Assembly (NCBI GenBank): GCA_017403955.1
Contig: JAFRDH010000014.1
Span: forward strand, 1-64,000
Length of the DNA stretch: 64,000 nucleotides
Direction: 5' to 3'
From: Mogibacterium sp.
Lineage (GTDB): Bacteria > Bacillota > Clostridia > Peptostreptococcales > Anaerovoracaceae
The position numbers and the translations under genes are program-made. A model generated the notes under the pieces. That model ran no database searches. It was not told where the DNA came from and saw only the letters and a list, made by a program, of their open reading frames with translations. The first letter of the stretch is position 1. Every line of letters begins with the position of its first letter. Positions 1-64,000 of the stretch are shown piece by piece.

Positions 1-2
1 GA

Positions 3-1019
3 TATCAGGTGCTGATTGCTACCCATCTGGATCGCGACCATTTGCACAACCACCTGGTGTGTTGTTCTGTTTCATTCATTGACGGAAAGAAATTCAATGA
101 CAACAAGGCTGCGTACAGCAAACTGCGCAGGTTATCTGATGCGATATGCCGGGAGGAAGGCCTTTCTATTATAGAAAAGCCTCGCGGAAAAACTCCACGG
201 CAGATCCACTTTGCCGAGAAAAACGGCGAGCCTACCAGATACAACCTTATGCGCGAAGCTATAGATAATGCGGTTTCACTCAGCACCAATTTCCCAACGT
301 TCATAAGTCTGATGAAGCAGCAGGGATATATCATCAGCTACAGTTACTCAAGAAAGTATCCGACTATCAGGTCAGTTAATTCTCAGAAGGCTGTACGACT
401 TTACCGGCTTGGCGAGGATTATGAGCTAGACAGGATTGTTCAGAGAGTCAATGCAAATGATTATGAGGCCGCAGCAGCTAATCGCGAAAGGCATATCATG
501 TCCATGAAGTCTCCAAAGCATAAACGCATCCGCATCAACGGCACAAAGAAGACTGCACGAAAGATTGGCGGACTCTACGGACTTTATCTTCACTATCTGT
601 ATCTTCTCGGTTACAGGCCGAAGAAAAAGCACAGGCCGCTCTCACCTGAGATGCGGGAAGCCGGACGTATGTGTGATAAATACTCTGCCTGTGCCAGGCT
701 TATGGCACAGGAACATCTCAGAACGGATGAAGATGTGAACGCTTTCATATCTGGTTCTGAACAGAAAATGGCGGAGCTTTCCGAAACCAGAAACAAGGTA
801 AGAAATAAACTGAGGCGAGCTTCAGATCCTGCTCAGATAGAACATCTGAAGGCTGAAAGAGACAGCTTTACTGCCGAGATAGGTAGACTGCGCAAGGATA
901 TCCGGACTGCTGAATTCACACTTGAAAGAAGTCAGCAGGTACAAAAGAACATAGAAATAGAACTCAATGCATGCGGAATGACCCGCAGCAGGAACCACAG
1001 AGATCGAGATGGGAGGTGA
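3..1019 (+). CDS. relaxase / mobilization nuclease (5' end outside window)
   Basis: This is the 3' part of a relaxase, the enzyme that nicks one strand at an oriT and stays attached to it during conjugative transfer. The frame is open to the left edge, so the N-terminus with the catalytic Tyr is missing. The first visible residues contain the metal-binding histidine signature THLDRDHLHNHLV, which identifies the MobA/VirD2-like family. The middle is basic. The last third is highly charged with a heptad-like pattern and probably forms a coiled coil. The integrase gene starts 60 bp downstream on the same strand, so both belong to one integrated mobilizable or conjugative element whose other genes lie to the left. 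Family assignment is firm; the exact Mob class is not. Confidence 0.85.
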   Translation, partial: YQVLIATHLDRDHLHNHLVCCSVSFIDGKKFNDNKAAYSKLRRLSDAICREEGLSIIEKPRGKTPRQIHFAEKNGEPTRYNLMREAIDNAVSLSTNFPTFISLMKQQGYIISYSYSRKYPTIRSVNSQKAVRLYRLGEDYELDRIVQRVNANDYEAAAANRERHIMSMKSPKHKRIRINGTKKTARKIGGLYGLYLHYLYLLGYRPKKKHRPLSPEMREAGRMCDKYSACARLMAQEHLRTDEDVNAFISGSEQKMAELSETRNKVRNKLRRASDPAQIEHLKAERDSFTAEIGRLRKDIRTAEFTLERSQQVQKNIEIELNACGMTRSRNHRDRDGR

Positions 1020-1079
1020 TAACTAAGTTCATCACTTTATTTTTTTGCTGTAATTATGAATATGACGGGAGGTGTTTAG

Positions 1080-2417
1080 ATGACTGACAGCAAGAAAGAA
1101 TTCCTGCTGAAAGCATCAGCACCTTCTGATGCCGAAGTACTGGAATTCATAACACGTTGTCCGGATGAATGTTTACAATTCAGAAATGATGATGGTAGTA
1201 TTGATCTGGACGGCGTGAAAGAATATATGACTAAAGCACGCAAGAACAAGATCCTTGACAATTACAGAGGACAGATAAAGAAGCTTAACGGCAAAGATCA
1301 GCGGTACTATATCAAGTTAAAAGACGAGTCCCGCAGCGACGGAAGGTATACTATCAAGGCTGTGACTGAGGAAGAATTACTTGAAAAGGTATTCCTGTGG
1401 CACCTTGAGAACGTTGAAAAGATCAAAGAGCCTACACTTGCCAGCATCTTTCCTGAGTTTCTGGAGTACAAGAAGAAGACGACCTGGGCTGAGTCTACTG
1501 TAAAAAGGAACCTGTCAGTATGGAAGAATCACTATAAAGATACTGATATTATCAATGTTCCTATAAGAAAGATCAGGCTCAAGCATCTTCAGGAATGGGC
1601 ATATGGTCTGATCAAAGATCATGACCTGACTCAGAAGGAATTCGGTAATATCGCCACATGGATGAAGCAAATGTTTGAATATGCTGCCATGGAAGAGATC
1701 ATCGACAGGAACCCATACACGATGCTCAAGATCACCAATCGCAATGTATTCCGTCAGCCGGAGATCAAGTCGGATGAGAACAAAGTTCTCTCTCCCGACA
1801 TGGAACTTGCTCTCTACAAAAAATGCTGGGAGCTGTTTGAAAGCCAGTACTACCCTGTTCATCAGCTTCTGTCGCTGGGCATTATAATGCTGTTCCAGGC
1901 AGGTCTCAGGCCTAGTGAGCTCGTTACTCTGCGTTATTCCGACATTGATGGTGACGAGATCATCATCAGAAGATACTACTCAGATAAAGCGAATGAGATA
2001 AAGGAAAACCGCACCAAAGCCGGTCACGGTTTCAGGCGTATCATCCTGACTTCGCTTGCCAAAGAGCTGATAGACGCTGCCAGGAACAGGCAGATTGAGG
2101 AAGGAATAGAAGATCCTGAATATATCTTCATGATGAATGAGCAGTTCAAGAGTTTCTATGACCGGCTCCGCAAGACCTTCCCTGTCATCTGTAAAAGCAT
2201 AGGGATCCCTCAAAACACTCCGTATTCTGGCCGGAGAACATTCATTTCATCGCTTATTGACGCGAATGTTAACATCAGGACCATACAGAATTATGTTGGT
2301 CACAATGATGCCAGAACAACTCTTAATAACTACTGTTATGACAGGTCTGCACGGGAAGAAAGAGCTAAACAGCTTGAAAATGCCCGTGTTCAGATCTCTT
2401 TCACCGGGGCAGCATAA
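1080..2417 (+). CDS. tyrosine recombinase / integrase of the mobile element
   Basis: A 445-residue site-specific tyrosine recombinase that would integrate and excise the element. GGGAGGTG lies 6-13 bases before the ATG. Residues about 140-235 form the SAM-like core-binding domain and about 255-430 the catalytic domain. The catalytic Arg is in QAGLRPSEL and the late His in YVGHND. The nucleophile is probably Tyr418 in TLNNYCY. The usual box II motif HxxRHT reads YSGRRTF, so the first catalytic His is Tyr here; some functional integrases tolerate this. The gene points at, and stops 71 bp before, the encoded CCA end of a tRNA-Ser gene, the usual arrangement for an element integrated in a tRNA 3' end. 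Confidence 0.93.
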   Translation: MTDSKKEFLLKASAPSDAEVLEFITRCPDECLQFRNDDGSIDLDGVKEYMTKARKNKILDNYRGQIKKLNGKDQRYYIKLKDESRSDGRYTIKAVTEEELLEKVFLWHLENVEKIKEPTLASIFPEFLEYKKKTTWAESTVKRNLSVWKNHYKDTDIINVPIRKIRLKHLQEWAYGLIKDHDLTQKEFGNIATWMKQMFEYAAMEEIIDRNPYTMLKITNRNVFRQPEIKSDENKVLSPDMELALYKKCWELFESQYYPVHQLLSLGIIMLFQAGLRPSELVTLRYSDIDGDEIIIRRYYSDKANEIKENRTKAGHGFRRIILTSLAKELIDAARNRQIEEGIEDPEYIFMMNEQFKSFYDRLRKTFPVICKSIGIPQNTPYSGRRTFISSLIDANVNIRTIQNYVGHNDARTTLNNYCYDRSAREERAKQLENARVQISFTGAA

Positions 2418-2488
2418 GCTGTACCCATCTGTACCCAAAACCGAAGCCAAGAAAAAAGCCCTGGAACTCAGTATTTCCAAGGCTTTTA

Positions 2489-2520
2489 TGGCGGAGGACA
2501 TGGGACTCGAACCCACGGGG
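2489..2520. other. probable attachment site of the mobile element in the tRNA-Ser 3' end
   Basis: The integrase gene ends next to the 3' end of tRNA-Ser, and tyrosine integrases of this kind normally recombine within the tRNA T-arm to 3' end so that the tRNA is rebuilt. The position is inferred from this geometry. The partner repeat would lie at the other end of the element, outside the window, so the core cannot be confirmed here. Confidence 0.4.
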
Positions 2521-2576
2521 CTGTTACGCCTTACCTGATTTCCAATCAGGCTCCTTAGCCACTCGGTCAATCCTCC
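2489..2576 (-). tRNA. tRNA-Ser (anticodon GGA)
   Basis: On the minus strand the sequence begins GGAGGATTGACCGAG and ends with an encoded CCA. It has a 7-bp acceptor stem (GGAGGAT with its partner before the discriminator base), an anticodon stem around the loop TTGGAAA, a long variable arm typical of class II tRNAs, and a GGTTCGAGTC T-arm. The anticodon GGA reads UCC/UCU serine codons. The 3' end faces the integrase. Confidence 0.95.
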
Positions 2577-2641
2577 AAATCGCTATTACTGCAAATCGCT
2601 TTTTATGTTTTATTGTGCTGTTTTATCTGACCAGCCTGATT

Positions 2642-2670
2642 ATGATACCACACTGTGTACATAATTGCAA
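2642..2670 (-). promoter_or_regulatory. promoter of tRNA-Ser
   Basis: On the minus strand a -35 TTGCAA (2665-2670) and a -10 TATCAT (2642-2647) are separated by exactly 17 bases. The -10 is preceded by TGG, giving an extended -10. It lies about 65 bp upstream of the tRNA. Confidence 0.65.
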
Positions 2671-2701
2671 CAGTGGAATTTGTTTGTTTTCAATATTTTG
2701 C

Positions 2702-2730
2702 TTGCATCTTGTTCTGTTTGAGTCTATTAT
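2702..2730 (+). promoter_or_regulatory. promoter of queT
   Basis: The -35 TTGCAT (2702-2707) and -10 TATTAT (2725-2730) are 17 bases apart. The expected transcript start near 2737 places the preQ1 aptamer directly in the short leader. Confidence 0.65.
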
Positions 2731-2758
2731 TAGTAGGCACGACTTTTAAGAAGTGCAT

Positions 2759-2800
2759 GTGAGTTCGAAACCATCCTCACAATAAACAAAACTAAGGAGA
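2759..2800 (+). promoter_or_regulatory. preQ1-I riboswitch overlapping the queT ribosome binding site
   Basis: A 5-bp stem GTGAG/CTCAC (2759-2763 with 2776-2780) encloses a pyrimidine-containing loop. It is followed by an A-rich tail (AATAAACAAAACTAAGGAGA) ending in the Shine-Dalgarno sequence. This matches the compact H-type pseudoknot of class I preQ1 riboswitches, where loop pyrimidines (ATCC) pair with the GGA of the ribosome binding site. Ligand binding would then hide the ribosome binding site and switch off translation. The identity of the downstream gene, a queuosine-precursor transporter, supports the call. Confidence 0.8.
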
Positions 2801-2809
2801 CTAATTAAT

Positions 2810-3295
2810 ATGCGAAACAAAAACATCCAGTTGATTGTGCAAGGCGGTTTGATTGCTGCGCTTTATGTAGTTCTCACATACGTATTTGCACCTTTTTCTT
2901 TCTCAGAGATCCAGGTTCGTATCTCTGAGGCACTGACTATTCTGCCGGTGTTCACGCCAGCGGCAATTCCGGGCCTTTTCATCGGATGCCTGATCGGCAA
3001 CACTCTCGGCGGAGCGGTTCTCCCGGATATCATTTTCGGAAGTATCGCGACTCTGCTTGGAGCCATCGGCACCAGAGCACTGAGAAATGCTCACCCGTTC
3101 CTCGCTCCTGTCCCGCCGATTCTTGCTAACACAATTATCGTTCCATTCGTTCTGCGTTATGCATACGGTATCCCGGCACCGATTCCTTTCATGATGCTGA
3201 CGGTTGGTGTCGGCGAGGTCATTTCCTGTGGTGTATTAGGTCTTGTTCTTTACTATGCACTCCGTTCCCGCAGAAAGGCGATTTTCGAACAGTAA
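2810..3295 (+). CDS. queT: QueT queuosine-precursor transporter (ECF substrate-binding subunit)
   Basis: A 161-residue membrane protein of the QueT family, the substrate-specific S component of an energy-coupling factor transporter that imports a queuosine precursor such as preQ0 or preQ1. About five or six hydrophobic segments span the protein, and the family signature around FSEIQVRISEALTILPVF is clear. The length is normal for the family. The shared ECF energizing module (EcfAAT) is not in this window. It stands alone behind its own promoter and preQ1 riboswitch and is followed by a terminator, so it is a single-gene unit repressed by the transported product. Confidence 0.93.
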   Translation: MRNKNIQLIVQGGLIAALYVVLTYVFAPFSFSEIQVRISEALTILPVFTPAAIPGLFIGCLIGNTLGGAVLPDIIFGSIATLLGAIGTRALRNAHPFLAPVPPILANTIIVPFVLRYAYGIPAPIPFMMLTVGVGEVISCGVLGLVLYYALRSRRKAIFEQ

Positions 3296-3321
3296 TAATC
3301 AATAAGACTAAGAAAAAGCTT

Positions 3322-3353
3322 AGAGCGGACCACTATTGCCTGTCCGCTCTTTT
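3322..3353 (+). terminator. intrinsic terminator after queT
   Basis: A 9-bp perfect stem AGAGCGGAC/GTCCGCTCT (3322-3330 with 3342-3350) is followed by TTTT-type sequence. On the other strand the stem is followed by AAGCTTTTTC, so it may also stop minus-strand transcription leaving the ABC transporter gene. Confidence 0.85.
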
Positions 3354-3367
3354 GAATTGTGCTGATA

Positions 3368-5092
3368 TCATGCGCTGAGTTTCTGTGTGTTGTACAGCTT
3401 GGAGTATTCTCCGCCTGCCGCCAGGAGTTCTTCGTGTGTTCCTGACTCTGTTATCCTTCCGTCCTCGATAACGATTATACGATCGGCGTTCTTGACAGTA
3501 GCAAGTCTGTGTGCAATGACCAGTGATGTCCTGCCTTCAGCAAGCTGGTCAAAGCTTGATTGTATTCTTTGCTCCGTAACTGTATCAAGTGCCGAAGTCG
3601 CTTCATCAAGTATCAGTATCTTAGGGTCTTTCAGGAATATCCTTGCGATCGAAAGACGCTGTTTCTGTCCGCCGGAAAGCTTGGTTCCTCTCTCCCCTAC
3701 GTACGTGTTGAACTGGTCAGGCATTTCCATTATATCGTCATATATCTCAGCTCTCTTCGCGGCTTCGACTACTTCATCATAAGTCGCTCCCGGACGTCCG
3801 TAGCGGATGTTCTCAAGAATGGTCTCAGCGAAGATAAAGACATCCTGCTGGACTATTCCAATATTCTCGCGAAGTGATGTCTTGGTCACGTCACGGATAT
3901 CCTGTCCATCAATGAAAATACTTCCATCGGTTACGTCATAGAACCTCGGTATCAGCTGGCAAAGTGTGCTCTTGCCTCCTCCGGATGGTCCGACTACTGC
4001 GACCTTCTCGCCGGCCTTGACGTGTAGATCGAGGTGTTCGATGACTTCGGTATTCTCTTCATATGAGAAGGATATATCGTTTACATCTATGTTGCCTTCT
4101 GTTACGACGATCGGCTTTGCATCAGGTTTTTCAACGACTACAGGCTTCATTTCCATTATTTCGTTGAATCTCTTAAGGCCTGCCATGCCGTTGGCAAAGA
4201 CCTCCGCGAACTGAGCCAGCTTACGGATAGGTGATACGAAAGTGTTTACGAACAAAGTAAATGTAATGAGATCGATGTAGTTCAGTCTTTCTTTCATGAT
4301 GAGAAAGCCGCCGAAGGTGATGACTACTGCAGGCATGATACCCATGAAGAATTCCTGAGTCGCAAAGAATCTGCCCATTGCCCTGAAGTAGATCCTTCTT
4401 GCCTCGATATATGAGTCATTCGAGTGAGTGAATCTGTCATGCTCGACCTCTTCATTAGCAAAAGCTTTGGATGTTTTCATGCCCGACAGACTCGTCTCGA
4501 TATCCGCATTGATGCCCGCAAGCTTTCTCTTGACCTCTACTGAGGCTTCGCCCATGCTTCTTCGTCTCTTCATGACTACTATAACGAAGATAGGCAGCAG
4601 AATCGCTACAACTGAAGCGAGCCGCCATTCCATGTAAAACATGAAAGAGAGCGAACCGATTATTGTCAGTGTGGAAATAAGAAGGTCCTCAGGACCGTGA
4701 TGTGCCAGCTCTGTGATCTCAAACAGGTCTCCGGTAAGTCTGCTCATCAGTTTGCCGGTACGGTTCTTGTCATAAAATTCGAAGTCGAGATCCTGAAGGT
4801 GGCTGAAGAGTGCTGACCTGATATCCGCCTCGACAAGGACACCGAAAAGATGTCCGATATACGTCATCAGGAATTGGCCTACCGATCTCAGCACATAGAA
4901 AAACGCCATGCTGAACATGAGCGCAAAAAATGGGCCATATAATTTGTCAGGAAGCATGTCATACATCGCATGTCTTGACACCAGCGGGAATGCCAGATCT
5001 ATTGCTGCAACTGTAACAGCACAAAACATGTCAAGTATGAAATACTTCCTGTGTGGCTTGAAAAACCGGAATAAAGTTTTGATCATCGCCAT
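3368..5092 (-). CDS. ABC transporter, fused permease and ATPase (MsbA/LmrA type exporter)
   Basis: A 574-residue half-transporter that works as a dimer in the membrane. Residues 1-310 are a six-helix exporter membrane domain and about 340-570 the ATPase. Walker A is GPSGGGKST, the Q-loop follows in VQQDVF, the signature is LSGGQ, Walker B is ILILDEATSALD and the switch His is in IAHRLAT. All catalytic motifs are intact. AGAGGATAAATCT precedes the ATG. It starts 27 bp after the kinase stop, so it is probably the last gene of the four-gene signalling operon. The substrate cannot be read from sequence; lipids, peptides or drugs are all possible for this family. Confidence 0.92.
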   Translation of the reverse strand: MAMIKTLFRFFKPHRKYFILDMFCAVTVAAIDLAFPLVSRHAMYDMLPDKLYGPFFALMFSMAFFYVLRSVGQFLMTYIGHLFGVLVEADIRSALFSHLQDLDFEFYDKNRTGKLMSRLTGDLFEITELAHHGPEDLLISTLTIIGSLSFMFYMEWRLASVVAILLPIFVIVVMKRRRSMGEASVEVKRKLAGINADIETSLSGMKTSKAFANEEVEHDRFTHSNDSYIEARRIYFRAMGRFFATQEFFMGIMPAVVITFGGFLIMKERLNYIDLITFTLFVNTFVSPIRKLAQFAEVFANGMAGLKRFNEIMEMKPVVVEKPDAKPIVVTEGNIDVNDISFSYEENTEVIEHLDLHVKAGEKVAVVGPSGGGKSTLCQLIPRFYDVTDGSIFIDGQDIRDVTKTSLRENIGIVQQDVFIFAETILENIRYGRPGATYDEVVEAAKRAEIYDDIMEMPDQFNTYVGERGTKLSGGQKQRLSIARIFLKDPKILILDEATSALDTVTEQRIQSSFDQLAEGRTSLVIAHRLATVKNADRIIVIEDGRITESGTHEELLAAGGEYSKLYNTQKLSA

Positions 5093-5119
5093 AGATTTAT
5101 CCTCTTTGCCGTTCTCTGA

Positions 5120-6769
5120 TCAGAAGTGCTCATCGTCACTGGAATCAAAGTAGCCCTTGCTCGCGCCGGATTTCTTTTTGGTCTTGGTGCCTGATCCGGA
5201 ACTTTTTGTACTTTGCGTATATGTAGGAGTATAAATCACCGGGTCTGATACTTCAATCTCTGTTTTGAAATCGCAACCTCCGGATGACACTGTGACAACA
5301 GTCTCACCCTCCGAAACGGCAGTTATGACGCCTTCTCCCGATACTGTTGCGACCGATTTATCCTTAACTTCATAAGTCACAGGTTCTGATGCGAATTCCT
5401 CCGGCTTCAGCTTCGGTTCAAGTGTCAGTTTGTCTCCCGCAGTCAATGATATCTCGTCATCTATGCCTTCGATAGAAGTGACTTTAGGTATTACAGTTAC
5501 AGTGGCTTCTTCAGAATATTCTTTAGCGACAAGAAGCAGGATCGACTCCCCGGGCGAAACAGCGTGGATCACTCCGTTATTGTCTACTGTGAATACGTCG
5601 GTATCGCCCGATGCAAAAGTGATCGGTTCGTCCTTGAACCATTCCGGTTTGACAGCATATTCAGGAACAAGTTCTTCGCCAATATAAATTTTCGTGTTTT
5701 CATCAAGCCCTGTTACTTCAATATCTGTAACATCTCTTGGGATCATCAGACATGCAGTGCCGAAAGCACAAAGACATAGAAGTGCGATCGTTGCAGCGAT
5801 TACAAAACCTTTTTTTCTTTTATGTGGTTTCGGAACATCTGCGCCTCTGCTTATCGTCTCCAGAGCTTTCATCATTTCTTCTGCAGTCTTATATCTGTCC
5901 TCCACCCGGTAGGCACAGGCTTTGGTCACGACTGCCCTGAGAGCATCAGAGCCGTTCCTCGGAGCAGGAATGTCTTTGCCCCCTATCCTCGCAGCAAAAG
6001 CTGCTTCAGCGTCTCTGTATTCTACAGGCTGCGGATACATAGGCATGAGCGGCATTCTCCCGTCATTGAGGTATTTGTACATGACAAGACCGAGAGAATA
6101 AACATCAGCAGCATGTCCGTAAGGCTTTCCCCAATAAATCTCCGGAGCCATGAAGCTGAAAGTTCCTTTTCTGGAAAGCGAAGCCTGAGAACCTTCTACC
6201 ATGCGTGCTATACCGAAATCTCCGAGTTTATAGCTTCCGCTTGGTGAAATGAAGATGTTCTCAGGTTTAATGTCTCTATGGACTATATTGTACTTATTGC
6301 ACAGAACAAGCCCACTGCATATATCAATACCGAGTCTTATGATATCGGCTTCATTCATTTCACTATGAATAGAGTGACGTATCAAAGGCGTCAGCTCTTC
6401 CATTCTAATAAGCAGATCCCAGCCGAATCCGTCATCCTTCTCGATTATCTCATGGTCCTCATAGCTAACGATATTGCTGTTGCCTTTAAGTTTTGCAAGA
6501 AGCTCGAATTCCTGAGTCGTATTGCTGAGAATGTCCCTGAAATACTTCTCCGCTTCACTGCGCGACATACCGCCTGCCATCATTGCTTCAAGTTCTGCCT
6601 CTCCGTTTGCAGGAATAGAAATTGCTTTCAGGGCAGAATAAAACACATTACCGAGTGCGTCTTCACGTCTGATGCGGTAAAGATGTCCTTCCGCACCGGA
6701 TCCGAGTTCTTCGGTTATGCGCCATGATCCGAATATTGGTTCATACTTGGAATAATAACAGTTCTTCAT
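5120..6769 (-). CDS. membrane Ser/Thr protein kinase with extracellular Big2 domains
   Basis: A 549-residue eukaryotic-like Ser/Thr kinase. The glycine loop is GSGAEG (residues 23-28), the ATP lysine about Lys48, the catalytic loop HRDIKPEN (164-171), DFG 184-186 and APE 208-210, so the kinase should be active. A single membrane span lies at about 320-343. Outside the cell there are two Ig-like Big2 domains (about 347-427 and 430-508) and a Ser/Lys-rich tail. Classical PASTA repeats are absent. Its ATG overlaps the TAA of the upstream secreted-protein gene (TAATG), implying translational coupling. The likely role is sensing an envelope or partner-protein signal and phosphorylating cytosolic targets; ligand and targets are unknown. 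Confidence 0.92.
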   Translation of the reverse strand: MKNCYYSKYEPIFGSWRITEELGSGAEGHLYRIRREDALGNVFYSALKAISIPANGEAELEAMMAGGMSRSEAEKYFRDILSNTTQEFELLAKLKGNSNIVSYEDHEIIEKDDGFGWDLLIRMEELTPLIRHSIHSEMNEADIIRLGIDICSGLVLCNKYNIVHRDIKPENIFISPSGSYKLGDFGIARMVEGSQASLSRKGTFSFMAPEIYWGKPYGHAADVYSLGLVMYKYLNDGRMPLMPMYPQPVEYRDAEAAFAARIGGKDIPAPRNGSDALRAVVTKACAYRVEDRYKTAEEMMKALETISRGADVPKPHKRKKGFVIAATIALLCLCAFGTACLMIPRDVTDIEVTGLDENTKIYIGEELVPEYAVKPEWFKDEPITFASGDTDVFTVDNNGVIHAVSPGESILLLVAKEYSEEATVTVIPKVTSIEGIDDEISLTAGDKLTLEPKLKPEEFASEPVTYEVKDKSVATVSGEGVITAVSEGETVVTVSSGGCDFKTEIEVSDPVIYTPTYTQSTKSSGSGTKTKKKSGASKGYFDSSDDEHF

Positions 6770-7836
6770 TACTTGACTTTTACAGCTATTGGCTTGGAGA
6801 ACAAGCTGTAGTACTTCTTACCTCCTGCTTTGACGAACGCTCTGACCTTATATCTGTACTTGCGTCCTCGTGTAAGGCCCCTGTGTGTGACAGACTTGAC
6901 CGATGCATTTTTAGTAAGTGCCTTAACGTACTTTTTGCTGCCTGGATATTTGATATACAGTTCATATCCACTCGCGCCCGGCACCTTGCTCCAGGTTATT
7001 TTGTTAGTTTTTTTTGATTTTTTCGTACACTTGATAGACGGTTTTGCAAATATCGACTTTACAGTGATGGATTTTGATGCTGAATAATAATTATCTGATG
7101 CAGCAGCTCTGACCAGAATTCTGACTGAGCCGGGCCGTTTGAACCTGACCCTGCCGTTTCCGTCTACTGTTGCGATCTGTGTATTGCTGCTTGTGAAAGT
7201 GAGCGGCGTTGCCGCGGATTGAGAAAGTGCTATTGATTTGCCGAATGTGCCGGCAAAAGATGTATTACCGTATATGCTCTGATATTTTGGCTCGGTATGC
7301 GTGTTCCCGCCGTTAACATTGGAATTGTTGCCCGGGTCTGAGTTGCCCGGGTCTGAGTTGCCTGATCCGGTATCATTGCCCTGTTGTATTACTGTGAAAA
7401 CCACCCTGTAAGTGCAGTCCTCGTGTGTATCGCTCTCAGGGATGTGTACAGTTACACCGCATGTTCCATAGTCTTGGACAGACAGTTTACCAACTGATCT
7501 GAGGAAATCTTTTTCATTGGTTACCTTCAGTATCGCTTCGTTCTCAGAAGCGAAAGTGACCATCGGATCATTCTCCACATATATATAAGGATCTACATCG
7601 TAGTCATAGATACTCACTTGCCATTCATCGCCGGCCTTCGAGAGCTTTTTTGCACTGTTCTCGTAATGGATCGGAAGTTCGCAGCCTTCTTTTACGTCTG
7701 CCCAGTAGAATACCTGTATATTTGTTGCCTTCTGCGTATCTTCAGCCTGAACTTCAGAGCACAAAAACCCGGCACTCAAAACGAGCGCAAACAAAGTCAG
7801 CATTATTATTGAAAATGCTCTGAATTTGTTTCTCAT
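6769..7836 (-). CDS. secreted protein with Ig-like (Big) and FN3-like domains
   Basis: A 355-residue exported protein. Residues 1-31 form a signal peptide (basic start, long hydrophobic core, AEA-like cleavage region at VQAED). An N-terminal beta-rich domain (about 35-150) is followed by a Gly/Asn/Asp/Pro linker containing a short tandem repeat (GNSDP twice). A bacterial Ig-like domain follows (about 185-265) and then a Lys/Tyr-rich fibronectin-III-like domain (about 268-355, ITWSKVPGASGYELYIK). No catalytic motif or LPXTG anchor is visible. The gene is translationally coupled to the kinase, whose ectodomain is also Big-like, so this may be its extracellular partner; that is inference. Confidence 0.8.
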   Translation of the reverse strand: MRNKFRAFSIIMLTLFALVLSAGFLCSEVQAEDTQKATNIQVFYWADVKEGCELPIHYENSAKKLSKAGDEWQVSIYDYDVDPYIYVENDPMVTFASENEAILKVTNEKDFLRSVGKLSVQDYGTCGVTVHIPESDTHEDCTYRVVFTVIQQGNDTGSGNSDPGNSDPGNNSNVNGGNTHTEPKYQSIYGNTSFAGTFGKSIALSQSAATPLTFTSSNTQIATVDGNGRVRFKRPGSVRILVRAAASDNYYSASKSITVKSIFAKPSIKCTKKSKKTNKITWSKVPGASGYELYIKYPGSKKYVKALTKNASVKSVTHRGLTRGRKYRYKVRAFVKAGGKKYYSLFSKPIAVKVK

Positions 7837-7870
7837 GGATATTTGATCATCGCTACTGCGTCAGCTTCAA

Positions 7871-8938
7871 TCAGCTGTACGGGTATTCTTCCTCATGCGA
7901 TGCATATTCTTCAATGAGATCTGATTTGAGCTGCAGCATACTGTCTACTGCTTCGAATTCTTCAGCATCTGTCAGGATCACGGTAGCATCCCCATCAATA
8001 TTCTTTTTCTTGAATTCTCTCTGTACAAGGTGTCTGTGTTCCCAGTCAGTGAGGAAGGTCATCAGCCGGCCTTCTTCCTTGTCAAGCATATTCAGCGGTG
8101 CGTATCCCATCAGATCAAGGAAATGATTGATATCATCTATTGTCATACCCAGAGACAGACAAAGGCTGATGTATTTCTTCCTGCCCTTAGGCACATGTTT
8201 GATATTGATCGTACGCTTGCCTGTTTTGCGGTCAACAACATTGATCGTATCACTGCTTCCGCTCAGGAAGTTTATCATGCTGTCATCAAGATAGCCCCTC
8301 ATAGAATTAAGGCTCTTGATGGTTTTGTTGGCAGGATTCCTCCTGCATGTCTCTATTATACCTGTAACATATTTGTCAAGATAGGAACGCGGTTTGCTGT
8401 ATGCGGTCTTGAAAGCGTCCATATGTGTTGCGACGAACGATTTGATACCATCATATTCAGGGCCGAATTCCGCCTGACCCAGACTTATCTCTACATCAGC
8501 AGTGTCCTCATATTTGAGAACTATCTCATCCCATCTCTCGCAGAACACTGCATAAGCGACAGACTGATACTCTTCATATCTCAGGAAATAGTTGATATTG
8601 TCCAAATTGTTCAGATTTGCGTTGATAAGATAGATCCAGACCAAATCTTCACTTATATCCTTGGCGTAAAGCCTTCTCTTAGAGGCAAATTCCGTGATCC
8701 AGTTATTGATAACATCGACACTCTGATGAAATGCCATGCCGATACCTATATATGATTTACGGCTTTTAGGAAGTTTGACGTAGAAGCTCACGCCCGCTTC
8801 GTTATATGACGACTGCATATAATCACATACTTCCTTAAGCGAAACACCGGTCTCTTCTGATAATTGGTCGAGAATACGTTTCCATCTGCGAAGTTTGTGC
8901 ATACTGTTTAAATCTCTCAATCCTATTCTCATGTTCAA
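7871..8938 (-). CDS. unknown helical protein with two related repeat units
   Basis: A 355-residue soluble, mostly helical protein that I cannot name. The N-terminus (about 20-50) has an HTH-like stretch (EETGVSLKEVCDYMQS). Two segments, about 65-110 and 262-305, look alike: each reads like 'GMxxxxxDINxFLxxxGYAPLxxxD' and is followed by a helix. Similar GYAPL-type repeats occur, as far as I recall, in clostridial proteins encoded beside Ser/Thr kinases. No signal peptide or membrane span is seen. It sits first in a run with the secreted Big protein (34 bp gap), the kinase and an ABC exporter, so it could be a cytosolic adaptor, regulator or substrate of the kinase. Confidence 0.6.
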   Translation of the reverse strand: MNMRIGLRDLNSMHKLRRWKRILDQLSEETGVSLKEVCDYMQSSYNEAGVSFYVKLPKSRKSYIGIGMAFHQSVDVINNWITEFASKRRLYAKDISEDLVWIYLINANLNNLDNINYFLRYEEYQSVAYAVFCERWDEIVLKYEDTADVEISLGQAEFGPEYDGIKSFVATHMDAFKTAYSKPRSYLDKYVTGIIETCRRNPANKTIKSLNSMRGYLDDSMINFLSGSSDTINVVDRKTGKRTINIKHVPKGRKKYISLCLSLGMTIDDINHFLDLMGYAPLNMLDKEEGRLMTFLTDWEHRHLVQREFKKKNIDGDATVILTDAEEFEAVDSMLQLKSDLIEEYASHEEEYPYS

Positions 8939-8970
8939 AAACGTTCAATAAAATCAGTTGTTCAAGGTAT

Positions 8971-9003
8971 AAAAAATGTGGGCATAAAGTTGCGCCCACA
9001 TTT
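8971..9003 (-). terminator. intrinsic terminator of buk
   Basis: On the minus strand AAATGTGGGC (9003-8994) pairs with GCCCACATTT (8983-8974), and a run of T residues follows. It lies 44 bp after the butyrate kinase stop and only about 33 bp before the start of the next gene. Confidence 0.85.
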
Positions 9004-9046
9004 ATTGTAGCATCAAGAACGAACAATTTCATCCACAAAACCATTC

Positions 9047-10117
9047 TTATTCGTAAATCTCCCAATGATTTGTCTCAAGTGCCTTCAATGCTCCCTCTGC
9101 AAGAGCTCGCATTTCTTCTTCACCAGGGAATCTCAGGATCGGTGCGATCTTGCTGACATAGGAGCTGATCTCTTCGCAGAATCTCTCAGAATAAGCCATT
9201 CCGCCTGTGAAGATGATAGCATCGACATTGAAGCGGAGAACTGCAGACATCGCTCCGATGTCCTTAGCCAGCTGGTAAGCGATAGCCTTGAATGCCATCA
9301 GCATCTTCTCATCGCCATCATCGAATGCCGCATTCTCAACATCTCTGAAGTCCTTGGTACCTGTGTAAGAATAGATACCTGCTTCCTGTCCGATGATTCT
9401 CTTGACATCAGCCTTTGTCATGCCTTCTTTGAAGCAGAGGTTGACAAGAGCGTTTGCAGGAAGAGCGCCGCCTCTGTCCATACCCATAGCACCATCGTCC
9501 TTGACGTTATTGACATCGACGACTTTGCCCTTCTTATGAGCGGCTACAGATACACCGCCTCCGAGGTGGCAGATGACGAGGTTGAGTTCTTCGTATGCTT
9601 TACCAAGCTGCTTAGCTGCCTTTCGTGCAACTGATTTGTGGTTCAGCGGATGGAAGAATGACTGTCTCTCGAATCCCGGAAGGCCGAGGCCTGAATATCT
9701 TGCAAGCGGCTCCATTTCGTCTACGCATACTGGGTCTACAAAAAATGCCGGGATACCTACTGAATCAGCAAGTTCTTTCGAAATATATGCTCCGAGGTTA
9801 GCAGCGTGCTCACCATAAGGAGGGTTTTCGATATCGCGAATGACCGCGTCGTTTACTTTATATGTTCCTGAAGGAATATGTTTGAAGAGTCCGCCTCTTC
9901 CACAGATCGCATCGAAGTCCTCAAGCTTGTAGCCCTTCTCCTCTATGGTCTTCAGGATCGCTTCTTTTCTGAAAGGTGCCTGAAGAACGACATGCGGATA
10001 TTTAGCGATCTCAGCTGCGTCATGGTCGATACCTACACGCATTACTTCCTTATCATCTTCGAAAACACAAATTTTGGTTGAAGTAGCACCAGGGTTAATA
10101 ACTAGAATTCTCTTCAT
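9047..10117 (-). CDS. buk: butyrate kinase
   Basis: A 356-residue cytosolic acetokinase-family enzyme that converts butyryl phosphate and ADP to butyrate and ATP, the last step of the Ptb-Buk route. The N-terminal phosphate-1 motif is ILVINPGATSTKI, the adenosine region is around CHLGGGVSVAAH, and the C-terminal FTGGMAYSERF is typical. The length equals that of known butyrate kinases. The partner phosphotransbutyrylase is not in the window. AAAGGAG precedes the ATG. It has its own promoter between pyc and buk and is followed by a strong terminator. Branched-chain acyl kinases share this fold, so isobutyrate or similar acids could also be substrates. Confidence 0.93.
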   Translation of the reverse strand: MKRILVINPGATSTKICVFEDDKEVMRVGIDHDAAEIAKYPHVVLQAPFRKEAILKTIEEKGYKLEDFDAICGRGGLFKHIPSGTYKVNDAVIRDIENPPYGEHAANLGAYISKELADSVGIPAFFVDPVCVDEMEPLARYSGLGLPGFERQSFFHPLNHKSVARKAAKQLGKAYEELNLVICHLGGGVSVAAHKKGKVVDVNNVKDDGAMGMDRGGALPANALVNLCFKEGMTKADVKRIIGQEAGIYSYTGTKDFRDVENAAFDDGDEKMLMAFKAIAYQLAKDIGAMSAVLRFNVDAIIFTGGMAYSERFCEEISSYVSKIAPILRFPGEEEMRALAEGALKALETNHWEIYE

Positions 10118-10174
10118 GAGATTTTTACTCCTTTCGGCATATGCCTGAATAAGAATTAGGGGGTTAACACTCTA

Positions 10175-10203
10175 AATATATACGCTGATCAGCTAATCTT
10201 CAA
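10175..10203 (-). promoter_or_regulatory. promoter of buk
   Basis: On the minus strand a -35 TTGAAG (10198-10203) and -10 TATATT (10175-10180) are exactly 17 bases apart, in the 108-bp gap between pyc and buk. It lets buk be expressed apart from pyc. Confidence 0.6.
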
Positions 10204-10225
10204 GTCCCAATGCCGCCATATCAAT

Positions 10226-13200
10226 TTATTGCTTGTCTTCAAGACGGGCTATAAGTTGTCCTGATTTGACGCTGTCTCCCTCTTTGACATATATCTTTGC
10301 AATAATACCATCGCCCGTGGAAATAACATTCGTTTCCATCTTCATGGCTTCGATGATCGCTACAGGCTGTCCCTGCTTAACCTGGTCGCCTTCTTTGACC
10401 AGTACTTTGATGATCGTACCCGGAATATTGGCACCGATTTCTTTATCATCGTCCTGATTAGCGAACTGGATCTGCGAGCCTGCGACAGATTTGGTAAGAG
10501 CCTGCTTGTCCTTGATCGAAACGACTCTTCTGTATCCGTTTACGGTAAATGTAAGGTCTCTGTTTCCGGCTTCGTCGGTCTTCCCGATATCTTCGAGAGT
10601 GACTACCAGAGTTTTGCCCGGCTTGAGCTCGATCTCTACGGTCTGTCCCAGAGCGATACCGTGGAAGAATACATCACTTCCCATGTTGCGGAAATTGCCT
10701 TTTTCGCGGAGTTTCCTGATATATTCGTCGAAGACCTTGCTGTACATTGAATATGAGACCAGTTCCTGATCCGTTGCTTCAAGTCCGAGATCTTCTTTGA
10801 GATGTCTGGCAAATTCTTCGAAATCGTCCGGCGGCAGGAGTTCACCCGGTCTTACGGTGATCGGCTTCCTGTCCTTGAGAACGACTTTCTGAAGAGCCTC
10901 AGGGAATCCGAATTCAGGCTGTCCCATCATGCCTTCGAAGTATGTGACTACGCTGTCAGGGAAATCAAAATCCGAACCTTTTTCGACAATATTTTCAGGT
11001 GTCAGCTCATTCTGGACCATGAAAATAGCCAGGTCGCCTACCATCTTGGATGACGGTGTTACCTTGATGATATCGCCAAGCATTTTGTTGACCTTGACAT
11101 ACATGTCCTTGACTTCATCGAATTTGTATCCTATGCCAAAACTCTCGACCTGTGGCTTGAGGTTGGAATATTGTCCTCCCGGGATCTCAAGTCTGTAGAT
11201 CTCAGCTGTTGTGGCTTTGAGATCAGATTCGAAATCACAATAAACAGGTCTGACGTCATTCCAGTAGTCTGATATCTTCTGGAGTCCTTTGTAATCCATT
11301 CCGGTATCTCTTTCACTGTTCTCAAGCGCTGCGACGAACGAATTGAGTGCAGGCTGAGATGTAAGGCCGGACATGCTGTTGAACGCAGCATCAACAATGT
11401 CGACACCTGCTTCTGCAGCAAGCATCAGAGTAGCGACTCCATTGCCTGAAGTGTCATGTGTGTGCAGGTGGATAGGAACAGCGACTTCATTCTTCAGTGC
11501 CTTGATCAGCTTGAGAGCTGCGACCGGCTTCAGAAGTCCTGACATATCCTTGATACCGATTATATGAGCTCCCTGTCTTTCCAAAGTCTTTGCCAACTTG
11601 ACATAATAATCAAGTGTGTATTTGTCTCTCGTGGTGTCAAGAATATCTCCGGTATAGCACATTGCAGGTTCAGCTATACCTCCGATATTGAGGACCTCAT
11701 CGAGAGCGACTTCAATGCCGCGCACCCAGTTCAGCGAGTCGAAGATCCTGAAAACATCGATCCCAGCTTTGAATGCTTCGCGGACAAATTTGCGGATAGT
11801 GTTATCCGGGTAGTTTTTGTATCCTACTGCATTTGCCCCTCTTATCAGCATCTGCATCAGGACATTAGGGATCTCATTTCTCAGGACTTCCAGCCTCTCC
11901 CAAGGATCTTCTCCGAGGAATCTCATCGCTACATCGAAAGTCGCACCGCCCCACATTTCATATGAAAACAGGTCTCTTCCATAGTACGCCATTGCCGGAG
12001 CGATCTTCTCCATATCTCTGGTTCTTACTCTTGTAGCAAGAAGCGACTGCTGAGCGTCTCTGAGAGAAGTATCGGTTATAAGTACTTTTTTCTGCTTGAG
12101 AACCCACTCGGATAATCCTTTAGCGCCTCTTTCTTCAAAGATCTGCTTGGTTCCTGTGAGCTTCCAAACATCGTACATGTCGACTTCCGGTACATGAGGG
12201 ACATTGAATGTGCCCGCCTTGTCCTTACGGCCGTTGACGACCATATCTCCGAGGAAATCAAGGACCTGAGCTTCTTTGTCAGCGACTGCGCGGATATTGA
12301 GAAGTTCCGGATTATGTTCGATGAATCCTGTGTTGCAGTCACCGCGTCTGAATGTAGGATGATTGAGAAGGTTGAGCAGGAAGCCGATATTGGTCCTTAC
12401 TCCCGTGACCTTCATCTCCTTGAGCGCACGGATCTCTTTGCGGCACATGCCCTCGAAAGTCCTGTCATAGGCACAGACCTTGAGCAGGAGCGAATCATAG
12501 TACGGTGTGATCACAGATCCCGTGAACCCGTTACCTCCGTCGAGTCTGATGCCGTTGCCCGATGCTGAACGGTACTCAGTGATAGTACCGGTATCCGGCG
12601 CAAAATTATTGGTTGGGTCCTCAGTCGTAACTCTGCACTGGATAGCATATCCGTTGATCCTGATATCATCCTGACTCTTGATATTGATCTCATCAGAGTC
12701 AAGCGGGTATCCTTCTGCAATGAGAACCATTGCCTGGACCAGATCGATACCTGTAATAAGTTCTGTTACCGTGTGCTCGACCTGTATTCTTGTATTCATT
12801 TCAATAAAATAGTGGTTGCCGTCTTTGTCGACCAGGAATTCGACTGTGCCCGCGCTCCTGTAGTTGACTGCCCTGGCTATTTTGAGAGCATCTTCACACA
12901 TAGCCTGTCTCTGCTCTTCGGTTATGCAGAGAGCGGGTGTGAATTCGACAACCTTCTGGTGACGTCTCTGTACAGAACAATCTCTTTCGTACAGATGTAC
13001 CACATTTCCGTATTTATCTCCGAGGACCTGCACTTCAATGTGCTTTGGCTCCTCAATATATTTCTCGATAAAAATGTCGCCGTTTCCGAAAGCCTTGACT
13101 GCTTCATTCTGAGCGCTTCTGAACTGCGGGATAAGGTCTTCCTCCTTGCGGACGATCCTCATTCCTCTTCCGCCGCCTCCTGCTGCTGCCTTGAGCATTA

Positions 13201-13681
13201 CAGGATATCCTGCAGCATTGGCGAATTCTACAGCATCTTTGTCATCTCTGATCGCAGCTTCTACACCCGGAATACAAGGAACACCTACTTCATCAGCAAC
13301 AAGTTTGGACTGGATCTTATCACCGAGTCTGTTCATCATCTCATGTGTAGGTCCGATGAAAGCGATCCCTGCTTCTTCGCAGGCTCTGGCAAAATCTGCG
13401 TTTTCCGAAAGAAAACCATAACCCGGATGGATAGCATCGCATCCTTTTGACTTCGCCATTCTGATGATTTCGTCTATATCAAGATAAGCGTCGATCGGAC
13501 TCTTTCCTTTGCCGATCTCGTATGATTCATGTGACTTAGTCCTGAAAAGTGAATTCTTATCCTCTGCAGAATAAATAGCTACAGTCCTGATCCCCAGCTC
13601 CCTGCAGGCTCTTATGATACGAATCGCGATCTCACCTCTGTTTGCGATGAGCACCTTTCTGAACTTCTTTATTTCAGGCAT
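10226..13681 (-). CDS. pyc: pyruvate carboxylase
   Basis: A 1151-residue biotin enzyme that carboxylates pyruvate to oxaloacetate with ATP and bicarbonate, refilling the C4 pool. Residues 1-450 are the biotin carboxylase (start VLIANRGEIAIRII, glycine-rich ATP-grasp loop AAAGGGGRGM). About 530-830 is the carboxyltransferase barrel (ITDTSLRDAQQSLLATRVRT), followed by the conserved carboxylase domain. The C-terminal biotinyl domain carries the biotin Lys1114 in EAMKMET. All domains sit on one chain at the normal length. AGGAGGGGGAAATGCC overlaps the start, 22 bp after typA, so the two are co-transcribed. Confidence 0.97.
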   Translation of the reverse strand: MPEIKKFRKVLIANRGEIAIRIIRACRELGIRTVAIYSAEDKNSLFRTKSHESYEIGKGKSPIDAYLDIDEIIRMAKSKGCDAIHPGYGFLSENADFARACEEAGIAFIGPTHEMMNRLGDKIQSKLVADEVGVPCIPGVEAAIRDDKDAVEFANAAGYPVMLKAAAGGGGRGMRIVRKEEDLIPQFRSAQNEAVKAFGNGDIFIEKYIEEPKHIEVQVLGDKYGNVVHLYERDCSVQRRHQKVVEFTPALCITEEQRQAMCEDALKIARAVNYRSAGTVEFLVDKDGNHYFIEMNTRIQVEHTVTELITGIDLVQAMVLIAEGYPLDSDEINIKSQDDIRINGYAIQCRVTTEDPTNNFAPDTGTITEYRSASGNGIRLDGGNGFTGSVITPYYDSLLLKVCAYDRTFEGMCRKEIRALKEMKVTGVRTNIGFLLNLLNHPTFRRGDCNTGFIEHNPELLNIRAVADKEAQVLDFLGDMVVNGRKDKAGTFNVPHVPEVDMYDVWKLTGTKQIFEERGAKGLSEWVLKQKKVLITDTSLRDAQQSLLATRVRTRDMEKIAPAMAYYGRDLFSYEMWGGATFDVAMRFLGEDPWERLEVLRNEIPNVLMQMLIRGANAVGYKNYPDNTIRKFVREAFKAGIDVFRIFDSLNWVRGIEVALDEVLNIGGIAEPAMCYTGDILDTTRDKYTLDYYVKLAKTLERQGAHIIGIKDMSGLLKPVAALKLIKALKNEVAVPIHLHTHDTSGNGVATLMLAAEAGVDIVDAAFNSMSGLTSQPALNSFVAALENSERDTGMDYKGLQKISDYWNDVRPVYCDFESDLKATTAEIYRLEIPGGQYSNLKPQVESFGIGYKFDEVKDMYVKVNKMLGDIIKVTPSSKMVGDLAIFMVQNELTPENIVEKGSDFDFPDSVVTYFEGMMGQPEFGFPEALQKVVLKDRKPITVRPGELLPPDDFEEFARHLKEDLGLEATDQELVSYSMYSKVFDEYIRKLREKGNFRNMGSDVFFHGIALGQTVEIELKPGKTLVVTLEDIGKTDEAGNRDLTFTVNGYRRVVSIKDKQALTKSVAGSQIQFANQDDDKEIGANIPGTIIKVLVKEGDQVKQGQPVAIIEAMKMETNVISTGDGIIAKIYVKEGDSVKSGQLIARLEDKQ

Positions 13682-13703
13682 TTCCCCCTCCTGGCGGTGA
13701 TAA

Positions 13704-15587
13704 TTATCTGTTGCGGTTATTGTATTTGCGGCGTTCGAGTTCTGTCAGAAGCTTCTTTCTGAGCCTGATATCCGTAGGTGTTACCTCTACAAGCTCATCA
13801 TCGCTGATGAATTCCAGAGCTTCTTCGAGAGAGAAAACTCTAGGCGGTGTCAGCTTGATAGTCTCATCACTGCCTGCGGCTCTCATATTTGTAGCCTTTT
13901 TGGCTCTGCACGGGTTTACTACCATGTCATCAGATCTTGCGTTCATTCCTACGATCTGGCCTTCATAGACATGATCCTGAGGTTTGACGAACATCTGGAC
14001 TCTTTCCTGGATAGTGAAAATAGCATATGCTGTGCAGTGCCCTTCTTCCTGAGCGATCGCAACTCCGTTCACTCTGTCAGGGATTTCGCCCTTCCACGGC
14101 TCGAATCCCTCGAATCTTCTGACCATGGTGCCTTCACCATGAGTATCATTTATGAACTCTGTTCTGTAGCCCATCAGGCCTCTTGTCGGAGCTGTGTATA
14201 TGATCCTCGAATAGCCGTTCCCTTCGGACATCATCTGCTTCATCAGTCCTTTGCGGAGATTCAGCTTGGAGATGACGGATCCTGTGTATATATCCGGTAC
14301 ACTGATGACAACTTCTTCAACAGGCTCGAGTTTCTCGCCATTCTCGCCTCTCTTGATGACTACTTCAGGCTTGCTTACAGCAAGTTCGTAGCCTTCTCTT
14401 CTCATATTCTCGATCAGGATCGAGAGATGGAGTTCGCCTCTTCCTGAGACCTTGAATGAATCAGTTGTGTCAGTCTCCTCAACAAGAAGTCCTACGTTGA
14501 CCTCGAGTTCCTTGTTCAGTCTCTCTCTTATATGTCTTGATGTGACATATTTGCCTACTTTGCCGGCAAACGGTGAAGCGTTGACCATGAAATTCATGGA
14601 AAGTGTCGGCTCTTCTATGCTGATAGTGCCGAGTGACTCAGGATGATCCGGGTCGCAGATCGTTTCGCCTATCGAAATGTCCGATATGCCGGATACAACT
14701 ACGATATCTCCGCTCTTTGCTTCGCTTACAGGTGTTCTGCTGAGTCCCTTGTATACGAAGACCTGATTGATTTTGGTCTTGCTGACTGAACCGTCTTCCC
14801 TGGTGACTGCGACCATCTGTGCTTCTTTGATCGTTCCTCTGGTGATCCTGCCGATACCGAGTCTTCCGATATAGTCATCATATGCAAGTGTGGATACCTG
14901 CATCTGAAGCGGCTCATCATCAACATCCGGATACGGATCGCAGTGATTGACTATACATTCGAGCAGAGGCTCAATATTGAGACCGCCGAAACCCTTAGGC
15001 GACTTCTTGATTTTCTCTCTTCCTTCGCCAATAGAAATACCATCGACCTCGGACGGATCGTTGACAGCGATTCCCTGACGGGCTATTCCGTACAGGATAG
15101 GGAAATCCAGCTGGTCATCGTTTGCCTCAAGATCCATGAAGAGTTCGTATGTCTCGTCTACGACTTCGTCTATTCTCGCGTCTTTCTTGTCTATCTTATT
15201 AATGAAAAGTATAGGATTGATGCCCTGCTGCAGGGATTTGTTGAGTACGAATCTCGTCTGCGGCATTGGTCCTTCGCTGGAATCTACAAGAAGAATAACT
15301 GTGTCTACAGTTTTCATGATACGCTCGACTTCAGAGCTGAAATCTGCGTGTCCCGGAGTGTCGACTATGTTGATCTTATAATCCTTATACATAATCGAAC
15401 AGTTCTTGGAGTAGATCGTGATGCCTCTTTCTCTCTCGATGGCGTCAGAGTCCATAACACAATCGACGACCTGTTCGTTGTCTCTGAAAACCTGTGACTG
15501 TGCGAGAAGTGCATCTACAAGAGTTGATTTGCCTGCGTCTACGTGTGCAATAACGGCTATGTTGATTATTTTCTGTTTATCTGACAT
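13704..15587 (-). CDS. typA: ribosome-binding GTPase TypA/BipA
   Basis: A 627-residue translational GTPase of the EF-G-like family that binds the ribosome and acts in subunit assembly and stress adaptation. G1 is AHVDAGKST, the switch I region is RERGITIYSKN, G3 DTPGHADF and G4 NKID. After the G domain and beta-barrel domain come the EF-G III/V-like domains and the BipA-specific C-terminal domain. The length is normal. It starts 6 bp after the DUF2207 gene stop and leads into pyc, so all three read from one promoter upstream of the DUF2207 gene. Confidence 0.96.
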   Translation of the reverse strand: MSDKQKIINIAVIAHVDAGKSTLVDALLAQSQVFRDNEQVVDCVMDSDAIERERGITIYSKNCSIMYKDYKINIVDTPGHADFSSEVERIMKTVDTVILLVDSSEGPMPQTRFVLNKSLQQGINPILFINKIDKKDARIDEVVDETYELFMDLEANDDQLDFPILYGIARQGIAVNDPSEVDGISIGEGREKIKKSPKGFGGLNIEPLLECIVNHCDPYPDVDDEPLQMQVSTLAYDDYIGRLGIGRITRGTIKEAQMVAVTREDGSVSKTKINQVFVYKGLSRTPVSEAKSGDIVVVSGISDISIGETICDPDHPESLGTISIEEPTLSMNFMVNASPFAGKVGKYVTSRHIRERLNKELEVNVGLLVEETDTTDSFKVSGRGELHLSILIENMRREGYELAVSKPEVVIKRGENGEKLEPVEEVVISVPDIYTGSVISKLNLRKGLMKQMMSEGNGYSRIIYTAPTRGLMGYRTEFINDTHGEGTMVRRFEGFEPWKGEIPDRVNGVAIAQEEGHCTAYAIFTIQERVQMFVKPQDHVYEGQIVGMNARSDDMVVNPCRAKKATNMRAAGSDETIKLTPPRVFSLEEALEFISDDELVEVTPTDIRLRKKLLTELERRKYNNRNR

Positions 15588-15593
15588 TAGTGA

Positions 15594-17486
15594 TTATCTC
15601 CTGTGATAGTGCCTGTTCATATCTGTGTATGCAGTTTCGATAGTTCTGGCAAAAGATCTCAGATCTCTTGCATAGTCTATCGTTGTCGGTTTTACTCTCA
15701 GGTTGCTGAAAGCATGACCTTCTATATCATCGCTGTACCAGTCCGGTTCCGGAACATCCAGCGTCAGGAACGAGATCGCCCATGACTCCTCAGCTCCGAA
15801 AGTCAACGCATATAGCATCATATCGTAGTAATATTTGTCATCCGCGAGATGATTCTCAAGTAACTCTTTAGGTGTCGGATGATAGATGAAACGCCTGAGC
15901 TGTCTGAATCTCATGACGAGAGCTGCATTTCCCTTTCCTCTGGCTCTCATGATCACCGTCAGGAATGCAGAAATACATATCGTAGCCATTACAACAAGTG
16001 CTGCGACCAGATGACCGGTCTTTCTGACGACTCCGAACGCCATATATAGCGCAAGACAGCCGATAAGACCCATCGCGATCATTTCTTCGACTTTGCCTGT
16101 GTTATTGGAAGAGGAATACTTCCTGTCATCCGCAACACACAGAAGACATAGAAGACCCACAGCCAGAATTCCGATGATCAGAGACTCGATGTAGTTGACA
16201 GGAAGATACTGATAACGGTATCCGAGTGTATTTGTTACAGCTAGTCCTACACCGATCATAACGATACCGGCGATGCGGAATCCTCTCGATAGAGGTGTAT
16301 AAGCCAGCATTTCTTTGGATGTGAATCCTGCAGCGACATCATCCTTTATAGCATTGATGATCCTGATCAGTCTCTCTCCGAACTGATCCATATCAAGGCC
16401 CCTGCCTTTGTATACATCTTCGAAGAGAATATTGTATGCATTACGGATCAGTTTCTCCTCGCCATCAGGATCCTTGAGCCTTATGAGTCTGTAACGCTTT
16501 GGCTCATATTCGCTTATTCTGAGGTAACCCTTAGTCCCGAAATAAAGAATCAGTCTGACGAGGTCTCTGATGTCCATCTCGCTGTTGAAAATGTATCCGA
16601 GTTCAACAGGTGATACGCCTTCTATCGGCTTGGTCTCTAAGGTCCTCTTGAACTTAGGGTCTCTGCCTCCGATGATCCACATGATCAGAAGAGCGAGTGT
16701 GACCGTTCCCATGACCAGGATCATTGCCAAAATAGCCCAGACTCCGTCAAGCGCACCTTCCCAGTATCCGTCTTCCAGACGAGTCTTGACAGTGATACCG
16801 AAATTCTCAGGTATCTTGCTGCCTGTGATCTCAATACAGTGTGCATCTTCGTGTGTCTCATATGTGAGACGATTCTCTGTATCCTGAACTCCGAGCTGCC
16901 CTGCATAGTACTTGATATCTTCAAGCGGGAAATCCTCAGGGAACTCTACTATGATATTCAGATTGCCTATCGGCTGTCTCCACTCAGGGAGGAGCACACT
17001 AAAATAGAACAGGTCACTTTCAGGATCTCTGTCGGCGAATTCCATGACTTTGTAGGAGATCGTGTATGTGTGAAGTCCTACACTGAGCGCAGCAGGATCA
17101 AGGATCGTCACCGTACTGCCTTCAGTTGCCACCTTAGAAGAAAACGCCACATCTTCGACGTTGACATCCTTCATTCTGAAAGAACCGCTCGGTATGGCAA
17201 AATCGATCCTCTGAAGTGTGTCCGGGATGTTTACTGTGACCTTTTCTATGACTGTTATCGTATGATCCTTGCCAACGGCAGCATTCATAGAATAATCAGT
17301 CACCTCAAATGCGCCTCCGGCGACACCTTGTTTCGTTATGTTGTTAAGCGCGCTGCTTCCGGAGCTGTCTTCTTCGGCGTAGACGTTAAATGCCGGAATC
17401 ATCCCTATTGTAATTGTTATTGTGAGCATGAGCAGTAAAGCCATGATCAGACTTCTGCGTATGCGTTTACTTCTGATGTATTTCAT
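15594..17486 (-). CDS. DUF2207 family membrane protein
   Basis: A 630-residue membrane protein. A signal-anchor or signal peptide covers residues about 13-37. An extracytoplasmic beta-rich DUF2207 domain spans about 60-245, followed by a membrane segment (AILAMILVMGTVTLALLIMW). A cytosolic helical region (about 280-385) comes next, then several further spans between about 390 and 510, and a cytosolic tail ending in basic residues. The DUF2207 family is common in Gram-positive bacteria, and its molecular role is not established. It heads the typA-pyc unit behind a clear promoter. No catalytic motif is visible. Confidence 0.8.
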   Translation of the reverse strand: MKYIRSKRIRRSLIMALLLMLTITITIGMIPAFNVYAEEDSSGSSALNNITKQGVAGGAFEVTDYSMNAAVGKDHTITVIEKVTVNIPDTLQRIDFAIPSGSFRMKDVNVEDVAFSSKVATEGSTVTILDPAALSVGLHTYTISYKVMEFADRDPESDLFYFSVLLPEWRQPIGNLNIIVEFPEDFPLEDIKYYAGQLGVQDTENRLTYETHEDAHCIEITGSKIPENFGITVKTRLEDGYWEGALDGVWAILAMILVMGTVTLALLIMWIIGGRDPKFKRTLETKPIEGVSPVELGYIFNSEMDIRDLVRLILYFGTKGYLRISEYEPKRYRLIRLKDPDGEEKLIRNAYNILFEDVYKGRGLDMDQFGERLIRIINAIKDDVAAGFTSKEMLAYTPLSRGFRIAGIVMIGVGLAVTNTLGYRYQYLPVNYIESLIIGILAVGLLCLLCVADDRKYSSSNNTGKVEEMIAMGLIGCLALYMAFGVVRKTGHLVAALVVMATICISAFLTVIMRARGKGNAALVMRFRQLRRFIYHPTPKELLENHLADDKYYYDMMLYALTFGAEESWAISFLTLDVPEPDWYSDDIEGHAFSNLRVKPTTIDYARDLRSFARTIETAYTDMNRHYHRR

Positions 17487-17548
17487 AATATATTCAAACT
17501 CTCTTGTGTTATTTCGTTTTTCATTCCTTTTCAGGCCATAGACATTAT

Positions 17549-17577
17549 ATTTTACAACGAATAGCTGAAGAATTCAA
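17549..17577 (-). promoter_or_regulatory. promoter of the DUF2207-typA-pyc unit
   Basis: On the minus strand a -35 TTGAAT (17572-17577) and -10 TAAAAT (17549-17554) are 17 bases apart, about 60 bp before the DUF2207 start. It is back to back with the dCMP deaminase promoter. Confidence 0.6.
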
Positions 17578-17611
17578 GGAAAGCATCCGGGATGCATGAT
17601 ATGTATATACT

Positions 17612-17640
17612 TGAAGAAGGGACTTTCAGAGTGTAAAATC
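17612..17640 (+). promoter_or_regulatory. promoter of dCMP deaminase gene
   Basis: The -35 TTGAAG (17612-17617) and -10 TAAAAT (17635-17640) are 17 bases apart. The predicted transcript start falls near 17647, immediately before the AAGGAGG, so the leader is very short. This excludes an ATG at 17643 as the start. Confidence 0.6.
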
Positions 17641-17663
17641 CGATGTATAAGGAGGTTGGACTA

Positions 17664-18152
17664 ATGAAGAGAAGTGATTATATTTCGTGGGACGAATACT
17701 TCATGGGAGTAGCTCTCCTGGCTGCCAAGAGAAGTAAAGACCCAAGCACTCAGGTCGGAGCATGCATAGTAGATTCCAATAACGTGATCCTGACCACCGG
17801 ATACAACGGTTTTCCGATCGGCTGTTCAGACGATGAATTCCCGTGGGACCGCGAAGGTGAAGTGACAAAATATCCTTTTGTTGTGCACGCAGAGCTGAAC
17901 GCTATCCTCAATGCTTCGGGCAAATCACTGCGCGGCTCAAGACTCTATGTAGCACTTTTCCCATGTAATGAGTGTGCCAAAGCCATCATTCAGGCCGGAG
18001 TCAGTGAAGTCGTCTATCTCTCTGACAAATACGCGGACACGCCTGCAACCAAAGCATCCAAGATGATGCTGAAAGCAGCCGGAGTCTCGCTGAGACAATT
18101 CAAGCCTCAGATCCAGGAACTTACCCTCGACTTCAGAATCGAGAACATATAG
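17664..18152 (+). CDS. dCMP deaminase (ComEB family)
   Basis: A 162-residue zinc deaminase that converts dCMP to dUMP, feeding thymidylate synthesis. The zinc-binding and catalytic motifs are HAELNAI (His and catalytic Glu) and PCNECAK. The start at 17664 is chosen because AAGGAGG lies 8 bases before it; an ATG at 17643 would fall before the ribosome binding site. The two-residue change from HAExN to HAELN is within family variation. A dUTPase gene lies 4 kb away on the other strand, which fits a shared role in dUMP supply. ComEB-like homologues occur widely in Bacillota. Confidence 0.92.
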   Translation: MKRSDYISWDEYFMGVALLAAKRSKDPSTQVGACIVDSNNVILTTGYNGFPIGCSDDEFPWDREGEVTKYPFVVHAELNAILNASGKSLRGSRLYVALFPCNECAKAIIQAGVSEVVYLSDKYADTPATKASKMMLKAAGVSLRQFKPQIQELTLDFRIENI

Positions 18153-18194
18153 CCTGATCCGAACTACTATCTATTACTGAATGGAGATCCTGAA

Positions 18195-18995
18195 ATGAAA
18201 ATGATTATTACGGCCCCTAAGGGCAAAATGGCAAGTCTTATCGTTGCCGATGCAGCTAAGAGAGATGATGTTGAGATCGTTGCGGGTATCGGTCCTGAGG
18301 GCAGAGATTATATCGGAAAAGATATTGGTGAAGTCGCTATGACAGGGACCCTCGTCGGCGCTCCGGTCGTAGATGACATCGAATCCGTCATTGATCAGGC
18401 GGATGTTGTCTGCGATTTCTCGACAGTAGAGCTGGGAATGGAAGTTCTCGATGCCTGTCTGAGGCACAAGAAAGCTCTCGTCGTAGGAACGACCGGCTTC
18501 AGTCCTGAGCAGAGAGCCCGTCTTGAAGCAGCTGCTTCAGAGATCCCTATCATGATCGCTGCTAACACAGACAGAATGGTGAATGTAATGAGAAAGCTCC
18601 TCATGGACGCAGCCAGGGAGCTCTATGAAGATACAGATATTGAAATTATCGACATGCATGATAACAAGAAGCTTGACGCGCCGAGCGGAACTGCGAGAGA
18701 ACTCATCGAGAGCATGGGGGAAGCGATCGGCAAGGATCTTGTTGAAGATGCTGTTTACGGTCGCCCTCTCGGAAGACATCCCCGCGAAGAAGGCAAGGTC
18801 ACATTCCATGCGATCCGCGGCGGAGATACCCCTTCAAGCCACACAGTATTTTTCTTCGGTGAAGGTGAACGTCTTGAGATCACGCATCACTGCCTTAACT
18901 GGAAAGGCTGTGCCAAGGGCGCTGTCAATGCCTGCAGATGGATGGTCGGCAAGCCTGTAGGTCTCTATGGGATCAGAGAGTCGATGGGACTCTGA
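18195..18995 (+). CDS. dapB: DapB-like dihydrodipicolinate reductase, divergent
   Basis: A 266-residue protein of the 4-hydroxy-tetrahydrodipicolinate reductase family (lysine and diaminopimelate synthesis, NAD(P)H dependent). The catalytic region IDMHDNKKLDAPSGTA keeps the catalytic His155 and Lys159, but the usual second His is Asp. The VVGTTGF motif and the C-terminal pattern HTVFFFGEGERLEITH are standard. The N-terminal nucleotide loop, normally GAxGRMG, reads APKGKMA, which lacks most glycines. Length is normal. It lies 42 bp after the dCMP deaminase gene, and its last 31 bp overlap the convergent flavoprotein gene. It could be a true DapB or a paralogue with altered cofactor use. Confidence 0.8.
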   Translation: MKMIITAPKGKMASLIVADAAKRDDVEIVAGIGPEGRDYIGKDIGEVAMTGTLVGAPVVDDIESVIDQADVVCDFSTVELGMEVLDACLRHKKALVVGTTGFSPEQRARLEAAASEIPIMIAANTDRMVNVMRKLLMDAARELYEDTDIEIIDMHDNKKLDAPSGTARELIESMGEAIGKDLVEDAVYGRPLGRHPREEGKVTFHAIRGGDTPSSHTVFFFGEGERLEITHHCLNWKGCAKGAVNACRWMVGKPVGLYGIRESMGL

Positions 18996-20545
18996 TATTT
19001 CTTAATAATATGCCATGCGGCTCTGATTCCGTCGCACGCAGCTGATGTTATTCCTCCGGCATAACCTGCTCCCTCACCGGCAGGATATATGCCGGAGATA
19101 TTACTTTCTCCGGATCCGTTTCTGACTATCCTTACAGGTGAAGAGCTTCTCGTCTCTACAGCTGTCACTACCGCATCCGGATCATCATACCCTTCGATCT
19201 TTCTGCCGAAATCAGGAACGGCTTCTCTTATCGCCTCAGCAGCAAACTCAGGCAGTGATGCTGCAACTTTTGTATTTTTGTCATTGAGGAAATCTTCCAT
19301 CCTGCATTTTGGCGGTTCATAATTCCCGCCGCCATTTTCAAATGCAAGTCTCTCGTATTTCTCCTGGAATCTGACTCCCGCAAGAACATCATCCGAGTCA
19401 AAATCCTCTATTCTTACGTCACAGAGTATGCCGCTGTTTGCGGTCCCGCTGTCACGTTTTCTATTGCTCATTCCATTGACGCATAGCTCACCTTCCCGTG
19501 TCGTACAGACAACGACCTCTCCTCCCGGGCACATACAGAAAGAATATACCCCGCGGCCGTTCGATGCTTTGTAAGCCAGCCTGTAGTCTGCCGGAGGCAG
19601 TTTTCCTGCGTTCTCTGCTCCGTATTGAGAAGCATCGATCATCTCCTGAGGATGCTCCATTCTGACACCAATACTGAAAGGCTTCGGAGTCATTTCAAGT
19701 CCGGAGGATAAGACCATGCTGAAGGTGTCTCTTGCGCTGTGACCTACTGCAAGAATAAGCGCTTCCGTTTCGAATATCTCTTTGGTCTGATCACCGGCAT
19801 CATCAGTGCTGACCAGAACAGCGCCGGTCAATTTCCCGTCCCTCAGGACAAATGAATCAAGCTTTGTACTGAACCTGACTTCGCCCCCGAGCTCAATGAT
19901 TTTGTTCCGAATATTGACTATCACTGTCCTGAGAACGTCAGTCCCTATATGCGGTTTGGCAAGATACATGATGTCCTCTCCTGCTCCCGCATCCCGGAAT
20001 TCAGTCAGGACCTGTCGTATAAGGCTGTCCTTGATACCTGTTCCGATCTTTCCGTCAGAAAAAGTACCTGCGCCGCCTTCACCGAAGAGCATATTAGCCT
20101 CCGGATCGAGGACGTGGTTGTTTCTGAAGGCCTCGACAGCTTCTATTCTCCTGTCCATCGAAGGGCCGCGTTCTATGACGAGCGGTCTGTAGCCTCTTGA
20201 TGCCAGTTCGAGTCCGGCAAAAAGTCCGCAGGGTCCGAGTCCAACGACCAGCGGTCTTCCGCGCATTACGGACGTTCCACTCTCAGGCGCAATGATCCGT
20301 TCCTTTTCTTCATCGACGATGCTCAGGCCGTGGACCTTTTTGACTCGAAGTTTTTTTGCTGTAACGAAATCGACCGTATATACGAACTGTATATACGGCT
20401 TCTTCCTTGAATCCGTTGATTTCCTCCTGATCTCCCATGAGGTTATATCACCGGTCCTGATGCCTGTCTTTCCGGCAATTATCCCCGGAAGATCCGATAC
20501 AGGCACATCTATATTAGTCTTTATCTCACTTATTCTATATCTCAT
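18965..20545 (-). CDS. FAD-dependent dehydrogenase (COG2509 type)
   Basis: A 526-residue flavoprotein. After an N-terminal ferredoxin-like region (about 1-75) comes a Rossmann FAD site (LVVGLGPCGLFAGLELASRG, about 97-116), a conserved GEGGAGTFSDGK motif, and a C-terminal FAD-closing segment ending in GIYPAGEGAGYAGGITSAACDG. Proteins of this type are widespread in Bacillota and usually annotated only as NAD(P)/FAD-dependent oxidoreductases; the substrate is unknown. The start overlaps the upstream flavoprotein gene by 11 bp. The 3' end overlaps the convergent dapB by 31 bp, an unusual tail-to-tail overlap. Confidence 0.88.
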   Translation of the reverse strand: MRYRISEIKTNIDVPVSDLPGIIAGKTGIRTGDITSWEIRRKSTDSRKKPYIQFVYTVDFVTAKKLRVKKVHGLSIVDEEKERIIAPESGTSVMRGRPLVVGLGPCGLFAGLELASRGYRPLVIERGPSMDRRIEAVEAFRNNHVLDPEANMLFGEGGAGTFSDGKIGTGIKDSLIRQVLTEFRDAGAGEDIMYLAKPHIGTDVLRTVIVNIRNKIIELGGEVRFSTKLDSFVLRDGKLTGAVLVSTDDAGDQTKEIFETEALILAVGHSARDTFSMVLSSGLEMTPKPFSIGVRMEHPQEMIDASQYGAENAGKLPPADYRLAYKASNGRGVYSFCMCPGGEVVVCTTREGELCVNGMSNRKRDSGTANSGILCDVRIEDFDSDDVLAGVRFQEKYERLAFENGGGNYEPPKCRMEDFLNDKNTKVAASLPEFAAEAIREAVPDFGRKIEGYDDPDAVVTAVETRSSSPVRIVRNGSGESNISGIYPAGEGAGYAGGITSAACDGIRAAWHIIKKYQSPIDSLIP

Positions 20546-21839
20546 CTGCCCCTGACATTGCTTTGTCCGCTATAGCTCCGGCGGCTTTCATCCCTGTGAT
20601 CCATGCATTGCTGAGATTGAATCCGCCGCATGGGAAGTCTCTGTCCGCGAGCTCGCCCGTCACATACAGTCCCTTCACGATCAGGGATTCGCATGTCATT
20701 TCATCGAGTTCATCTAAAGCAACACCGCCTGATGTAGCCTGAGCTTCTTTCCAGCCCCTGATTCCTTTCGGGTGGAACGCAAGATCGTGAACTGCGCTGC
20801 TGATCGCATCTATAGCCCTGTCGGTCAGATCTGCGAGAGGGATCTCGCCAAGGTGTTTATTCCGGGTGTGTACACCGGCAGTATCCAGTACGAATGCAGC
20901 GATATTGCTCTTGAGTACAGTTCTCAGAACAGCTCCGGTCTTCTCGCCTGCGAAAGCATTCTCACGCCTGTCTCTTAAGAATTCCTTGATATCGCCGTCA
21001 GGAAACAGATCGGCCTTGATCACAAAGTTCCCAAGGCTCTCCCCGCCCGCTCTGTCATATCTCATGAATCTCGTCATGTTGAATACGCATATTCCGGACA
21101 GACCGTATTTTGTGAGCTGTATCTCTCCTGATTCTTCGAAAATCTCAGCAGGACTTACGTTGTCTTCGTTCCCGTATTTATATAGCGTGACGACGCCTCT
21201 TGTTCTTGTTCCTGCAAGAGTGATACCGCAAGGCTTTCTGCCTTCCGTCCATTCTTCGCATTCTATTGAGGTCAGGACCGGGACCGGAGTCACGATCCTG
21301 TGACCGAGCCCGCGCGCGAGTTTATATCCGTCACCGGTAGTTCCGTATGAAGGACCCGCTTTGCCTCCGAGTGCAAGTATGACATTATCCGCGATGAGCG
21401 ACCTTTCGTCAGATCTGCCTTTACGTTCCTTCATGACATAGCTCACACAAAATCTCCCGGTATCGCGGCTCGCGTTTTCTACGGCAGTTACCTCAGCTCC
21501 TGTGATGATCGATGCACCAAGTTCCTCTGCTCTTGCTATAAGAAGCTCTGCAACATCGGCAGCGGATTCGGAATAAGGATAGACGAGGCCGTTTTCATAA
21601 GTCCTGGTCATGATGCCGGTCCTCCGGAAAAACTTCAGTATCTCTGTGTATCCTTCCGCTCCTGTATTAGTGATATTGCAGCGTCCGCTTCCTGTAGCCC
21701 TGATCTTGCGGGCAGGCTCTTCGTTCTTTTCAAGTACAGCAACACTCAGCCGTGGCGCTTTCATCCCCAGCTCTATCGCTGCAGCAAGTCCTGAAGCCCC
21801 GCCGCCTATTATCGCTACATCGAATCTTTTGTCACTCAT
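20535..21839 (-). CDS. HI0933/YhiN-family flavoprotein
   Basis: A 434-residue FAD-binding protein of the HI0933 family (also called aminoacetone oxidase family). The FAD motif is VAIIGGGASGLAAAIELG near the N-terminus, followed by the family motif ATGSGRCNITN. The C-terminal motif EAQATSGGVALDEL and FPCGGFNLSNAWITG closes the FAD site. Its physiological reaction is not settled. It lies between dut and a second flavoprotein gene with an overlap of 11 bp and a gap of 3 bp, within the metK operon. Confidence 0.92.
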   Translation of the reverse strand: MSDKRFDVAIIGGGASGLAAAIELGMKAPRLSVAVLEKNEEPARKIRATGSGRCNITNTGAEGYTEILKFFRRTGIMTRTYENGLVYPYSESAADVAELLIARAEELGASIITGAEVTAVENASRDTGRFCVSYVMKERKGRSDERSLIADNVILALGGKAGPSYGTTGDGYKLARGLGHRIVTPVPVLTSIECEEWTEGRKPCGITLAGTRTRGVVTLYKYGNEDNVSPAEIFEESGEIQLTKYGLSGICVFNMTRFMRYDRAGGESLGNFVIKADLFPDGDIKEFLRDRRENAFAGEKTGAVLRTVLKSNIAAFVLDTAGVHTRNKHLGEIPLADLTDRAIDAISSAVHDLAFHPKGIRGWKEAQATSGGVALDELDEMTCESLIVKGLYVTGELADRDFPCGGFNLSNAWITGMKAAGAIADKAMSGADEI

Positions 21840-21842
21840 GTG

Positions 21843-22349
21843 CTATCTGTCTGTACTGCCGAAGCCGCCGTTCCTGGCTGCATCTGAGCCTGCGCCTTCA
21901 GGAATCTCATATTTAACTACTATTCCCTGTACGAACGGTTTGCCCTCAGGCAGTTCGATCGTAGTATTCGAAGGATTCTCGAGGCTTATGATAATATGTC
22001 CCTCATTGTCGGAATCACAATAATCCGCATCGATCACTCCGACTGTATTGGACAGTCTTATGCCATATTTGAAACCGAGACCGCTCCTCGGGAATATGAG
22101 CAGCACTTTGTCTCTGTCAGCAGGATCCTGATCTGTGACCCAGCGGATACCTGTTGCTATACGGAACTTACTCCCTGCCTCGAAATTGAGGTTGAAAGGC
22201 ATTAGAAAGTCACAGCCTGCTGAATTAGCTGTCGCCTGACGCGGAAGTTTGATTGCTTCGAACCACTCGCGGAGGTCTTTCTCTGGGAGTCCTTTGATCC
22301 CGCAGTCCTTCTTCCATCTCTCGAAAGACACTTTTTCAAAATGAGACAT
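21843..22349 (-). CDS. dut: dUTP diphosphatase
   Basis: A 168-residue trimeric dUTPase that hydrolyses dUTP to dUMP and keeps uracil out of DNA. Motif 1 is AGCDF, motif 2 PRSGLG, motif 3 NTVGVIDADYCD with the catalytic Asp, and the C-terminal P-loop-like motif 5 GGFGSTDR is present. An N-terminal extension of about 35 residues before motif 1 is longer than in the shortest family members. The gene is 12 bp after metK in the same operon. Confidence 0.9.
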   Translation of the reverse strand: MSHFEKVSFERWKKDCGIKGLPEKDLREWFEAIKLPRQATANSAGCDFLMPFNLNFEAGSKFRIATGIRWVTDQDPADRDKVLLIFPRSGLGFKYGIRLSNTVGVIDADYCDSDNEGHIIISLENPSNTTIELPEGKPFVQGIVVKYEIPEGAGSDAARNGGFGSTDR

Positions 22350-22361
22350 ATTTCTCTCCTC

Positions 22362-23558
22362 TTATCTCATGCTCGCTCCGCTGACTGCAAGTCTGAGTTC
22401 GCCTGCCATGTCAGTATCTTCCCACTTGACGCCGAGCTCTGTTCTGCCCATGTGTCCGTAAGCAGCCAGCTGTCTGTACTGAGGTCTGTCAAGTCTGAGC
22501 TTGCGGATGATGGCAGCCGGTCTCATGTCGAAATGTTCTCTGATAATAGCTGCGATCTTGTCGCTGTCGATGATTCCTGTGCCGAAGGTATCTACGCTTA
22601 CAGAAACCGGCTCAGCAACGCCGATAGCATATGCCAGCTGGACTTCACATTCATCAGCTATACCTGCAGCTACGACATTCTTTGCGATATATCGTGCCAT
22701 ATATGCTGCGGATCTGTCGACCTTTGTAGGGTCTTTGCCGGAAAATGCTCCGCCGCCGTGTGAAGAATGTCCGCCGTAAGTATCAACGATGATCTTGCGT
22801 CCTGTAAGTCCGGAGTCTCCCATCGGTCCGCCGATGACAAATCTTCCTGTCGGGTTGATGAAATACTTGGTGTTCTGGTCGATCAGTTCAGCCGGAACTA
22901 CAGGCTTGATAACATACTCGATCATATCATTTCTGACCTGCTCAAGACTTGCATGCTCTTTGTGCTGAGTCGAAACTACAATAGTATCGATCCTGGTGAC
23001 AACACCGTCTTTGTATTCAACAGTTACCTGAGTCTTTCCGTCCGGTCCGAGATAAGGGAGTGTTCCGTCTTTGCGGACCTGCGTAAGTCTCTTGGCGAGC
23101 TTGTGTGCAAGCTGTGTGGAAAGTGGCATGAGTTCTTCTGTCTCGCGGCATGCGTAGCCGAACATCATTCCCTGGTCGCCTGCTCCGATAAGAGCATCTT
23201 CACTCTTGACCTTGCCTTCCTTGATCTCATAGGACTCATTGACCCCCATTGCGATGTCTGATGACTGCTCTTCCATATGTACGATGATGTCGCAGGTATT
23301 GCCGTCAAAGCAGACTTCTTCTGAGTCGTAACCGATCTCGCAGATCGTCTTGCGTGCAATTGCTTCATAGTCTACGTCAAAATTGCCCGAAGCTTCGCCG
23401 AATATCATGAGGAAACCTGTCTTTGTAGCGCATTCGCATGCAACGTGTGCCTTCGGATCCTGCGCAAGGATCGCATCGAGCACTGCGTCAGATACCTGAT
23501 CGCATACTTTATCAGGATGACCTTCTGTAACTGATTCTGATGTAAATAATCTTTCCAT
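22362..23558 (-). CDS. metK: S-adenosylmethionine synthetase
   Basis: A 398-residue methionine adenosyltransferase making S-adenosylmethionine from methionine and ATP. The N-terminus [17 protein letters not shown] holds the ATP His, GAGDQG is the hexapeptide motif and [16 protein letters not shown] the P-loop-like segment. The start at 23558 is taken because the family N-terminus begins there and AGGAG lies just upstream; the frame is open further but runs through the riboswitch. It heads an operon with dut and two flavoprotein genes and is controlled by a SAM-I riboswitch, a feedback by its own product. Confidence 0.97.
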
Positions 23559-23606
23559 TTGTTCTTTTTCTCCTGTCTTATGTGCTGTTGCCCCTCTTGT
23601 CAGCCA

Positions 23607-23636
23607 TAAAAAAATCCCTCTGCCGCACGCAGAGAG
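23607..23636 (-). terminator. terminator of the SAM-I riboswitch expression platform
   Basis: On the minus strand CTCTGC (23634-23629) pairs with GCAGAG (23623-23618) and is followed by GGATTTTTTT. It sits between the SAM aptamer and metK, as expected for transcriptional attenuation. Confidence 0.85.
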
Positions 23637-23644
23637 ACACACTA

Positions 23645-23751
23645 CCTCATCTGCCGGAGAATGGCTGATCTCCGTGGGAATTGGCACCTTCACTTCCTGT
23701 GAGGTTGCCGCGAGATCATAGGGCCCATTCCCTCCCTCGCTCTTAATAAGG
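23645..23751 (-). promoter_or_regulatory. SAM-I (S-box) riboswitch
   Basis: The minus strand shows the S-box core in order: CCTTATTAAGAG, GGAGGGAATGG, CGGCAACC and GGTGCCAATTCC. It closes with ATGAGG (23650-23645), which pairs with CCTTAT (23751-23746) as P1. When SAM is bound the downstream terminator forms and metK operon transcription stops. Confidence 0.95.
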
Positions 23752-23759
23752 CTGTATAT

Positions 23760-23787
23760 ATTATAATCGGTTGGATCAATAAGTCAA
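23760..23787 (-). promoter_or_regulatory. promoter of the metK operon
   Basis: On the minus strand a -35 TTGACT (23782-23787) and a perfect -10 TATAAT (23760-23765) are 16 bases apart, placing the transcript start just before the S-box. Confidence 0.75.
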
Positions 23788-23880
23788 GAAATTCATGCTC
23801 TGCTTCTTGGTATTTTTGTGATGCAAGTATGCCGGAATTGGTATATACTAACTTTCGACAATATCAACAGAGGGTTTGGG

Positions 23881-24612
23881 ATGAAAGGTAACAGAGAAAT
23901 CTTTGCAGAAGGATATAAAAATGGTATACCGATCGGGCTCGGCTATTTTGCCGTGGCCTTTTCTCTTGGTATTGCTGCGCGTGACTACGGATTCACCGCT
24001 GTGCAGGGGTTTCTCGCAAGTCTCCTGACCTATGCTTCTGCGGGACAGTATATGGGATTCGCTCTTTATGCAACGAATGCTACATTAATAGAACTCATCG
24101 TTCTGACATTCATTATAAATGCCCGATATCTTCTGATGGGTTTTGCGCTCAATCAGAGGATGCCTGAAGGCACACCGCTCTCAAGACGGATACTTGTCGG
24201 TTCATGTATCACTGACGAGATTTTCGGGATAACGATCGCAAGGCCGGGAATTCCTACACCTTATTACACATTCGGAGCACTTATTGCAGCTGTTCCTCTG
24301 TGGGCTCTCGGAACGGCGCTTGGCATTTCACTCGGCAACATTCTGCCTGCAAGGATCGTGAGTGCTCTCAGCGTTGCTCTCTTCGGTATGTTTCTGGCTG
24401 TCATAATCCCTCCTGCACGCAAAGACAAGGCCGTCGGAGCAGCTGTGCTTGTAAGTTTTGCCTGCTCGCTTGCCGCAGTCAAGCTTCCATATATATCAGA
24501 TCTCTCACAGGGCAACCGCACGATCATCCTGACAGTGCTGATCTCTGCACTCTTCGCTGTTTTATTCCCTCGTACTGACAAGACGGAAGGCGGTGAAAGT
24601 GATGCAGAATAA
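23881..24612 (+). CDS. azlC: AzlC family branched-chain amino acid exporter, large subunit
   Basis: A 243-residue membrane protein of the AzlC family, which with the small AzlD protein forms a branched-chain amino acid exporter. The family start (REIFAEGYKNGIPIGLGYFAVAFS, residues 5-28) and about six or seven hydrophobic helices are visible. The ATG at 23881 is preferred because AGAGGG lies before it and homology starts there; an earlier GTG at 23818 would add residues unlike the family. The stop overlaps the azlD start, showing coupling. Confidence 0.9.
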   Translation: MKGNREIFAEGYKNGIPIGLGYFAVAFSLGIAARDYGFTAVQGFLASLLTYASAGQYMGFALYATNATLIELIVLTFIINARYLLMGFALNQRMPEGTPLSRRILVGSCITDEIFGITIARPGIPTPYYTFGALIAAVPLWALGTALGISLGNILPARIVSALSVALFGMFLAVIIPPARKDKAVGAAVLVSFACSLAAVKLPYISDLSQGNRTIILTVLISALFAVLFPRTDKTEGGESDAE

Positions 24613-24907
24613 TGCTTATGTATACATTCTGGTGATGGCATTGGCTACATGGTTCATGCGTGTAGCGGCATCGCTGATCATGAAGCGCCCAATCAGGAAC
24701 ACATTTCTTCAGTCTTTCCTCTACTATGTCCCATATGTCACTCTTGCAGTCATGACTTTTCCGGCTATCGTAGAGGCAACGCAGTCACCTGTAGCCGGCG
24801 CAGCGGCCCTGATAATAGGAATACTCGCTGCATGGTTCGGAGCCAGCCTCTTCAAAGTCGCTGTCCTATGCTGCGCAACCGTTTTCATCCTGGAATTCTT
24901 TCTCTAA
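24602..24907 (+). CDS. azlD: AzlD family branched-chain amino acid exporter, small subunit
   Basis: A 101-residue membrane protein with four hydrophobic segments and the AzlD pattern (TWFMRVAA near the start, FLYYVPYVTLAVMTFP in the middle). It is the small partner of AzlC. The ATG at 24602 follows GGAAGGCGG; a GTG at 24593 is possible but less well placed. It overlaps azlC by 11 bp and ends before a terminator, so the operon has two genes. Confidence 0.88.
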   Translation: MQNNAYVYILVMALATWFMRVAASLIMKRPIRNTFLQSFLYYVPYVTLAVMTFPAIVEATQSPVAGAAALIIGILAAWFGASLFKVAVLCCATVFILEFFL

Positions 24908-24912
24908 ATACC

Positions 24913-24947
24913 AAAAGCGGCTGATGTCATCTCAGCCGCTTTGTTTT
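24913..24947 (+). terminator. intrinsic terminator of azlCD
   Basis: A perfect 10-bp stem AAGCGGCTGA/TCAGCCGCTT (24915-24924 with 24932-24941) is followed by TGTTTT. The stem is flanked by AAAA on the left, so it can also act on the opposite strand, where the 53-residue gene ends at 25025. Confidence 0.85.
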
Positions 24948-25024
24948 AATTCCGGATACCTTTTGGAGTATGTAGTGTACGTTTGGAAAAGGAGGGTAAA
25001 ACATGAAGTACGAATAGTATCCGG

Positions 25025-25186
25025 TCAGTCTGTCCATTTTTTCCAGTTCTTATCTCTTGGACGGTCCTTGACAGTCTTATGAGCACCGCAGCGGAACTTA
25101 GGGATGTAATGCGGTTTGTCTGCAAGTGTTGCTTCGAGCGAGCTGATTCTTGCAACGATGATTTTTTCTTTCTTGTTCTTGCTCAT
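25025..25186 (-). CDS. small basic protein of unknown function (53 aa)
   Basis: A 53-residue protein starting MSKNKKEKIIVARISSLE and ending in a strongly basic, tryptophan-containing tail (DKNWKKWTD). It is supported by an excellent ribosome binding site (AAAGGAGAG, 6-14 bases before the ATG) and an extended -10 (TGGTATCAT) further upstream. The single cysteine sits in KFRCGAHK. No family is recognised. The composition, with about one third Lys/Arg and a short predicted helix, fits a nucleic-acid or ribosome-associated small protein, but that is a guess. It is flanked by the azlCD terminator on one side and a divergent gene on the other. Confidence 0.65.
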   Translation of the reverse strand: MSKNKKEKIIVARISSLEATLADKPHYIPKFRCGAHKTVKDRPRDKNWKKWTD

Positions 25187-25313
25187 CTGTCTCTCCTTTC
25201 GATAAGATTTCTGTTTGATTTCCGGTGTCTCTCACCGCTTTGTGACTGTATGATACCACGCTGCCTCATCGGCTTCTGAGGGAGGGGGGGATTTTTGCTT
25301 TTCCCTAAACACA

Positions 25314-25343
25314 TTGCATGTCTGCAGGCTTAATTAGTATAAT
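25314..25343 (+). promoter_or_regulatory. promoter of the 431-aa protein gene
   Basis: A -35 TTGCAT (25314-25319) and perfect -10 TATAAT (25338-25343) are 18 bases apart, 37 bp before the ATG. Confidence 0.65.
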
Positions 25344-25379
25344 TGAATAGTTAGAATCATCTGAAATGAGGTAATAATA

Positions 25380-26675
25380 ATGCCTGAGTTCAAGCTCGTT
25401 GATGGACGTCTTTCTGAATACTACAATCACTTCGGGGACTATCGTCTCGTCTCATGCCAGGCGACGGACACACGTCTTATGGGTGTTGTCGCGCTCAAAC
25501 TGACATGGAGAGGCAAAGAGAAATCACGCTCCCATTACTATCAGGTGATCCATCTTGATTATTCAGAATACGGTATCGATGAATATCTGGAATTCGAATG
25601 TATTCCGGGCACTGACACTTATGCAGACAACAAGGAAGAAATGAACTATCACTGGAATCATTTCATCAATGTTATGGGCGGCGAGGTCGTCACGATATCT
25701 GCAGATGCGATGCTCAAGCTGATCGAGCTTGCAATTCCGCTTGCTTCGGATGATATCGACCGCGAATATGACGATACTACGAATTCGGAGTTCAGGCATC
25801 ATGCCCTCATGCGTCTCGATCTGATGAAAGCAGAGCTGGCAAAGGCAGGTGTTACTTCGGATACATGTACCGCAGCCGCGTCGATCTATGCAACTTCTCC
25901 TGAGAAACTCGCTTCATGTGAGACGATCAATTATTTTATCATGCGTGTTATCGACCATGATTTTGACGCGGCAGAATTCCTTTCGGTGATGCCGAGGGAA
26001 GAAATCGAAAACTGTATGCTCGCTGAGCCCGGGATCCAGACTCTTGTCCGGAGCAGCATAACCAGGAGCTCCGTCGATGTCGATCCGCCGGAGGACGGGA
26101 TCTCTTATCCATACAGGTGCAGGATCACAACTCTTGGCCGAAACGGGTATTATCATGCATCATTCGTTATCTGGCTCAATGCAGATTACAAGACTCGCAA
26201 TGCCAAGGTATCAGATATACAGGTCGGATCTCTGGTCAAGCTTTCAGAATATGAATCCGCCCTTCAGGTAGTACAGAAAGAATACATTACAGTATTCGAA
26301 TGTCCGGATAATGTTCTCAATCATTTCAATATTGAATATATAGGTCCCATGTCCGGTGCTGATCCGGTCGTGGTGCCTAATGGCTGGCTCTATACCGCAT
26401 ACAAAAAAGACAATTCACATGTCAATAAGACAGAGTACAGACTCGGTGATGATGTCTTCGGATATGCCCTTCTGAGCATCGGAGGTCAGTTCATCCTGAT
26501 GACTCATGATATGACAAGCATAACGACTCTGGACAACGCGGTTCTGTACTCACTGTACTCTCCTCAGATGAGCGCATCGGGGAGATATCTGCTCGAAAAG
26601 ACTCCGGTCTTCCATACTCTGTGTCATACACCGGGTGCACTTTTTGAAGACCTTATCGAGCCAAAAAATGACTGA
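25380..26675 (+). CDS. unknown cytosolic protein (431 aa)
   Basis: A 431-residue protein I do not recognise. There is no signal peptide, membrane span or recognisable catalytic motif. The N-terminal 110 residues look beta-rich with alternating charged and aromatic residues; about 110-220 is helical (SDDIDREYDDTT, then HHALMRLDLMKAELAK); the C-terminal half is again beta-rich. ATGAGGTAATAAT precedes the ATG, and a TATAAT promoter lies upstream. It appears to be a single-gene unit. Codon use and base composition match the neighbours, so there is no sign of recent transfer. Confidence 0.7.
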   Translation: MPEFKLVDGRLSEYYNHFGDYRLVSCQATDTRLMGVVALKLTWRGKEKSRSHYYQVIHLDYSEYGIDEYLEFECIPGTDTYADNKEEMNYHWNHFINVMGGEVVTISADAMLKLIELAIPLASDDIDREYDDTTNSEFRHHALMRLDLMKAELAKAGVTSDTCTAAASIYATSPEKLASCETINYFIMRVIDHDFDAAEFLSVMPREEIENCMLAEPGIQTLVRSSITRSSVDVDPPEDGISYPYRCRITTLGRNGYYHASFVIWLNADYKTRNAKVSDIQVGSLVKLSEYESALQVVQKEYITVFECPDNVLNHFNIEYIGPMSGADPVVVPNGWLYTAYKKDNSHVNKTEYRLGDDVFGYALLSIGGQFILMTHDMTSITTLDNAVLYSLYSPQMSASGRYLLEKTPVFHTLCHTPGALFEDLIEPKND

Positions 26676-26991
26676 AAAAGGACTCCTACATTAGCAAAAA
26701 AACAATGCGGCCGAAATTTGTTCGATTTTTTGCTTCAATTTTTCAACACGACTGAAAGCCAACAATTTACAATATTTTGGCGCTTTTCCACACAAAAAAC
26801 AGAAATCGTATACATTTTTATCCACTATGGCATGTGGAAAACTCCACATCCTAAAACCCTGCAATTTCAACGGTATTGAGGTTTTTTCCTCAATGTCAAC
26901 AGGATTTATCCACAGTTTTTGAAAAAATGTTTTTGGCGATTTTGTTCGATTTTGTGAAACGCGTGAAACACTACAGAATGAGGTTAAAAAT
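26676..26991. other. 316-bp AT-rich gap with DnaA-box-like 9-mers
   Basis: No gene is seen here. Four DnaA-box-like 9-mers occur in 131 bp: TTTTCCACA (26784-26792, plus), TTATCCACT (26818-26826, plus), TGTGGAAAA (26833-26841, minus copy of TTTTCCACA) and the perfect consensus TTATCCACA (26906-26914, plus). A perfect hairpin ATTGAGG-TTTTTT-CCTCAAT lies at 26875-26894. The 13-mer TTTGTTCGATTTT occurs twice, flanking the cluster. Whether DnaA binds is untested. Confidence 0.5.
26717..26953. repeat. pair of perfect 13-nt direct repeats flanking the DnaA-box cluster
   Basis: TTTGTTCGATTTT occurs at 26717-26729 and again at 26941-26953, in the same orientation and 224 bp apart, on either side of the DnaA-box-like sites. 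Confidence 0.7.
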
Positions 26992-28221
26992 ATGTCAACA
27001 ATAAGAATTTATCAAACAGACAGATACATGACAGAGAACAAAGCTGAAATCACAGCAGTGCGTGAAATCAACGGTTTTGACACCTTCACCTGTACTCAAT
27101 CTGTCTTCTTCCCTGTCGGCGGCGGGCAGCCTTCAGATACCGGAACAGTATCACTCGGAGACAAGGTTTACGAAGTGGTCTCAGCGTCGGACAATGGTCT
27201 TGAATCTGATGTCTGGCACCTGACTGATGCTCCTTCGGGTACTTTCCACACCGGAGATGAAGTCACTTTGACGATCGACTGGGATGTAAGATTCCGCAAT
27301 ATGCAGCGCCATCTCGGAGAGCATATGCTCAGCGGGACCATGCACACATTGTTCGGCGGAGTCAATAAGGGATTTCATATGGGTGAAGATTTCATAACCA
27401 TAGATATCGATCTCGGAGGCAGGATGCTGACAAATGAAGAGCTCGATCTTGCAGAGCGCACTGTCAACGAAGCTATCTGGGCGGACCTGCCTGTGACTGT
27501 CACATGCTATGACGACTACGAGTCATCCCTCGAGATGCCTGTCAGAAAAGCTGTTCCTCATGATGGAAAAGTCTATGTTGTTACCGTTGGCGATCTGAAA
27601 GACCCGTATGACTGCATAGCATGCTGCGGCACCCACCCTGCTTCAAGCTCAGAGGTCGGACTTCTCGCTATTTACAAGTGCGACCCTAACAAAGGAATGA
27701 ACCGTATCTTCTTCGACTGCGGCAAAATGGCCAGAGACAAGCTCGCAGCGGATTCCCGTCTCCTTGCCGAAATAGCAAAGAGATATTCATGCAGTACATC
27801 AGATCTCATGAAGCGCCTTGACACAGAAGCTGAGAATATTTCAGCACTCAAGGCAAGGATCGCCGGCCTTTCATCATATGTAAGAGATGCAGAGCGCACC
27901 AAAATAATCGAGGATATGACTCTGTCTGTCGGTGATGTATATACCTATTCTTCAGACATCCTCAGCGTAGACGAGCTTCTTAAACTGGGATTCTCTGTGA
28001 TCGAGGATACGAATGATCAGATCCTTCTGATGATGCACCCTGAAAGCCTGACATGCCTTGTTTTCTCCTCAGGTGAAGTCAAATGCGGAAAGCTTATCAA
28101 GGAACACGCTCCGGAATTCGGCGGACGCGGCGGCGGAAGGGACGATAACGCACGTGCAGTATTCAGATCAGCTGCGGATATGCGTGCCTTTGCAAGCGCT
28201 GTAGAAAAAATGTTACAATAA
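26992..28221 (+). CDS. alanyl-tRNA editing protein (AlaX-L type)
   Basis: A 409-residue stand-alone editing protein that hydrolyses Ser-tRNA(Ala) or Gly-tRNA(Ala). An N-terminal AlaRS-like beta domain carries GGGQPSDTG. The zinc-binding HxxxH is at His107/His111 (RHLGEHMLSG) and the second half of the site is CCGTHP at about 215-220. Residues about 265-300 form a coiled coil, and the C-terminus is a DHHA1 domain with FGGRGGGRDDNARA. It lacks the aminoacylation domain of AlaRS. GAGG precedes the ATG. It is followed 50 bp later by a kinase-like gene on the same strand. Confidence 0.92.
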   Translation: MSTIRIYQTDRYMTENKAEITAVREINGFDTFTCTQSVFFPVGGGQPSDTGTVSLGDKVYEVVSASDNGLESDVWHLTDAPSGTFHTGDEVTLTIDWDVRFRNMQRHLGEHMLSGTMHTLFGGVNKGFHMGEDFITIDIDLGGRMLTNEELDLAERTVNEAIWADLPVTVTCYDDYESSLEMPVRKAVPHDGKVYVVTVGDLKDPYDCIACCGTHPASSSEVGLLAIYKCDPNKGMNRIFFDCGKMARDKLAADSRLLAEIAKRYSCSTSDLMKRLDTEAENISALKARIAGLSSYVRDAERTKIIEDMTLSVGDVYTYSSDILSVDELLKLGFSVIEDTNDQILLMMHPESLTCLVFSSGEVKCGKLIKEHAPEFGGRGGGRDDNARAVFRSAADMRAFASAVEKMLQ

Positions 28222-28271
28222 ATGTGCCATAATATGACTCAAAGATCATTAATATGCAAAGGAGAACTACT

Positions 28272-28931
28272 ATGTCAGACTCGAAAGACAAAATCATAGT
28301 TACTATAGACAGGGAATTCGGAAGCGGCGGTCATGAGGTAGGAAGAAGACTTGCAGATAGACTGGGGATCAAGTTTTATGACGAAGAACTCATATCAAGA
28401 GCTGCTGCTGTGACAGGATATCATGAAGAATATATAAGAGAAAACGATGAGAAGGCTCCTGACTATCCGGTAGCTACATTCTTCTCAGGATTTGAATCAT
28501 TCCAGCTGTCACCGTTCTCGAAGATCCAGGAAGAAGAGTTCAGGATCATCAGAGAGATCGCTGCCGAAGAAAGCTGTGTTATCGTAGGCCGCGCTGCTGA
28601 TTATATCCTCAGCGAAGAACCTCATGTCAGCATTTTCATTTTCGCGCCGATCGAAGAACGAGTAAAACGCAACCTGGCGATTTCTCCGATCAAGCATCCG
28701 GAAGAGCATTATGACGCAGCAAGTATGGAAAGATACGTAAAGCAGATCGATAAGCAGCGCCGCAGATATTATGAATTCTATACCGACAACAAGTGGGGCG
28801 GCAGAGATGTATATGACCTTCTGATCAATACAAGCCGCGCAGGAGTTGCCGGAGCAGTCGATATTATCGAAGCATATATCAAAGGCGGCAAAGGTCTCGA
28901 TCTGCTCTCAGATGTACCTGAAATCAAATAA
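28272..28931 (+). CDS. cytidylate kinase-like family protein
   Basis: A 219-residue P-loop protein of the cytidylate kinase-like family (distinct from the housekeeping Cmk). The nucleotide loop is DREFGSGGHEVGRRLA near residues 14-29; a lid region with multiple arginines is KQIDKQRRRYYEFY. The start at 28272 follows AAAGGAG; an upstream in-frame ATG at 28254 has no ribosome binding site. Members occur in many Bacillota, and their substrate is generally not known. It converges on rluB with only 5 bp between the stops. Confidence 0.85.
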   Translation: MSDSKDKIIVTIDREFGSGGHEVGRRLADRLGIKFYDEELISRAAAVTGYHEEYIRENDEKAPDYPVATFFSGFESFQLSPFSKIQEEEFRIIREIAAEESCVIVGRAADYILSEEPHVSIFIFAPIEERVKRNLAISPIKHPEEHYDAASMERYVKQIDKQRRRYYEFYTDNKWGGRDVYDLLINTSRAGVAGAVDIIEAYIKGGKGLDLLSDVPEIK

Positions 28932-28936
28932 TAAGC

Positions 28937-29638
28937 TTAAACTCTTTTAAGATAATCTATTTCTGCCGGGCTCAGTTTGCGGCACTGTCCTATGGCAAGT
29001 TTGCCGATTGTCAGGTTGCCGAGCCCGGTCCTGCAGAGTTCAAGAACAGGATGTCCGACCGCTTTAAACATGCGGCGGACTTGTCTGTTTTTGCCTTCAT
29101 GTATCGTGATTTCTGCAAGTGTCGAATTGCGGTCGTGCTTTATAAGATGTACTTCTGCAGGCGAAGTCACGAATCCTCCTATATCCACACCCTTTTCGAG
29201 CATTTTTGCTTCTGCAAGTGTTACGATTCCTGCTGCCCTGACCAGATATTTCTTAGGGAATTCTCCGGATGGATGCATGAGCTTGTTGGAGAGTTCTCCG
29301 TCATTAGTAAGAATGAGGAGTCCTGATGTATTATAGTCAAGTCTTCCGACAGGGAAAACTCTTGTGCTGTCAGGTACAAGCTCTGTCACAACAGGTCTTC
29401 CCTCTTTGTCAGCAGTGGATGTTACATAACCTGTCGGTTTGTTGAGAAGATAATAAACTTTCTTCTGTGCAGGTGTGATCTTGTTCCCGTCGACCTCGAT
29501 CACATCCCCGTCCTGAACATGATAGCCCGGATTTTCCAGCACCTGTCCATTGACACGCACTCTGCCCTCGCCTATCATTTCATCTGCCTTACGTCTGCTG
29601 GTTATGCCGGCTGCTGCTATATATTGATTGATCCTCAT
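28937..29638 (-). CDS. rluB: 23S rRNA pseudouridine synthase RluB-type
   Basis: A 233-residue pseudouridine synthase of the RsuA/RluB/E/F family. The N-terminal S4 RNA-binding domain covers about 1-60 (INQYIAAAGITSRRKADEMI). The catalytic Asp is in the motif GRLDYNTSGLL. LxHPSGEFPKKYLV and GKNRQVRRMF are typical. RluB modifies U2605 of 23S rRNA in E. coli. The ATG at 29638 is preferred over GTG 29644, which overlaps the scpB stop. It is the last gene of the scpA-scpB unit, a conserved pairing in Bacillota. Confidence 0.93.
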   Translation of the reverse strand: MRINQYIAAAGITSRRKADEMIGEGRVRVNGQVLENPGYHVQDGDVIEVDGNKITPAQKKVYYLLNKPTGYVTSTADKEGRPVVTELVPDSTRVFPVGRLDYNTSGLLILTNDGELSNKLMHPSGEFPKKYLVRAAGIVTLAEAKMLEKGVDIGGFVTSPAEVHLIKHDRNSTLAEITIHEGKNRQVRRMFKAVGHPVLELCRTGLGNLTIGKLAIGQCRKLSPAEIDYLKRV

Positions 29639-29643
29639 TGTCA

Positions 29644-30252
29644 CTATTCCTCTTCCTGTGGTGCTTTGCTTGCTTCATCTTCAAAATCGAGTGTCATCTG
29701 TCCATACATCTCATCATCAGGTGTCCTGCGGAGCTCTTCATATTCCGGTACCTCCGGCAGATCTTTGAGTGATGTGAATCCGAACTTCTTAAGGAACTCT
29801 TTTGTCGTAGAGTATATAAGCGGTCTTCCGACTGCTTCAGATCTTCCGGTCACTTCAACAAGGCCCTTGTCCACAAGTCCGTCAATAACTCTTTCGCTCT
29901 TGATCCCTCTTATGGAATCTATCTCCGATCTGGTGACAGGCTGACGATATGCGATGATTGCAAGTACTTCAAGAGCAGCCTGGGAAAGTCTTTTGACTCT
30001 TACAGGCGTGCAGAGTTTCCTGACAAAAAGGTCATTTTCGACATGAGTAACAAATCCGAAAGAATCGTCCACTTCGCGGATCCTTATTCCCCTGCCCTCC
30101 TGCTCATATTCATTCTGAAGCTCTTTGAACAGCTCTCTGACCTCGGATCTCTCTGCTTCGAGAACTTCAGCCGCGTCTTTGACATCGAGCGGACCGCCCC
30201 ACATGAACATCATTGTCTCAAGAGCGGATTTCATTACTTTTCTGCTATACAT
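29644..30252 (-). CDS. scpB: segregation and condensation protein B
   Basis: A 202-residue winged-helix protein that binds ScpA and SMC in the bacterial condensin complex and acts in chromosome segregation. The two winged-helix domains are seen at about 1-85 and 90-165 with the family motif [20 protein letters not shown]. The acidic C-terminal tail is normal. The ATG at 30252 is preferred because AAAGGAG precedes it; it overlaps the scpA stop by 8 bp, indicating coupled translation. Confidence 0.95.
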
Positions 30253-31030
30253 CTGCCTGCTCCTTTCCGGCACCGGAATCGCTATCTGCTGTAAGTTTGC
30301 GTGTGACGGTTATCTCGCCGAAGTTTTCTTTCTGTTCTGCGTCATATCCCTGGTTCCTGATCATCGACAGGAGTGACATGAATGACAATGTCACATCGTA
30401 CCTGTCAGGCTTATCAGGCAGCAGTTCTGTAAAGGAAACTTTACATTTGCCCATCCTGAACTTCTCCTCCAGTCTTAAAGTCATATCCTCGATCCTGGCC
30501 TCGATCGTTTCCTTGCGCTTTCTTACGCGCTGATACCTTTTGGAAACTTCTTCGACCTTTTTCTTGCGCGTCAGGAATAAAATGAACGCATTGACCATCT
30601 GCTCCTCAGTCGCGTAAAGGATCTCCTCAGGATTCTCAAGATATTCCGACATATCCTCAGCCGGTTTCTCATGTATCGCCAGATTGTATTCCTCCTGCTC
30701 AGCGAGCATTTCTGCGATTTTCTTGGTTCTGACATACTCAAGAAGCCTTCCCTTCAGCTCTTCGCGAGGATCCTCCTCGATCATGATCTCGCCTGCTTCT
30801 GTCACTCTCGGAAGGAGCATGTGAGATTTGAGCCTGATCAGCACGGCTGCGAGAACTATGAACTCTGTGTCTACCTCGACGTTAAGTTCATCCATCTCTT
30901 TGAGATAGGCTATATATTGTTCCGTTATCTCAGCGACCTTGATATCGTATATATCCATCCTGGCATTCTCCAGGAGATATACGAGGAGGTCGAACGGACC
31001 TTCAAATTTATCGATTCTGACTTTGTACAC
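30245..31030 (-). CDS. scpA: segregation and condensation protein A
   Basis: A 261-residue kleisin that bridges the SMC head domains. The N-terminal motif [19 protein letters not shown] is diagnostic, the middle is charged and helical, and the C-terminal winged helix (about 180-250) binds the SMC head. It lies 16 bp after truA and overlaps scpB. Normal length and intact. Confidence 0.95.
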
Positions 31031-31046
31031 TAAAGTTCCCTTTCTT

Positions 31047-31817
31047 TCAGAAATATATCTCTTTAAGATAAAGCCCCTGCGGAGGTGCTGTGAAACCTGC
31101 TTTGCCTCTGTTCCGGCTCTCGATTATTTCCGGCAGATCTTCAGGCGATTTCCTGCCGGATCCTACCTCTACGAGAGTGCCGACGATTATGCGGACCATA
31201 TTATAAAGAAAACCATCTCCCGTTATCTCGATAATGATGCTCCGCTCATCAGCCGTTATCTCAAGGCTTGAAACAGTCCTTACCGTTGTCTCTCGCGGAG
31301 TCCCTCCTGCCGTTTCGAAGCATTTGAAATCATGAGTCCCGACGATATAAGAAGCCGCCTTTTTCATTGCTTCGAGGTCAAGCTGATCTGCGTCGGGATA
31401 CTGGAAGGCTTGCTTCCTGCGGAAAATGTCTCCGGTCTTGTCGATGATATATCTGTATGTCTTGCCTTTGCATGAATATCTTGCATGGAAATCATCAGGC
31501 ATCACTTCTGCTGAAATGATACGTATATCCCCCGGCGCGCCGGATCTTCCTGTTCCGCCTGCACCGAATCTGCGATTCATGACCTCAGGGAGTTTCTCTA
31601 CAGGCATCGGACAGTTCCATTCGAAACTCGCGCACTGCCCGAGAGCATGCACGCCGGCATCCGTCCTGCTCGTTCCATGGATAGGCACATCCTCCATTGC
31701 GATGTACTTAAGCACATGCTCTATCTCTCCCTGGACCGTTCTTGCTGCAGGCTGTTTCTGCCAGCCCGAAAAATTCGTCCCGTCATATTCTATTTTGATC
31801 AAAACATTCTTGCCCAT
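31047..31817 (-). CDS. truA: tRNA pseudouridine(38-40) synthase
   Basis: A 256-residue pseudouridine synthase modifying positions 38-40 of the tRNA anticodon arm. The catalytic Asp53 is in GTSRTDAGVHALGQ, and the second conserved region FLYNMVRIIVGTLVEVG is present. Full length. It lies between the prepilin peptidase gene (17 bp gap) and scpA (16 bp gap) in one operon. Confidence 0.95.
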   Translation of the reverse strand: MGKNVLIKIEYDGTNFSGWQKQPAARTVQGEIEHVLKYIAMEDVPIHGTSRTDAGVHALGQCASFEWNCPMPVEKLPEVMNRRFGAGGTGRSGAPGDIRIISAEVMPDDFHARYSCKGKTYRYIIDKTGDIFRRKQAFQYPDADQLDLEAMKKAASYIVGTHDFKCFETAGGTPRETTVRTVSSLEITADERSIIIEITGDGFLYNMVRIIVGTLVEVGSGRKSPEDLPEIIESRNRGKAGFTAPPQGLYLKEIYF

Positions 31818-31834
31818 ATTTTATGATTATGTGA

Positions 31835-32602
31835 TTACAGCACGAACAGGAAGTCCGTGAGGTTCCATAGGAAGAGAAAATACACTGTTACTGCCGCGCA
31901 TGCTGCGGGCATCATCGCATTGGAATCCCTGATCGTGCCTCTCCCTGTGATGATCAGTACGAAAGCCTCCAGAGCGAACAGGAGTGTGGTCAGAATATAA
32001 ATAACGACGATCCCTGTCGGTCCTGCAATAAGGCCCATACACGTGAAAAACTTGATATCCGCCCCGCCAAGCGAGCCGGTCCTGAAAAGAAGCAGTCCAA
32101 GTCCGAATATGACAAGCGATATCCCGAGTCCTATACCTGCCCCGGCAAAAGGCTCCCACCATTTGTCATGATAGTTGATGAAAGCTACAGACATAACGGC
32201 CAGACAAAGGCTGAACTGATCAGGCACAACTTTGTAAAGCTGATCCGATATCGCCATCAGCAGGATCACGCACAGAACGCACATGACGGATATCTCAAAC
32301 CCTATACCTCCGCCTCCTCTGACAGCCAGATATATTCCTACAATACCAAAATATCCGGTGAATGCGTATTTCCAGGGTGTGCTGGGAAGTCTCTGCCGCC
32401 CTTCATTATCCGCCTTGACAAGATCCGGCGGAATTATCCGGCGTATCTCGCCGGTTATCTCCTTAGCAGGATCATTTTCATCGTAGTCTTCGAACCATTT
32501 TGCCCTAATATTATTGAATGCCACAACACTGCCGTTCCCGAAGAATACGGCAAGTGCTATGGCAATCACTATTCTGATTATTAAATTAGTCTCGTAACTC
32601 AT
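31835..32602 (-). CDS. prepilin peptidase (A24 family aspartic protease)
   Basis: A 255-residue membrane protein of the A24 family that cleaves type IV prepilin-like leader peptides. The two catalytic aspartates are in ISDQLYKVVPD and GGADIKFF. The N-terminal segment GSVVAFNNIRA resembles the start of the methyltransferase half (GSFLNVVIYRLP) of full PilD proteins, but the following part is short and lacks its cysteines. About seven or eight hydrophobic helices are present. No pilin or assembly ATPase gene is in the window, so the substrates are elsewhere. No good ribosome binding site is seen close to the ATG. Confidence 0.82.
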   Translation of the reverse strand: MSYETNLIIRIVIAIALAVFFGNGSVVAFNNIRAKWFEDYDENDPAKEITGEIRRIIPPDLVKADNEGRQRLPSTPWKYAFTGYFGIVGIYLAVRGGGGIGFEISVMCVLCVILLMAISDQLYKVVPDQFSLCLAVMSVAFINYHDKWWEPFAGAGIGLGISLVIFGLGLLLFRTGSLGGADIKFFTCMGLIAGPTGIVVIYILTTLLFALEAFVLIITGRGTIRDSNAMMPAACAAVTVYFLFLWNLTDFLFVL

Positions 32603-32649
32603 TAAGTAAATCAGTGCCTCCCGGCAATATGAATCATTTGTATCGGATA

Positions 32650-33588
32650 CTATTTAGCGATGCAGTCATCAAGGAACTCAAGCATATCCTTATAAACCAC
32701 ATCTCTATCTGTCTCATTGAGGATCTCATGTCTGTCATCCTCATACAGTTTGATGTCGACTCTGCAAGGTGAATTCTCGCTGTATACCATGAAAGCCTTG
32801 CGAACGCCCTCTCCCCAGTTGCCTACAGGATCCTCTGCGCCTGATGTGAACAGAATCGGGAGTCCCACCGGGAGATTCTTCATTCGTTTGAGGTCGTGAG
32901 CCTTCTCCATTCCACTGAACATATGGTAGTATCCGTTTGGTGTGAAGCGGAATGTGCACCAAGGCTGTGCTCTATACCAGTCGACGATCTTTTCGTCCTT
33001 GGTCAGCCAGTCAGAAGAAGTTCTCGGGTTCTCGATCTTCTTGAGGTAAGAGCCAAATCCCATAGCATCCAGCATTTTGGCTGATTTGCCGACTTTGTTC
33101 TTCCCGAGGAGTGTCGCGACAAGCTTGCCTGCCTTGAGTGTGGCATTAGGCATCCATCCTGTTCCCATGACGATCACACCTGCGAGATCCTCTGCATATC
33201 TGCCGTCCTTCTCAGTGATGTACTGGCGGAGAAGGAATGATCCCATGCTGTGTCCGAGCATTGTATACGGGATGTCAGGAAACTCGCCATGTGTCATGAG
33301 CCTGAGCTGATGGATATCAGAAATGACCCATGCGTTGCCGTCTTTTCCGAAATACCCATGGTATTCATCGGATATAACTGAAGCACCATGGCCGAGGTGA
33401 TCCTCTCCTACAACAAGATATCCGTGCTCAGTCATGAACTTAGCAAAATCGTCATATCTGTCTATGAATTCGACCATTCCGTGAATGATCTGCAGGATAG
33501 CCTTAGGTTCGCCTTCAGGTTCCCATCTGATTGCATGTATCTGAGTCTTGCCGTCAACTGACGGATAATAGAATTCCTTCTTAGTCAT
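32650..33588 (-). CDS. alpha/beta hydrolase, monoacylglycerol-lipase type
   Basis: A 312-residue cytosolic serine hydrolase. The nucleophile motif is GHSMGSF, the oxyanion region IIHGMVEFIDRYDDFA is typical of the serine aminopeptidase S33 / monoacylglycerol lipase group, and the acid and His are likely in SGAEDPVG and DDRHEILNE. No signal peptide. The start at 33588 follows GGGAGG; the upstream extension to 33627 has no ribosome binding site. The natural substrate (lysophospholipid or monoglyceride) is inferred from the family only. Confidence 0.9.
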   Translation of the reverse strand: MTKKEFYYPSVDGKTQIHAIRWEPEGEPKAILQIIHGMVEFIDRYDDFAKFMTEHGYLVVGEDHLGHGASVISDEYHGYFGKDGNAWVISDIHQLRLMTHGEFPDIPYTMLGHSMGSFLLRQYITEKDGRYAEDLAGVIVMGTGWMPNATLKAGKLVATLLGKNKVGKSAKMLDAMGFGSYLKKIENPRTSSDWLTKDEKIVDWYRAQPWCTFRFTPNGYYHMFSGMEKAHDLKRMKNLPVGLPILFTSGAEDPVGNWGEGVRKAFMVYSENSPCRVDIKLYEDDRHEILNETDRDVVYKDMLEFLDDCIAK

Positions 33589-33654
33589 AACATCCTCCCT
33601 CTCATGGATGATCCTGTGAATTCCCATACTGTCAGTAATTATATCATAGTATAA

Positions 33655-34845
33655 TCAATCGCCGTTCACTTTTTTACTCTTTTCCGGCTTCGCTCCATGA
33701 TACTGATAGAACTGTGTTTCGATAGTTCCGTTGTATAATTTGCGTCTGCGGTCAGCTTTTCTTCCGGTCTCTTTGTCGATGAATTTCTCGAGCTCTTTGT
33801 CGGATGTGATCAGGAAGAACGACCAGTTCGGGCAGTCCTTGATTAGTTCCGCGAGATGCCTGTAGATCTGTCTGATCGACTTATCATCCCCTATACGCTT
33901 GCCGTAAGGCAGATTGGAGATCACGACGCCGCGTTCTTCTTTCGAGACACCCTTAGGTATTCCCGCACCAGGCTCCCATTTATTCATGTCCATACAGATG
34001 AAGTCGATATCGTCTGCCACGCCCGCCTCATCTGCATTATCCTTAGCCGCTCTGACCGCTCGCTTGTCTATATCCATAGCGGTGATGCTGAGTTCAGACT
34101 CAAAGTCTGCAGCTTCATATGCAAGTTTCTTCTCTTCTTTCCAGATGTCCTCAGGAATCATTTCCCAGTCTTCGCACGCGAAGTTCCGGCTGAGTCCCGG
34201 GGCTATGTTCCTCGCGATCATCGCAGCCTCGATAGGGATCGTTCCCGAGCCGCAGCACGGATCGACCAGGACTCTGTCCTTACGGTAAAAGCTCAGCTGC
34301 ACAAGCGCAGCTGCGAGCGTCTCTTTGATAGGAGCGGCTACATCGCTGACTCTGTATCCTCTCTTGTGAAGACCTGCTCCGCTGGTATCGATGAGCATCA
34401 GGAAATTGTCCTTGTGCGCTATGAATCTTATTCTGTATTCCGCGCCCGTCTCCGGAAGTCTGTCCATGCAGTAAAACTCCCCGAGCCTTGCGGCTATTGC
34501 TTTATTGACTATGCTCTGACATGCCGGAACACTGTGAAGAACGGATTTGACAGAGCCTCCTGAAACAGGGAATCTGCCGCTGACAGGTATGATATCCTCC
34601 CATGGAATACCTTTGGTCTGCTGGAACAGCTCTTCAAAAGTCGTCGCATGGAACTCTCCCATACGGATGTATACTCTGTCCGCTGTCCTTAGCCACAGAT
34701 TGGATCTGACGGCAGCTCTCTCATCGCCCATGTATGTGACCCTGCCGTCTTCTGTCTTTATTATCTTGTATCCGAGTGCCTCGATCTCGCGGCGTACGAC
34801 TGCTTCAAGGCCGAATGTTGCAGTAGCAACTAATTCCAGTTTCAT
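33655..34845 (-). CDS. THUMP-domain class I RNA methyltransferase (RlmL/YpsC family)
   Basis: A 396-residue SAM-dependent methyltransferase acting on large-subunit rRNA. The N-terminal THUMP domain (about 45-155) binds RNA. The SAM motif I is DPCCGSGTIPIEAA, and the N6/N2-type catalytic motif reads NLPYGKR (variant of NPPY). Bacterial homologues include B. subtilis YpsC and the N-terminal half of E. coli RlmL (m2G2445). GGTGATC is a weak ribosome binding site. The gene follows nrdG by about 40 bp but with a hairpin between. Confidence 0.9.
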   Translation of the reverse strand: MKLELVATATFGLEAVVRREIEALGYKIIKTEDGRVTYMGDERAAVRSNLWLRTADRVYIRMGEFHATTFEELFQQTKGIPWEDIIPVSGRFPVSGGSVKSVLHSVPACQSIVNKAIAARLGEFYCMDRLPETGAEYRIRFIAHKDNFLMLIDTSGAGLHKRGYRVSDVAAPIKETLAAALVQLSFYRKDRVLVDPCCGSGTIPIEAAMIARNIAPGLSRNFACEDWEMIPEDIWKEEKKLAYEAADFESELSITAMDIDKRAVRAAKDNADEAGVADDIDFICMDMNKWEPGAGIPKGVSKEERGVVISNLPYGKRIGDDKSIRQIYRHLAELIKDCPNWSFFLITSDKELEKFIDKETGRKADRRRKLYNGTIETQFYQYHGAKPEKSKKVNGD

Positions 34846-34861
34846 ATTTGATCACCAAATT

Positions 34862-34881
34862 ACCGGGGTAATTGCCCCGGT
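34862..34881. repeat. perfect inverted repeat between nrdG and the methyltransferase gene
   Basis: ACCGGGG (34862-34868) and CCCCGGT (34875-34881) form a 7-bp GC-rich stem with a 6-base loop. On the minus strand it is followed by AATTTGG, not a T run, so it may slow or process the transcript rather than act as a classical terminator. Confidence 0.55.
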
Positions 34882-34886
34882 ATCTA

Positions 34887-35432
34887 TCAGATAACTATAT
34901 CTACATCGAAATCAGATTTGTAAAGTACTACCTTGCCTGACTTCCTTGTCTTCTTCATGTCGATCACGCGCTGGTTCTCTGACCCTCTGTAGATAAGTGT
35001 CAGATTGCGGAGACTCTCTATATACCTGCCGTCAACAAGGATGTCAAGAAGTCCGAGAAGCTCATCCGTCTCAGGATCATGTCTCTTCTTAAGTTCTTCG
35101 AGAGTATATCCGGTATAACTCATCAGAGACATTCCGGATTCTTTGATCTTCTTGCCGAGTTCGAGGAGTGCAGGCACCTGTTCAAACGGTTCTCCGCCCG
35201 AGAAAGTGACTCCGCGAAGATGCGGGTTCGATTTGATCTGAGTAAAGATCTCGTCTATCGTCATTTCCGTGCCGCCGTTGAAATCATGTGACTCAGGATT
35301 ATGGCATCCCGGGCATCTGTGAGGACAGCCCTGTACGAACAGGACATAGCGGAAACCCGGACCGTCTACTATCGATTCGGGCTCGATACCGCATACTCTT
35401 ATTGTTCTGATTGCAGATTGTGTATCACTCAT
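34887..35432 (-). CDS. nrdG: anaerobic ribonucleotide reductase activating protein
   Basis: A 181-residue radical-SAM enzyme that uses a 4Fe-4S cluster and S-adenosylmethionine to create the glycyl radical of class III ribonucleotide reductase. The cluster cysteines are CPHRCPGC, and the SAM-binding GGE motif is FSGGEPFEQ. The ATG at 35432 or a TTG two codons earlier (35438) could be the start; AAGGAAAG fits the TTG better. It is separated from the upstream 55-residue glycyl-radical gene by a terminator-like hairpin, so its level may be lower than that of its substrate. Confidence 0.93.
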   Translation of the reverse strand: MSDTQSAIRTIRVCGIEPESIVDGPGFRYVLFVQGCPHRCPGCHNPESHDFNGGTEMTIDEIFTQIKSNPHLRGVTFSGGEPFEQVPALLELGKKIKESGMSLMSYTGYTLEELKKRHDPETDELLGLLDILVDGRYIESLRNLTLIYRGSENQRVIDMKKTRKSGKVVLYKSDFDVDIVI

Positions 35433-35465
35433 TTCCAATACGCTTTCCTTACATGTTTCATATAC

Positions 35466-35504
35466 AAAAAGAGTCTCGCAACATAACGCGCTGCAAGGCT
35501 CTTC
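35466..35504 (-). terminator. terminator between the glycyl-radical gene and nrdG
   Basis: On the minus strand AAGAG(C)CT-TGCA pairs with TGCG-AG(A)CTCTT around an 11-base loop, and the stem runs into TTTTTG. It could stop most transcripts from the small gene upstream, with nrdG expressed by read-through or from an undetected promoter. Confidence 0.65.
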
Positions 35505-35527
35505 GTATTACGATCTTAGTATCAGGA

Positions 35528-35695
35528 TTAGTTCCTTGTCAGTCCGTGCTTAACTCTGTCTTCAACTTCTGCTCTCTTGCCGTTGTTGAATCTGTCAAGA
35601 GTACCTACGAGATATCCTGTGATTCTTCTGATTCTCTCAAAACCTACGCCTTCTCCGACCTGACCGTTAACGTTCTTTACAACCTTATTGTTCAT
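35528..35695 (-). CDS. stand-alone glycyl-radical domain of class III ribonucleotide reductase (55 aa)
   Basis: A 55-residue protein that matches the extreme C-terminus of ordinary NrdD proteins. It contains the glycyl-radical motif FERIRRITGYLVG with the candidate radical Gly27, followed by LDRFNNGKRAEVEDRVKHG, the usual NrdD tail. The main NrdD encoded upstream lacks this segment. GGAGG lies 9-13 bases before the ATG, a TTCACA-17-TATAAT promoter lies 30-60 bp upstream, and an NrdR-box-like palindrome lies further upstream. The 132-bp gap from nrdD contains stops and a hairpin, so this is not a one-base frameshift. I infer that it docks onto NrdD and carries the radical installed by NrdG, as GrcA does for pyruvate formate-lyase. 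The motif is clear; function as a separate subunit is inference. Confidence 0.88.
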   Translation of the reverse strand: MNNKVVKNVNGQVGEGVGFERIRRITGYLVGTLDRFNNGKRAEVEDRVKHGLTRN

Positions 35696-35725
35696 CTCTC
35701 TTACCTCCGTAATAATTCCGCACTT

Positions 35726-35754
35726 ATTATAGTCTCATTGGCCCTGTTTGTGAA
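35726..35754 (-). promoter_or_regulatory. promoter of the small glycyl-radical gene
   Basis: On the minus strand a -35 TTCACA (35749-35754) and perfect -10 TATAAT (35726-35731) are exactly 17 bases apart, with the transcript start expected about 25 bp before the ATG. It makes the 55-residue gene an independent unit. Confidence 0.75.
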
Positions 35755-35787
35755 GCTAAATCTATGTATGTTGTTGTTTAATTTATC

Positions 35788-35815
35788 CGGGTGACACTCT
35801 ATATTGTGTCACCCG
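35788..35815. promoter_or_regulatory. NrdR-box-like palindrome within a 10-bp inverted repeat
   Basis: ACACTCTATATTGTGT (35794-35809) agrees at 15 of 16 positions with an NrdR box of the form acacWatatattgtgt. It is embedded in a perfect 10-bp inverted repeat CGGGTGACAC/GTGTCACCCG (35788-35797, 35806-35815). A weaker similar sequence starts at 35761, about three helical turns away. It lies 34 bp upstream of the -35 of the small glycyl-radical gene and just after the nrdD stop. The stem is not followed by a T run, so an operator is more likely than a terminator, though it may do both. Confidence 0.6.
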
Positions 35816-35827
35816 TTATTTCTTCAA

Positions 35828-38104
35828 TTAGTGGATGCAGTCGCAAGGTACCGGTACACTTGGGAATTTCATCCTGAGTTCGTTCAGTCTCTCGATCGAA
35901 ACCGGCTCGCCTTCTCTTCTTCCACAGCGTGGGCAGACATCATCGATAACACCTGTGTATCCGCAGACAGGGTCTCTGTCAACAGGGTGGTTGACTGAGC
36001 CGTATCCGATGCCTACCTTCTGCATGTGTCTGATAACAGCCTCGAAAGCTTCAGGGTTCTTGGCTGTGTCTCCGTCGAGCTCTACGTAACTGATGTGGCC
36101 TGCGTTGGTCAGATCATGGTAAGGAGCCTCGATGTCGAGCTTCTCAAACGCACCGATCGGATAGTATACAGGAACATGGAATGAGTTAGTGTAGTAAGCT
36201 CTGTCTGTAACGCCCTCGATCTTGCCGTACTTCTCTCTGTCGATCTTGACGAATCTTCCTGACAGTCCCTCAGCCGGTGTAGCCAGAAGTGTGAAGTTAA
36301 GACCTGTCTCAACGCTCTTCCTGTCGCAGAACTCTCTCATGTGCTTGATGATCTCGAAAGCCTTCTTTCTCGATTCTTCACTTTCGCCGTGATGCTTGCC
36401 TGTAAGAGCCTTCATTGTTTCAGCGAGTCCGATGAATCCGATCGAAAGTGTTCCGTGCTTGAGGATCTCCTCAACGCTGTCATCAGGTCCGAGGTTGTCT
36501 GAATCGATCCAGATGCCCTGTCCCATCAGGAACGGATAGTTGCGGCCCTTCTTGCTGCACTGGATCCTGAATCTGTGCAGGAGCTGTCTTGCTACCATTT
36601 CAAGCATGTTGTCGAGCTTCTTGTAGAAAACGTCAAAGTCTCTGTTCGATTCGATTCCGAGTCTAGGCAGGTTGATCGATGTGAACGAGAGGTTTCCTCT
36701 TCCGCATACTACAGCCTTACTCGGATCATGGCAGTTGGCCATTACTCTTGTACGGCATCCCATGTAAGCTACTTCTGAATTGTAGTCGCCTTCTTTGTAG
36801 AACTTCTTGTTGAATGGTGCGTCAAGGAAGCTGAAGTTCGGGAAGAGTCTCTTTGCGCTGCATCTTACTGCGAGCTTGAAGAGGTCGTAGTTCGGATCTC
36901 CCTCGTTGAAGTTGACGCCCTCTTTGACCTTGAAAATGGATACCGGGAAAATCGGTGTCTCGCCATTACCGAGGCCTGCCTCTGTAGCGAGCAGGAAGTT
37001 CTTGATGACCATGCGGCCTTCAGGTGTTGTATCCGTTCCGAAGTTGACGGAGCTGAATGGCACCTGTGCACCTGCTCTTGAGTTCATGGTGTTGAGGTTG
37101 TGGATAAGAGCCTCCATAGCCTGATAGGTCATCTTGTCAGTTCTTGCCCATGCAGCCTCGCCTGCCTGCTCATTGCATCTGATCAGGACTTCTCTGTCGA
37201 TACCGAATGTGTTGTCTGCCTGATCGAACCACTTACCGAGCTCTTCTCCATATGTCTTGGTGTTGCTGATAGTCGGTGCTGGTGCTTCTGCCTTGATCTT
37301 CTGTGCGATAGCCTTAGCGTCTTCGTACGGGCAGTCGAGCTTGGCAGCGATGATCTCTGTGAGTGCGGAGAAATACTCTTTGATGTATGTTCTTGCAACG
37401 CCCGGAGCCATTGAGTAGTCAAAGTTAGGAACAGACTGTCCGCCGTGCATCTCATTCTGGTTAGCCTGAATAGCTATGCAAGCCAGAGAAGCGTAGCTCA
37501 TGATCGACTGAGGCTCTCTCAGATAACCGTGACCGGTGCAGAAACCGTCCTTGAACAGTTTGATAAGGTCTATCTGGCAGCAGGTCTCTGTAAGCATATA
37601 GAAGTCCTTATCGTGGATGTGGATGTCGCCGTTGATGTGTGCCTTAGCGATATCCTTCGGAAGAACATAATTGTCCACGAAGTACTTAGCACCCTCAGAA
37701 CCATACTTGAGCATTGTTCCCATCGATGTATCTCCATCGATATTGGCATTCTCTCTCTTGATGTCTGCGTCCTTTGAATATGAATATGTGAGTTCGTTAT
37801 AGATATTCATCAGATCAGATTCTGCTTCTCTGATCTTAGCGTGCTCGGCACGATACAGGATGTAAGCCTTGGCAGTTTTCTCATAGTCGTATTTGATGAG
37901 CATCTGCTCTACAATATCCTGGACCTGCTCTACAGTGCATGTCTCGCCATCGAGCTTTTCTATTACTTTCTTAGTCAGATAAGTAAAGTCGATGCTTGTC
38001 ATCTTCTCGCCTTCAACAGCCTTGTTAGCTGCATATATAGCGTTAAAGATCTTAGACTCGTCAAAGGCTACTTCTTTACCGTCTCTTTTGATTATCGTGT
38101 TCAT
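35828..38104 (-). CDS. nrdD: class III (anaerobic) ribonucleoside-triphosphate reductase, catalytic chain lacking the glycyl-radical domain
   Basis: A 758-residue catalytic chain that makes deoxyribonucleotides without oxygen. An ATP-cone (about 1-95, IIKRDGKEVAFDESKI) gives allosteric control. The ten-stranded barrel follows, with the likely thiyl-radical Cys450 in YMGCRTRV. The C-terminal zinc region has Cys714, Cys724 and Cys727 (VCGYTG, CPRCGR), but the first cysteine of the usual CxxC is Asp711; two extra cysteines end the chain (Cys754, Cys756). The sequence stops after CPRCGRREGEPVSIERL and a short tail, without the RxxGY glycyl-radical motif, which is encoded in the separate gene at 35528-35695. 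The promoter carries NrdR-like boxes. Confidence 0.93.
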   Translation of the reverse strand: MNTIIKRDGKEVAFDESKIFNAIYAANKAVEGEKMTSIDFTYLTKKVIEKLDGETCTVEQVQDIVEQMLIKYDYEKTAKAYILYRAEHAKIREAESDLMNIYNELTYSYSKDADIKRENANIDGDTSMGTMLKYGSEGAKYFVDNYVLPKDIAKAHINGDIHIHDKDFYMLTETCCQIDLIKLFKDGFCTGHGYLREPQSIMSYASLACIAIQANQNEMHGGQSVPNFDYSMAPGVARTYIKEYFSALTEIIAAKLDCPYEDAKAIAQKIKAEAPAPTISNTKTYGEELGKWFDQADNTFGIDREVLIRCNEQAGEAAWARTDKMTYQAMEALIHNLNTMNSRAGAQVPFSSVNFGTDTTPEGRMVIKNFLLATEAGLGNGETPIFPVSIFKVKEGVNFNEGDPNYDLFKLAVRCSAKRLFPNFSFLDAPFNKKFYKEGDYNSEVAYMGCRTRVMANCHDPSKAVVCGRGNLSFTSINLPRLGIESNRDFDVFYKKLDNMLEMVARQLLHRFRIQCSKKGRNYPFLMGQGIWIDSDNLGPDDSVEEILKHGTLSIGFIGLAETMKALTGKHHGESEESRKKAFEIIKHMREFCDRKSVETGLNFTLLATPAEGLSGRFVKIDREKYGKIEGVTDRAYYTNSFHVPVYYPIGAFEKLDIEAPYHDLTNAGHISYVELDGDTAKNPEAFEAVIRHMQKVGIGYGSVNHPVDRDPVCGYTGVIDDVCPRCGRREGEPVSIERLNELRMKFPSVPVPCDCIH

Positions 38105-38258
38105 ATCGTGTTCTTCCTTTTCGTTCTCTTTCGTTCTTCTTCGTTCTTTTTGTTAGTTCTTTTCGCGTCTTCTTTTCGCGTCGGATACCGGAGTCTCCCG
38201 GCATCGTCTCATCTCCCTCTCAGCAGTCCGCGCAAAGGCCGGAAGCGCCTTTCGCCGA
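38105..38258 (-). other. nrdD 5' leader with tandem repeats
   Basis: The nrdD transcript should start near 38261, leaving a leader of about 155 nt with no gene. It holds two exact tandem copies of a 13-mer (minus strand GACGCGAAAAGAA; 38157-38169 and 38170-38182) and three tandem 10-mers beginning TCGTTCT on the plus strand (38121-38150). This makes a long purine-rich run on the RNA just before the start codon. A GC-rich segment at about 38185-38258 can form hairpins. No known riboswitch is recognised. Confidence 0.55.
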
Positions 38259-38306
38259 ACACTATATATTGTAGTTACGCGATTATTGCCTGTCAATATG
38301 TTGTTG
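38259..38306 (-). promoter_or_regulatory. nrdD promoter overlapped by two NrdR-like boxes
   Basis: On the minus strand a perfect -35 TTGACA (38291-38296) and -10 TACAAT (38268-38273) are 17 bases apart. One NrdR-like box, ACACTATATATTGTAG (38259-38274), covers the -10; a weaker one, TGTCAATATGTTGTTG (38291-38306), covers the -35. Their starts are 32 bp apart, matching the three-turn spacing known for NrdR box pairs. Repression by NrdR when dATP is high is the expected logic. Confidence 0.8.
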
Positions 38307-38332
38307 TGATTTTTTGTATTTTTCTTTTTTGA

Positions 38333-38348
38333 CCACAATATGTTGTGT
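38333..38348. promoter_or_regulatory. third NrdR-like box upstream of nrdD
   Basis: CCACAATATGTTGTGT agrees at 14 of 16 positions with the NrdR box pattern. It lies 42 bp upstream of the -35 box, about four helical turns. The rest of 38349-38544 shows no gene or recognised element. Confidence 0.5.
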
Positions 38349-38544
38349 TTTGTTCTTTTTGATGTACTTTGTCGTTCCGAACAGATTTCAGCGATTTTTC
38401 CTGTGTATCAGAACAGTCAGATCCGGCTGTTCCGCTCAGAAAAGTTGACGCATAAGATTATACCTGATTTTCTGAAACGCTTGATTTTTTCGGTTTTCTC
38501 AAGAAACGATTTACAGATATCATTATATCGACAACAAAATTCAC

Positions 38545-38572
38545 CCCCTGAGAATCTGTATTTTCTCAGGGG
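38545..38572 (-). terminator. terminator of the arginase gene
   Basis: A perfect 10-bp stem CCCCTGAGAA/TTCTCAGGGG (38545-38554 with 38563-38572) lies 35 bp after the arginase stop. On the minus strand it is followed by GGTGAATTTTG, a weak T-rich tail. Confidence 0.6.
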
Positions 38573-38606
38573 ATGAACGGCTTTTTTCAGATGATTTCCG
38601 GGGGTT

Positions 38607-39509
38607 CTAGTAGACTTTTTTGCCTAGTGCAAGTTGTATCAAGTCTGATGCCATGATTGCGGTCTTGTTCCTTTCATCAAGGATCGGATTGACCTCAACG
38701 AGGTCCATGCTGATCAGTTTGCCCGAATCAGCAATCATTTCGGCAGCCAGAAAAGCTTCTCTCGCTGTGATTCCGTCAGGCACAGGAGTTCCGGTACCCG
38801 GCGCATACTCAGGTGTTATCGCATCTACATCGAAGCTCAGATGAATGCCGACTGTGCCTTGCCCGGCTATCTCTATAGCCTCCTTCATGACAGCGTACAT
38901 TCCCCTGCGGTCTATGTCGGTCATCGAGAAGACATTCATTCCTGCTTCCTTCATTCTTGCGGCTTCAGGTTTGTCGAAATCATGACCTGCTACCTGCACG
39001 CAGTGTGCCGTAGGTACGAAATGTGGTGTCTGTCCGAAATCGACCATGCTGTCAGGTCCCCATCCGCATACAGCTGAATATGGCATCCCATGCATATTGC
39101 CGCTGAGTGTGGATTTTTCATTGTTCCAGTCACCGTGGGCATCGATCCAGATGATTCCTATCTCGCCTTCATTCTCATAATGTTTGGCGACCGCAGAAAC
39201 ACTTCCTGCAGCCACGCTGTGGTCTCCACCGAGAACGATCGGGAAATGCCCTCTTTCAAGAGTTGCCTTGACCGTCTCATACAGATGCTTGTTAGTCGCA
39301 TTGACCTGCTCGAAGTTGATCATGTGCCTCAGGCTCATCCCGTCATCCGGAGGGATGATATCGCCCTTGTCATATACGTTATAACCAAGGGCTCTCAGAT
39401 CCTGCTTGAGTCCGGCATATCTTATAGCCAGTGGCCCCATAGCAACGCCTTTTCTCGCTGCGCCGAAGTCGATTTGCACACCGATAATATCCAGATCCTT
39501 TTTGTTCAT
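38607..39509 (-). CDS. arginase
   Basis: A 300-residue ureohydrolase with the arginase signature, converting arginine to ornithine and urea with two Mn ions. Metal ligands are seen in GGDHS, DAHGDWN and SFDVDAI. The arginase-type motifs KGVAMGPLAIRYAGL at the N-terminus and SGNMHGMP, APGTGTPVPDG and SMDLVEVNP favour arginase over agmatinase. ITPEYAP replaces the commoner DPxxAP. Its promoter and an operator-like palindrome lie directly upstream, and a terminator follows, so it is a single regulated gene. Nitrogen release from arginine is the probable role. Confidence 0.9.
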   Translation of the reverse strand: MNKKDLDIIGVQIDFGAARKGVAMGPLAIRYAGLKQDLRALGYNVYDKGDIIPPDDGMSLRHMINFEQVNATNKHLYETVKATLERGHFPIVLGGDHSVAAGSVSAVAKHYENEGEIGIIWIDAHGDWNNEKSTLSGNMHGMPYSAVCGWGPDSMVDFGQTPHFVPTAHCVQVAGHDFDKPEAARMKEAGMNVFSMTDIDRRGMYAVMKEAIEIAGQGTVGIHLSFDVDAITPEYAPGTGTPVPDGITAREAFLAAEMIADSGKLISMDLVEVNPILDERNKTAIMASDLIQLALGKKVY

Positions 39510-39537
39510 AATAATAAGCTCCCAGAATATATTTAGT

Positions 39538-39562
39538 GTGGTTCATTCGTTCAATGTACCAC
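39538..39562. promoter_or_regulatory. operator-like palindrome in the arginase leader
   Basis: GTGGTTCATT (39538-39547) and AATGTACCAC (39553-39562) are inverted copies at 9 of 10 positions around a 5-base centre. The site lies just downstream of the arginase -10, covering the predicted transcript start, a position suited to repression. It does not look like an ArgR box. Confidence 0.55.
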
Positions 39563-39566
39563 ATAT

Positions 39567-39595
39567 AGAATAACGCGGCACAGAACAGCTTGCAA
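39567..39595 (-). promoter_or_regulatory. promoter of arginase
   Basis: On the minus strand a -35 TTGCAA (39590-39595) and -10 TATTCT (39567-39572) are 17 bases apart, about 58 bp before the start codon. Confidence 0.65.
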
Positions 39596-39618
39596 GTTCT
39601 TTAGAAATGCATTACAGA

Positions 39619-40197
39619 TCACCAGCTGAAACTGATGAAAAGACCGTAGTTTGGCATTTCCGTCCTTTGGCATATCTCCTTGCCGAGCCAGTCTGCATTG
39701 GGATTGATCGATTCAAAGAAGCGCGGCTTTCTTGTCCCATATATAATATGATCTGCTCCGAGCTTAGTATACGATACATCGACATTAGAGAATCCGGAAT
39801 CGACAAGCTTATTCTTGATAGTGGAAATTGCTGCGTCTATCTGATTATCTGTATAGAAACACACTTTATCGACCGATTCACCGGTTCTTTCCAGAATGCT
39901 GAGAATACCTTCTTTGTACTGACCGAAATCTTCGATCCTGCTGAAGGTGATCGTTCTTCCGGTATATGAAGGGTCTATATCGAATGGCGAATGGACCTGC
40001 GGTTCTTTCAGAAGTCCGTATCCGTAATCGTTTTCATATATCACGGAAAAGTACCCCTCAGCTCCACGTTCTGTTTTGCTCAGACCTTTTGCAAAATCTA
40101 TTACTGCCTGAGCAACATTCTCTGCTCCGAGTTTCAGAAACTCGATGTTGTCCTGCTCAGGCTCATAGTTGTTTCTGAATTCATCTGCTATTGACAT
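39619..40197 (-). CDS. unknown cytosolic protein (192 aa)
   Basis: A 192-residue protein of unknown family, without signal peptide or membrane span. The N-terminal half is helical (FLKLGAENVAQAVIDFAKGLSK); a mixed alpha/beta part follows, with a conserved-looking segment VCFYTDNQIDAAISTIKNKL. GGAGGTGTAATAA precedes the ATG. It lies 24 bp after the LRR surface-protein gene on the same strand and may share its transcript. The function cannot be inferred. Confidence 0.65.
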   Translation of the reverse strand: MSIADEFRNNYEPEQDNIEFLKLGAENVAQAVIDFAKGLSKTERGAEGYFSVIYENDYGYGLLKEPQVHSPFDIDPSYTGRTITFSRIEDFGQYKEGILSILERTGESVDKVCFYTDNQIDAAISTIKNKLVDSGFSNVDVSYTKLGADHIIYGTRKPRFFESINPNADWLGKEICQRTEMPNYGLFISFSW

Positions 40198-40221
40198 TTA
40201 TTACACCTCCATACAGCACTA

Positions 40222-41724
40222 TTATTTAACTGTTATAGTACACTTTGCAGTTTTACCTGATTTGAGAGTCACGGTAATGACAGCTTTGCCTTTTTTCTTT
40301 GCAGTGATCTTGCCTTTTGCTGAGACTTTGGCAACACCAGGCTTGGAGCTCTTGAAACTCTTGATGGAATCGCCTTTGGCAAGGCCGGTCACCTTGAGTG
40401 TATATGACTTACCTTTCTTGAGAGTCTTCTTGGCAGCAGAAAGCTTGATAGTTGGTGTCAGCTTCTTAACAGTCACTGTCTTACGGCTTATCTCTGTTCC
40501 ACATTTCTCGCAGTATGTTACAAGATCATACGATCCTGCTGCCAGAGCGGTAGCCGCCTTGTTGTTTTCCTTCACAGCAGCGCCTTCAACATGCGATGCG
40601 CAATATCCGATCCATTTGACCTTGCCGCCATACCCCGAATCAAGAATGTCTTCTGTCCAGGTCTCATTGTCGGCAGGATAGTATGCTGTCAGGTTGCATG
40701 CGTAGAATGATCCGTTCAGTGGTGCAGGGAAGTCCCCTTCAAAATACACCTCATCAAGGCCGAAACACTCTCCGAAGCAATATTCCATCTTTTTGACACT
40801 TGCAGGGATAACTGCTTTTTTAAGGTCTGTACAACCGTAAAAAGCTCCGTATCCGATTTCGTCTACACCTGAAGGTATCTCAATTGACTTTAGCTTACAA
40901 CAAATACTAAAAGCACCTGACGGTATCTTTTTAAGAGCATCCGGAAGTTTTACTGACCTCAGTTCATCAGAATTTGCAAAAGCATCTACTCCAATTTCTT
41001 CTACACTATCCGGAATAACAAGGTTCCTTACAGAGCTGGATGCAAACGCTGAATCACCAAGGGTTTTAAGTCCATCAGGTAAATCGATCACTGTGATTCC
41101 TCTGCATCCGTAGAAAGCTGACCACTCGATTGTTTCAAGATCATCAGGGAAAACAACTGCTGTGATACTGCTGCATTCGTAGAAAGAGTGCCTTGGGATC
41201 TTTTTCATGCTGACCGGAAGCCTTAATGTCGCAGCACCAGTACATTCATAGAATGCATATTCGCCAAGTTCCTGCAGGCTGTCGGGCAATATAATGGCCT
41301 CAAGATTCTTGCATCTGGAGAATGCACTGTATCCTATTTTATGCAGTCCTTCAGGAAATGTTACCGTCCTGAGATTGTCACACTCAGATATAGCATAATC
41401 TCCGATCGACTCAACGCTCGGAGGTAACGTTACTGTCTCAAGGCCTTTGCATCTGTAGAAAGCGTAAGATCCGATTTTTGTGATACCGTCTCCAACAGTA
41501 ATAGTTTTAATAATATCTTTTGCAAAGAACGGACTGCCGCTATAGTTATAATCCGGAATATCTCCTGTTCCCGTAATGCTCAGATTACCTTCTTCATCCA
41601 GCGTCCAGCTTATATCGGTACCGATCGTTCCTGAAGAGCTGTCTGCGTACACAGCAGCACAAGCAGCAAAAATCATAACTGAAATAATAGTTACATATAC
41701 AAATAGTCTTCTGATCTTATTCAT
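40222..41724 (-). CDS. secreted BspA-type leucine-rich repeat protein
   Basis: A 500-residue exported protein. Residues 1-27 are a signal peptide. About ten BspA/TpLRR-type repeats (period about 23, pattern IGxxAFxxCxxLxxVxLPxSLxxI) cover 75-345. A region with paired cysteines (YCEKCGTEIS) follows, and a Lys-rich Big2-like domain covers about 425-500. No LPXTG or membrane anchor is present. Such proteins are usually surface adhesins or binding proteins in host-associated Bacillota and Bacteroidota. A perfect 14-bp palindrome lies upstream of the ribosome binding site. Confidence 0.9.
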   Translation of the reverse strand: MNKIRRLFVYVTIISVMIFAACAAVYADSSSGTIGTDISWTLDEEGNLSITGTGDIPDYNYSGSPFFAKDIIKTITVGDGITKIGSYAFYRCKGLETVTLPPSVESIGDYAISECDNLRTVTFPEGLHKIGYSAFSRCKNLEAIILPDSLQELGEYAFYECTGAATLRLPVSMKKIPRHSFYECSSITAVVFPDDLETIEWSAFYGCRGITVIDLPDGLKTLGDSAFASSSVRNLVIPDSVEEIGVDAFANSDELRSVKLPDALKKIPSGAFSICCKLKSIEIPSGVDEIGYGAFYGCTDLKKAVIPASVKKMEYCFGECFGLDEVYFEGDFPAPLNGSFYACNLTAYYPADNETWTEDILDSGYGGKVKWIGYCASHVEGAAVKENNKAATALAAGSYDLVTYCEKCGTEISRKTVTVKKLTPTIKLSAAKKTLKKGKSYTLKVTGLAKGDSIKSFKSSKPGVAKVSAKGKITAKKKGKAVITVTLKSGKTAKCTITVK

Positions 41725-41747
41725 TGTTCAATTCCCCCTGCCTGATT

Positions 41748-41761
41748 ATCAACGCGTTGAT
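41748..41761. promoter_or_regulatory. perfect 14-bp palindrome before the LRR gene
   Basis: ATCAACGCGTTGAT lies 24 bp upstream of the start codon, in the 5' leader. Its symmetry and position suggest a repressor operator. The likely -10, an extended TGGTATTAT on the minus strand, lies about 70 bp further upstream. Confidence 0.5.
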
Positions 41762-41934
41762 TGTTCGCCTATTTGATCTTTAACTTATTGATTGATTAGT
41801 GGCACGATTTTTTTAATAATACCATAAGCAAGAATGCTTTATGCAATTTATATATGAACACCGGATAGTGGCGGCATCTTGTCCGTGAGGTAAGGCCGGT
41901 TCAAAAGTACTGTCTATCGTCTTTTGGAAAACAG

Positions 41935-41966
41935 AAAAAGAGGAGGAAAATCTCTCCTCCTCCTCT
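41935..41966 (-). terminator. terminator of the rubrerythrin unit
   Basis: On the minus strand AGAGGAGGA (41966-41958) pairs with TCCTCCTCT (41947-41939) and runs into TTTTC. It ends the rubrerythrin plus small membrane protein transcript. Confidence 0.75.
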
Positions 41967-41998
41967 CTGAAATGTTTGATTTTTCAGGGCCTGAGCTT

Positions 41999-42184
41999 TT
42001 AATCAGAGCGTCTCTTCAGAAGTCTGGTAAATATCTTACCGTGTCTTGCCTTTACTTTCTTCATTTCTGAATAACTCAGCATGTTCAGGGAAATATTCAG
42101 GTTGATTGCGGCACATATCATGGCAGCCATAGCCAGCCAGAATACAAACAGATCTTTGATGAAATATCTTTTCTCTATTTTCAT
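41999..42184 (-). CDS. small membrane protein with a rubrerythrin-like C-terminal tail (61 aa)
   Basis: A 61-residue protein. A hydrophobic segment at about 11-35 (LFVFWLAMAAMICAAINL) predicts one membrane span. The last 20 residues (KARHGKIFTRLLKRRSD) match the end of the neighbouring rubrerythrin ([17 protein letters not shown]), and the DNA similarity runs in register to the stop codon. The gene therefore arose at least partly by duplication of the rubrerythrin 3' end. The ribosome binding site (AGAGATGACC) is weak. It may be a remnant or a membrane partner of rubrerythrin. The terminator follows it, not rubrerythrin. Confidence 0.6.
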   Translation of the reverse strand: MKIEKRYFIKDLFVFWLAMAAMICAAINLNISLNMLSYSEMKKVKARHGKIFTRLLKRRSD

Positions 42185-42233
42185 AAAAGGTCATCTCTCT
42201 GTCAGAAAACGCTTATCTGCCTTGAGAAAAAGC

Positions 42234-42779
42234 TTAGCCGAAGTATCTCTTCAGAAGTCCAGCAAATGCCTTGCCGTGTCTTGCCTCGTCTCTGGCCATC
42301 TCGTGAACTGTGTCATGGATAGCGTCGAGTCCCTGTTCTTTAGCCTTCTTAGCAAGCATTGTCTTGCCGAGTGTAGCACCGTTCTCAGCTTCAACTCTCA
42401 TCTCAAGATTCTTCTTTGTGCTGTCTGTGAGAACCTCGCCGAGAAGTTCTGCGAACTTAGCTGCATGTTCAGCTTCTTCAAAAGCAGCTGTCTTCCAGTA
42501 TTCGCCGATTTCAGGATAGCCTTCTCTGAATGCTACTCTGGACATAGCAAGATACATACCAACCTCTGAGCACTCTCCCTCGAAGTTTGATCTGAGATCT
42601 GCGATGATTTCAGGATCAACGCCTTTTGCTACTCCAAGAACATGCTCAGCTGCCCACTGAAGCTCGCCTTCTTCCTGCTTGATGAACTTCTCTGCAGGAA
42701 CCTTGCACTGTGGACATCTTTCCGGTGGTGTATCGCCTTCATGAACATAACCGCAAACGCTGCAAACCCATTTTGCCAT
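42234..42779 (-). CDS. reverse rubrerythrin (N-terminal rubredoxin, C-terminal diiron domain)
   Basis: A 181-residue peroxide-reducing protein protecting anaerobes from oxygen. The N-terminal rubredoxin-like domain has [10 protein letters not shown] and CPQC; the C-terminal four-helix diiron domain has the Glu/His ligands in [22 protein letters not shown] and [10 protein letters not shown]. This domain order is the reverse of classic rubrerythrin and is common in clostridia. The start at 42779 follows AGAGGAGAAA. It diverges from the DtxR/MntR-type regulator gene 240 bp away, suggesting metal or oxidative control. Confidence 0.94.
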
Positions 42780-42949
42780 AATTATTTCTCCTCTCTTTTC
42801 ATAAGAATTAGTGACCGGGTGCAAATGCCTCCCGCTCTACTATATATACACATCGAGTTTATCACACCATGATATTCAACTACAAGTAAGGTATTTCATT
42901 TGTACAAAATAGTGCATCTGAAAAAAACAGCGACCGTTTTTGTCTTTTC

Positions 42950-42978
42950 TTGCTTAATTGTTCGTACTATGGTATTGT
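42950..42978 (+). promoter_or_regulatory. promoter of the DtxR/MntR-family regulator
   Basis: A -35 TTGCTT (42950-42955) and -10 TATTGT (42973-42978) are 17 bases apart, 39 bp before the ATG. The rubrerythrin promoter must lie on the other strand in 42780-42950, but no clear match is seen. Confidence 0.5.
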
Positions 42979-43017
42979 ATTTTGAGTAGTTTATCGGATT
43001 AATAAGAGGTAACTGTC

Positions 43018-43416
43018 ATGAAAATACAACAGTCAGCTGAAGACTATCTCGAGACTATGCTGATGCTCGAAGAGAAGTATGGCTACATACGTTCAATAGA
43101 TATAGCTAAGCATCTCGGGGTCACTAAGCCAAGCGTATCTTATGCTGTCAAGAGACTCAAAGAAAGCGGATACATAACAATGGAAGCGAATGGTCCGATT
43201 TCGCTGGCTCCTCCGGGACGCAAGATCGCCAACAGGATCTATCAGCGTCACAAAGCTCTGACATCCTTCCTCAAAATACTCGGGGTCGATGAGGATCAGG
43301 CAGAGGAAGATGCTTGCAAGATCGAACATGTTATTTCTCATGATACATATGTAGCTATCTGTAAATTTGTAAATGAAAACTCGGATGTAGTGATCGAAAA
43401 CTACGAAGACGAATAG
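43018..43416 (+). CDS. metal-dependent transcriptional regulator, DtxR/MntR family
   Basis: A 132-residue repressor with an N-terminal winged helix (about 1-65) and a helical dimerization domain; the third, SH3-like domain of DtxR is absent, as in MntR. Aligned to B. subtilis MntR the ligands are Asp9, Glu12, His78, Cys100, Glu103 and His104. Position 100 is Glu in MntR but Cys in DtxR and IdeR, so the site is a hybrid and the metal could be Fe2+ or Mn2+. AGAGG precedes the ATG. Divergence from rubrerythrin suggests it may control that gene and itself. Confidence 0.92.
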   Translation: MKIQQSAEDYLETMLMLEEKYGYIRSIDIAKHLGVTKPSVSYAVKRLKESGYITMEANGPISLAPPGRKIANRIYQRHKALTSFLKILGVDEDQAEEDACKIEHVISHDTYVAICKFVNENSDVVIENYEDE

Positions 43417-43424
43417 CGCAACGT

Positions 43425-43448
43425 AAAAGGCGGCAGGTGCCGCCTTTT
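43425..43448. terminator. bidirectional terminator
   Basis: An 11-bp stem AAAAGGCGGCA/TGCCGCCTTTT (43425-43435 with 43438-43448) with a two-base gap in the loop centre lies between the convergent regulator and the DUF5684 gene. A and T runs on both sides let it work both ways. Confidence 0.85.
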
Positions 43449-43473
43449 GTATTGCATATTATGTGATCGATGA

Positions 43474-44094
43474 TTACTCTTCAGGCTGATCGAAGAAGAA
43501 ATCCACGGTTTCTTCTTTTTTGTCATTATTCTTAACAAACTCTATTTCTCCCTCATTTTTGAGCGGTGCCTTCTTAGGAGTTGTGTTCTGATTTACAAAT
43601 TCAGGGTAATCATTCTGAGTTTTCTTAACTTCAGGCTCGTTCTTGATAACGTCGAAATTGACAGTCTTTGCCTCACGTGCACTTCCCGTTCTGTTGTCAT
43701 TGATCCCCATCGGTCCGTAATACTGCGCATCGCCAAAACCTGTGATGCAATAGAAGACCGGTGAAAGGAACATATAACCTAATGCCCAGACGTCTGACTG
43801 TCCGTAAGCACGTGCTGTTGCTTTGGACATTACATACAGATAATAAAATCCCAGGATCCATCCTACTATTGGAATAATGAATACAAATAATCTCAACCAA
43901 TACCATGGATTGCCCATAGTGATCTCGCAAAGCTTATAAGTATTGTAGAAAGGAATAATTGCCGGCCATCCGTCCTGACCTGCTTTTTCAAACATTTTCC
44001 ATAATCCGACGATTGCTGCTATCTGAAAAATAAGTTCCATAGTGTAGCTTGTTGAACTCTGATTCTGTGCATAACTGAGAATTGTGTCCATCAT
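43474..44094 (-). CDS. DUF5684-type membrane protein
   Basis: A 206-residue protein with about four hydrophobic segments in residues 15-125. The family pattern WKMFEKAGQDGWPAIIPFYNTY is followed by WYWLRLFVFIIPIVGW. The C-terminal 80 residues are polar, charged and probably disordered and cytosolic. The function of the family is not known; homologues often accompany signal peptidase or secretion genes. It lies 29 bp after a gene for a membrane protein with a coiled coil, with which it probably forms a pair. Confidence 0.8.
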   Translation of the reverse strand: MMDTILSYAQNQSSTSYTMELIFQIAAIVGLWKMFEKAGQDGWPAIIPFYNTYKLCEITMGNPWYWLRLFVFIIPIVGWILGFYYLYVMSKATARAYGQSDVWALGYMFLSPVFYCITGFGDAQYYGPMGINDNRTGSAREAKTVNFDVIKNEPEVKKTQNDYPEFVNQNTTPKKAPLKNEGEIEFVKNNDKKEETVDFFFDQPEE

Positions 44095-44123
44095 ATTAAA
44101 ATACTTCTCCTTCTGATTATTCT

Positions 44124-44600
44124 TTATTCAACGCCTGCTGCTTCATCCATTGCAGCATCGTATTCTGCCATAGCATTCTCTATTTTCTTTTCAGCCTCTT
44201 CCTGCCCTTCAAACCCAAGTTCAGCTGCGGCTTCTTCCGGTGAAGCTTCAAGAATGATATCTACAGTCTCAGGCTGCTCTTCGAGAGGAGATGGTGTCAT
44301 AAAAAGGCCGCCTTCGTCTCTTTCGGCTTCATATTCTGTCTCGACTTCATTCTCGACAGCCTGTCTTACAGCCTCTTTATATCTCTGTCTCTGTTCTTCT
44401 GCTTTTCTCTCTGCTTCGCTTTGCATGTTCTGAAGGCTCTCACCGAATTTCTTTGCTCCGGTGATCAAAGCGATACCACCTGCAACAGCAATTCCGATAA
44501 GCTTGATAAGCTCCTCTGCAAGATCTGAATCTGCAGGTTTTCCGGCATATCTCATCTTGTCCGGTGTTCTGAGGTCAAAGGATTTCTTGTTGTCAGGCAT
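44124..44600 (-). CDS. unknown membrane-anchored coiled-coil protein (158 aa)
   Basis: A 158-residue protein. One hydrophobic segment lies at about 30-48 (LIKLIGIAVAGGIALITGA); it is followed by a highly charged coiled coil (about 50-95, QSEAERKAEEQRQRYKEAV) and an acidic C-terminal tail with Glu/Ala repeats. GAGAGGAGGTATAAC precedes the ATG. No family is recognised. It is followed by the DUF5684 gene. Confidence 0.65.
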   Translation of the reverse strand: MPDNKKSFDLRTPDKMRYAGKPADSDLAEELIKLIGIAVAGGIALITGAKKFGESLQNMQSEAERKAEEQRQRYKEAVRQAVENEVETEYEAERDEGGLFMTPSPLEEQPETVDIILEASPEEAAAELGFEGQEEAEKKIENAMAEYDAAMDEAAGVE

Positions 44601-44652
44601 GTTATACCTCCTCTCAAATACCTTGTATAATTTACGATTGCATTATAGCACA

Positions 44653-45480
44653 TTATTTTGCGCTTAGTTCATATACATCTGTTCTTCTTGCCGAAAGAAG
44701 CGGCAGGCTCTGCCTTACTTCTTCTATATAATCAAGATCGATCTCGGTTATCGTGATCCCCGGCTTCTCGTCCATTTGCATGATTACCCTGCCCCATGGA
44801 TCTGTAATGATCGAATGTCCATAGGAAACATAACCGCATTCAGGTTTTCTTGCCGTTGCAGGACCGACCATATATACCTGATTCTCAACAGCTCTCTGTC
44901 TGAAGCCCAGTTCCCAATGTGCAGGTCCTGTCGTCATATTGAAAGCCGCAGGATTGAAAATGACTTTAGCTCCGTTAAGCGCAGGTATCCTCGCACTCTC
45001 AGGGAATCTTATATCAAAACAGATGTTGACGCCCATCTTGCACCATTCAGTATCAAATGTCGAGAAGCTGTCGCCCCCTGTCAATGTGTCAGACTCTTTG
45101 AAAGACTGCCTTCCGACTATATTGATATCGAAGAGATGCACTTTGCGATGCTTGCCTATCTGATTTCCTTTTCTGTCAAATACATAGCAGGTATTGTAGA
45201 TCCTGTTCTCTTCATCGCACTCAGGGATAGAGCCGCCGACCAGATACGCATTGGATTTGCGGGCGAGTGTCGACATTGCGAGCCAGGTGTCCCCCATCTC
45301 AGGTTCCGCATACTGCGGGAACAGCTCGGTTTTATACAGACAATTCCACATCTCCGGGAGACAGATGATATCTGCTCCGTCTAATTTGCCGCTTCCAATT
45401 ATTTCGGCAAAATTCTCGATGTTTTCATATTTGTCTTCTACAACATCGAACTGTATAACTGCTATTTTTATTTTACTCAT
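44653..45480 (-). CDS. carbon-nitrogen hydrolase (Nit2/omega-amidase type)
   Basis: A 275-residue enzyme of the nitrilase superfamily that hydrolyses small amides. The catalytic triad is Glu43 (CLPEMWN), Lys113 (KHRKVHLFD) and Cys154 (ICFDIRFP). The sequence resembles omega-amidase (deamination of alpha-ketoglutaramate or ketosuccinamate) in the segments HLFDINIVG and FNPAAFNMTTGPAHWELG. The protein is cytosolic and of normal length. It lies 34 bp after a YdcZ-type transporter gene. The exact amide is not fixed by sequence. Confidence 0.9.
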   Translation of the reverse strand: MSKIKIAVIQFDVVEDKYENIENFAEIIGSGKLDGADIICLPEMWNCLYKTELFPQYAEPEMGDTWLAMSTLARKSNAYLVGGSIPECDEENRIYNTCYVFDRKGNQIGKHRKVHLFDINIVGRQSFKESDTLTGGDSFSTFDTEWCKMGVNICFDIRFPESARIPALNGAKVIFNPAAFNMTTGPAHWELGFRQRAVENQVYMVGPATARKPECGYVSYGHSIITDPWGRVIMQMDEKPGITITEIDLDYIEEVRQSLPLLSARRTDVYELSAK

Positions 45481-45514
45481 TTCAGCTCCTTTCCTTCCCC
45501 CACGGGGAGCTTTA

Positions 45515-46453
45515 TCAAAGTAGAGATATGATTGCGGCTCCGCCTGTCATCAGGATCATTCCGGCGACTTTGGCCAAAGTGACCGGTTTCTTCTCTATTC
45601 CGAGGAATCCTGCCGCATCGATCACAAGACCTGCAGCCATCATCCCTACGAGATTGAGGATCGTCACGACTCCGGTCCCGAGCATCGGCGCAGCTACTGC
45701 ATTCCCTGCAACGATGACTATCGCGAGTCCTCCGCCCCCGATCATCCAGAATCTGAAGCGGACCGGTGTATCGACCTGACCGTCATCGTATATGCCGGCC
45801 TTTCCTTTCATCACAATAACAATAGCTGTTACTATGATAGCTGTGATCAGGCCGACCGACATAGATATCAAGGTGGCTTTGAGTGCCGATCCGGCAAAAC
45901 CTCTCAGTGCTCCGTTTATCGCAACCTGAGCTGCACAGGCAAATCCGCAGAATATGGCGAGTATTACATACAGCAAAACAGATTTTTGTGCAGATCCGCG
46001 GCTTCCGGAATTTCCCCTGCTGTTTACGAGCCAGATCCCGGCGAAAACGATCAGCGCGCCGAGCAGTCTCATCAGTGACATCGGAGCTGCCGGTGAATAG
46101 AACAAACCGAAATGGTCCACTATCAGTCCGGTCATTATCTGCCCGAAACAGATAAGCATTACATTAAGTGCACTTCCCAGTTTTGGCAGACAAATAATAT
46201 TAAGGATAACGATCGCAGTTCCGCATGCTCCGCCGAGCCAGATCCAGAAAGGCTCTCTTGCTATCGTACCGAGAGGGATATACAGATTCCTCTCAACCAC
46301 CAGGATCACAGCTGCGAGCAGAAGTGCAGCGACTATAAAATTGACGATCGTGGTAATGTACGGTGACTTGAAGTCTTCTCTTATTCTGGCATTCACACTT
46401 GCTTGTGTAGGCGAGGCTGCTCCTGCGATCAAACCCAATAAAAAAGCTAACAT
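45515..46453 (-). CDS. DMT-superfamily transporter of the YdcZ (DUF606) family, tandem
   Basis: A 312-residue membrane protein with about ten hydrophobic helices formed by two copies of the DUF606/YdcZ unit (about 1-150 and 160-312). Each half begins with a Gly/Ala-rich segment (GLIAGAASPTQASVNARIR and FACAAQVAINGALRGFAG). The substrate is unknown. It follows pyrB by 19 bp and could be co-transcribed with the pyrimidine operon, but no functional link is evident. Confidence 0.88.
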   Translation of the reverse strand: MLAFLLGLIAGAASPTQASVNARIREDFKSPYITTIVNFIVAALLLAAVILVVERNLYIPLGTIAREPFWIWLGGACGTAIVILNIICLPKLGSALNVMLICFGQIMTGLIVDHFGLFYSPAAPMSLMRLLGALIVFAGIWLVNSRGNSGSRGSAQKSVLLYVILAIFCGFACAAQVAINGALRGFAGSALKATLISMSVGLITAIIVTAIVIVMKGKAGIYDDGQVDTPVRFRFWMIGGGGLAIVIVAGNAVAAPMLGTGVVTILNLVGMMAAGLVIDAAGFLGIEKKPVTLAKVAGMILMTGGAAIISLL

Positions 46454-46472
46454 TTAATAATTGTCCAGTCCC

Positions 46473-47552
46473 TTAGTTAAGAATCAACGTGTCACAATAG
46501 AGACAACGCTTGTTTCCTTCTTCATCTATATAATATTTCTGTTCAAGTTCCTGCTCAGTCCTCATGATGCATTTCTTGTTAGGACAAATGCCGCCCATAT
46601 GGACTTCACCCTTCTCCCAGTAGCCTGAATGTCCCGGTGTCCCGGCCTCATCAAGAAGTTTGAGGATAAGGGCCATTCTCATGAGTTTGCCGTTCAGGCA
46701 TTGCTTGAAATAGCAGGCTCTCGGATCATCATCGACCTTGACGCTTATCTCATTTACTCTCGGCAGCGGATGGAGAACCGCCATGTCAGGCTTTGCCATC
46801 TCCATTTTATCTACTGTCAGAGAGTAGCTGTCTTTGAGTCTCTCATACTCATCAGGATCGTCGAAACGCTCTTTCTGGATACGTGTCATATACAGAATAT
46901 CAAGCTCAGGAATCGATTCTTCAAGGCTAGTCGTGACCTTGAACGGAACTCCTGCTTTCCTGAGTGCATTCTCCGCGTAGTCAGGGAGAGCAAGTTCCTG
47001 AGGTGAGATCATGACGAACTCGTTGCCTTCATATCTTGTCATTGCATTGATGAGAGAATGTACAGTTCGTCCGTATTTGAGGTCTCCGCACATTCCGATC
47101 TTAAGTCCTGACAAAGTACCTTTCTCTCTATATATTGTGAGAAGGTCTGCCAGCGTCTGTGTAGGATGGCAGTGTCCGCCGTCGCCTGCATTGATAAGAG
47201 GGATCGACGCATTATTTGCAGCTACAAGTGAAGCGCCTTCCACCGGATGTCTCATTGCGATGATATCCGCATAGCAGGATACGGTTTTGGCTGTATCTGC
47301 CACCGACTCTCCCTTTGCAGCGGAAGAGTTCTGCGCTCCGGAGAACCCGATAACGGATCCGCCCAGCTCAAGCATTGCAGCCTCATGTGAAAGTCTTGTT
47401 CTCGTTGACGGCTCGAAGAAGAGCGTCGCGAGCTTCTTACCATCGCACTTATGTGCGTATTTGGCAGGGTGAGCATCAATATCGATGGCAACATCCATCA
47501 TTTCATATAATTCCTGCACTGACAGGTCAAGTATGTCGATTACACTTTTCAT
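46473..47552 (-). CDS. pyrB: aspartate carbamoyltransferase fused to a PyrI-like zinc ribbon
   Basis: A 359-residue enzyme that condenses carbamoyl phosphate and aspartate, the second step of pyrimidine synthesis. [13 protein letters not shown] binds carbamoyl phosphate; HPTQTLADL and HPLPRVNEI are standard. The usual PyrB ends near 310. Here about 40 further residues carry CPNKKC and CLYC, with a C-x4-C-x21-C-x2-C spacing very like the zinc domain of PyrI, without its nucleotide-binding allosteric domain. The ATG at 47552 (AAGGGACTGG before it) is 13 bp after pyrE; the frame is open further up but inside pyrE. Confidence 0.92.
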
Positions 47553-47565
47553 TTTTCCAGTCCCT

Positions 47566-48216
47566 TTATCCTGTGATCCAGCTCTCGTCAGAAGGGTCAT
47601 CGCGGAATGCAAGGAGTCTTCTGACATCGGTTTCGCTGATATAACCCTGCTCAGCTGCTACTTTGGCAACAGTGTCAAAATTAGTCAGAGATATCCATTC
47701 GATCTCTGCCTCTGCCATCCTGTCTATTCCCTTCTTCATGCCGTATGTCATGATCGATACTACGCCGAGAACCTCTGCGCCTGCATCTCTGAGTACTTTG
47801 ACAGTATCTATGCAGCTTCCGCCCGTCGAGATCAGATCCTCAACTACGACGACCTTCTGACCTGCTTCGAGTCTGCCTTCTATCTGATTGCCTCTTCCGT
47901 GATCCTTCGCTCCTGATCTGACATATCCCATAGGAAGTCCCATGAGATGTGCTGTTATTGCTGCATGTGCTATACCTGCAGTGGCGGTTCCCATAAGGAC
48001 CTCTGCCTCAGGAAAAACAGCCTTGATAGTCGCTGCAAGAGATTCTTCTACGTCAGTTCTGACCTTCGGAGCGGTGAGAGTGAGTCTGTTATCACAATAA
48101 ACAGGGCTCTTGATCCCGCTTGCCCATGTGAAAGGCTCTTCAGGTCTTAAGAAAACGGCTTTGATGCTGAGGAGGTCTTCAGCTATCAGTCTGGCAATTC
48201 TTTCTCTTTCGTTCAT
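47566..48216 (-). CDS. pyrE: orotate phosphoribosyltransferase
   Basis: A 216-residue enzyme that forms orotidine monophosphate from orotate and PRPP. The PRPP loop is [14 protein letters not shown], and the flexible-loop residues lie in [11 protein letters not shown]. The N-terminal motif [16 protein letters not shown] matches the longer bacterial type. Full length. It lies between pyrF (24 bp) and pyrB (13 bp). Confidence 0.95.
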
Positions 48217-48240
48217 TAATGATATATCCCTTCTTAAAAA

Positions 48241-48993
48241 CTAATCTATGAAATCTTCGCGGCATTTGGTATATGCTCCGACCGGCTTGTCTTCTCCTGT
48301 TATCGAGCGACCGACAACGATATAGTCAGCGCCTGCTGCTTTGGCAGCTGCAGGTGTCATGACTCTTTTCTGATCGCCGACACTATCGCCTGCAAGTCTG
48401 ATTCCCGGTGTGACTGTAAGGAAATCATCTCCGCAGACTTCATGAATGATCGCAGCTTCGTGAGCAGAACATACGACTCCATCAAGTCCTGCTTTCTTAG
48501 CATTAAGTGCATACTCAGCTACAACATCCTTAAGAGGTCTGTCTATGAGCAGTTCCCTGTGCATGGTCTCTTCATCTGTTGAAGTCAGCTGCGTAACCGC
48601 TATGAGCTTAGGCTTGTCGGCAAATCTGGCAGCTCCGAGCATGAGTCCTTCTTTTGCGGCTTTCATCATCTCTATTCCGCCTGCAGCATGGAGGTTCACA
48701 ATATCCACTCCATAGTCTCCCAGTACCTGCATAGTCTTCTTGACCGTATTAGGTATGTCATGAAGTTTAAGATCCAGGAATACCTTATGGCCCCTCTCCT
48801 TGAGAGTCTTAATAATAGCAGGGCCTTCTGAGTAGAAAAGCTCCATACCTATCTTGACAAATGGTCTGCTGACGCTGATGGAGACATGATCACAGCTTAC
48901 GACTTCGCTTCTTATCTTATTGAACTTATCGAGAAACCTGATGACCTCTTCCGTGCTTGCAAAATCACAAGCAATTATTACATCTTTTCCCAT
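48241..48993 (-). CDS. pyrF: orotidine 5'-phosphate decarboxylase
   Basis: A 250-residue enzyme that decarboxylates OMP to UMP, the last step of the pathway. The catalytic DLKLHDIPNT motif holds the Lys-Asp-Asp set, and the phosphate-binding TPGIRL and VVGRSIT are present. The start at 48993 follows GGAGG; the frame extends to 49062 without support. A terminator-like hairpin and a second hairpin precede it in the 115-bp gap after pyrD. Confidence 0.95.
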   Translation of the reverse strand: MGKDVIIACDFASTEEVIRFLDKFNKIRSEVVSCDHVSISVSRPFVKIGMELFYSEGPAIIKTLKERGHKVFLDLKLHDIPNTVKKTMQVLGDYGVDIVNLHAAGGIEMMKAAKEGLMLGAARFADKPKLIAVTQLTSTDEETMHRELLIDRPLKDVVAEYALNAKKAGLDGVVCSAHEAAIIHEVCGDDFLTVTPGIRLAGDSVGDQKRVMTPAAAKAAGADYIVVGRSITGEDKPVGAYTKCREDFID

Positions 48994-49023
48994 TCCATTC
49001 CTCCATTCAACATAATGCCTGCT

Positions 49024-49041
49024 GCGCTTTCTGATAAGCGC
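49024..49041. repeat. small hairpin before pyrF
   Basis: GCGCTT (49024-49029) and AAGCGC (49036-49041) form a perfect 6-bp stem with a 6-base loop, about 30 bp upstream of the pyrF start. It follows the larger terminator-like hairpin on the minus strand. Confidence 0.55.
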
Positions 49042-49061
49042 GCATATATAATGATTATACA

Positions 49062-49090
49062 ATAAAAGTGCCTTCAGAAGACACTTTTAT
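49062..49090 (-). terminator. terminator-like hairpin inside the pyr operon (pyrD-pyrF gap)
   Basis: On the minus strand AAAAGTG (49088-49082) pairs with CACTTTT (49070-49064), with further internal pairing of CTTC and GAAG, and the stem is followed by ATTG. A TATAAT-type hexamer follows within a few bases. It could reduce transcript into pyrF-pyrE-pyrB or mark a second start. Confidence 0.5.
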
Positions 49091-49108
49091 ATGCAAGTAA
49101 TATTCGAT

Positions 49109-50026
49109 TCAGTGTGCAGCGCCGATGATCTCACGGAGGCTTCTGATGCCGTACTTCTCCATAGTTCCCGGCAGATCGGCGATAATATTCCTTGAAGCGA
49201 ACGGATCGACAAGATTTGCTGCGCCGACCTCAACTGCGGTAGCGCCTGCCATCATCATCTCTATCACATCTTCCGCGGAAGATACACCGCCCATTCCGAT
49301 GACCGGAATGCTGACCGCATCAGATACCTGATAGACCATTCTGAGTGCTACCGGGAAAACTGCCGGTCCGGAGTAGCCTCCGGTAGTATTCCTGAGCAGA
49401 GGCCTCCTGCTCCTGAGGTCGATCCTCATTGCGAGCAAAGTATTGATAAGACTGATGCCGTCAGCGCCTGCAGCTTCGCATGCTCTGGCCATTTCGGCGA
49501 TATTCGTCACGTTCGGGGTCAGTTTGACAATAAGTGGTTTATCGGTCACTTTGCGTACTGCGCTAACTACTTCTCCTGCCATTACAGGATCTGTGCCGAA
49601 AGACATCCCTCCGCCGTGCACATTCGGGCAGCTTATATTGATCTCGAGCCACCCAACCTGCGGTTCTTTCTCCAGTTTTGAAGTGACAGTGACATACTCA
49701 TCGATCGAGAATCCGCTTACGTTTGCCATAACAGGTTTATTGAAAACTTTAGCGAGTTTGGGAAGTTCTTCGGATATGACTGCATCCACACCCGGATTCT
49801 GCAGTCCGACAGCATTCAGCATGCCTGACGGACACTCTGCGATCCTCGGTGTCTCATTCCCGAATCTTGCCTCGCCTGTCGTTCCTTTGAAGGAAAATGT
49901 TCCGAGGCAGTTTATATCATACAGCTCTGCGAACTCATATCCGTATCCGAAGGTACCTGAAGCCGGTATGACCGGATTATCAAGTTCAATACCGCAGAGT
50001 GTCACTTTTGTATCTACTTTTACCAC
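49109..50026 (-). CDS. pyrD: dihydroorotate dehydrogenase, catalytic subunit (type 1B)
   Basis: A 305-residue flavin enzyme that oxidizes dihydroorotate and passes electrons to NAD through PyrK. The catalytic Cys of class 1 enzymes is in NISCPNVHGGG, and GMGGVSSAEDVIEMMMAGA is the FMN phosphate site. A GTG start at 50026 with GGAGG eight bases before it overlaps the pyrK stop, so the two are coupled. The 1B type (with PyrK) is the usual one in anaerobic Bacillota. Confidence 0.95.
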   Translation of the reverse strand: MVKVDTKVTLCGIELDNPVIPASGTFGYGYEFAELYDINCLGTFSFKGTTGEARFGNETPRIAECPSGMLNAVGLQNPGVDAVISEELPKLAKVFNKPVMANVSGFSIDEYVTVTSKLEKEPQVGWLEINISCPNVHGGGMSFGTDPVMAGEVVSAVRKVTDKPLIVKLTPNVTNIAEMARACEAAGADGISLINTLLAMRIDLRSRRPLLRNTTGGYSGPAVFPVALRMVYQVSDAVSIPVIGMGGVSSAEDVIEMMMAGATAVEVGAANLVDPFASRNIIADLPGTMEKYGIRSLREIIGAAH

Positions 50027-50769
50027 AGTATCTCCTCCGTTCTGAGTACAGGTCCGTCTTTGCAGATCCTCTTATAACCGGTGATGGTCTTGCAGCTGCA
50101 TCCCATGCATGCTCCGAATCCACATCCCATTCTTTCTTCAAAACTCATCTGTCCTGCTATGCCTGCAGTCTTGAATACTTTGTCATAAACAGCCCTGAGC
50201 ATCGGTCCCGGGCCGCATGTGTAGAAATGTGTGAAATCTCCGCCGGCTGCATCAAAAGCATCCGTCACGAATCCTCTGATGCCTGTACTTCCGTCAGCAG
50301 TTGCTACCAGCACTTCACATCCCAGCGAACTGAACTCATCCACATAATAGATCTCTTCAGAAGTATTGAACCCGAGGATCACTGTGACTTCACAGCCCTT
50401 CTCTCTCAGCCATTTTGCGGCAAGATAGAGAGGCGGGATACCGACGCCGCCGCCGATCAGGAGTGGTCTGTCACCTGCTTTATCAAGATCGTAGCCATTT
50501 CCGAGGCCTGTCAGTATGTCAAGAGTTTTGCCCGGCGCAAAGGATGTCATTTCCTCTGTGCCGTGTCCGAGGACTTTGTAAATAATAGTCACAATTCCGT
50601 CCTCTACGTCATTCACACTGATCGGACGTCTGAGGAAATGTCCGTCAAGTCTGATGTTGATGAACTGGCCGGCAGCAGTGATCGCGGAAGTGTCGCCCTC
50701 GAGCGTCATACGCCAGGTCGTCGGAGTCAGCCGGGTATTCTCTTTAATAGTAAAATGTCCTTGCTTCAT
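50020..50769 (-). CDS. pyrK: dihydroorotate dehydrogenase electron transfer subunit
   Basis: A 249-residue FAD and 2Fe-2S protein that links PyrD to NAD. The FAD motif is RPISVND, the nucleotide site GGGVGIPPLYLAAK, and the C-terminal iron-sulfur cysteines lie in CGFGACMGCSC plus a final RICKDGPV. It is 17 bp after carB and overlaps pyrD by 7 bp. Confidence 0.94.
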   Translation of the reverse strand: MKQGHFTIKENTRLTPTTWRMTLEGDTSAITAAGQFINIRLDGHFLRRPISVNDVEDGIVTIIYKVLGHGTEEMTSFAPGKTLDILTGLGNGYDLDKAGDRPLLIGGGVGIPPLYLAAKWLREKGCEVTVILGFNTSEEIYYVDEFSSLGCEVLVATADGSTGIRGFVTDAFDAAGGDFTHFYTCGPGPMLRAVYDKVFKTAGIAGQMSFEERMGCGFGACMGCSCKTITGYKRICKDGPVLRTEEILW

Positions 50770-50786
50770 TGTTACCTGTCTGTATT

Positions 50787-53700
50787 TTATGCATCGATCG
50801 TAGAAATAGTCTGTGTCGTCTCTTCGAGTACATCAAGGAGCACGCGTACTGTGTCGAGTGATGTGAAGAGCGTCGCGTTGTTCTCACTTGCGCACTGTCT
50901 GATGAGAGCGCCATCATTCGCTGTGACGTGATCGCCCACCTTTCTTGTGTTGATGATGTAAGCGATATGTCCGTTTCTGATCGCATCGAGGATCTCATCC
51001 GAGCCTTCACTGATCTTCTTGAGCGCTCTTGTTTTGATACCGTTTTCCTTGAGGTACGCAGCTGTTCCAGGTGTTCCTTCGATATTGAATCCGAGGTTGT
51101 AGAATCTGCGGATCAGCGGAAGTGCTTCTGCTTTGTCATCGCCTGCGAGTGTTGCGAATACTGTTCCGTAGTTACGGAGAGAAGTTCCGGATGCTGTCAA
51201 AGCTTTGTAAAGTGCTCTGTTGAGCTTGTTGTCGTAGCCGATCGCTTCACCTGTCGACTTCATCTCAGGCGAAAGATATGTATCGAGGCCCTTGATCTTG
51301 TTGAAGCTGAATACAGGTACCTTTACATAGTATCTCTTCTTCTCTTCAGGATAGAGGTCGAATATTCCCTGCTCTTTTAACGTCTTGCCGAGGATGACTT
51401 CTGTCGCAATATCCGCGAGGCTGTAACCTGTTGATTTGGACAGGAATGGTACTGTTCTCGAGGACCTCGGGTTTACTTCGATGATATATACATCTTCTTT
51501 GTCATCTACGATGAACTGGATGTTGTAAAGTCCGATTATGCCAATACCTTTGCCGAGTGCCTTCGCGTACTGAAGGATCTTGCCTTTGACCTTATTGCTG
51601 ATCGAGAATGTCGGATATACGGAGATGGAATCTCCGGAATGGATACCTGTCCTCTCAACGAGTTCCATGATGCCCGGCACGAATACATCTCTTCCGTCGC
51701 AGATAGCATCAACCTCGACCTCTTTACCGAGGATATACTTGTCGACAAGTACAGGCTTATCTTCGTCGATTTCTACAGCTGTCTTGAGATAGTGTCTGAG
51801 CTGCTTCTCATCTCCTACTATCTGCATAGCACGGCCACCGAGTACGAAGGAAGGTCTTACGAGTACAGGATACCCGATCTCCTTTGCAGCCTTGACGCCG
51901 TCCTCGATCTTAGTGACAGCATGTCCTTTCGGCTGAGGTATATTGAGTTCCTCGAGTACTTTCTCGAATCTGTCTCTGTTCTCAGCTCTGTCGATAGCCT
52001 CACAGTCAGTTCCGACCAGCTTGACGCCTCTCTGCATAAGAGGTTCTGCCAGATTGATTGCTGTCTGGCCGCCGAGTGTAGCGATGACACCTTCAGGCTT
52101 CTCGAAGTCGATTATTGCCATTACATCTTCAACTGTCAGAGGCTCAAAATAGAGTTTGTCCGCAGTTGTGTAGTCAGTCGAAACGGTCTCAGGGTTGTTG
52201 TTGATGATGATAGCTTCATATCCGGCGCGCTTGATGGTCTGAACAGCGTGAACTGTCGAGTAGTCGAATTCAACACCCTGACCGATCCTAATAGGTCCTG
52301 CGCCAAGAACTATTATCTTCTTCTTGTCTGTAAGTCTCGATTCATTCTCACCTGTATATGAAGAATACAGGTAAGCTATATATTTACCTGTGTGGAGAGT
52401 ATCAACCATTCTGAACACAGGAATTATGCCGTTTTTCTTTCTCTTGCTGTAAATCTCCTCTTCGCTGAGATTCCAGAGCTTGGCGATTTCTTTATCTGAG
52501 AAACCGATGATCTTGGCTGCCTTGAGAGTCTTGACATCATTGACACGATCCTTGAGGGTCTTCTCCATGTCGACGATCTCTTTGAATGCCTCAAGGAAAA
52601 TCTCTGTGATCTGTGTAACCTTGTGGATCTCTGAGATCTTGATACCGCGTCTCAGAAGCTCTGCGATAGCATACATATTGTCATCCCTGAATTCAGAGAT
52701 GTATTCCATCAGCTTGTTTCTGCTCATTCCGTCGAACTTCTCGAGGTGCAGGTGGCATACGCCGGTCTCAAGTGAACGGATGGATTTGAGGAAGCTCTCT
52801 GTAAGAGTTGATCCGATGCCCATGACCTCGCCTGTAGCCTTCATCTGTGTTCCGAGTTTGTTGGAAGCATCAGCGAATTTGTCGAACGGGAATCTCGGGA
52901 ACTTCGCGACTATGTAGTCAAGGCTCGGCTCAGTGCTGCCCTTACCTCCGGCAACTTCGATCTCATCGAGAGTCATACCGACTGCGATCTTGGCAGTAAC
53001 TCTTGCGATAGGATAGCCGGATGCCTTTGAAGCAAGTGCTGATGATCTCGATACTCTAGGGTTGACTTCGATGAGGAAGTATTCGCTTGTCTCCGGGTGG
53101 AGCGCGAACTGTACGTTGCAGCCGCCTTCGATCTTGAGTTCACGGATGATCTTGATAGCAGAATCATTGAGCATCTTGAGGTCATGATCATTCAGCGAAA
53201 GTATAGGAGCGACTACGATAGAGTCTCCTGTATGGACTCCGACAGGATCGACATTCTCCATTCCGCAGATAGTGATGGCTTTGTCTGTTCCGTCACGCAT
53301 TACCTCGAACTCGATCTCTTTATAACCCTTTACTGACTTCTCAACGAGTACCTGATGTACCGGAGAGAGGTTGAATGCGTTGATAGCTATATCTTCGAGT
53401 TCCTTTTCATTGTTGGCAAATCCGCCGCCTGTTCCTCCGAGTGTGAATGCAGGTCTGAGAACTACCGGATAGCCTATATCCAGAGCTGCTTTCTTTGCCT
53501 CTTTGATGCTGTATGTGATCTCGCTCGGGATGACCGGCTCACCTATGGACTGGCACATTTCCTTGAAGAGCTCTCTGTCCTCAGCTCTTTCGATTGACTC
53601 ACTCGGCGTGCCAAGGAGCTTGACCCTGCATTCATTAAGAACGCCCTTCTTTTCAAGCTGCATTGCAAGGTTCAGGCCTGTCTGTCCGCCGATTCCCGGA

Positions 53701-53960
53701 ACGATCGCGTCAGGTCTTTCATATCTGAGGATCTTGGCAATATACTCAAGCGTTAGCGGCTCCATATATACCTTATCTGCGATCGAAGTGTCTGTCATGA
53801 TTGTTGCAGGATTGGAATTGCAGAGAATTACTTCAAATCCTTCCTCCTTAAGAGCAAGGCATGCCTGTGTTCCTGCGTAGTCAAATTCAGCAGCCTGTCC
53901 GATCACGATCGGGCCGGATCCGATAATAAGTACTTTCTTGATATCTGTTCTCTTAGCCAT
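50787..53960 (-). CDS. carB: carbamoyl-phosphate synthase large subunit
   Basis: A 1057-residue synthetase with two homologous ATP-grasp halves that make carbamoyl phosphate from bicarbonate, ammonia and two ATP, and a C-terminal allosteric (MGS-like) domain at about 930-1057. The ATP-grasp starts KVLIIGSGPIVIGQAAEFDY and IIVLGAGPIRIGQGVEFDY are intact. AAGGAG precedes the ATG. The glutaminase partner CarA is not encoded next to it or anywhere in the window. It sits between pyrC and pyrK. Confidence 0.96.
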   Translation of the reverse strand: MAKRTDIKKVLIIGSGPIVIGQAAEFDYAGTQACLALKEEGFEVILCNSNPATIMTDTSIADKVYMEPLTLEYIAKILRYERPDAIVPGIGGQTGLNLAMQLEKKGVLNECRVKLLGTPSESIERAEDRELFKEMCQSIGEPVIPSEITYSIKEAKKAALDIGYPVVLRPAFTLGGTGGGFANNEKELEDIAINAFNLSPVHQVLVEKSVKGYKEIEFEVMRDGTDKAITICGMENVDPVGVHTGDSIVVAPILSLNDHDLKMLNDSAIKIIRELKIEGGCNVQFALHPETSEYFLIEVNPRVSRSSALASKASGYPIARVTAKIAVGMTLDEIEVAGGKGSTEPSLDYIVAKFPRFPFDKFADASNKLGTQMKATGEVMGIGSTLTESFLKSIRSLETGVCHLHLEKFDGMSRNKLMEYISEFRDDNMYAIAELLRRGIKISEIHKVTQITEIFLEAFKEIVDMEKTLKDRVNDVKTLKAAKIIGFSDKEIAKLWNLSEEEIYSKRKKNGIIPVFRMVDTLHTGKYIAYLYSSYTGENESRLTDKKKIIVLGAGPIRIGQGVEFDYSTVHAVQTIKRAGYEAIIINNNPETVSTDYTTADKLYFEPLTVEDVMAIIDFEKPEGVIATLGGQTAINLAEPLMQRGVKLVGTDCEAIDRAENRDRFEKVLEELNIPQPKGHAVTKIEDGVKAAKEIGYPVLVRPSFVLGGRAMQIVGDEKQLRHYLKTAVEIDEDKPVLVDKYILGKEVEVDAICDGRDVFVPGIMELVERTGIHSGDSISVYPTFSISNKVKGKILQYAKALGKGIGIIGLYNIQFIVDDKEDVYIIEVNPRSSRTVPFLSKSTGYSLADIATEVILGKTLKEQGIFDLYPEEKKRYYVKVPVFSFNKIKGLDTYLSPEMKSTGEAIGYDNKLNRALYKALTASGTSLRNYGTVFATLAGDDKAEALPLIRRFYNLGFNIEGTPGTAAYLKENGIKTRALKKISEGSDEILDAIRNGHIAYIINTRKVGDHVTANDGALIRQCASENNATLFTSLDTVRVLLDVLEETTQTISTIDA

Positions 53961-54025
53961 ACTGTTCTCCTTGCCTATATCGATCTGTATACGAATTTAG
54001 TTATTATCTTGCTTATGTTGTGAGT

Positions 54026-55231
54026 CTAGAGATGGTCGCTCAGTTTGTAGACAGGCTTGCCATCGCAAACAGTCAGCACGTTCATTCCAGTGACTCTCCA
54101 GCCCTCGAACGGAGTAGCTTTGCCTTTGGAGAGAAAATCGAGTTCCGGTGTGATCGTCCACTCTGTGCTCATATTCCAGACTGAATAGTCGTTTCCGAGA
54201 GGTATACCGAATCTCCTGCGAGGATTATATACCATTAGATCCTCGAGTTTCTCCAGGCTTATTATCCCCGGAAGTACCAGATATGTGTAAAGCAGCGGGA
54301 AAGCTGTCTCTATGCCAACGATCCCGAATGCTGATTTCTCAAGTCCTCTTGACTTCTCCTCTGCCGAGTGAGGAGCATGGTCGGTTGCGACGCAGTCGAT
54401 CGTTCCGTCTATTATGCCTTCTATAAGGGCATCTCTGTCATCGGCGCTCCTGATAGGCGGATTCATTTTCCACTTGCCGTCTTCTTCGAGCATGCTGTCA
54501 TCGAGCAGCAGATAGTGAGGCGCTGTCTCACATGTAACATCGACGCCTCTGGCTTTCGCTTTGCGGATTATATCTACACTCTCTTTTGTGGAAATGTGGC
54601 ATACATGATAAGCGCATCCTGTTTCCTCAGCCAGCTCAAGGTCTCTTGCGATCTGGCCCCATTCGGATTCGGAACATATACCCCTGTGTCCATGTTCAGC
54701 CGCATATGCTCCGTCATGGATATATCCGCCTCTTAAAAGGCTATTGACTTCACAATGAGCTGTGATGATCTTTCCGAGAGACTTGGCCTTCAGCATTGCT
54801 GCTCTCATCATGTCATCCGACTGTACGCCGTGTCCGTCATCAGAGAAAGAAATGCACTTGTCAGCCATTCCGTCAAGATCAGCAAGCGTTTCGCCTTTCT
54901 GTCCGATTGTGATAGCCGCATAAGGATAAACATGTATGCATGCGTCTTTCTCTATGATGGAGATCTGCTCATCAAGATGCTCTATGGTGTCTGCAACCGG
55001 TGCCAGATTAGGCATCGTGCAGACTGCTGTATAACCGCCGTGTGCAGCTGCTTCACTGCCGGTCTTTATAGTCTCTTTATAAGAAAAACCCGGTTCTCTG
55101 AAGTGTACATGCACGTCACAAAAACCGGGAATAATGGTGTATTGAGAAGAGAGGTCGATCCCCGCTTCCCTCAGCAAATCTATATTGATAGTCGGTTTGA
55201 ATTCGATACTGGATTTTGTCTTTCGATCCAT
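54026..55231 (-). CDS. pyrC: dihydroorotase
   Basis: A 401-residue zinc amidohydrolase that closes carbamoyl aspartate to dihydroorotate. Zinc ligands are seen in DVHVHFREPG, AHCEVNSLL, YHVCHIS and CVATDHAPHS. An N-terminal segment of about 30 residues is shorter than the usual composite domain. The start at 55231 follows AAGGAG and is 30 bp downstream of the pyr promoter -10; the frame extends to 55333 through the promoter, which is not a credible start. It is the first gene of the pyr operon. Confidence 0.93.
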   Translation of the reverse strand: MDRKTKSSIEFKPTINIDLLREAGIDLSSQYTIIPGFCDVHVHFREPGFSYKETIKTGSEAAAHGGYTAVCTMPNLAPVADTIEHLDEQISIIEKDACIHVYPYAAITIGQKGETLADLDGMADKCISFSDDGHGVQSDDMMRAAMLKAKSLGKIITAHCEVNSLLRGGYIHDGAYAAEHGHRGICSESEWGQIARDLELAEETGCAYHVCHISTKESVDIIRKAKARGVDVTCETAPHYLLLDDSMLEEDGKWKMNPPIRSADDRDALIEGIIDGTIDCVATDHAPHSAEEKSRGLEKSAFGIVGIETAFPLLYTYLVLPGIISLEKLEDLMVYNPRRRFGIPLGNDYSVWNMSTEWTITPELDFLSKGKATPFEGWRVTGMNVLTVCDGKPVYKLSDHL

Positions 55232-55261
55232 AAGAAACTCCTTAATTTTTAAATCGATATA

Positions 55262-55290
55262 AGATAACACGAAGCGGGCGGAAGCGTCAA
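55262..55290 (-). promoter_or_regulatory. promoter of the pyr operon
   Basis: On the minus strand a -35 TTGACG (55285-55290) and -10 TTATCT (55262-55267) are exactly 17 bases apart. The leader before pyrC is only about 25 nt, too short for a PyrR or uracil attenuator. Confidence 0.7.
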
Positions 55291-55319
55291 GACAGCAAAA
55301 TGTGAAATTTTTATTGCCT

Positions 55320-55347
55320 GTAAAGAAATACAAAAAGTTTTCTTTAC
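55320..55347. promoter_or_regulatory. inverted repeat upstream of the pyr promoter
   Basis: GTAAAGAAA (55320-55328) and TTTCTTTAC (55339-55347) form a perfect 9-bp inverted repeat, 30 bp upstream of the pyr -35. There is no T run after the stem on the minus strand, so an activator or repressor site is more likely than a terminator of thiN, although the latter is not excluded. Confidence 0.45.
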
Positions 55348-55398
55348 AACTCGAACAATTGCCCCGGTCTGCACTTGAATCATTCTATCCTGCAGCTG

Positions 55399-56055
55399 TC
55401 AAATGTCTTTGATCAGGAGAAGTTTCCCCTCACGGATCGTGATTTCTGAAGTTTTTCCGGGCAAAACTTCATTGCTTGTCGCATACTGATAATTACTTGT
55501 GATCTCGCCGTCTTCAAGTCCGAATCTTGCATTTTTGATAGTGACTCCGCGTGCAACCCCGGTCATATTGATAAGTGAGAAAAACGGATAACGGTCTTCA
55601 ACAAACGCTTTGCCCGGAGTGCCGTCATTTCCGGCAGAAATGACTTCGAACTCAGAATAATCATCCACTGCCGTGACGTTGCATCCATGATCTTCGAGAT
55701 CAAACATCAGGTAAGTATTGACTAGTGTGTGATCCATCCTTGACCCGAAAACGCCAAGAAGCAGGAAATCTGTGAACCCTCTCCGCCTTCCTTCTCTGGC
55801 TGCATACACAGTGTCTGTATCGTCTTTAGCAACAGGGAGCACAATCGTCTCTATGTCAAGATGAGGATTCTCGTGCGAGTCAAAATCTCCTATCACAAGA
55901 GACGGGCTCTTGCAGAGTCCATCCATGTGTCTGAGACCACAGTCACAGTATATTAAATAATCATCATCGCGGAGATATCCTTTGATACGTTCGTAGCAGC
56001 CTATATCCGCGCCTCCTACAATAACGCATCTTCTGTTTGTTTTTGCCATGCCCAT
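55399..56055 (-). CDS. thiN: thiamine pyrophosphokinase
   Basis: A 218-residue enzyme that makes thiamine diphosphate from thiamine and ATP. The Asp-rich motifs VIGDFDS and VAKDDTDT bind Mg-ATP, and the C-terminal thiamine-binding region ending in TSNEVLPGKTSEITI is typical. Full length. It starts at the stop of trmO without a gap and is the last gene of its run; the pyr promoter lies downstream. Confidence 0.93.
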   Translation of the reverse strand: MGMAKTNRRCVIVGGADIGCYERIKGYLRDDDYLIYCDCGLRHMDGLCKSPSLVIGDFDSHENPHLDIETIVLPVAKDDTDTVYAAREGRRRGFTDFLLLGVFGSRMDHTLVNTYLMFDLEDHGCNVTAVDDYSEFEVISAGNDGTPGKAFVEDRYPFFSLINMTGVARGVTIKNARFGLEDGEITSNYQYATSNEVLPGKTSEITIREGKLLLIKDI

Positions 56056-56790
56056 TTATTTTGCCTTTTCATCTCCTGCATCATCCGCAGAGATAATATC
56101 CACTACTGTTAATTGATCGCCGTCTACCCTGAACCTTATATCCCACTTGCTGAACGAAAGACCGTAGATGTATCCCGGCTGTTTCTCATATGCTCCCCTC
56201 GGGTCCAGCTCGAGCATCTGTATAAGCCCGTCTTGTTTGTCTTGATCGATACGCCCAAGCAGTTCTTCAGGAATCGTAACTTCGAGCCTTGCGAAAGGAG
56301 TTTTGTCCGTGAAGCCCCCTGCTGCGTCGGGATGACTGTCCGAGTAAGCGATATACGGCTTGATATCATAGACCGGCGTCCCGTTCACAAGATCGGCGCC
56401 TGTTACTATGAGTCTGAGTTCTCCATCCGTCTCGATCCTTTTGAGCCTCACGCTCGAAAGGCCTAGAGAATTAGGTCTGTACGGAGATCTTGTCGCCCAG
56501 ACGCCTTTACGCACCTTACCTCCGAGACGCGGAGGTCTCACGGTCGGCGACCATTTCACAGGTGCAGCTTCCATGTCGACCGCATTTTCACTGAACCCCC
56601 AGATCAGCCAGATATATGTGAATTCTTCTAGCCCCCTCAGAGCGTCGGTATTACTGAATTCAGGCTCTATAACAACAGCCTGCTCCAGTTCTGTCACAAG
56701 CCCTGACTGTCTCGGGACTCCGAATTTTTCATTATAATCCGACCGGATACGCGCGATCGGCCTGATAGTATATTTGTCCGAATTATGCAT
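56056..56790 (-). CDS. trmO: tRNA m6t6A37 methyltransferase TrmO (TsaA family)
   Basis: A 244-residue SAM-dependent methyltransferase that adds a methyl group to N6-threonylcarbamoyladenosine-37 of some tRNAs. The N-terminal TrmO core (about 8-145) shows YTIRPIARIRSDY, FTYIWLIWGF and the signature RSPYRPNSLGLSSVRL; a C-terminal domain follows. It lies 12 bp after the flavin protein gene and abuts thiN. Confidence 0.93.
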   Translation of the reverse strand: MHNSDKYTIRPIARIRSDYNEKFGVPRQSGLVTELEQAVVIEPEFSNTDALRGLEEFTYIWLIWGFSENAVDMEAAPVKWSPTVRPPRLGGKVRKGVWATRSPYRPNSLGLSSVRLKRIETDGELRLIVTGADLVNGTPVYDIKPYIAYSDSHPDAAGGFTDKTPFARLEVTIPEELLGRIDQDKQDGLIQMLELDPRGAYEKQPGYIYGLSFSKWDIRFRVDGDQLTVVDIISADDAGDEKAK

Positions 56791-56802
56791 TTTCCCCGGG
56801 AT

Positions 56803-57279
56803 CTATGCCTCGTGAACAAGTTTGCCGTTGATATCTTCGATAGTGATAGAGAAGCAGAGTGTTCTTGCAGCGTCTTTGCTGATCTCAGCCTCAACATATT
56901 CCGGAGGGCATGGGAATTTGTCACAAAGCTTGCGGCTCCACTTGACGATCTCATCCTTATCCTCGATCAGCTCTGCTTTGCCGAATATGATGACGCTCTT
57001 GACATATTTCGCCCAGTCGCCTTCCTTCTGAAACTCCTGTCCAAAGACGCAATACGATACTTTAGGATCTTTTCTGATAGCATCGACTCTGTGTCCGAAA
57101 TCCGCTCCGTGGAAATACAGTTTGCCGGTCTCCTCATCAAAATAATGATTGATCGGGACTCCGTAGGGATACCCGTTATCTCCCTGCACAGATAGCACTC
57201 CTCTGGTCTCTTTCTTGAGGACCTCGATGATTTCTTCCTGTGAAAGCGCCTGAGGGCTTCTTCTCATTGGTCTGAACAT
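56803..57279 (-). CDS. pyridoxamine 5'-phosphate oxidase-like FMN protein (NimA family)
   Basis: A 158-residue split-barrel flavoprotein of the kind that often carries FMN or pyridoxamine phosphate. MRRSPQALSQEEIIEVL begins the fold; YPYGVPINHYF and KLYFHGADFGHRVDAIRKDPKVSY mark the flavin site. Homologues include NimA nitroimidazole reductases, but the residue pattern does not prove that activity. It is 20 bp after a cation exporter gene and 12 bp before trmO. Confidence 0.88.
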   Translation of the reverse strand: MFRPMRRSPQALSQEEIIEVLKKETRGVLSVQGDNGYPYGVPINHYFDEETGKLYFHGADFGHRVDAIRKDPKVSYCVFGQEFQKEGDWAKYVKSVIIFGKAELIEDKDEIVKWSRKLCDKFPCPPEYVEAEISKDAARTLCFSITIEDINGKLVHEA

Positions 57280-57298
57280 AGTCTTACCCTTTCTGTTC

Positions 57299-58408
57299 TT
57301 AGTCAGTTATATCGATATCCGGTGAAATATTGATCGTGTATTCAGGGAACATTTTGTCGAGTTCCTCATGAAGAATTTCCAGTCCGTCTTTATGCCTGAT
57401 ATCGAAGCTCATAACAACATCGAATCTGATATCTTTGTTCTCTTCATCTATATAGAATCCATGCATCTGAAGAGCCCAATCATGCGCCAGTACGACTTGC
57501 TGTATTTTATTACGGATAGCCGCAACTTCTGTGCTTGTGGTGTTGTATGAGTAAACGCCGACCGCAGTCATTATAACGCCTGTCTCATGGTAGATCTTGT
57601 TCTGTACGCGCCTTGTCAGTACATCTACCTGCTCGACTGTCATGACATCCGGAAGTTCGAGATGTACAGATGCATAGAACTTGCCCGGGCCGTAGTTGTG
57701 GAGGAAAAGGTCATATGCACCGAGTACTTCAGGCTCTTCTACAAGCAGTTCCTTGATCCTCCTGGAGATGTCTTCATCAGCTCTTCTGCCAAGGATGTCC
57801 TTGATCGTATCCTGTATCATCTCAAAACCGGCTCTGATGATGAATATAGAGATAACTACACCGACATATGCTTCAAGGGATATTCCCGTAGTGATGTACA
57901 GGATGGCTGTCAGAAATACTGCGAGCGACAGGATCGCATCTGAGAGTGCATCTGTTCCGGATGCGATGAGTGCTCCGGAATCAGCCTTCTTGCCCTGTGC
58001 CTTGACATAACGTCCGAGCAGGACCTTCGCAACGACTGCAGTAGCTATGATGATCAGTGATGCAGTCGAATAATCCGCAGCTTCAGGTGTTATGATTTTT
58101 TTGACAGATTCTACAAGAGACGTTATTCCGGCATACAGTACGATCGCCGAAACGACCATAGCGCTTAAATATTCTACTCTGCCATGTCCCAGGGGATGCT
58201 CTTTGTCAGGTTTCTTGGTAGCCAGCTTGGCTCCGAGAATCGTTATAACTGAAGATAAAGCATCCGATAAATTGTTGACCGCGTCGAGTACTACAGCGAT
58301 CGAGTGGACCGCAAGTCCTACTGCTGCTTTGAAACTTGCAAGCAGTATGTTGACTATGATTCCGATGACGCTGGTCCTGATGATTATTTTCTCACGGTTT
58401 TGTTCCAT
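57299..58408 (-). CDS. cation diffusion facilitator transporter
   Basis: A 369-residue metal cation/proton antiporter. Six membrane helices cover about 15-210; the metal-site residues lie in LDAVNNLSDALSS (helix 2) and SGTDALSDAILS (helix 5), the paired HxxxD/DxxxD-like motifs of the family. The cytosolic C-terminal domain (about 215-300) is followed by an extra 65-residue alpha/beta tail. Zn, Mn or Fe could be the substrate. It follows lacZ by 36 bp. Confidence 0.92.
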   Translation of the reverse strand: MEQNREKIIIRTSVIGIIVNILLASFKAAVGLAVHSIAVVLDAVNNLSDALSSVITILGAKLATKKPDKEHPLGHGRVEYLSAMVVSAIVLYAGITSLVESVKKIITPEAADYSTASLIIIATAVVAKVLLGRYVKAQGKKADSGALIASGTDALSDAILSLAVFLTAILYITTGISLEAYVGVVISIFIIRAGFEMIQDTIKDILGRRADEDISRRIKELLVEEPEVLGAYDLFLHNYGPGKFYASVHLELPDVMTVEQVDVLTRRVQNKIYHETGVIMTAVGVYSYNTTSTEVAAIRNKIQQVVLAHDWALQMHGFYIDEENKDIRFDVVMSFDIRHKDGLEILHEELDKMFPEYTINISPDIDITD

Positions 58409-58444
58409 TTAATGATCTCCTGATTTTCCCTTAATAGTCCCTTC

Positions 58445-61496
<3,052 letters not shown>

Positions 61497-61536
61497 AGTC
61501 CGGTAACGTTATCAGTACATAAGCCGAGGTTAATAT

Positions 61537-63084
61537 ATGGACAACAATAATACCAGCAAAAATAAGGCTTCCGGAGGCGGACGCACGATCTGTCTGCTGA
61601 ACGATTCCTTTCCTCCTACTATAGACGGGGTAGCAAACGCTGTCCTCAACTACGCACGCATCATCGAAAAGAATCACGGGCACTCTCTTGTAGTGACTCC
61701 GCAGGTACCGGGTGCTGACGACAGCATTTATGATTTTTCGGTCGTAAGATATCCGAGTATAGACACGCGAAAACTTATCGGCTATGTTACAGGATATCCG
61801 TTCTCACCTGAGGCATCATACAGAGTCGAAGCAGAACATGCAGAGGTCCTCCACACTCACTGCCCTGTCACATCATGTATTCTTGCAAGGCAGCTCGCAG
61901 AGTCTATCCATCTTCCGCTGGTACTCACCTGGCATACCAAATACGATATCGATATTGCGAATGCTGTAAAGAGCAAAGTACTTCAGGAAGGTGCTCTTCA
62001 GGCGCTGCTGAGGAATGTTAACGCATGTGATGAGATCTGGACCGTAAGTAACGGGGCCGGAGAGAATCTCAGGTCTATCGGATATGAAGGTGAATATATC
62101 GTTATGCCTAACGGCGTGGATCTTCCTCATGAACATGTATCTGATGAACTGGTGCATGAAGTCACTTCCGGGTACGATCTTCCTGCAGATGTTCCTTGCT
62201 ATCTCTTCATCGGAAGATTGATGTGGTACAAAGGTCTCAGGATAATACTCGACGCTCTTGATGAACTCCGTGCTTCAGAGATCGATTTCCGTATGGTTTT
62301 CGTCGGAGCCGGCGGAGATGAAGCTGAGGTAAAAGAATATACACAGAAGCTCGGACTGAACTCAAAGGTCTTTTTCACCGGAGCCATTTCAGACAGGGAG
62401 AAACTCCGTGCATGGTATACTCGCGCGGATCTCTTCCTCTTCCCTTCGACCTTCGATACAAACGGTCTTGTCGTGCGTGAAGCTGCTGCAAGCGATACAG
62501 CTTCTGTGATCATAGAGAACAGCTGCGCTTCCGAAGGCGTTACAGATAATCGAAATGGTTTCCTGATATCTGAGGATGCGGGTTCACTTGCAGCCAGACT
62601 CAAAGAGCTTGCTGAGTATCCTGAGCGTATGAAAGAAGTCGGCGAAGCAGCCGGCAGAGAGCTTTATATTTCATGGGAAGATGCAGTCGCCAATGCTTAT
62701 GACCGCTATGAAGTCGTTATAGATAGGTTCAAAAGCGGTCTCTACGGTGTTCATGATCCAATCAGGGGCTCATGGATGCAGTCGCAGGGCGAACTGATGC
62801 AGATAATCGGAAGTATAGGAGCGACCGGCAGAGGGATTCGCAGAGACATAGAGAACTTCCAGAATGAACTCGATATGAACATGCGCTCAATGCGCAACAA
62901 AGCCCTGACAGACATGATCACTGCAGGCTACGAAGCTCATCAGGAATTTGAGTCACGCAAGAAAGAAGCCCTTGACAGCATAGACTCAGCCCGCAGGGAA
63001 TTAAAAGAGAATATTGAGCAGATCAAAGATCAGATACAAGAAAAAACGGACGAGCTCTGGGAGATGCTCGACCGTTATCTGTAG
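61537..63084 (+). CDS. family 4 glycosyltransferase with C-terminal coiled coil
   Basis: A 515-residue GT-B glycosyltransferase. The N-terminal acceptor domain begins ICLLNDSFPPTIDGVANAV, typical of enzymes that glycosylate diacylglycerol or phosphatidylinositol. The donor domain has FIGRLMWYKGL and the retaining-GT4 motif ending FDTNGLVVREAAA. After about residue 400 there is an unusual 110-residue extension; its last 60 residues are a strongly charged coiled coil (EFESRKKEALDSIDSARREL). No membrane span is seen, so membrane attachment would be peripheral. The sugar donor and acceptor are unknown. Confidence 0.9.
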   Translation: MDNNNTSKNKASGGGRTICLLNDSFPPTIDGVANAVLNYARIIEKNHGHSLVVTPQVPGADDSIYDFSVVRYPSIDTRKLIGYVTGYPFSPEASYRVEAEHAEVLHTHCPVTSCILARQLAESIHLPLVLTWHTKYDIDIANAVKSKVLQEGALQALLRNVNACDEIWTVSNGAGENLRSIGYEGEYIVMPNGVDLPHEHVSDELVHEVTSGYDLPADVPCYLFIGRLMWYKGLRIILDALDELRASEIDFRMVFVGAGGDEAEVKEYTQKLGLNSKVFFTGAISDREKLRAWYTRADLFLFPSTFDTNGLVVREAAASDTASVIIENSCASEGVTDNRNGFLISEDAGSLAARLKELAEYPERMKEVGEAAGRELYISWEDAVANAYDRYEVVIDRFKSGLYGVHDPIRGSWMQSQGELMQIIGSIGATGRGIRRDIENFQNELDMNMRSMRNKALTDMITAGYEAHQEFESRKKEALDSIDSARRELKENIEQIKDQIQEKTDELWEMLDRYL

Positions 63085-63094
63085 ATCAGTTATT

Positions 63095-64000
63095 CTATTC
63101 TTCCGGCATCGATATTGCCATGGAGTAGTTACTGTATTCTAAGTCATCTGTTACTTCCTTTATGATAGTGATACCTTCAGGCATCACTATTTTTTCGTCT
63201 TCACTCTTGAGTTCGAGTTCCATAATGGCCTGTTTCTTCCAGCCAGGGAAGATATCGATCTCGAAGTATCTGTTGTTTTCAGTCAGAAGATACCTGGTCT
63301 TATAGATTGGTTTTCTCTCAGGATCTGCTTCTACAAGAGCAGCGAGGTATTCTTTCTGAGAGATCCTGCGTTCTGTCTCAACTCTTGAAACATCTGAGAT
63401 GCGGCGCTTCTCTGTCCTGTAGAAGAGATAGTTGCCGTTCTGTCCTCGCTGCCTTACTCTTATCTCAGTTCCCTCAGGGCTCATCAGGTATGTCTGGATT
63501 ATATCTACTTTGTCGCAGTTAGGCTTGTCCTCAAGCGCCTGAAGATCAGGATACTTGATCAGATATTTTCTCTCGATCTCCATCGGCTCAGGCTCACCGA
63601 GAAGAGCAGCGATCTCAGCGACCAGCCTTCTCAGCTTGTCCTCGAAATCTGTTGAATTATCTATAACTCTGAGATGCGGATGACCTGTCCATGCGGCTAT
63701 GAGTTTATCATCGAGCGCAGCAGCCTGCTCAGGGGTCTCTCTCCTTGCAGCATGACCGGCAGTCGTATATGCATCTATAGCCCCTTTTGCTGCAGTCACC
63801 AGATGGAAAACACCGTCGTACTGGTCGCGCTCTTCGACTTCATTGGTATCCAGCGCTCTCATTGCAGCATCGAACTCCTGCTGAGTCATATAAGCTTTGT
63901 TGTCCAGCATACCGCGGTCGCAAACGATCAGCACTTTGCTTGTATCCATCGTCTTCGCAGCCTGCTCGAAAACCTCTTCCTTCGCTTTCTGGAGTTTCAT
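63095..64000 (-). CDS. AAA ATPase / CYTH-domain protein (5' end outside window)
   Basis: The C-terminal 301 residues of a two-domain protein; the frame is open to the right edge and the Walker A region is missing. The first 130 residues match the C-terminal half of an AAA_28-type P-loop domain (VLIVCDRGMLDNKAYM contains the Walker B-like Asp). From about 142 a complete CYTH domain follows: the EIERK start (ExExK), the charged tunnel strands TEIRVRQRG, YRTEKRRI, KTRYLL and ELELKSED. CYTH enzymes bind triphosphate-containing compounds. The combination with an AAA domain is known in Bacillota; the substrate is not. It converges on the glycosyltransferase gene with 10 bp between. Confidence 0.88.
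   Translation of the reverse strand: MKLQKAKEEVFEQAAKTMDTSKVLIVCDRGMLDNKAYMTQQEFDAAMRALDTNEVEERDQYDGVFHLVTAAKGAIDAYTTAGHAARRETPEQAAALDDKLIAAWTGHPHLRVIDNSTDFEDKLRRLVAEIAALLGEPEPMEIERKYLIKYPDLQALEDKPNCDKVDIIQTYLMSPEGTEIRVRQRGQNGNYLFYRTEKRRISDVSRVETERRISQKEYLAALVEADPERKPIYKTRYLLTENNRYFEIDIFPGWKKQAIMELELKSEDEKIVMPEGITIIKEVTDDLEYSNYSMAISMPEE

Follow-up and report, generated by a model that had tools for sequence, protein, structure and literature searches.

Ribonucleotide reductase is required for de novo DNA synthesis, and its class III form is regarded as one chain with its own oxygen-labile radical, the glycyl-radical backbone being cleaved by oxygen at the glycine. For the NrdD of Prevotella copri, PMC11226230 gives Gly711 as the radical glycine, Cys416 as the radical cysteine and residues 676-739 as the glycyl radical domain. 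Small separate proteins that replace a lost C-terminus with their own radical loop, some of them virus-borne, are represented by GrcA/YfiD and phage T4 Y06I, which serve pyruvate formate-lyase, an enzyme that keeps its own loop until it is cut by oxygen. According to PMC8683613, such spare parts are shown only for pyruvate formate-lyase, and their use by other enzymes is presented there as a speculation. Among reductases, the closest described arrangement is the class II NrdJa/NrdJb of Pseudomonas, cut into two chains that are encoded in one operon and are both needed in vivo; in 2015 it was called the only split reductase of a non-viral organism (PMC4520616). Finally, nrdD and nrdA genes in pieces are reported for phages, interrupted by introns, inteins, homing endonucleases or unexplained breaks (PMC3653736, PMC2988022, PMC12363816), including a 91-aa nrdD piece in Jug phages for which PMC12363816 reports that no splicing was seen.

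We analyzed a 64-kb stretch of Mogibacterium DNA (the window), on whose minus strand nrdD is followed by a 55-codon gene and then by nrdG. The nrdD gene (35828..38104, minus) encodes a 758-aa catalytic chain with an ATP-cone (residues 3-89), an NxN flap (N119, N121), the radical cysteine Cys450 and the zinc-site cysteines, and has no radical-glycine motif. The glycine in RxxGY is found instead on the separate 55-aa chain (35528..35695, minus), as Gly27 of RRITGYLVG, the radical residue being assigned by homology. The adjoining nrdG (34887..35438, minus; 183 aa, listed from a TTG start) is confirmed as the radical-SAM activase by TIGR02491 (156 bits, cut-off 126.1). Coordinates, frames and motifs of both chains, as well as the small gene's own GGAGG and its 132-nt gap to nrdD, agree with those given in the earlier note on this DNA.

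The two chains fit end to end on models of a single enzyme. The 758-aa chain covers positions 1-531 of the 562 in PF13597 (632.8 bits) and the 55-aa chain covers 533-562 (33.2 bits, cut-off 26.2), these being the only two matches found by a profile search of the genome. On the 746-position one-chain model NF005497, the large chain occupies 2-711 (1064.2 bits against a cut-off of 764) and the small chain 711-744. These complementary matches bear out the proposal that the end missing from this NrdD lies on the 55-codon gene. Likewise, residues 19-50 of the small chain align to the radical region of the solved P. copri NrdD (8p23) and the large chain to the remainder; Gly27 corresponds to Gly711 and Cys450 to Cys416, in our own counting, in which both chain indices lie 4 above the paper's numbers. 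The break thus falls within the P. copri glycyl radical domain, so that the large chain keeps the zinc site and the small chain has the radical loop and tail. Among 20 aligned split enzymes C450, N119 and N121 are invariant and all catalytic-core motifs are kept, their roles being assigned by homology. Compared with the one-chain NrdD and NrdG of E. coli, T4 and P. copri, the domains, catalytic cysteine, zinc-site region, radical-loop sequence and NrdG partner are the same, whereas the radical loop and C-terminal tail form a separate gene product. The window enzyme lacks the radical glycine expected in the catalytic chain of an ordinary NrdD, yet would work like one.

The small protein could conceivably serve some other glycyl-radical enzyme such as pyruvate formate-lyase, as the genome does encode one PF01228 enzyme. 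That enzyme has its own glycyl domain, however, and the small protein matches NrdD models and not PF01228, its gene lying between nrdD and nrdG behind a predicted NrdR box; we consider the likelihood of such service close to negligible. No family of its own for the small protein was found in Pfam, NCBIfam or PHROGs.

The catalytic chain ends in a 28-residue tail after CPRCGR (REGEPVSIERLNELRMKFPSVPVPCDCIH region; 35831..35914, minus), at the place where one-chain NrdDs run on into the radical loop. This short tail had been described as unrelated to the usual end. The chain does stop after the zinc site, but its tail carries, weakly, an EGEGV..E[RK] register like that found before the radical loop. 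Among 58 large-chain tails the best register is identical in 50 (mean z 1.9 versus shuffles), the Fibrobacter tails and L315 being misfits, which faintly suggests that the tail may be a degenerate duplicate, in tandem, of the sequence with which the small chain begins.

Regulatory sequences at the locus were also inspected. The genome encodes NrdR (205.2 bits), and a scan of the 64 kb detected three sites scoring at least 14/16, versus 0.08 expected from 12 simulated sequences, which we take to be NrdR boxes by their match to the consensus. Two of them lie before nrdD (38333..38348 and 38259..38274, 14/16 each, no strand assigned), the latter overlapping the promoter-like TTGACA-17-TACAAT of nrdD (38268..38296, minus). 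The best, ACACAATATAGAGTGT (35794..35809, 15/16, no strand assigned), stands between nrdD and the small gene. The hairpin seen there by the earlier note is present (-19.8 kcal/mol, z -6.8), but its centre is the NrdR-box palindrome, and we do not read it as a terminator because of this palindrome and because the gene strand has no T run; it is a near-perfect predicted NrdR operator. NrdR boxes are described as 16-bp palindromes, mostly paired and 15-16 bp apart (PMC12051234); no convincing second box of a pair was found before the small gene. The GGAGG ribosome-binding site (35704..35708, minus) is kept in all 11 aligned relatives. A promoter-like TTCACA-17-TATAAT (35726..35754, minus) is present as had been claimed (11/12) and its -10 element is largely kept in relatives, but a 4-kb stretch holds 8 promoter-like sites versus 4.4 expected.

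The spacer palindrome is weaker in the ten nearest relatives (11-12/16 in seven of them), and the spacers of L036, L041 and L328 reach 9-11/16 with no clear palindrome. Split loci at large give no support to NrdR control of the small gene as the rule: of the 42 whose gap is at least 30 nt, two (the window and L069) have a box of at least 13/16 between the genes. Such a box precedes nrdD in 23 of the 38 split loci with enough sequence, and most split operons are therefore probably driven from the nrdD promoter, many of the gene pairs, being very close, probably being co-transcribed.

The split is not peculiar to the window, whose source is a gut bacterium, but recurs among numerous other gut bacteria and phages. 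In named genomes, 561 relatives of the small protein were confirmed, of which 80 were listed, chosen by likeness so that neither these counts nor those of the virus scans below give a prevalence. Of the 80, 10 were one-chain NrdD ends and 70 were separate short frames, 52 of the latter with a truncated NrdD directly upstream and 18 without NrdD in the fetched stretch. We measured 60 loci, the window included (L058 and L314 are identical in sequence), in which a small gene stands next to a truncated NrdD but apart from it; the gap ranges from 1 to 227 nt, and all three relative frames occur. Their records are named Mogibacterium, Butyricicoccus, Massiliimalia, Lachnospiraceae, Oscillospiraceae, Peptococcaceae, Erysipelotrichaceae and other Bacilli, Fibrobacter, Desulfovibrio and Anaerobiospirillum, most of the genomes compared being metagenome assemblies; the split operon of L045 belongs to Massiliimalia timonensis, and a Subdoligranulum plasmid record also has a split locus (L392). 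The search proposed in the earlier note, for the small family beside truncated nrdD genes, thus finds the pairing in Clostridia and beyond, and the sequencing error that it had named as a possible refutation is ruled out, since an identical break recurring in 60 loci and in all three frames cannot be accounted for in this way. The small gene itself displays a dN/dS of 0.00-0.06 (9 comparisons over 52 codons, with 15-21.5 synonymous versus 0-9 non-synonymous differences), and the radical position is glycine in all 213 distinct separate small ORFs, gathered by likeness. By these measures of codon change it is a coding gene under strong purifying selection.

Could read-through, a frameshift or RNA splicing nonetheless make one chain of the two frames? 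The window genes share a frame, and intron-split phage nrdD genes are reported to be spliced (PMC12363816). Yet NrdD has its own stop, followed by five further in-frame stops in the spacer, and no Rfam match at E <=0.1 was found within 34500-39000. Elsewhere the genes lie in all three frames with gaps down to 1 nt, the partner is unlinked in at least 10 genomes, and a Shine-Dalgarno-like match precedes 59 of 60 chosen small-gene starts, a count that leans upwards because starts were chosen partly by that match. Joining is, on this evidence, very improbable.

If the two chains are not joined, do they cooperate? A complete second nrdD elsewhere in the genome had been named as a possible refutation. 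No complete NrdD, nor any beyond the split one, was found in the window's own genome (95.1% complete) or in two genus mates (99% and 97%), and no PF02867 class I/II large subunit was found in any of the three. The B12-dependent NrdJ type, whose NrdJb carries thiol exchange and not the radical site, is accordingly distinct from the window enzyme, with which it shares being cut into two chains of one operon. In a PF02867 search of 24 genomes with a truncated NrdD or the same small-gene type, 11 had a match and 13 did not; one of the latter, G005, has a second, complete NrdD. In the remaining 12 (G000, G082, G135, G174, G375, G329, G151, G194, G372, G393, G350 and G326) no reductase was found other than the NrdD without a loop, and nothing argues more strongly for cooperation of the two chains. 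G375 and G329 are single-contig genomes, and in G329 the radical protein is encoded about 430 kb from nrdD. From the absence of any other radical loop in the genome, we infer that the small chain completes NrdD.

A decaying or accessory locus, with DNA precursors supplied by another reductase or by salvage, would be compatible with the incompleteness of the window genome and with the class I/II genes that accompany truncated NrdDs in G083, G136 and G077; there, as in G005 with its second NrdD, the arrangement is possibly non-essential. The absence of PF02867 from all three genus genomes, two of them 97-99% complete, argues against this, as do the low dN/dS and the catalytic-core motifs kept in the 20 aligned split enzymes, and we regard it as highly unlikely for the window.

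The small protein might alternatively be only a GrcA/YfiD-like spare part that rescues an oxygen-cut NrdD and not a standing subunit. Proteins that would suit such a role do exist. In the window's own family, 75 of 148 genomes match a profile of the small protein: 32 contain a separate short frame as well as a one-chain NrdD end, 25 a one-chain end only and 18 a short frame only, the last group taking in contig-edge pieces and a broken gene (G118). We read nine of the 32 unlinked proteins; they are about 92-113 aa long and share an N-terminal module, recognized by eye, before the radical loop. Beside a one-chain NrdD they look like putative NrdD spare parts, and radical proteins of this kind, of about 90-110 aa and present in 32 of the 148 family genomes, favor the rescue explanation, as do split genomes with more than one small gene, G399 having as many as five. 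The only NrdD of the window genome has no radical glycine, however, so that there is nothing one-chain to rescue; the small chain must there be a standing subunit, which may also exchange. Rescue as its sole function is thus very unlikely.

Returning to the two-chain reading, the partner need not be encoded next to nrdD. In G083, G136, G077 and G005, NrdD stops within or just before the radical motif (..HFERIPRL, ..GHERIQRLDIR, ..GFERIERILP and ..SEHIKRM.., respectively) and an unlinked protein of about 100 aa is present; a truncated NrdD with an unlinked radical protein also occurs in G210, G174, G329, G408, G410 and G412. A phylum-level sample gave an NRDD match in 102 of 119 genomes, the main match ending at 531-540 in seven (G000, G151, G194, G256, G223, G210 and G174), of which G256 and G223 have another NrdD type with a 45-52-aa partner. 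NrdD is truncated in 11 of the 18 named genomes with an unlinked small gene and one-chain in the other seven. In G396-G401, six of the 11, another small gene adjoins nrdD, and the unlinked ones are therefore extra copies. Upstream NrdR boxes of 13-15/16 were found in all seven tested of ten loci with Ruminococcus-type unlinked long-form genes, and none was found upstream of the other seven named unlinked small-gene loci. Counting unlinked small genes by source, an upstream box was detected for 4 of 13 in the window's own family, 2 of 14 in other families and 0 of 21 on virus contigs, control probabilities for the weaker sites not being small.

Two scans of virus contigs, again chosen by likeness, gave 124 locus rows (some contigs occurring twice and a few being poorly framed): in 111 of them the small frame is separate and the stretch has no nrdD, in six it is separate with nrdD present, and seven are one-chain ends. 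In 34 of 35 whole virus records, which may be fragments and include the ~240-250 kb G414 and G446, no NRDD match was found besides the small gene; the virus record G442 has a truncated nrdD. Near the small gene, L196 carries a tail-protein-like gene and an endolysin, and L163 an endolysin; the three neighbors in L168 gave no PHROG match. Since some virus contigs carry the radical chain alone, those viruses must depend on the NrdD and NrdG of the host. The GrcA/YfiD comparison drawn in the earlier note is apt, with the difference that the partner here is an NrdD without a loop, and it is extended by these virus-borne copies, by the unlinked NrdD-type proteins and by repeated splitting.

That splitting was repeated is indicated by NrdD trees built on an alignment cut before the trait, with quick models and, for the two smaller trees, hand-picked rows; four sequences (broken or of another type) and those shorter than 500 aa were excluded. 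On a 151-row FastTree tree the split/one-chain label changes 15 times, at least 13 of them forced by well-supported branches, and on a 69-row tree 15 times, at least 10 forced, counts that do not tell gain from loss. A single clade was rejected both for all split rows (22 versus 18 rows, AU p 2.2e-5) and for operon-type split rows (17 versus 18 rows, p 1.25e-6). One-chain row L358 falls among split rows, and truncations in the window's own family nest inside one-chain groups. These topologies reject one origin and point to several independent NrdD splits. Autonomous NrdD-type radical proteins and duplicated ends likely came first, NrdD then losing its own loop repeatedly.

We conclude that the window very probably encodes a class III reductase that needs both of its chains, the radical subunit being replaceable and receiving its radical through NrdG. 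The split, its conservation, the purifying selection, the lack of any other reductase found and the predicted NrdR operator are observed; docking, NrdG activation, turnover and exchange are what we infer from them. The 758-aa chain would supply the ATP-cone, the allosteric and catalytic sites, Cys450 and the zinc site, and the 55-aa chain the radical-glycine loop and C-terminal tail, docking at the position of the C-terminus of a one-chain NrdD. NrdG would place the radical on Gly27, which would exchange it with Cys450 at every turnover. An oxygen cut would then cost the 55-aa chain and not the whole 813 aa, and a fresh chain could dock. The two-chain NrdD proposed in the earlier note is therefore favored by the complementary matches, the 60 loci and the sole-reductase genomes. 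A search of the literature, mostly of open-access journals, turned up no cellular NrdD whose radical part is a chain of its own; the earlier impression that no split NrdD had been described stands for cells, whereas split nrdD genes are known in phages (PMC3653736, PMC12363816).

A broader and fully modular reading, to which we give an even chance, would have radical subunits as mobile parts, serving cells as NrdR-controlled spare parts and carried by phages and mobile elements as auxiliary genes, while catalytic chains that repeatedly lost their loop would use interchangeable chains, some encoded far off, with oxygen damage, dosage and infection all acting via a part of 50-100 residues. One-chain NrdD alone, one-chain NrdD with a spare protein, truncated NrdD with an unlinked protein and the split operon form a natural series that offers ready constructs. 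It makes testable how NrdG activates a glycine untethered from the catalytic chain, and whether spare-part repair extends beyond pyruvate formate-lyase, as a 2021 JBC paper speculates (PMC8683613). The virus-borne copies suggest that phages may support the host reductase by means of a gene some 50 codons long, and for the cells themselves a separate radical subunit may allow the oxygen-sensitive part to be swapped.

Stand-alone NrdD-type radical proteins were observed without nrdD on virus contigs (loci within L114-L237), as in the region 4998-5132 of L196 and at 4833-5114 of L235. No further match to NRDD (Pfam PF13597) was present in 34 of the 35 whole virus records searched. A split nrdD accompanied by its small gene also occurs in a record labelled as a plasmid of Subdoligranulum variabile (L392, OY725842.1). 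Two genomes carry more than one small radical gene along with a single truncated NrdD: five in G399 (locus L049) and four in G398 (L046). Locus L043, in genome G397, is surrounded by ORFs that look mobile by eye.

The radical proteins of about 90-110 aa have in common an N-terminal module of roughly 45-50 residues, found at L318, L319, L333-L338, L080, L114 and L235, and the forms tested against Pfam gave only sub-threshold matches. Long insertions interrupt the NRDD matches of G179, G200 and G208, within open frames of 1042-1209 aa, a pattern suggestive of inteins.

At the start of the window itself, a relaxase-like ORF lies at 9-1019 and an integrase-like one at 1080-2417, together with a tRNA-Ser at 2489-2576; all three are named by eye from the window sequence. 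This grouping (9-2576) resembles, on those names, the end of a putative integrative element.
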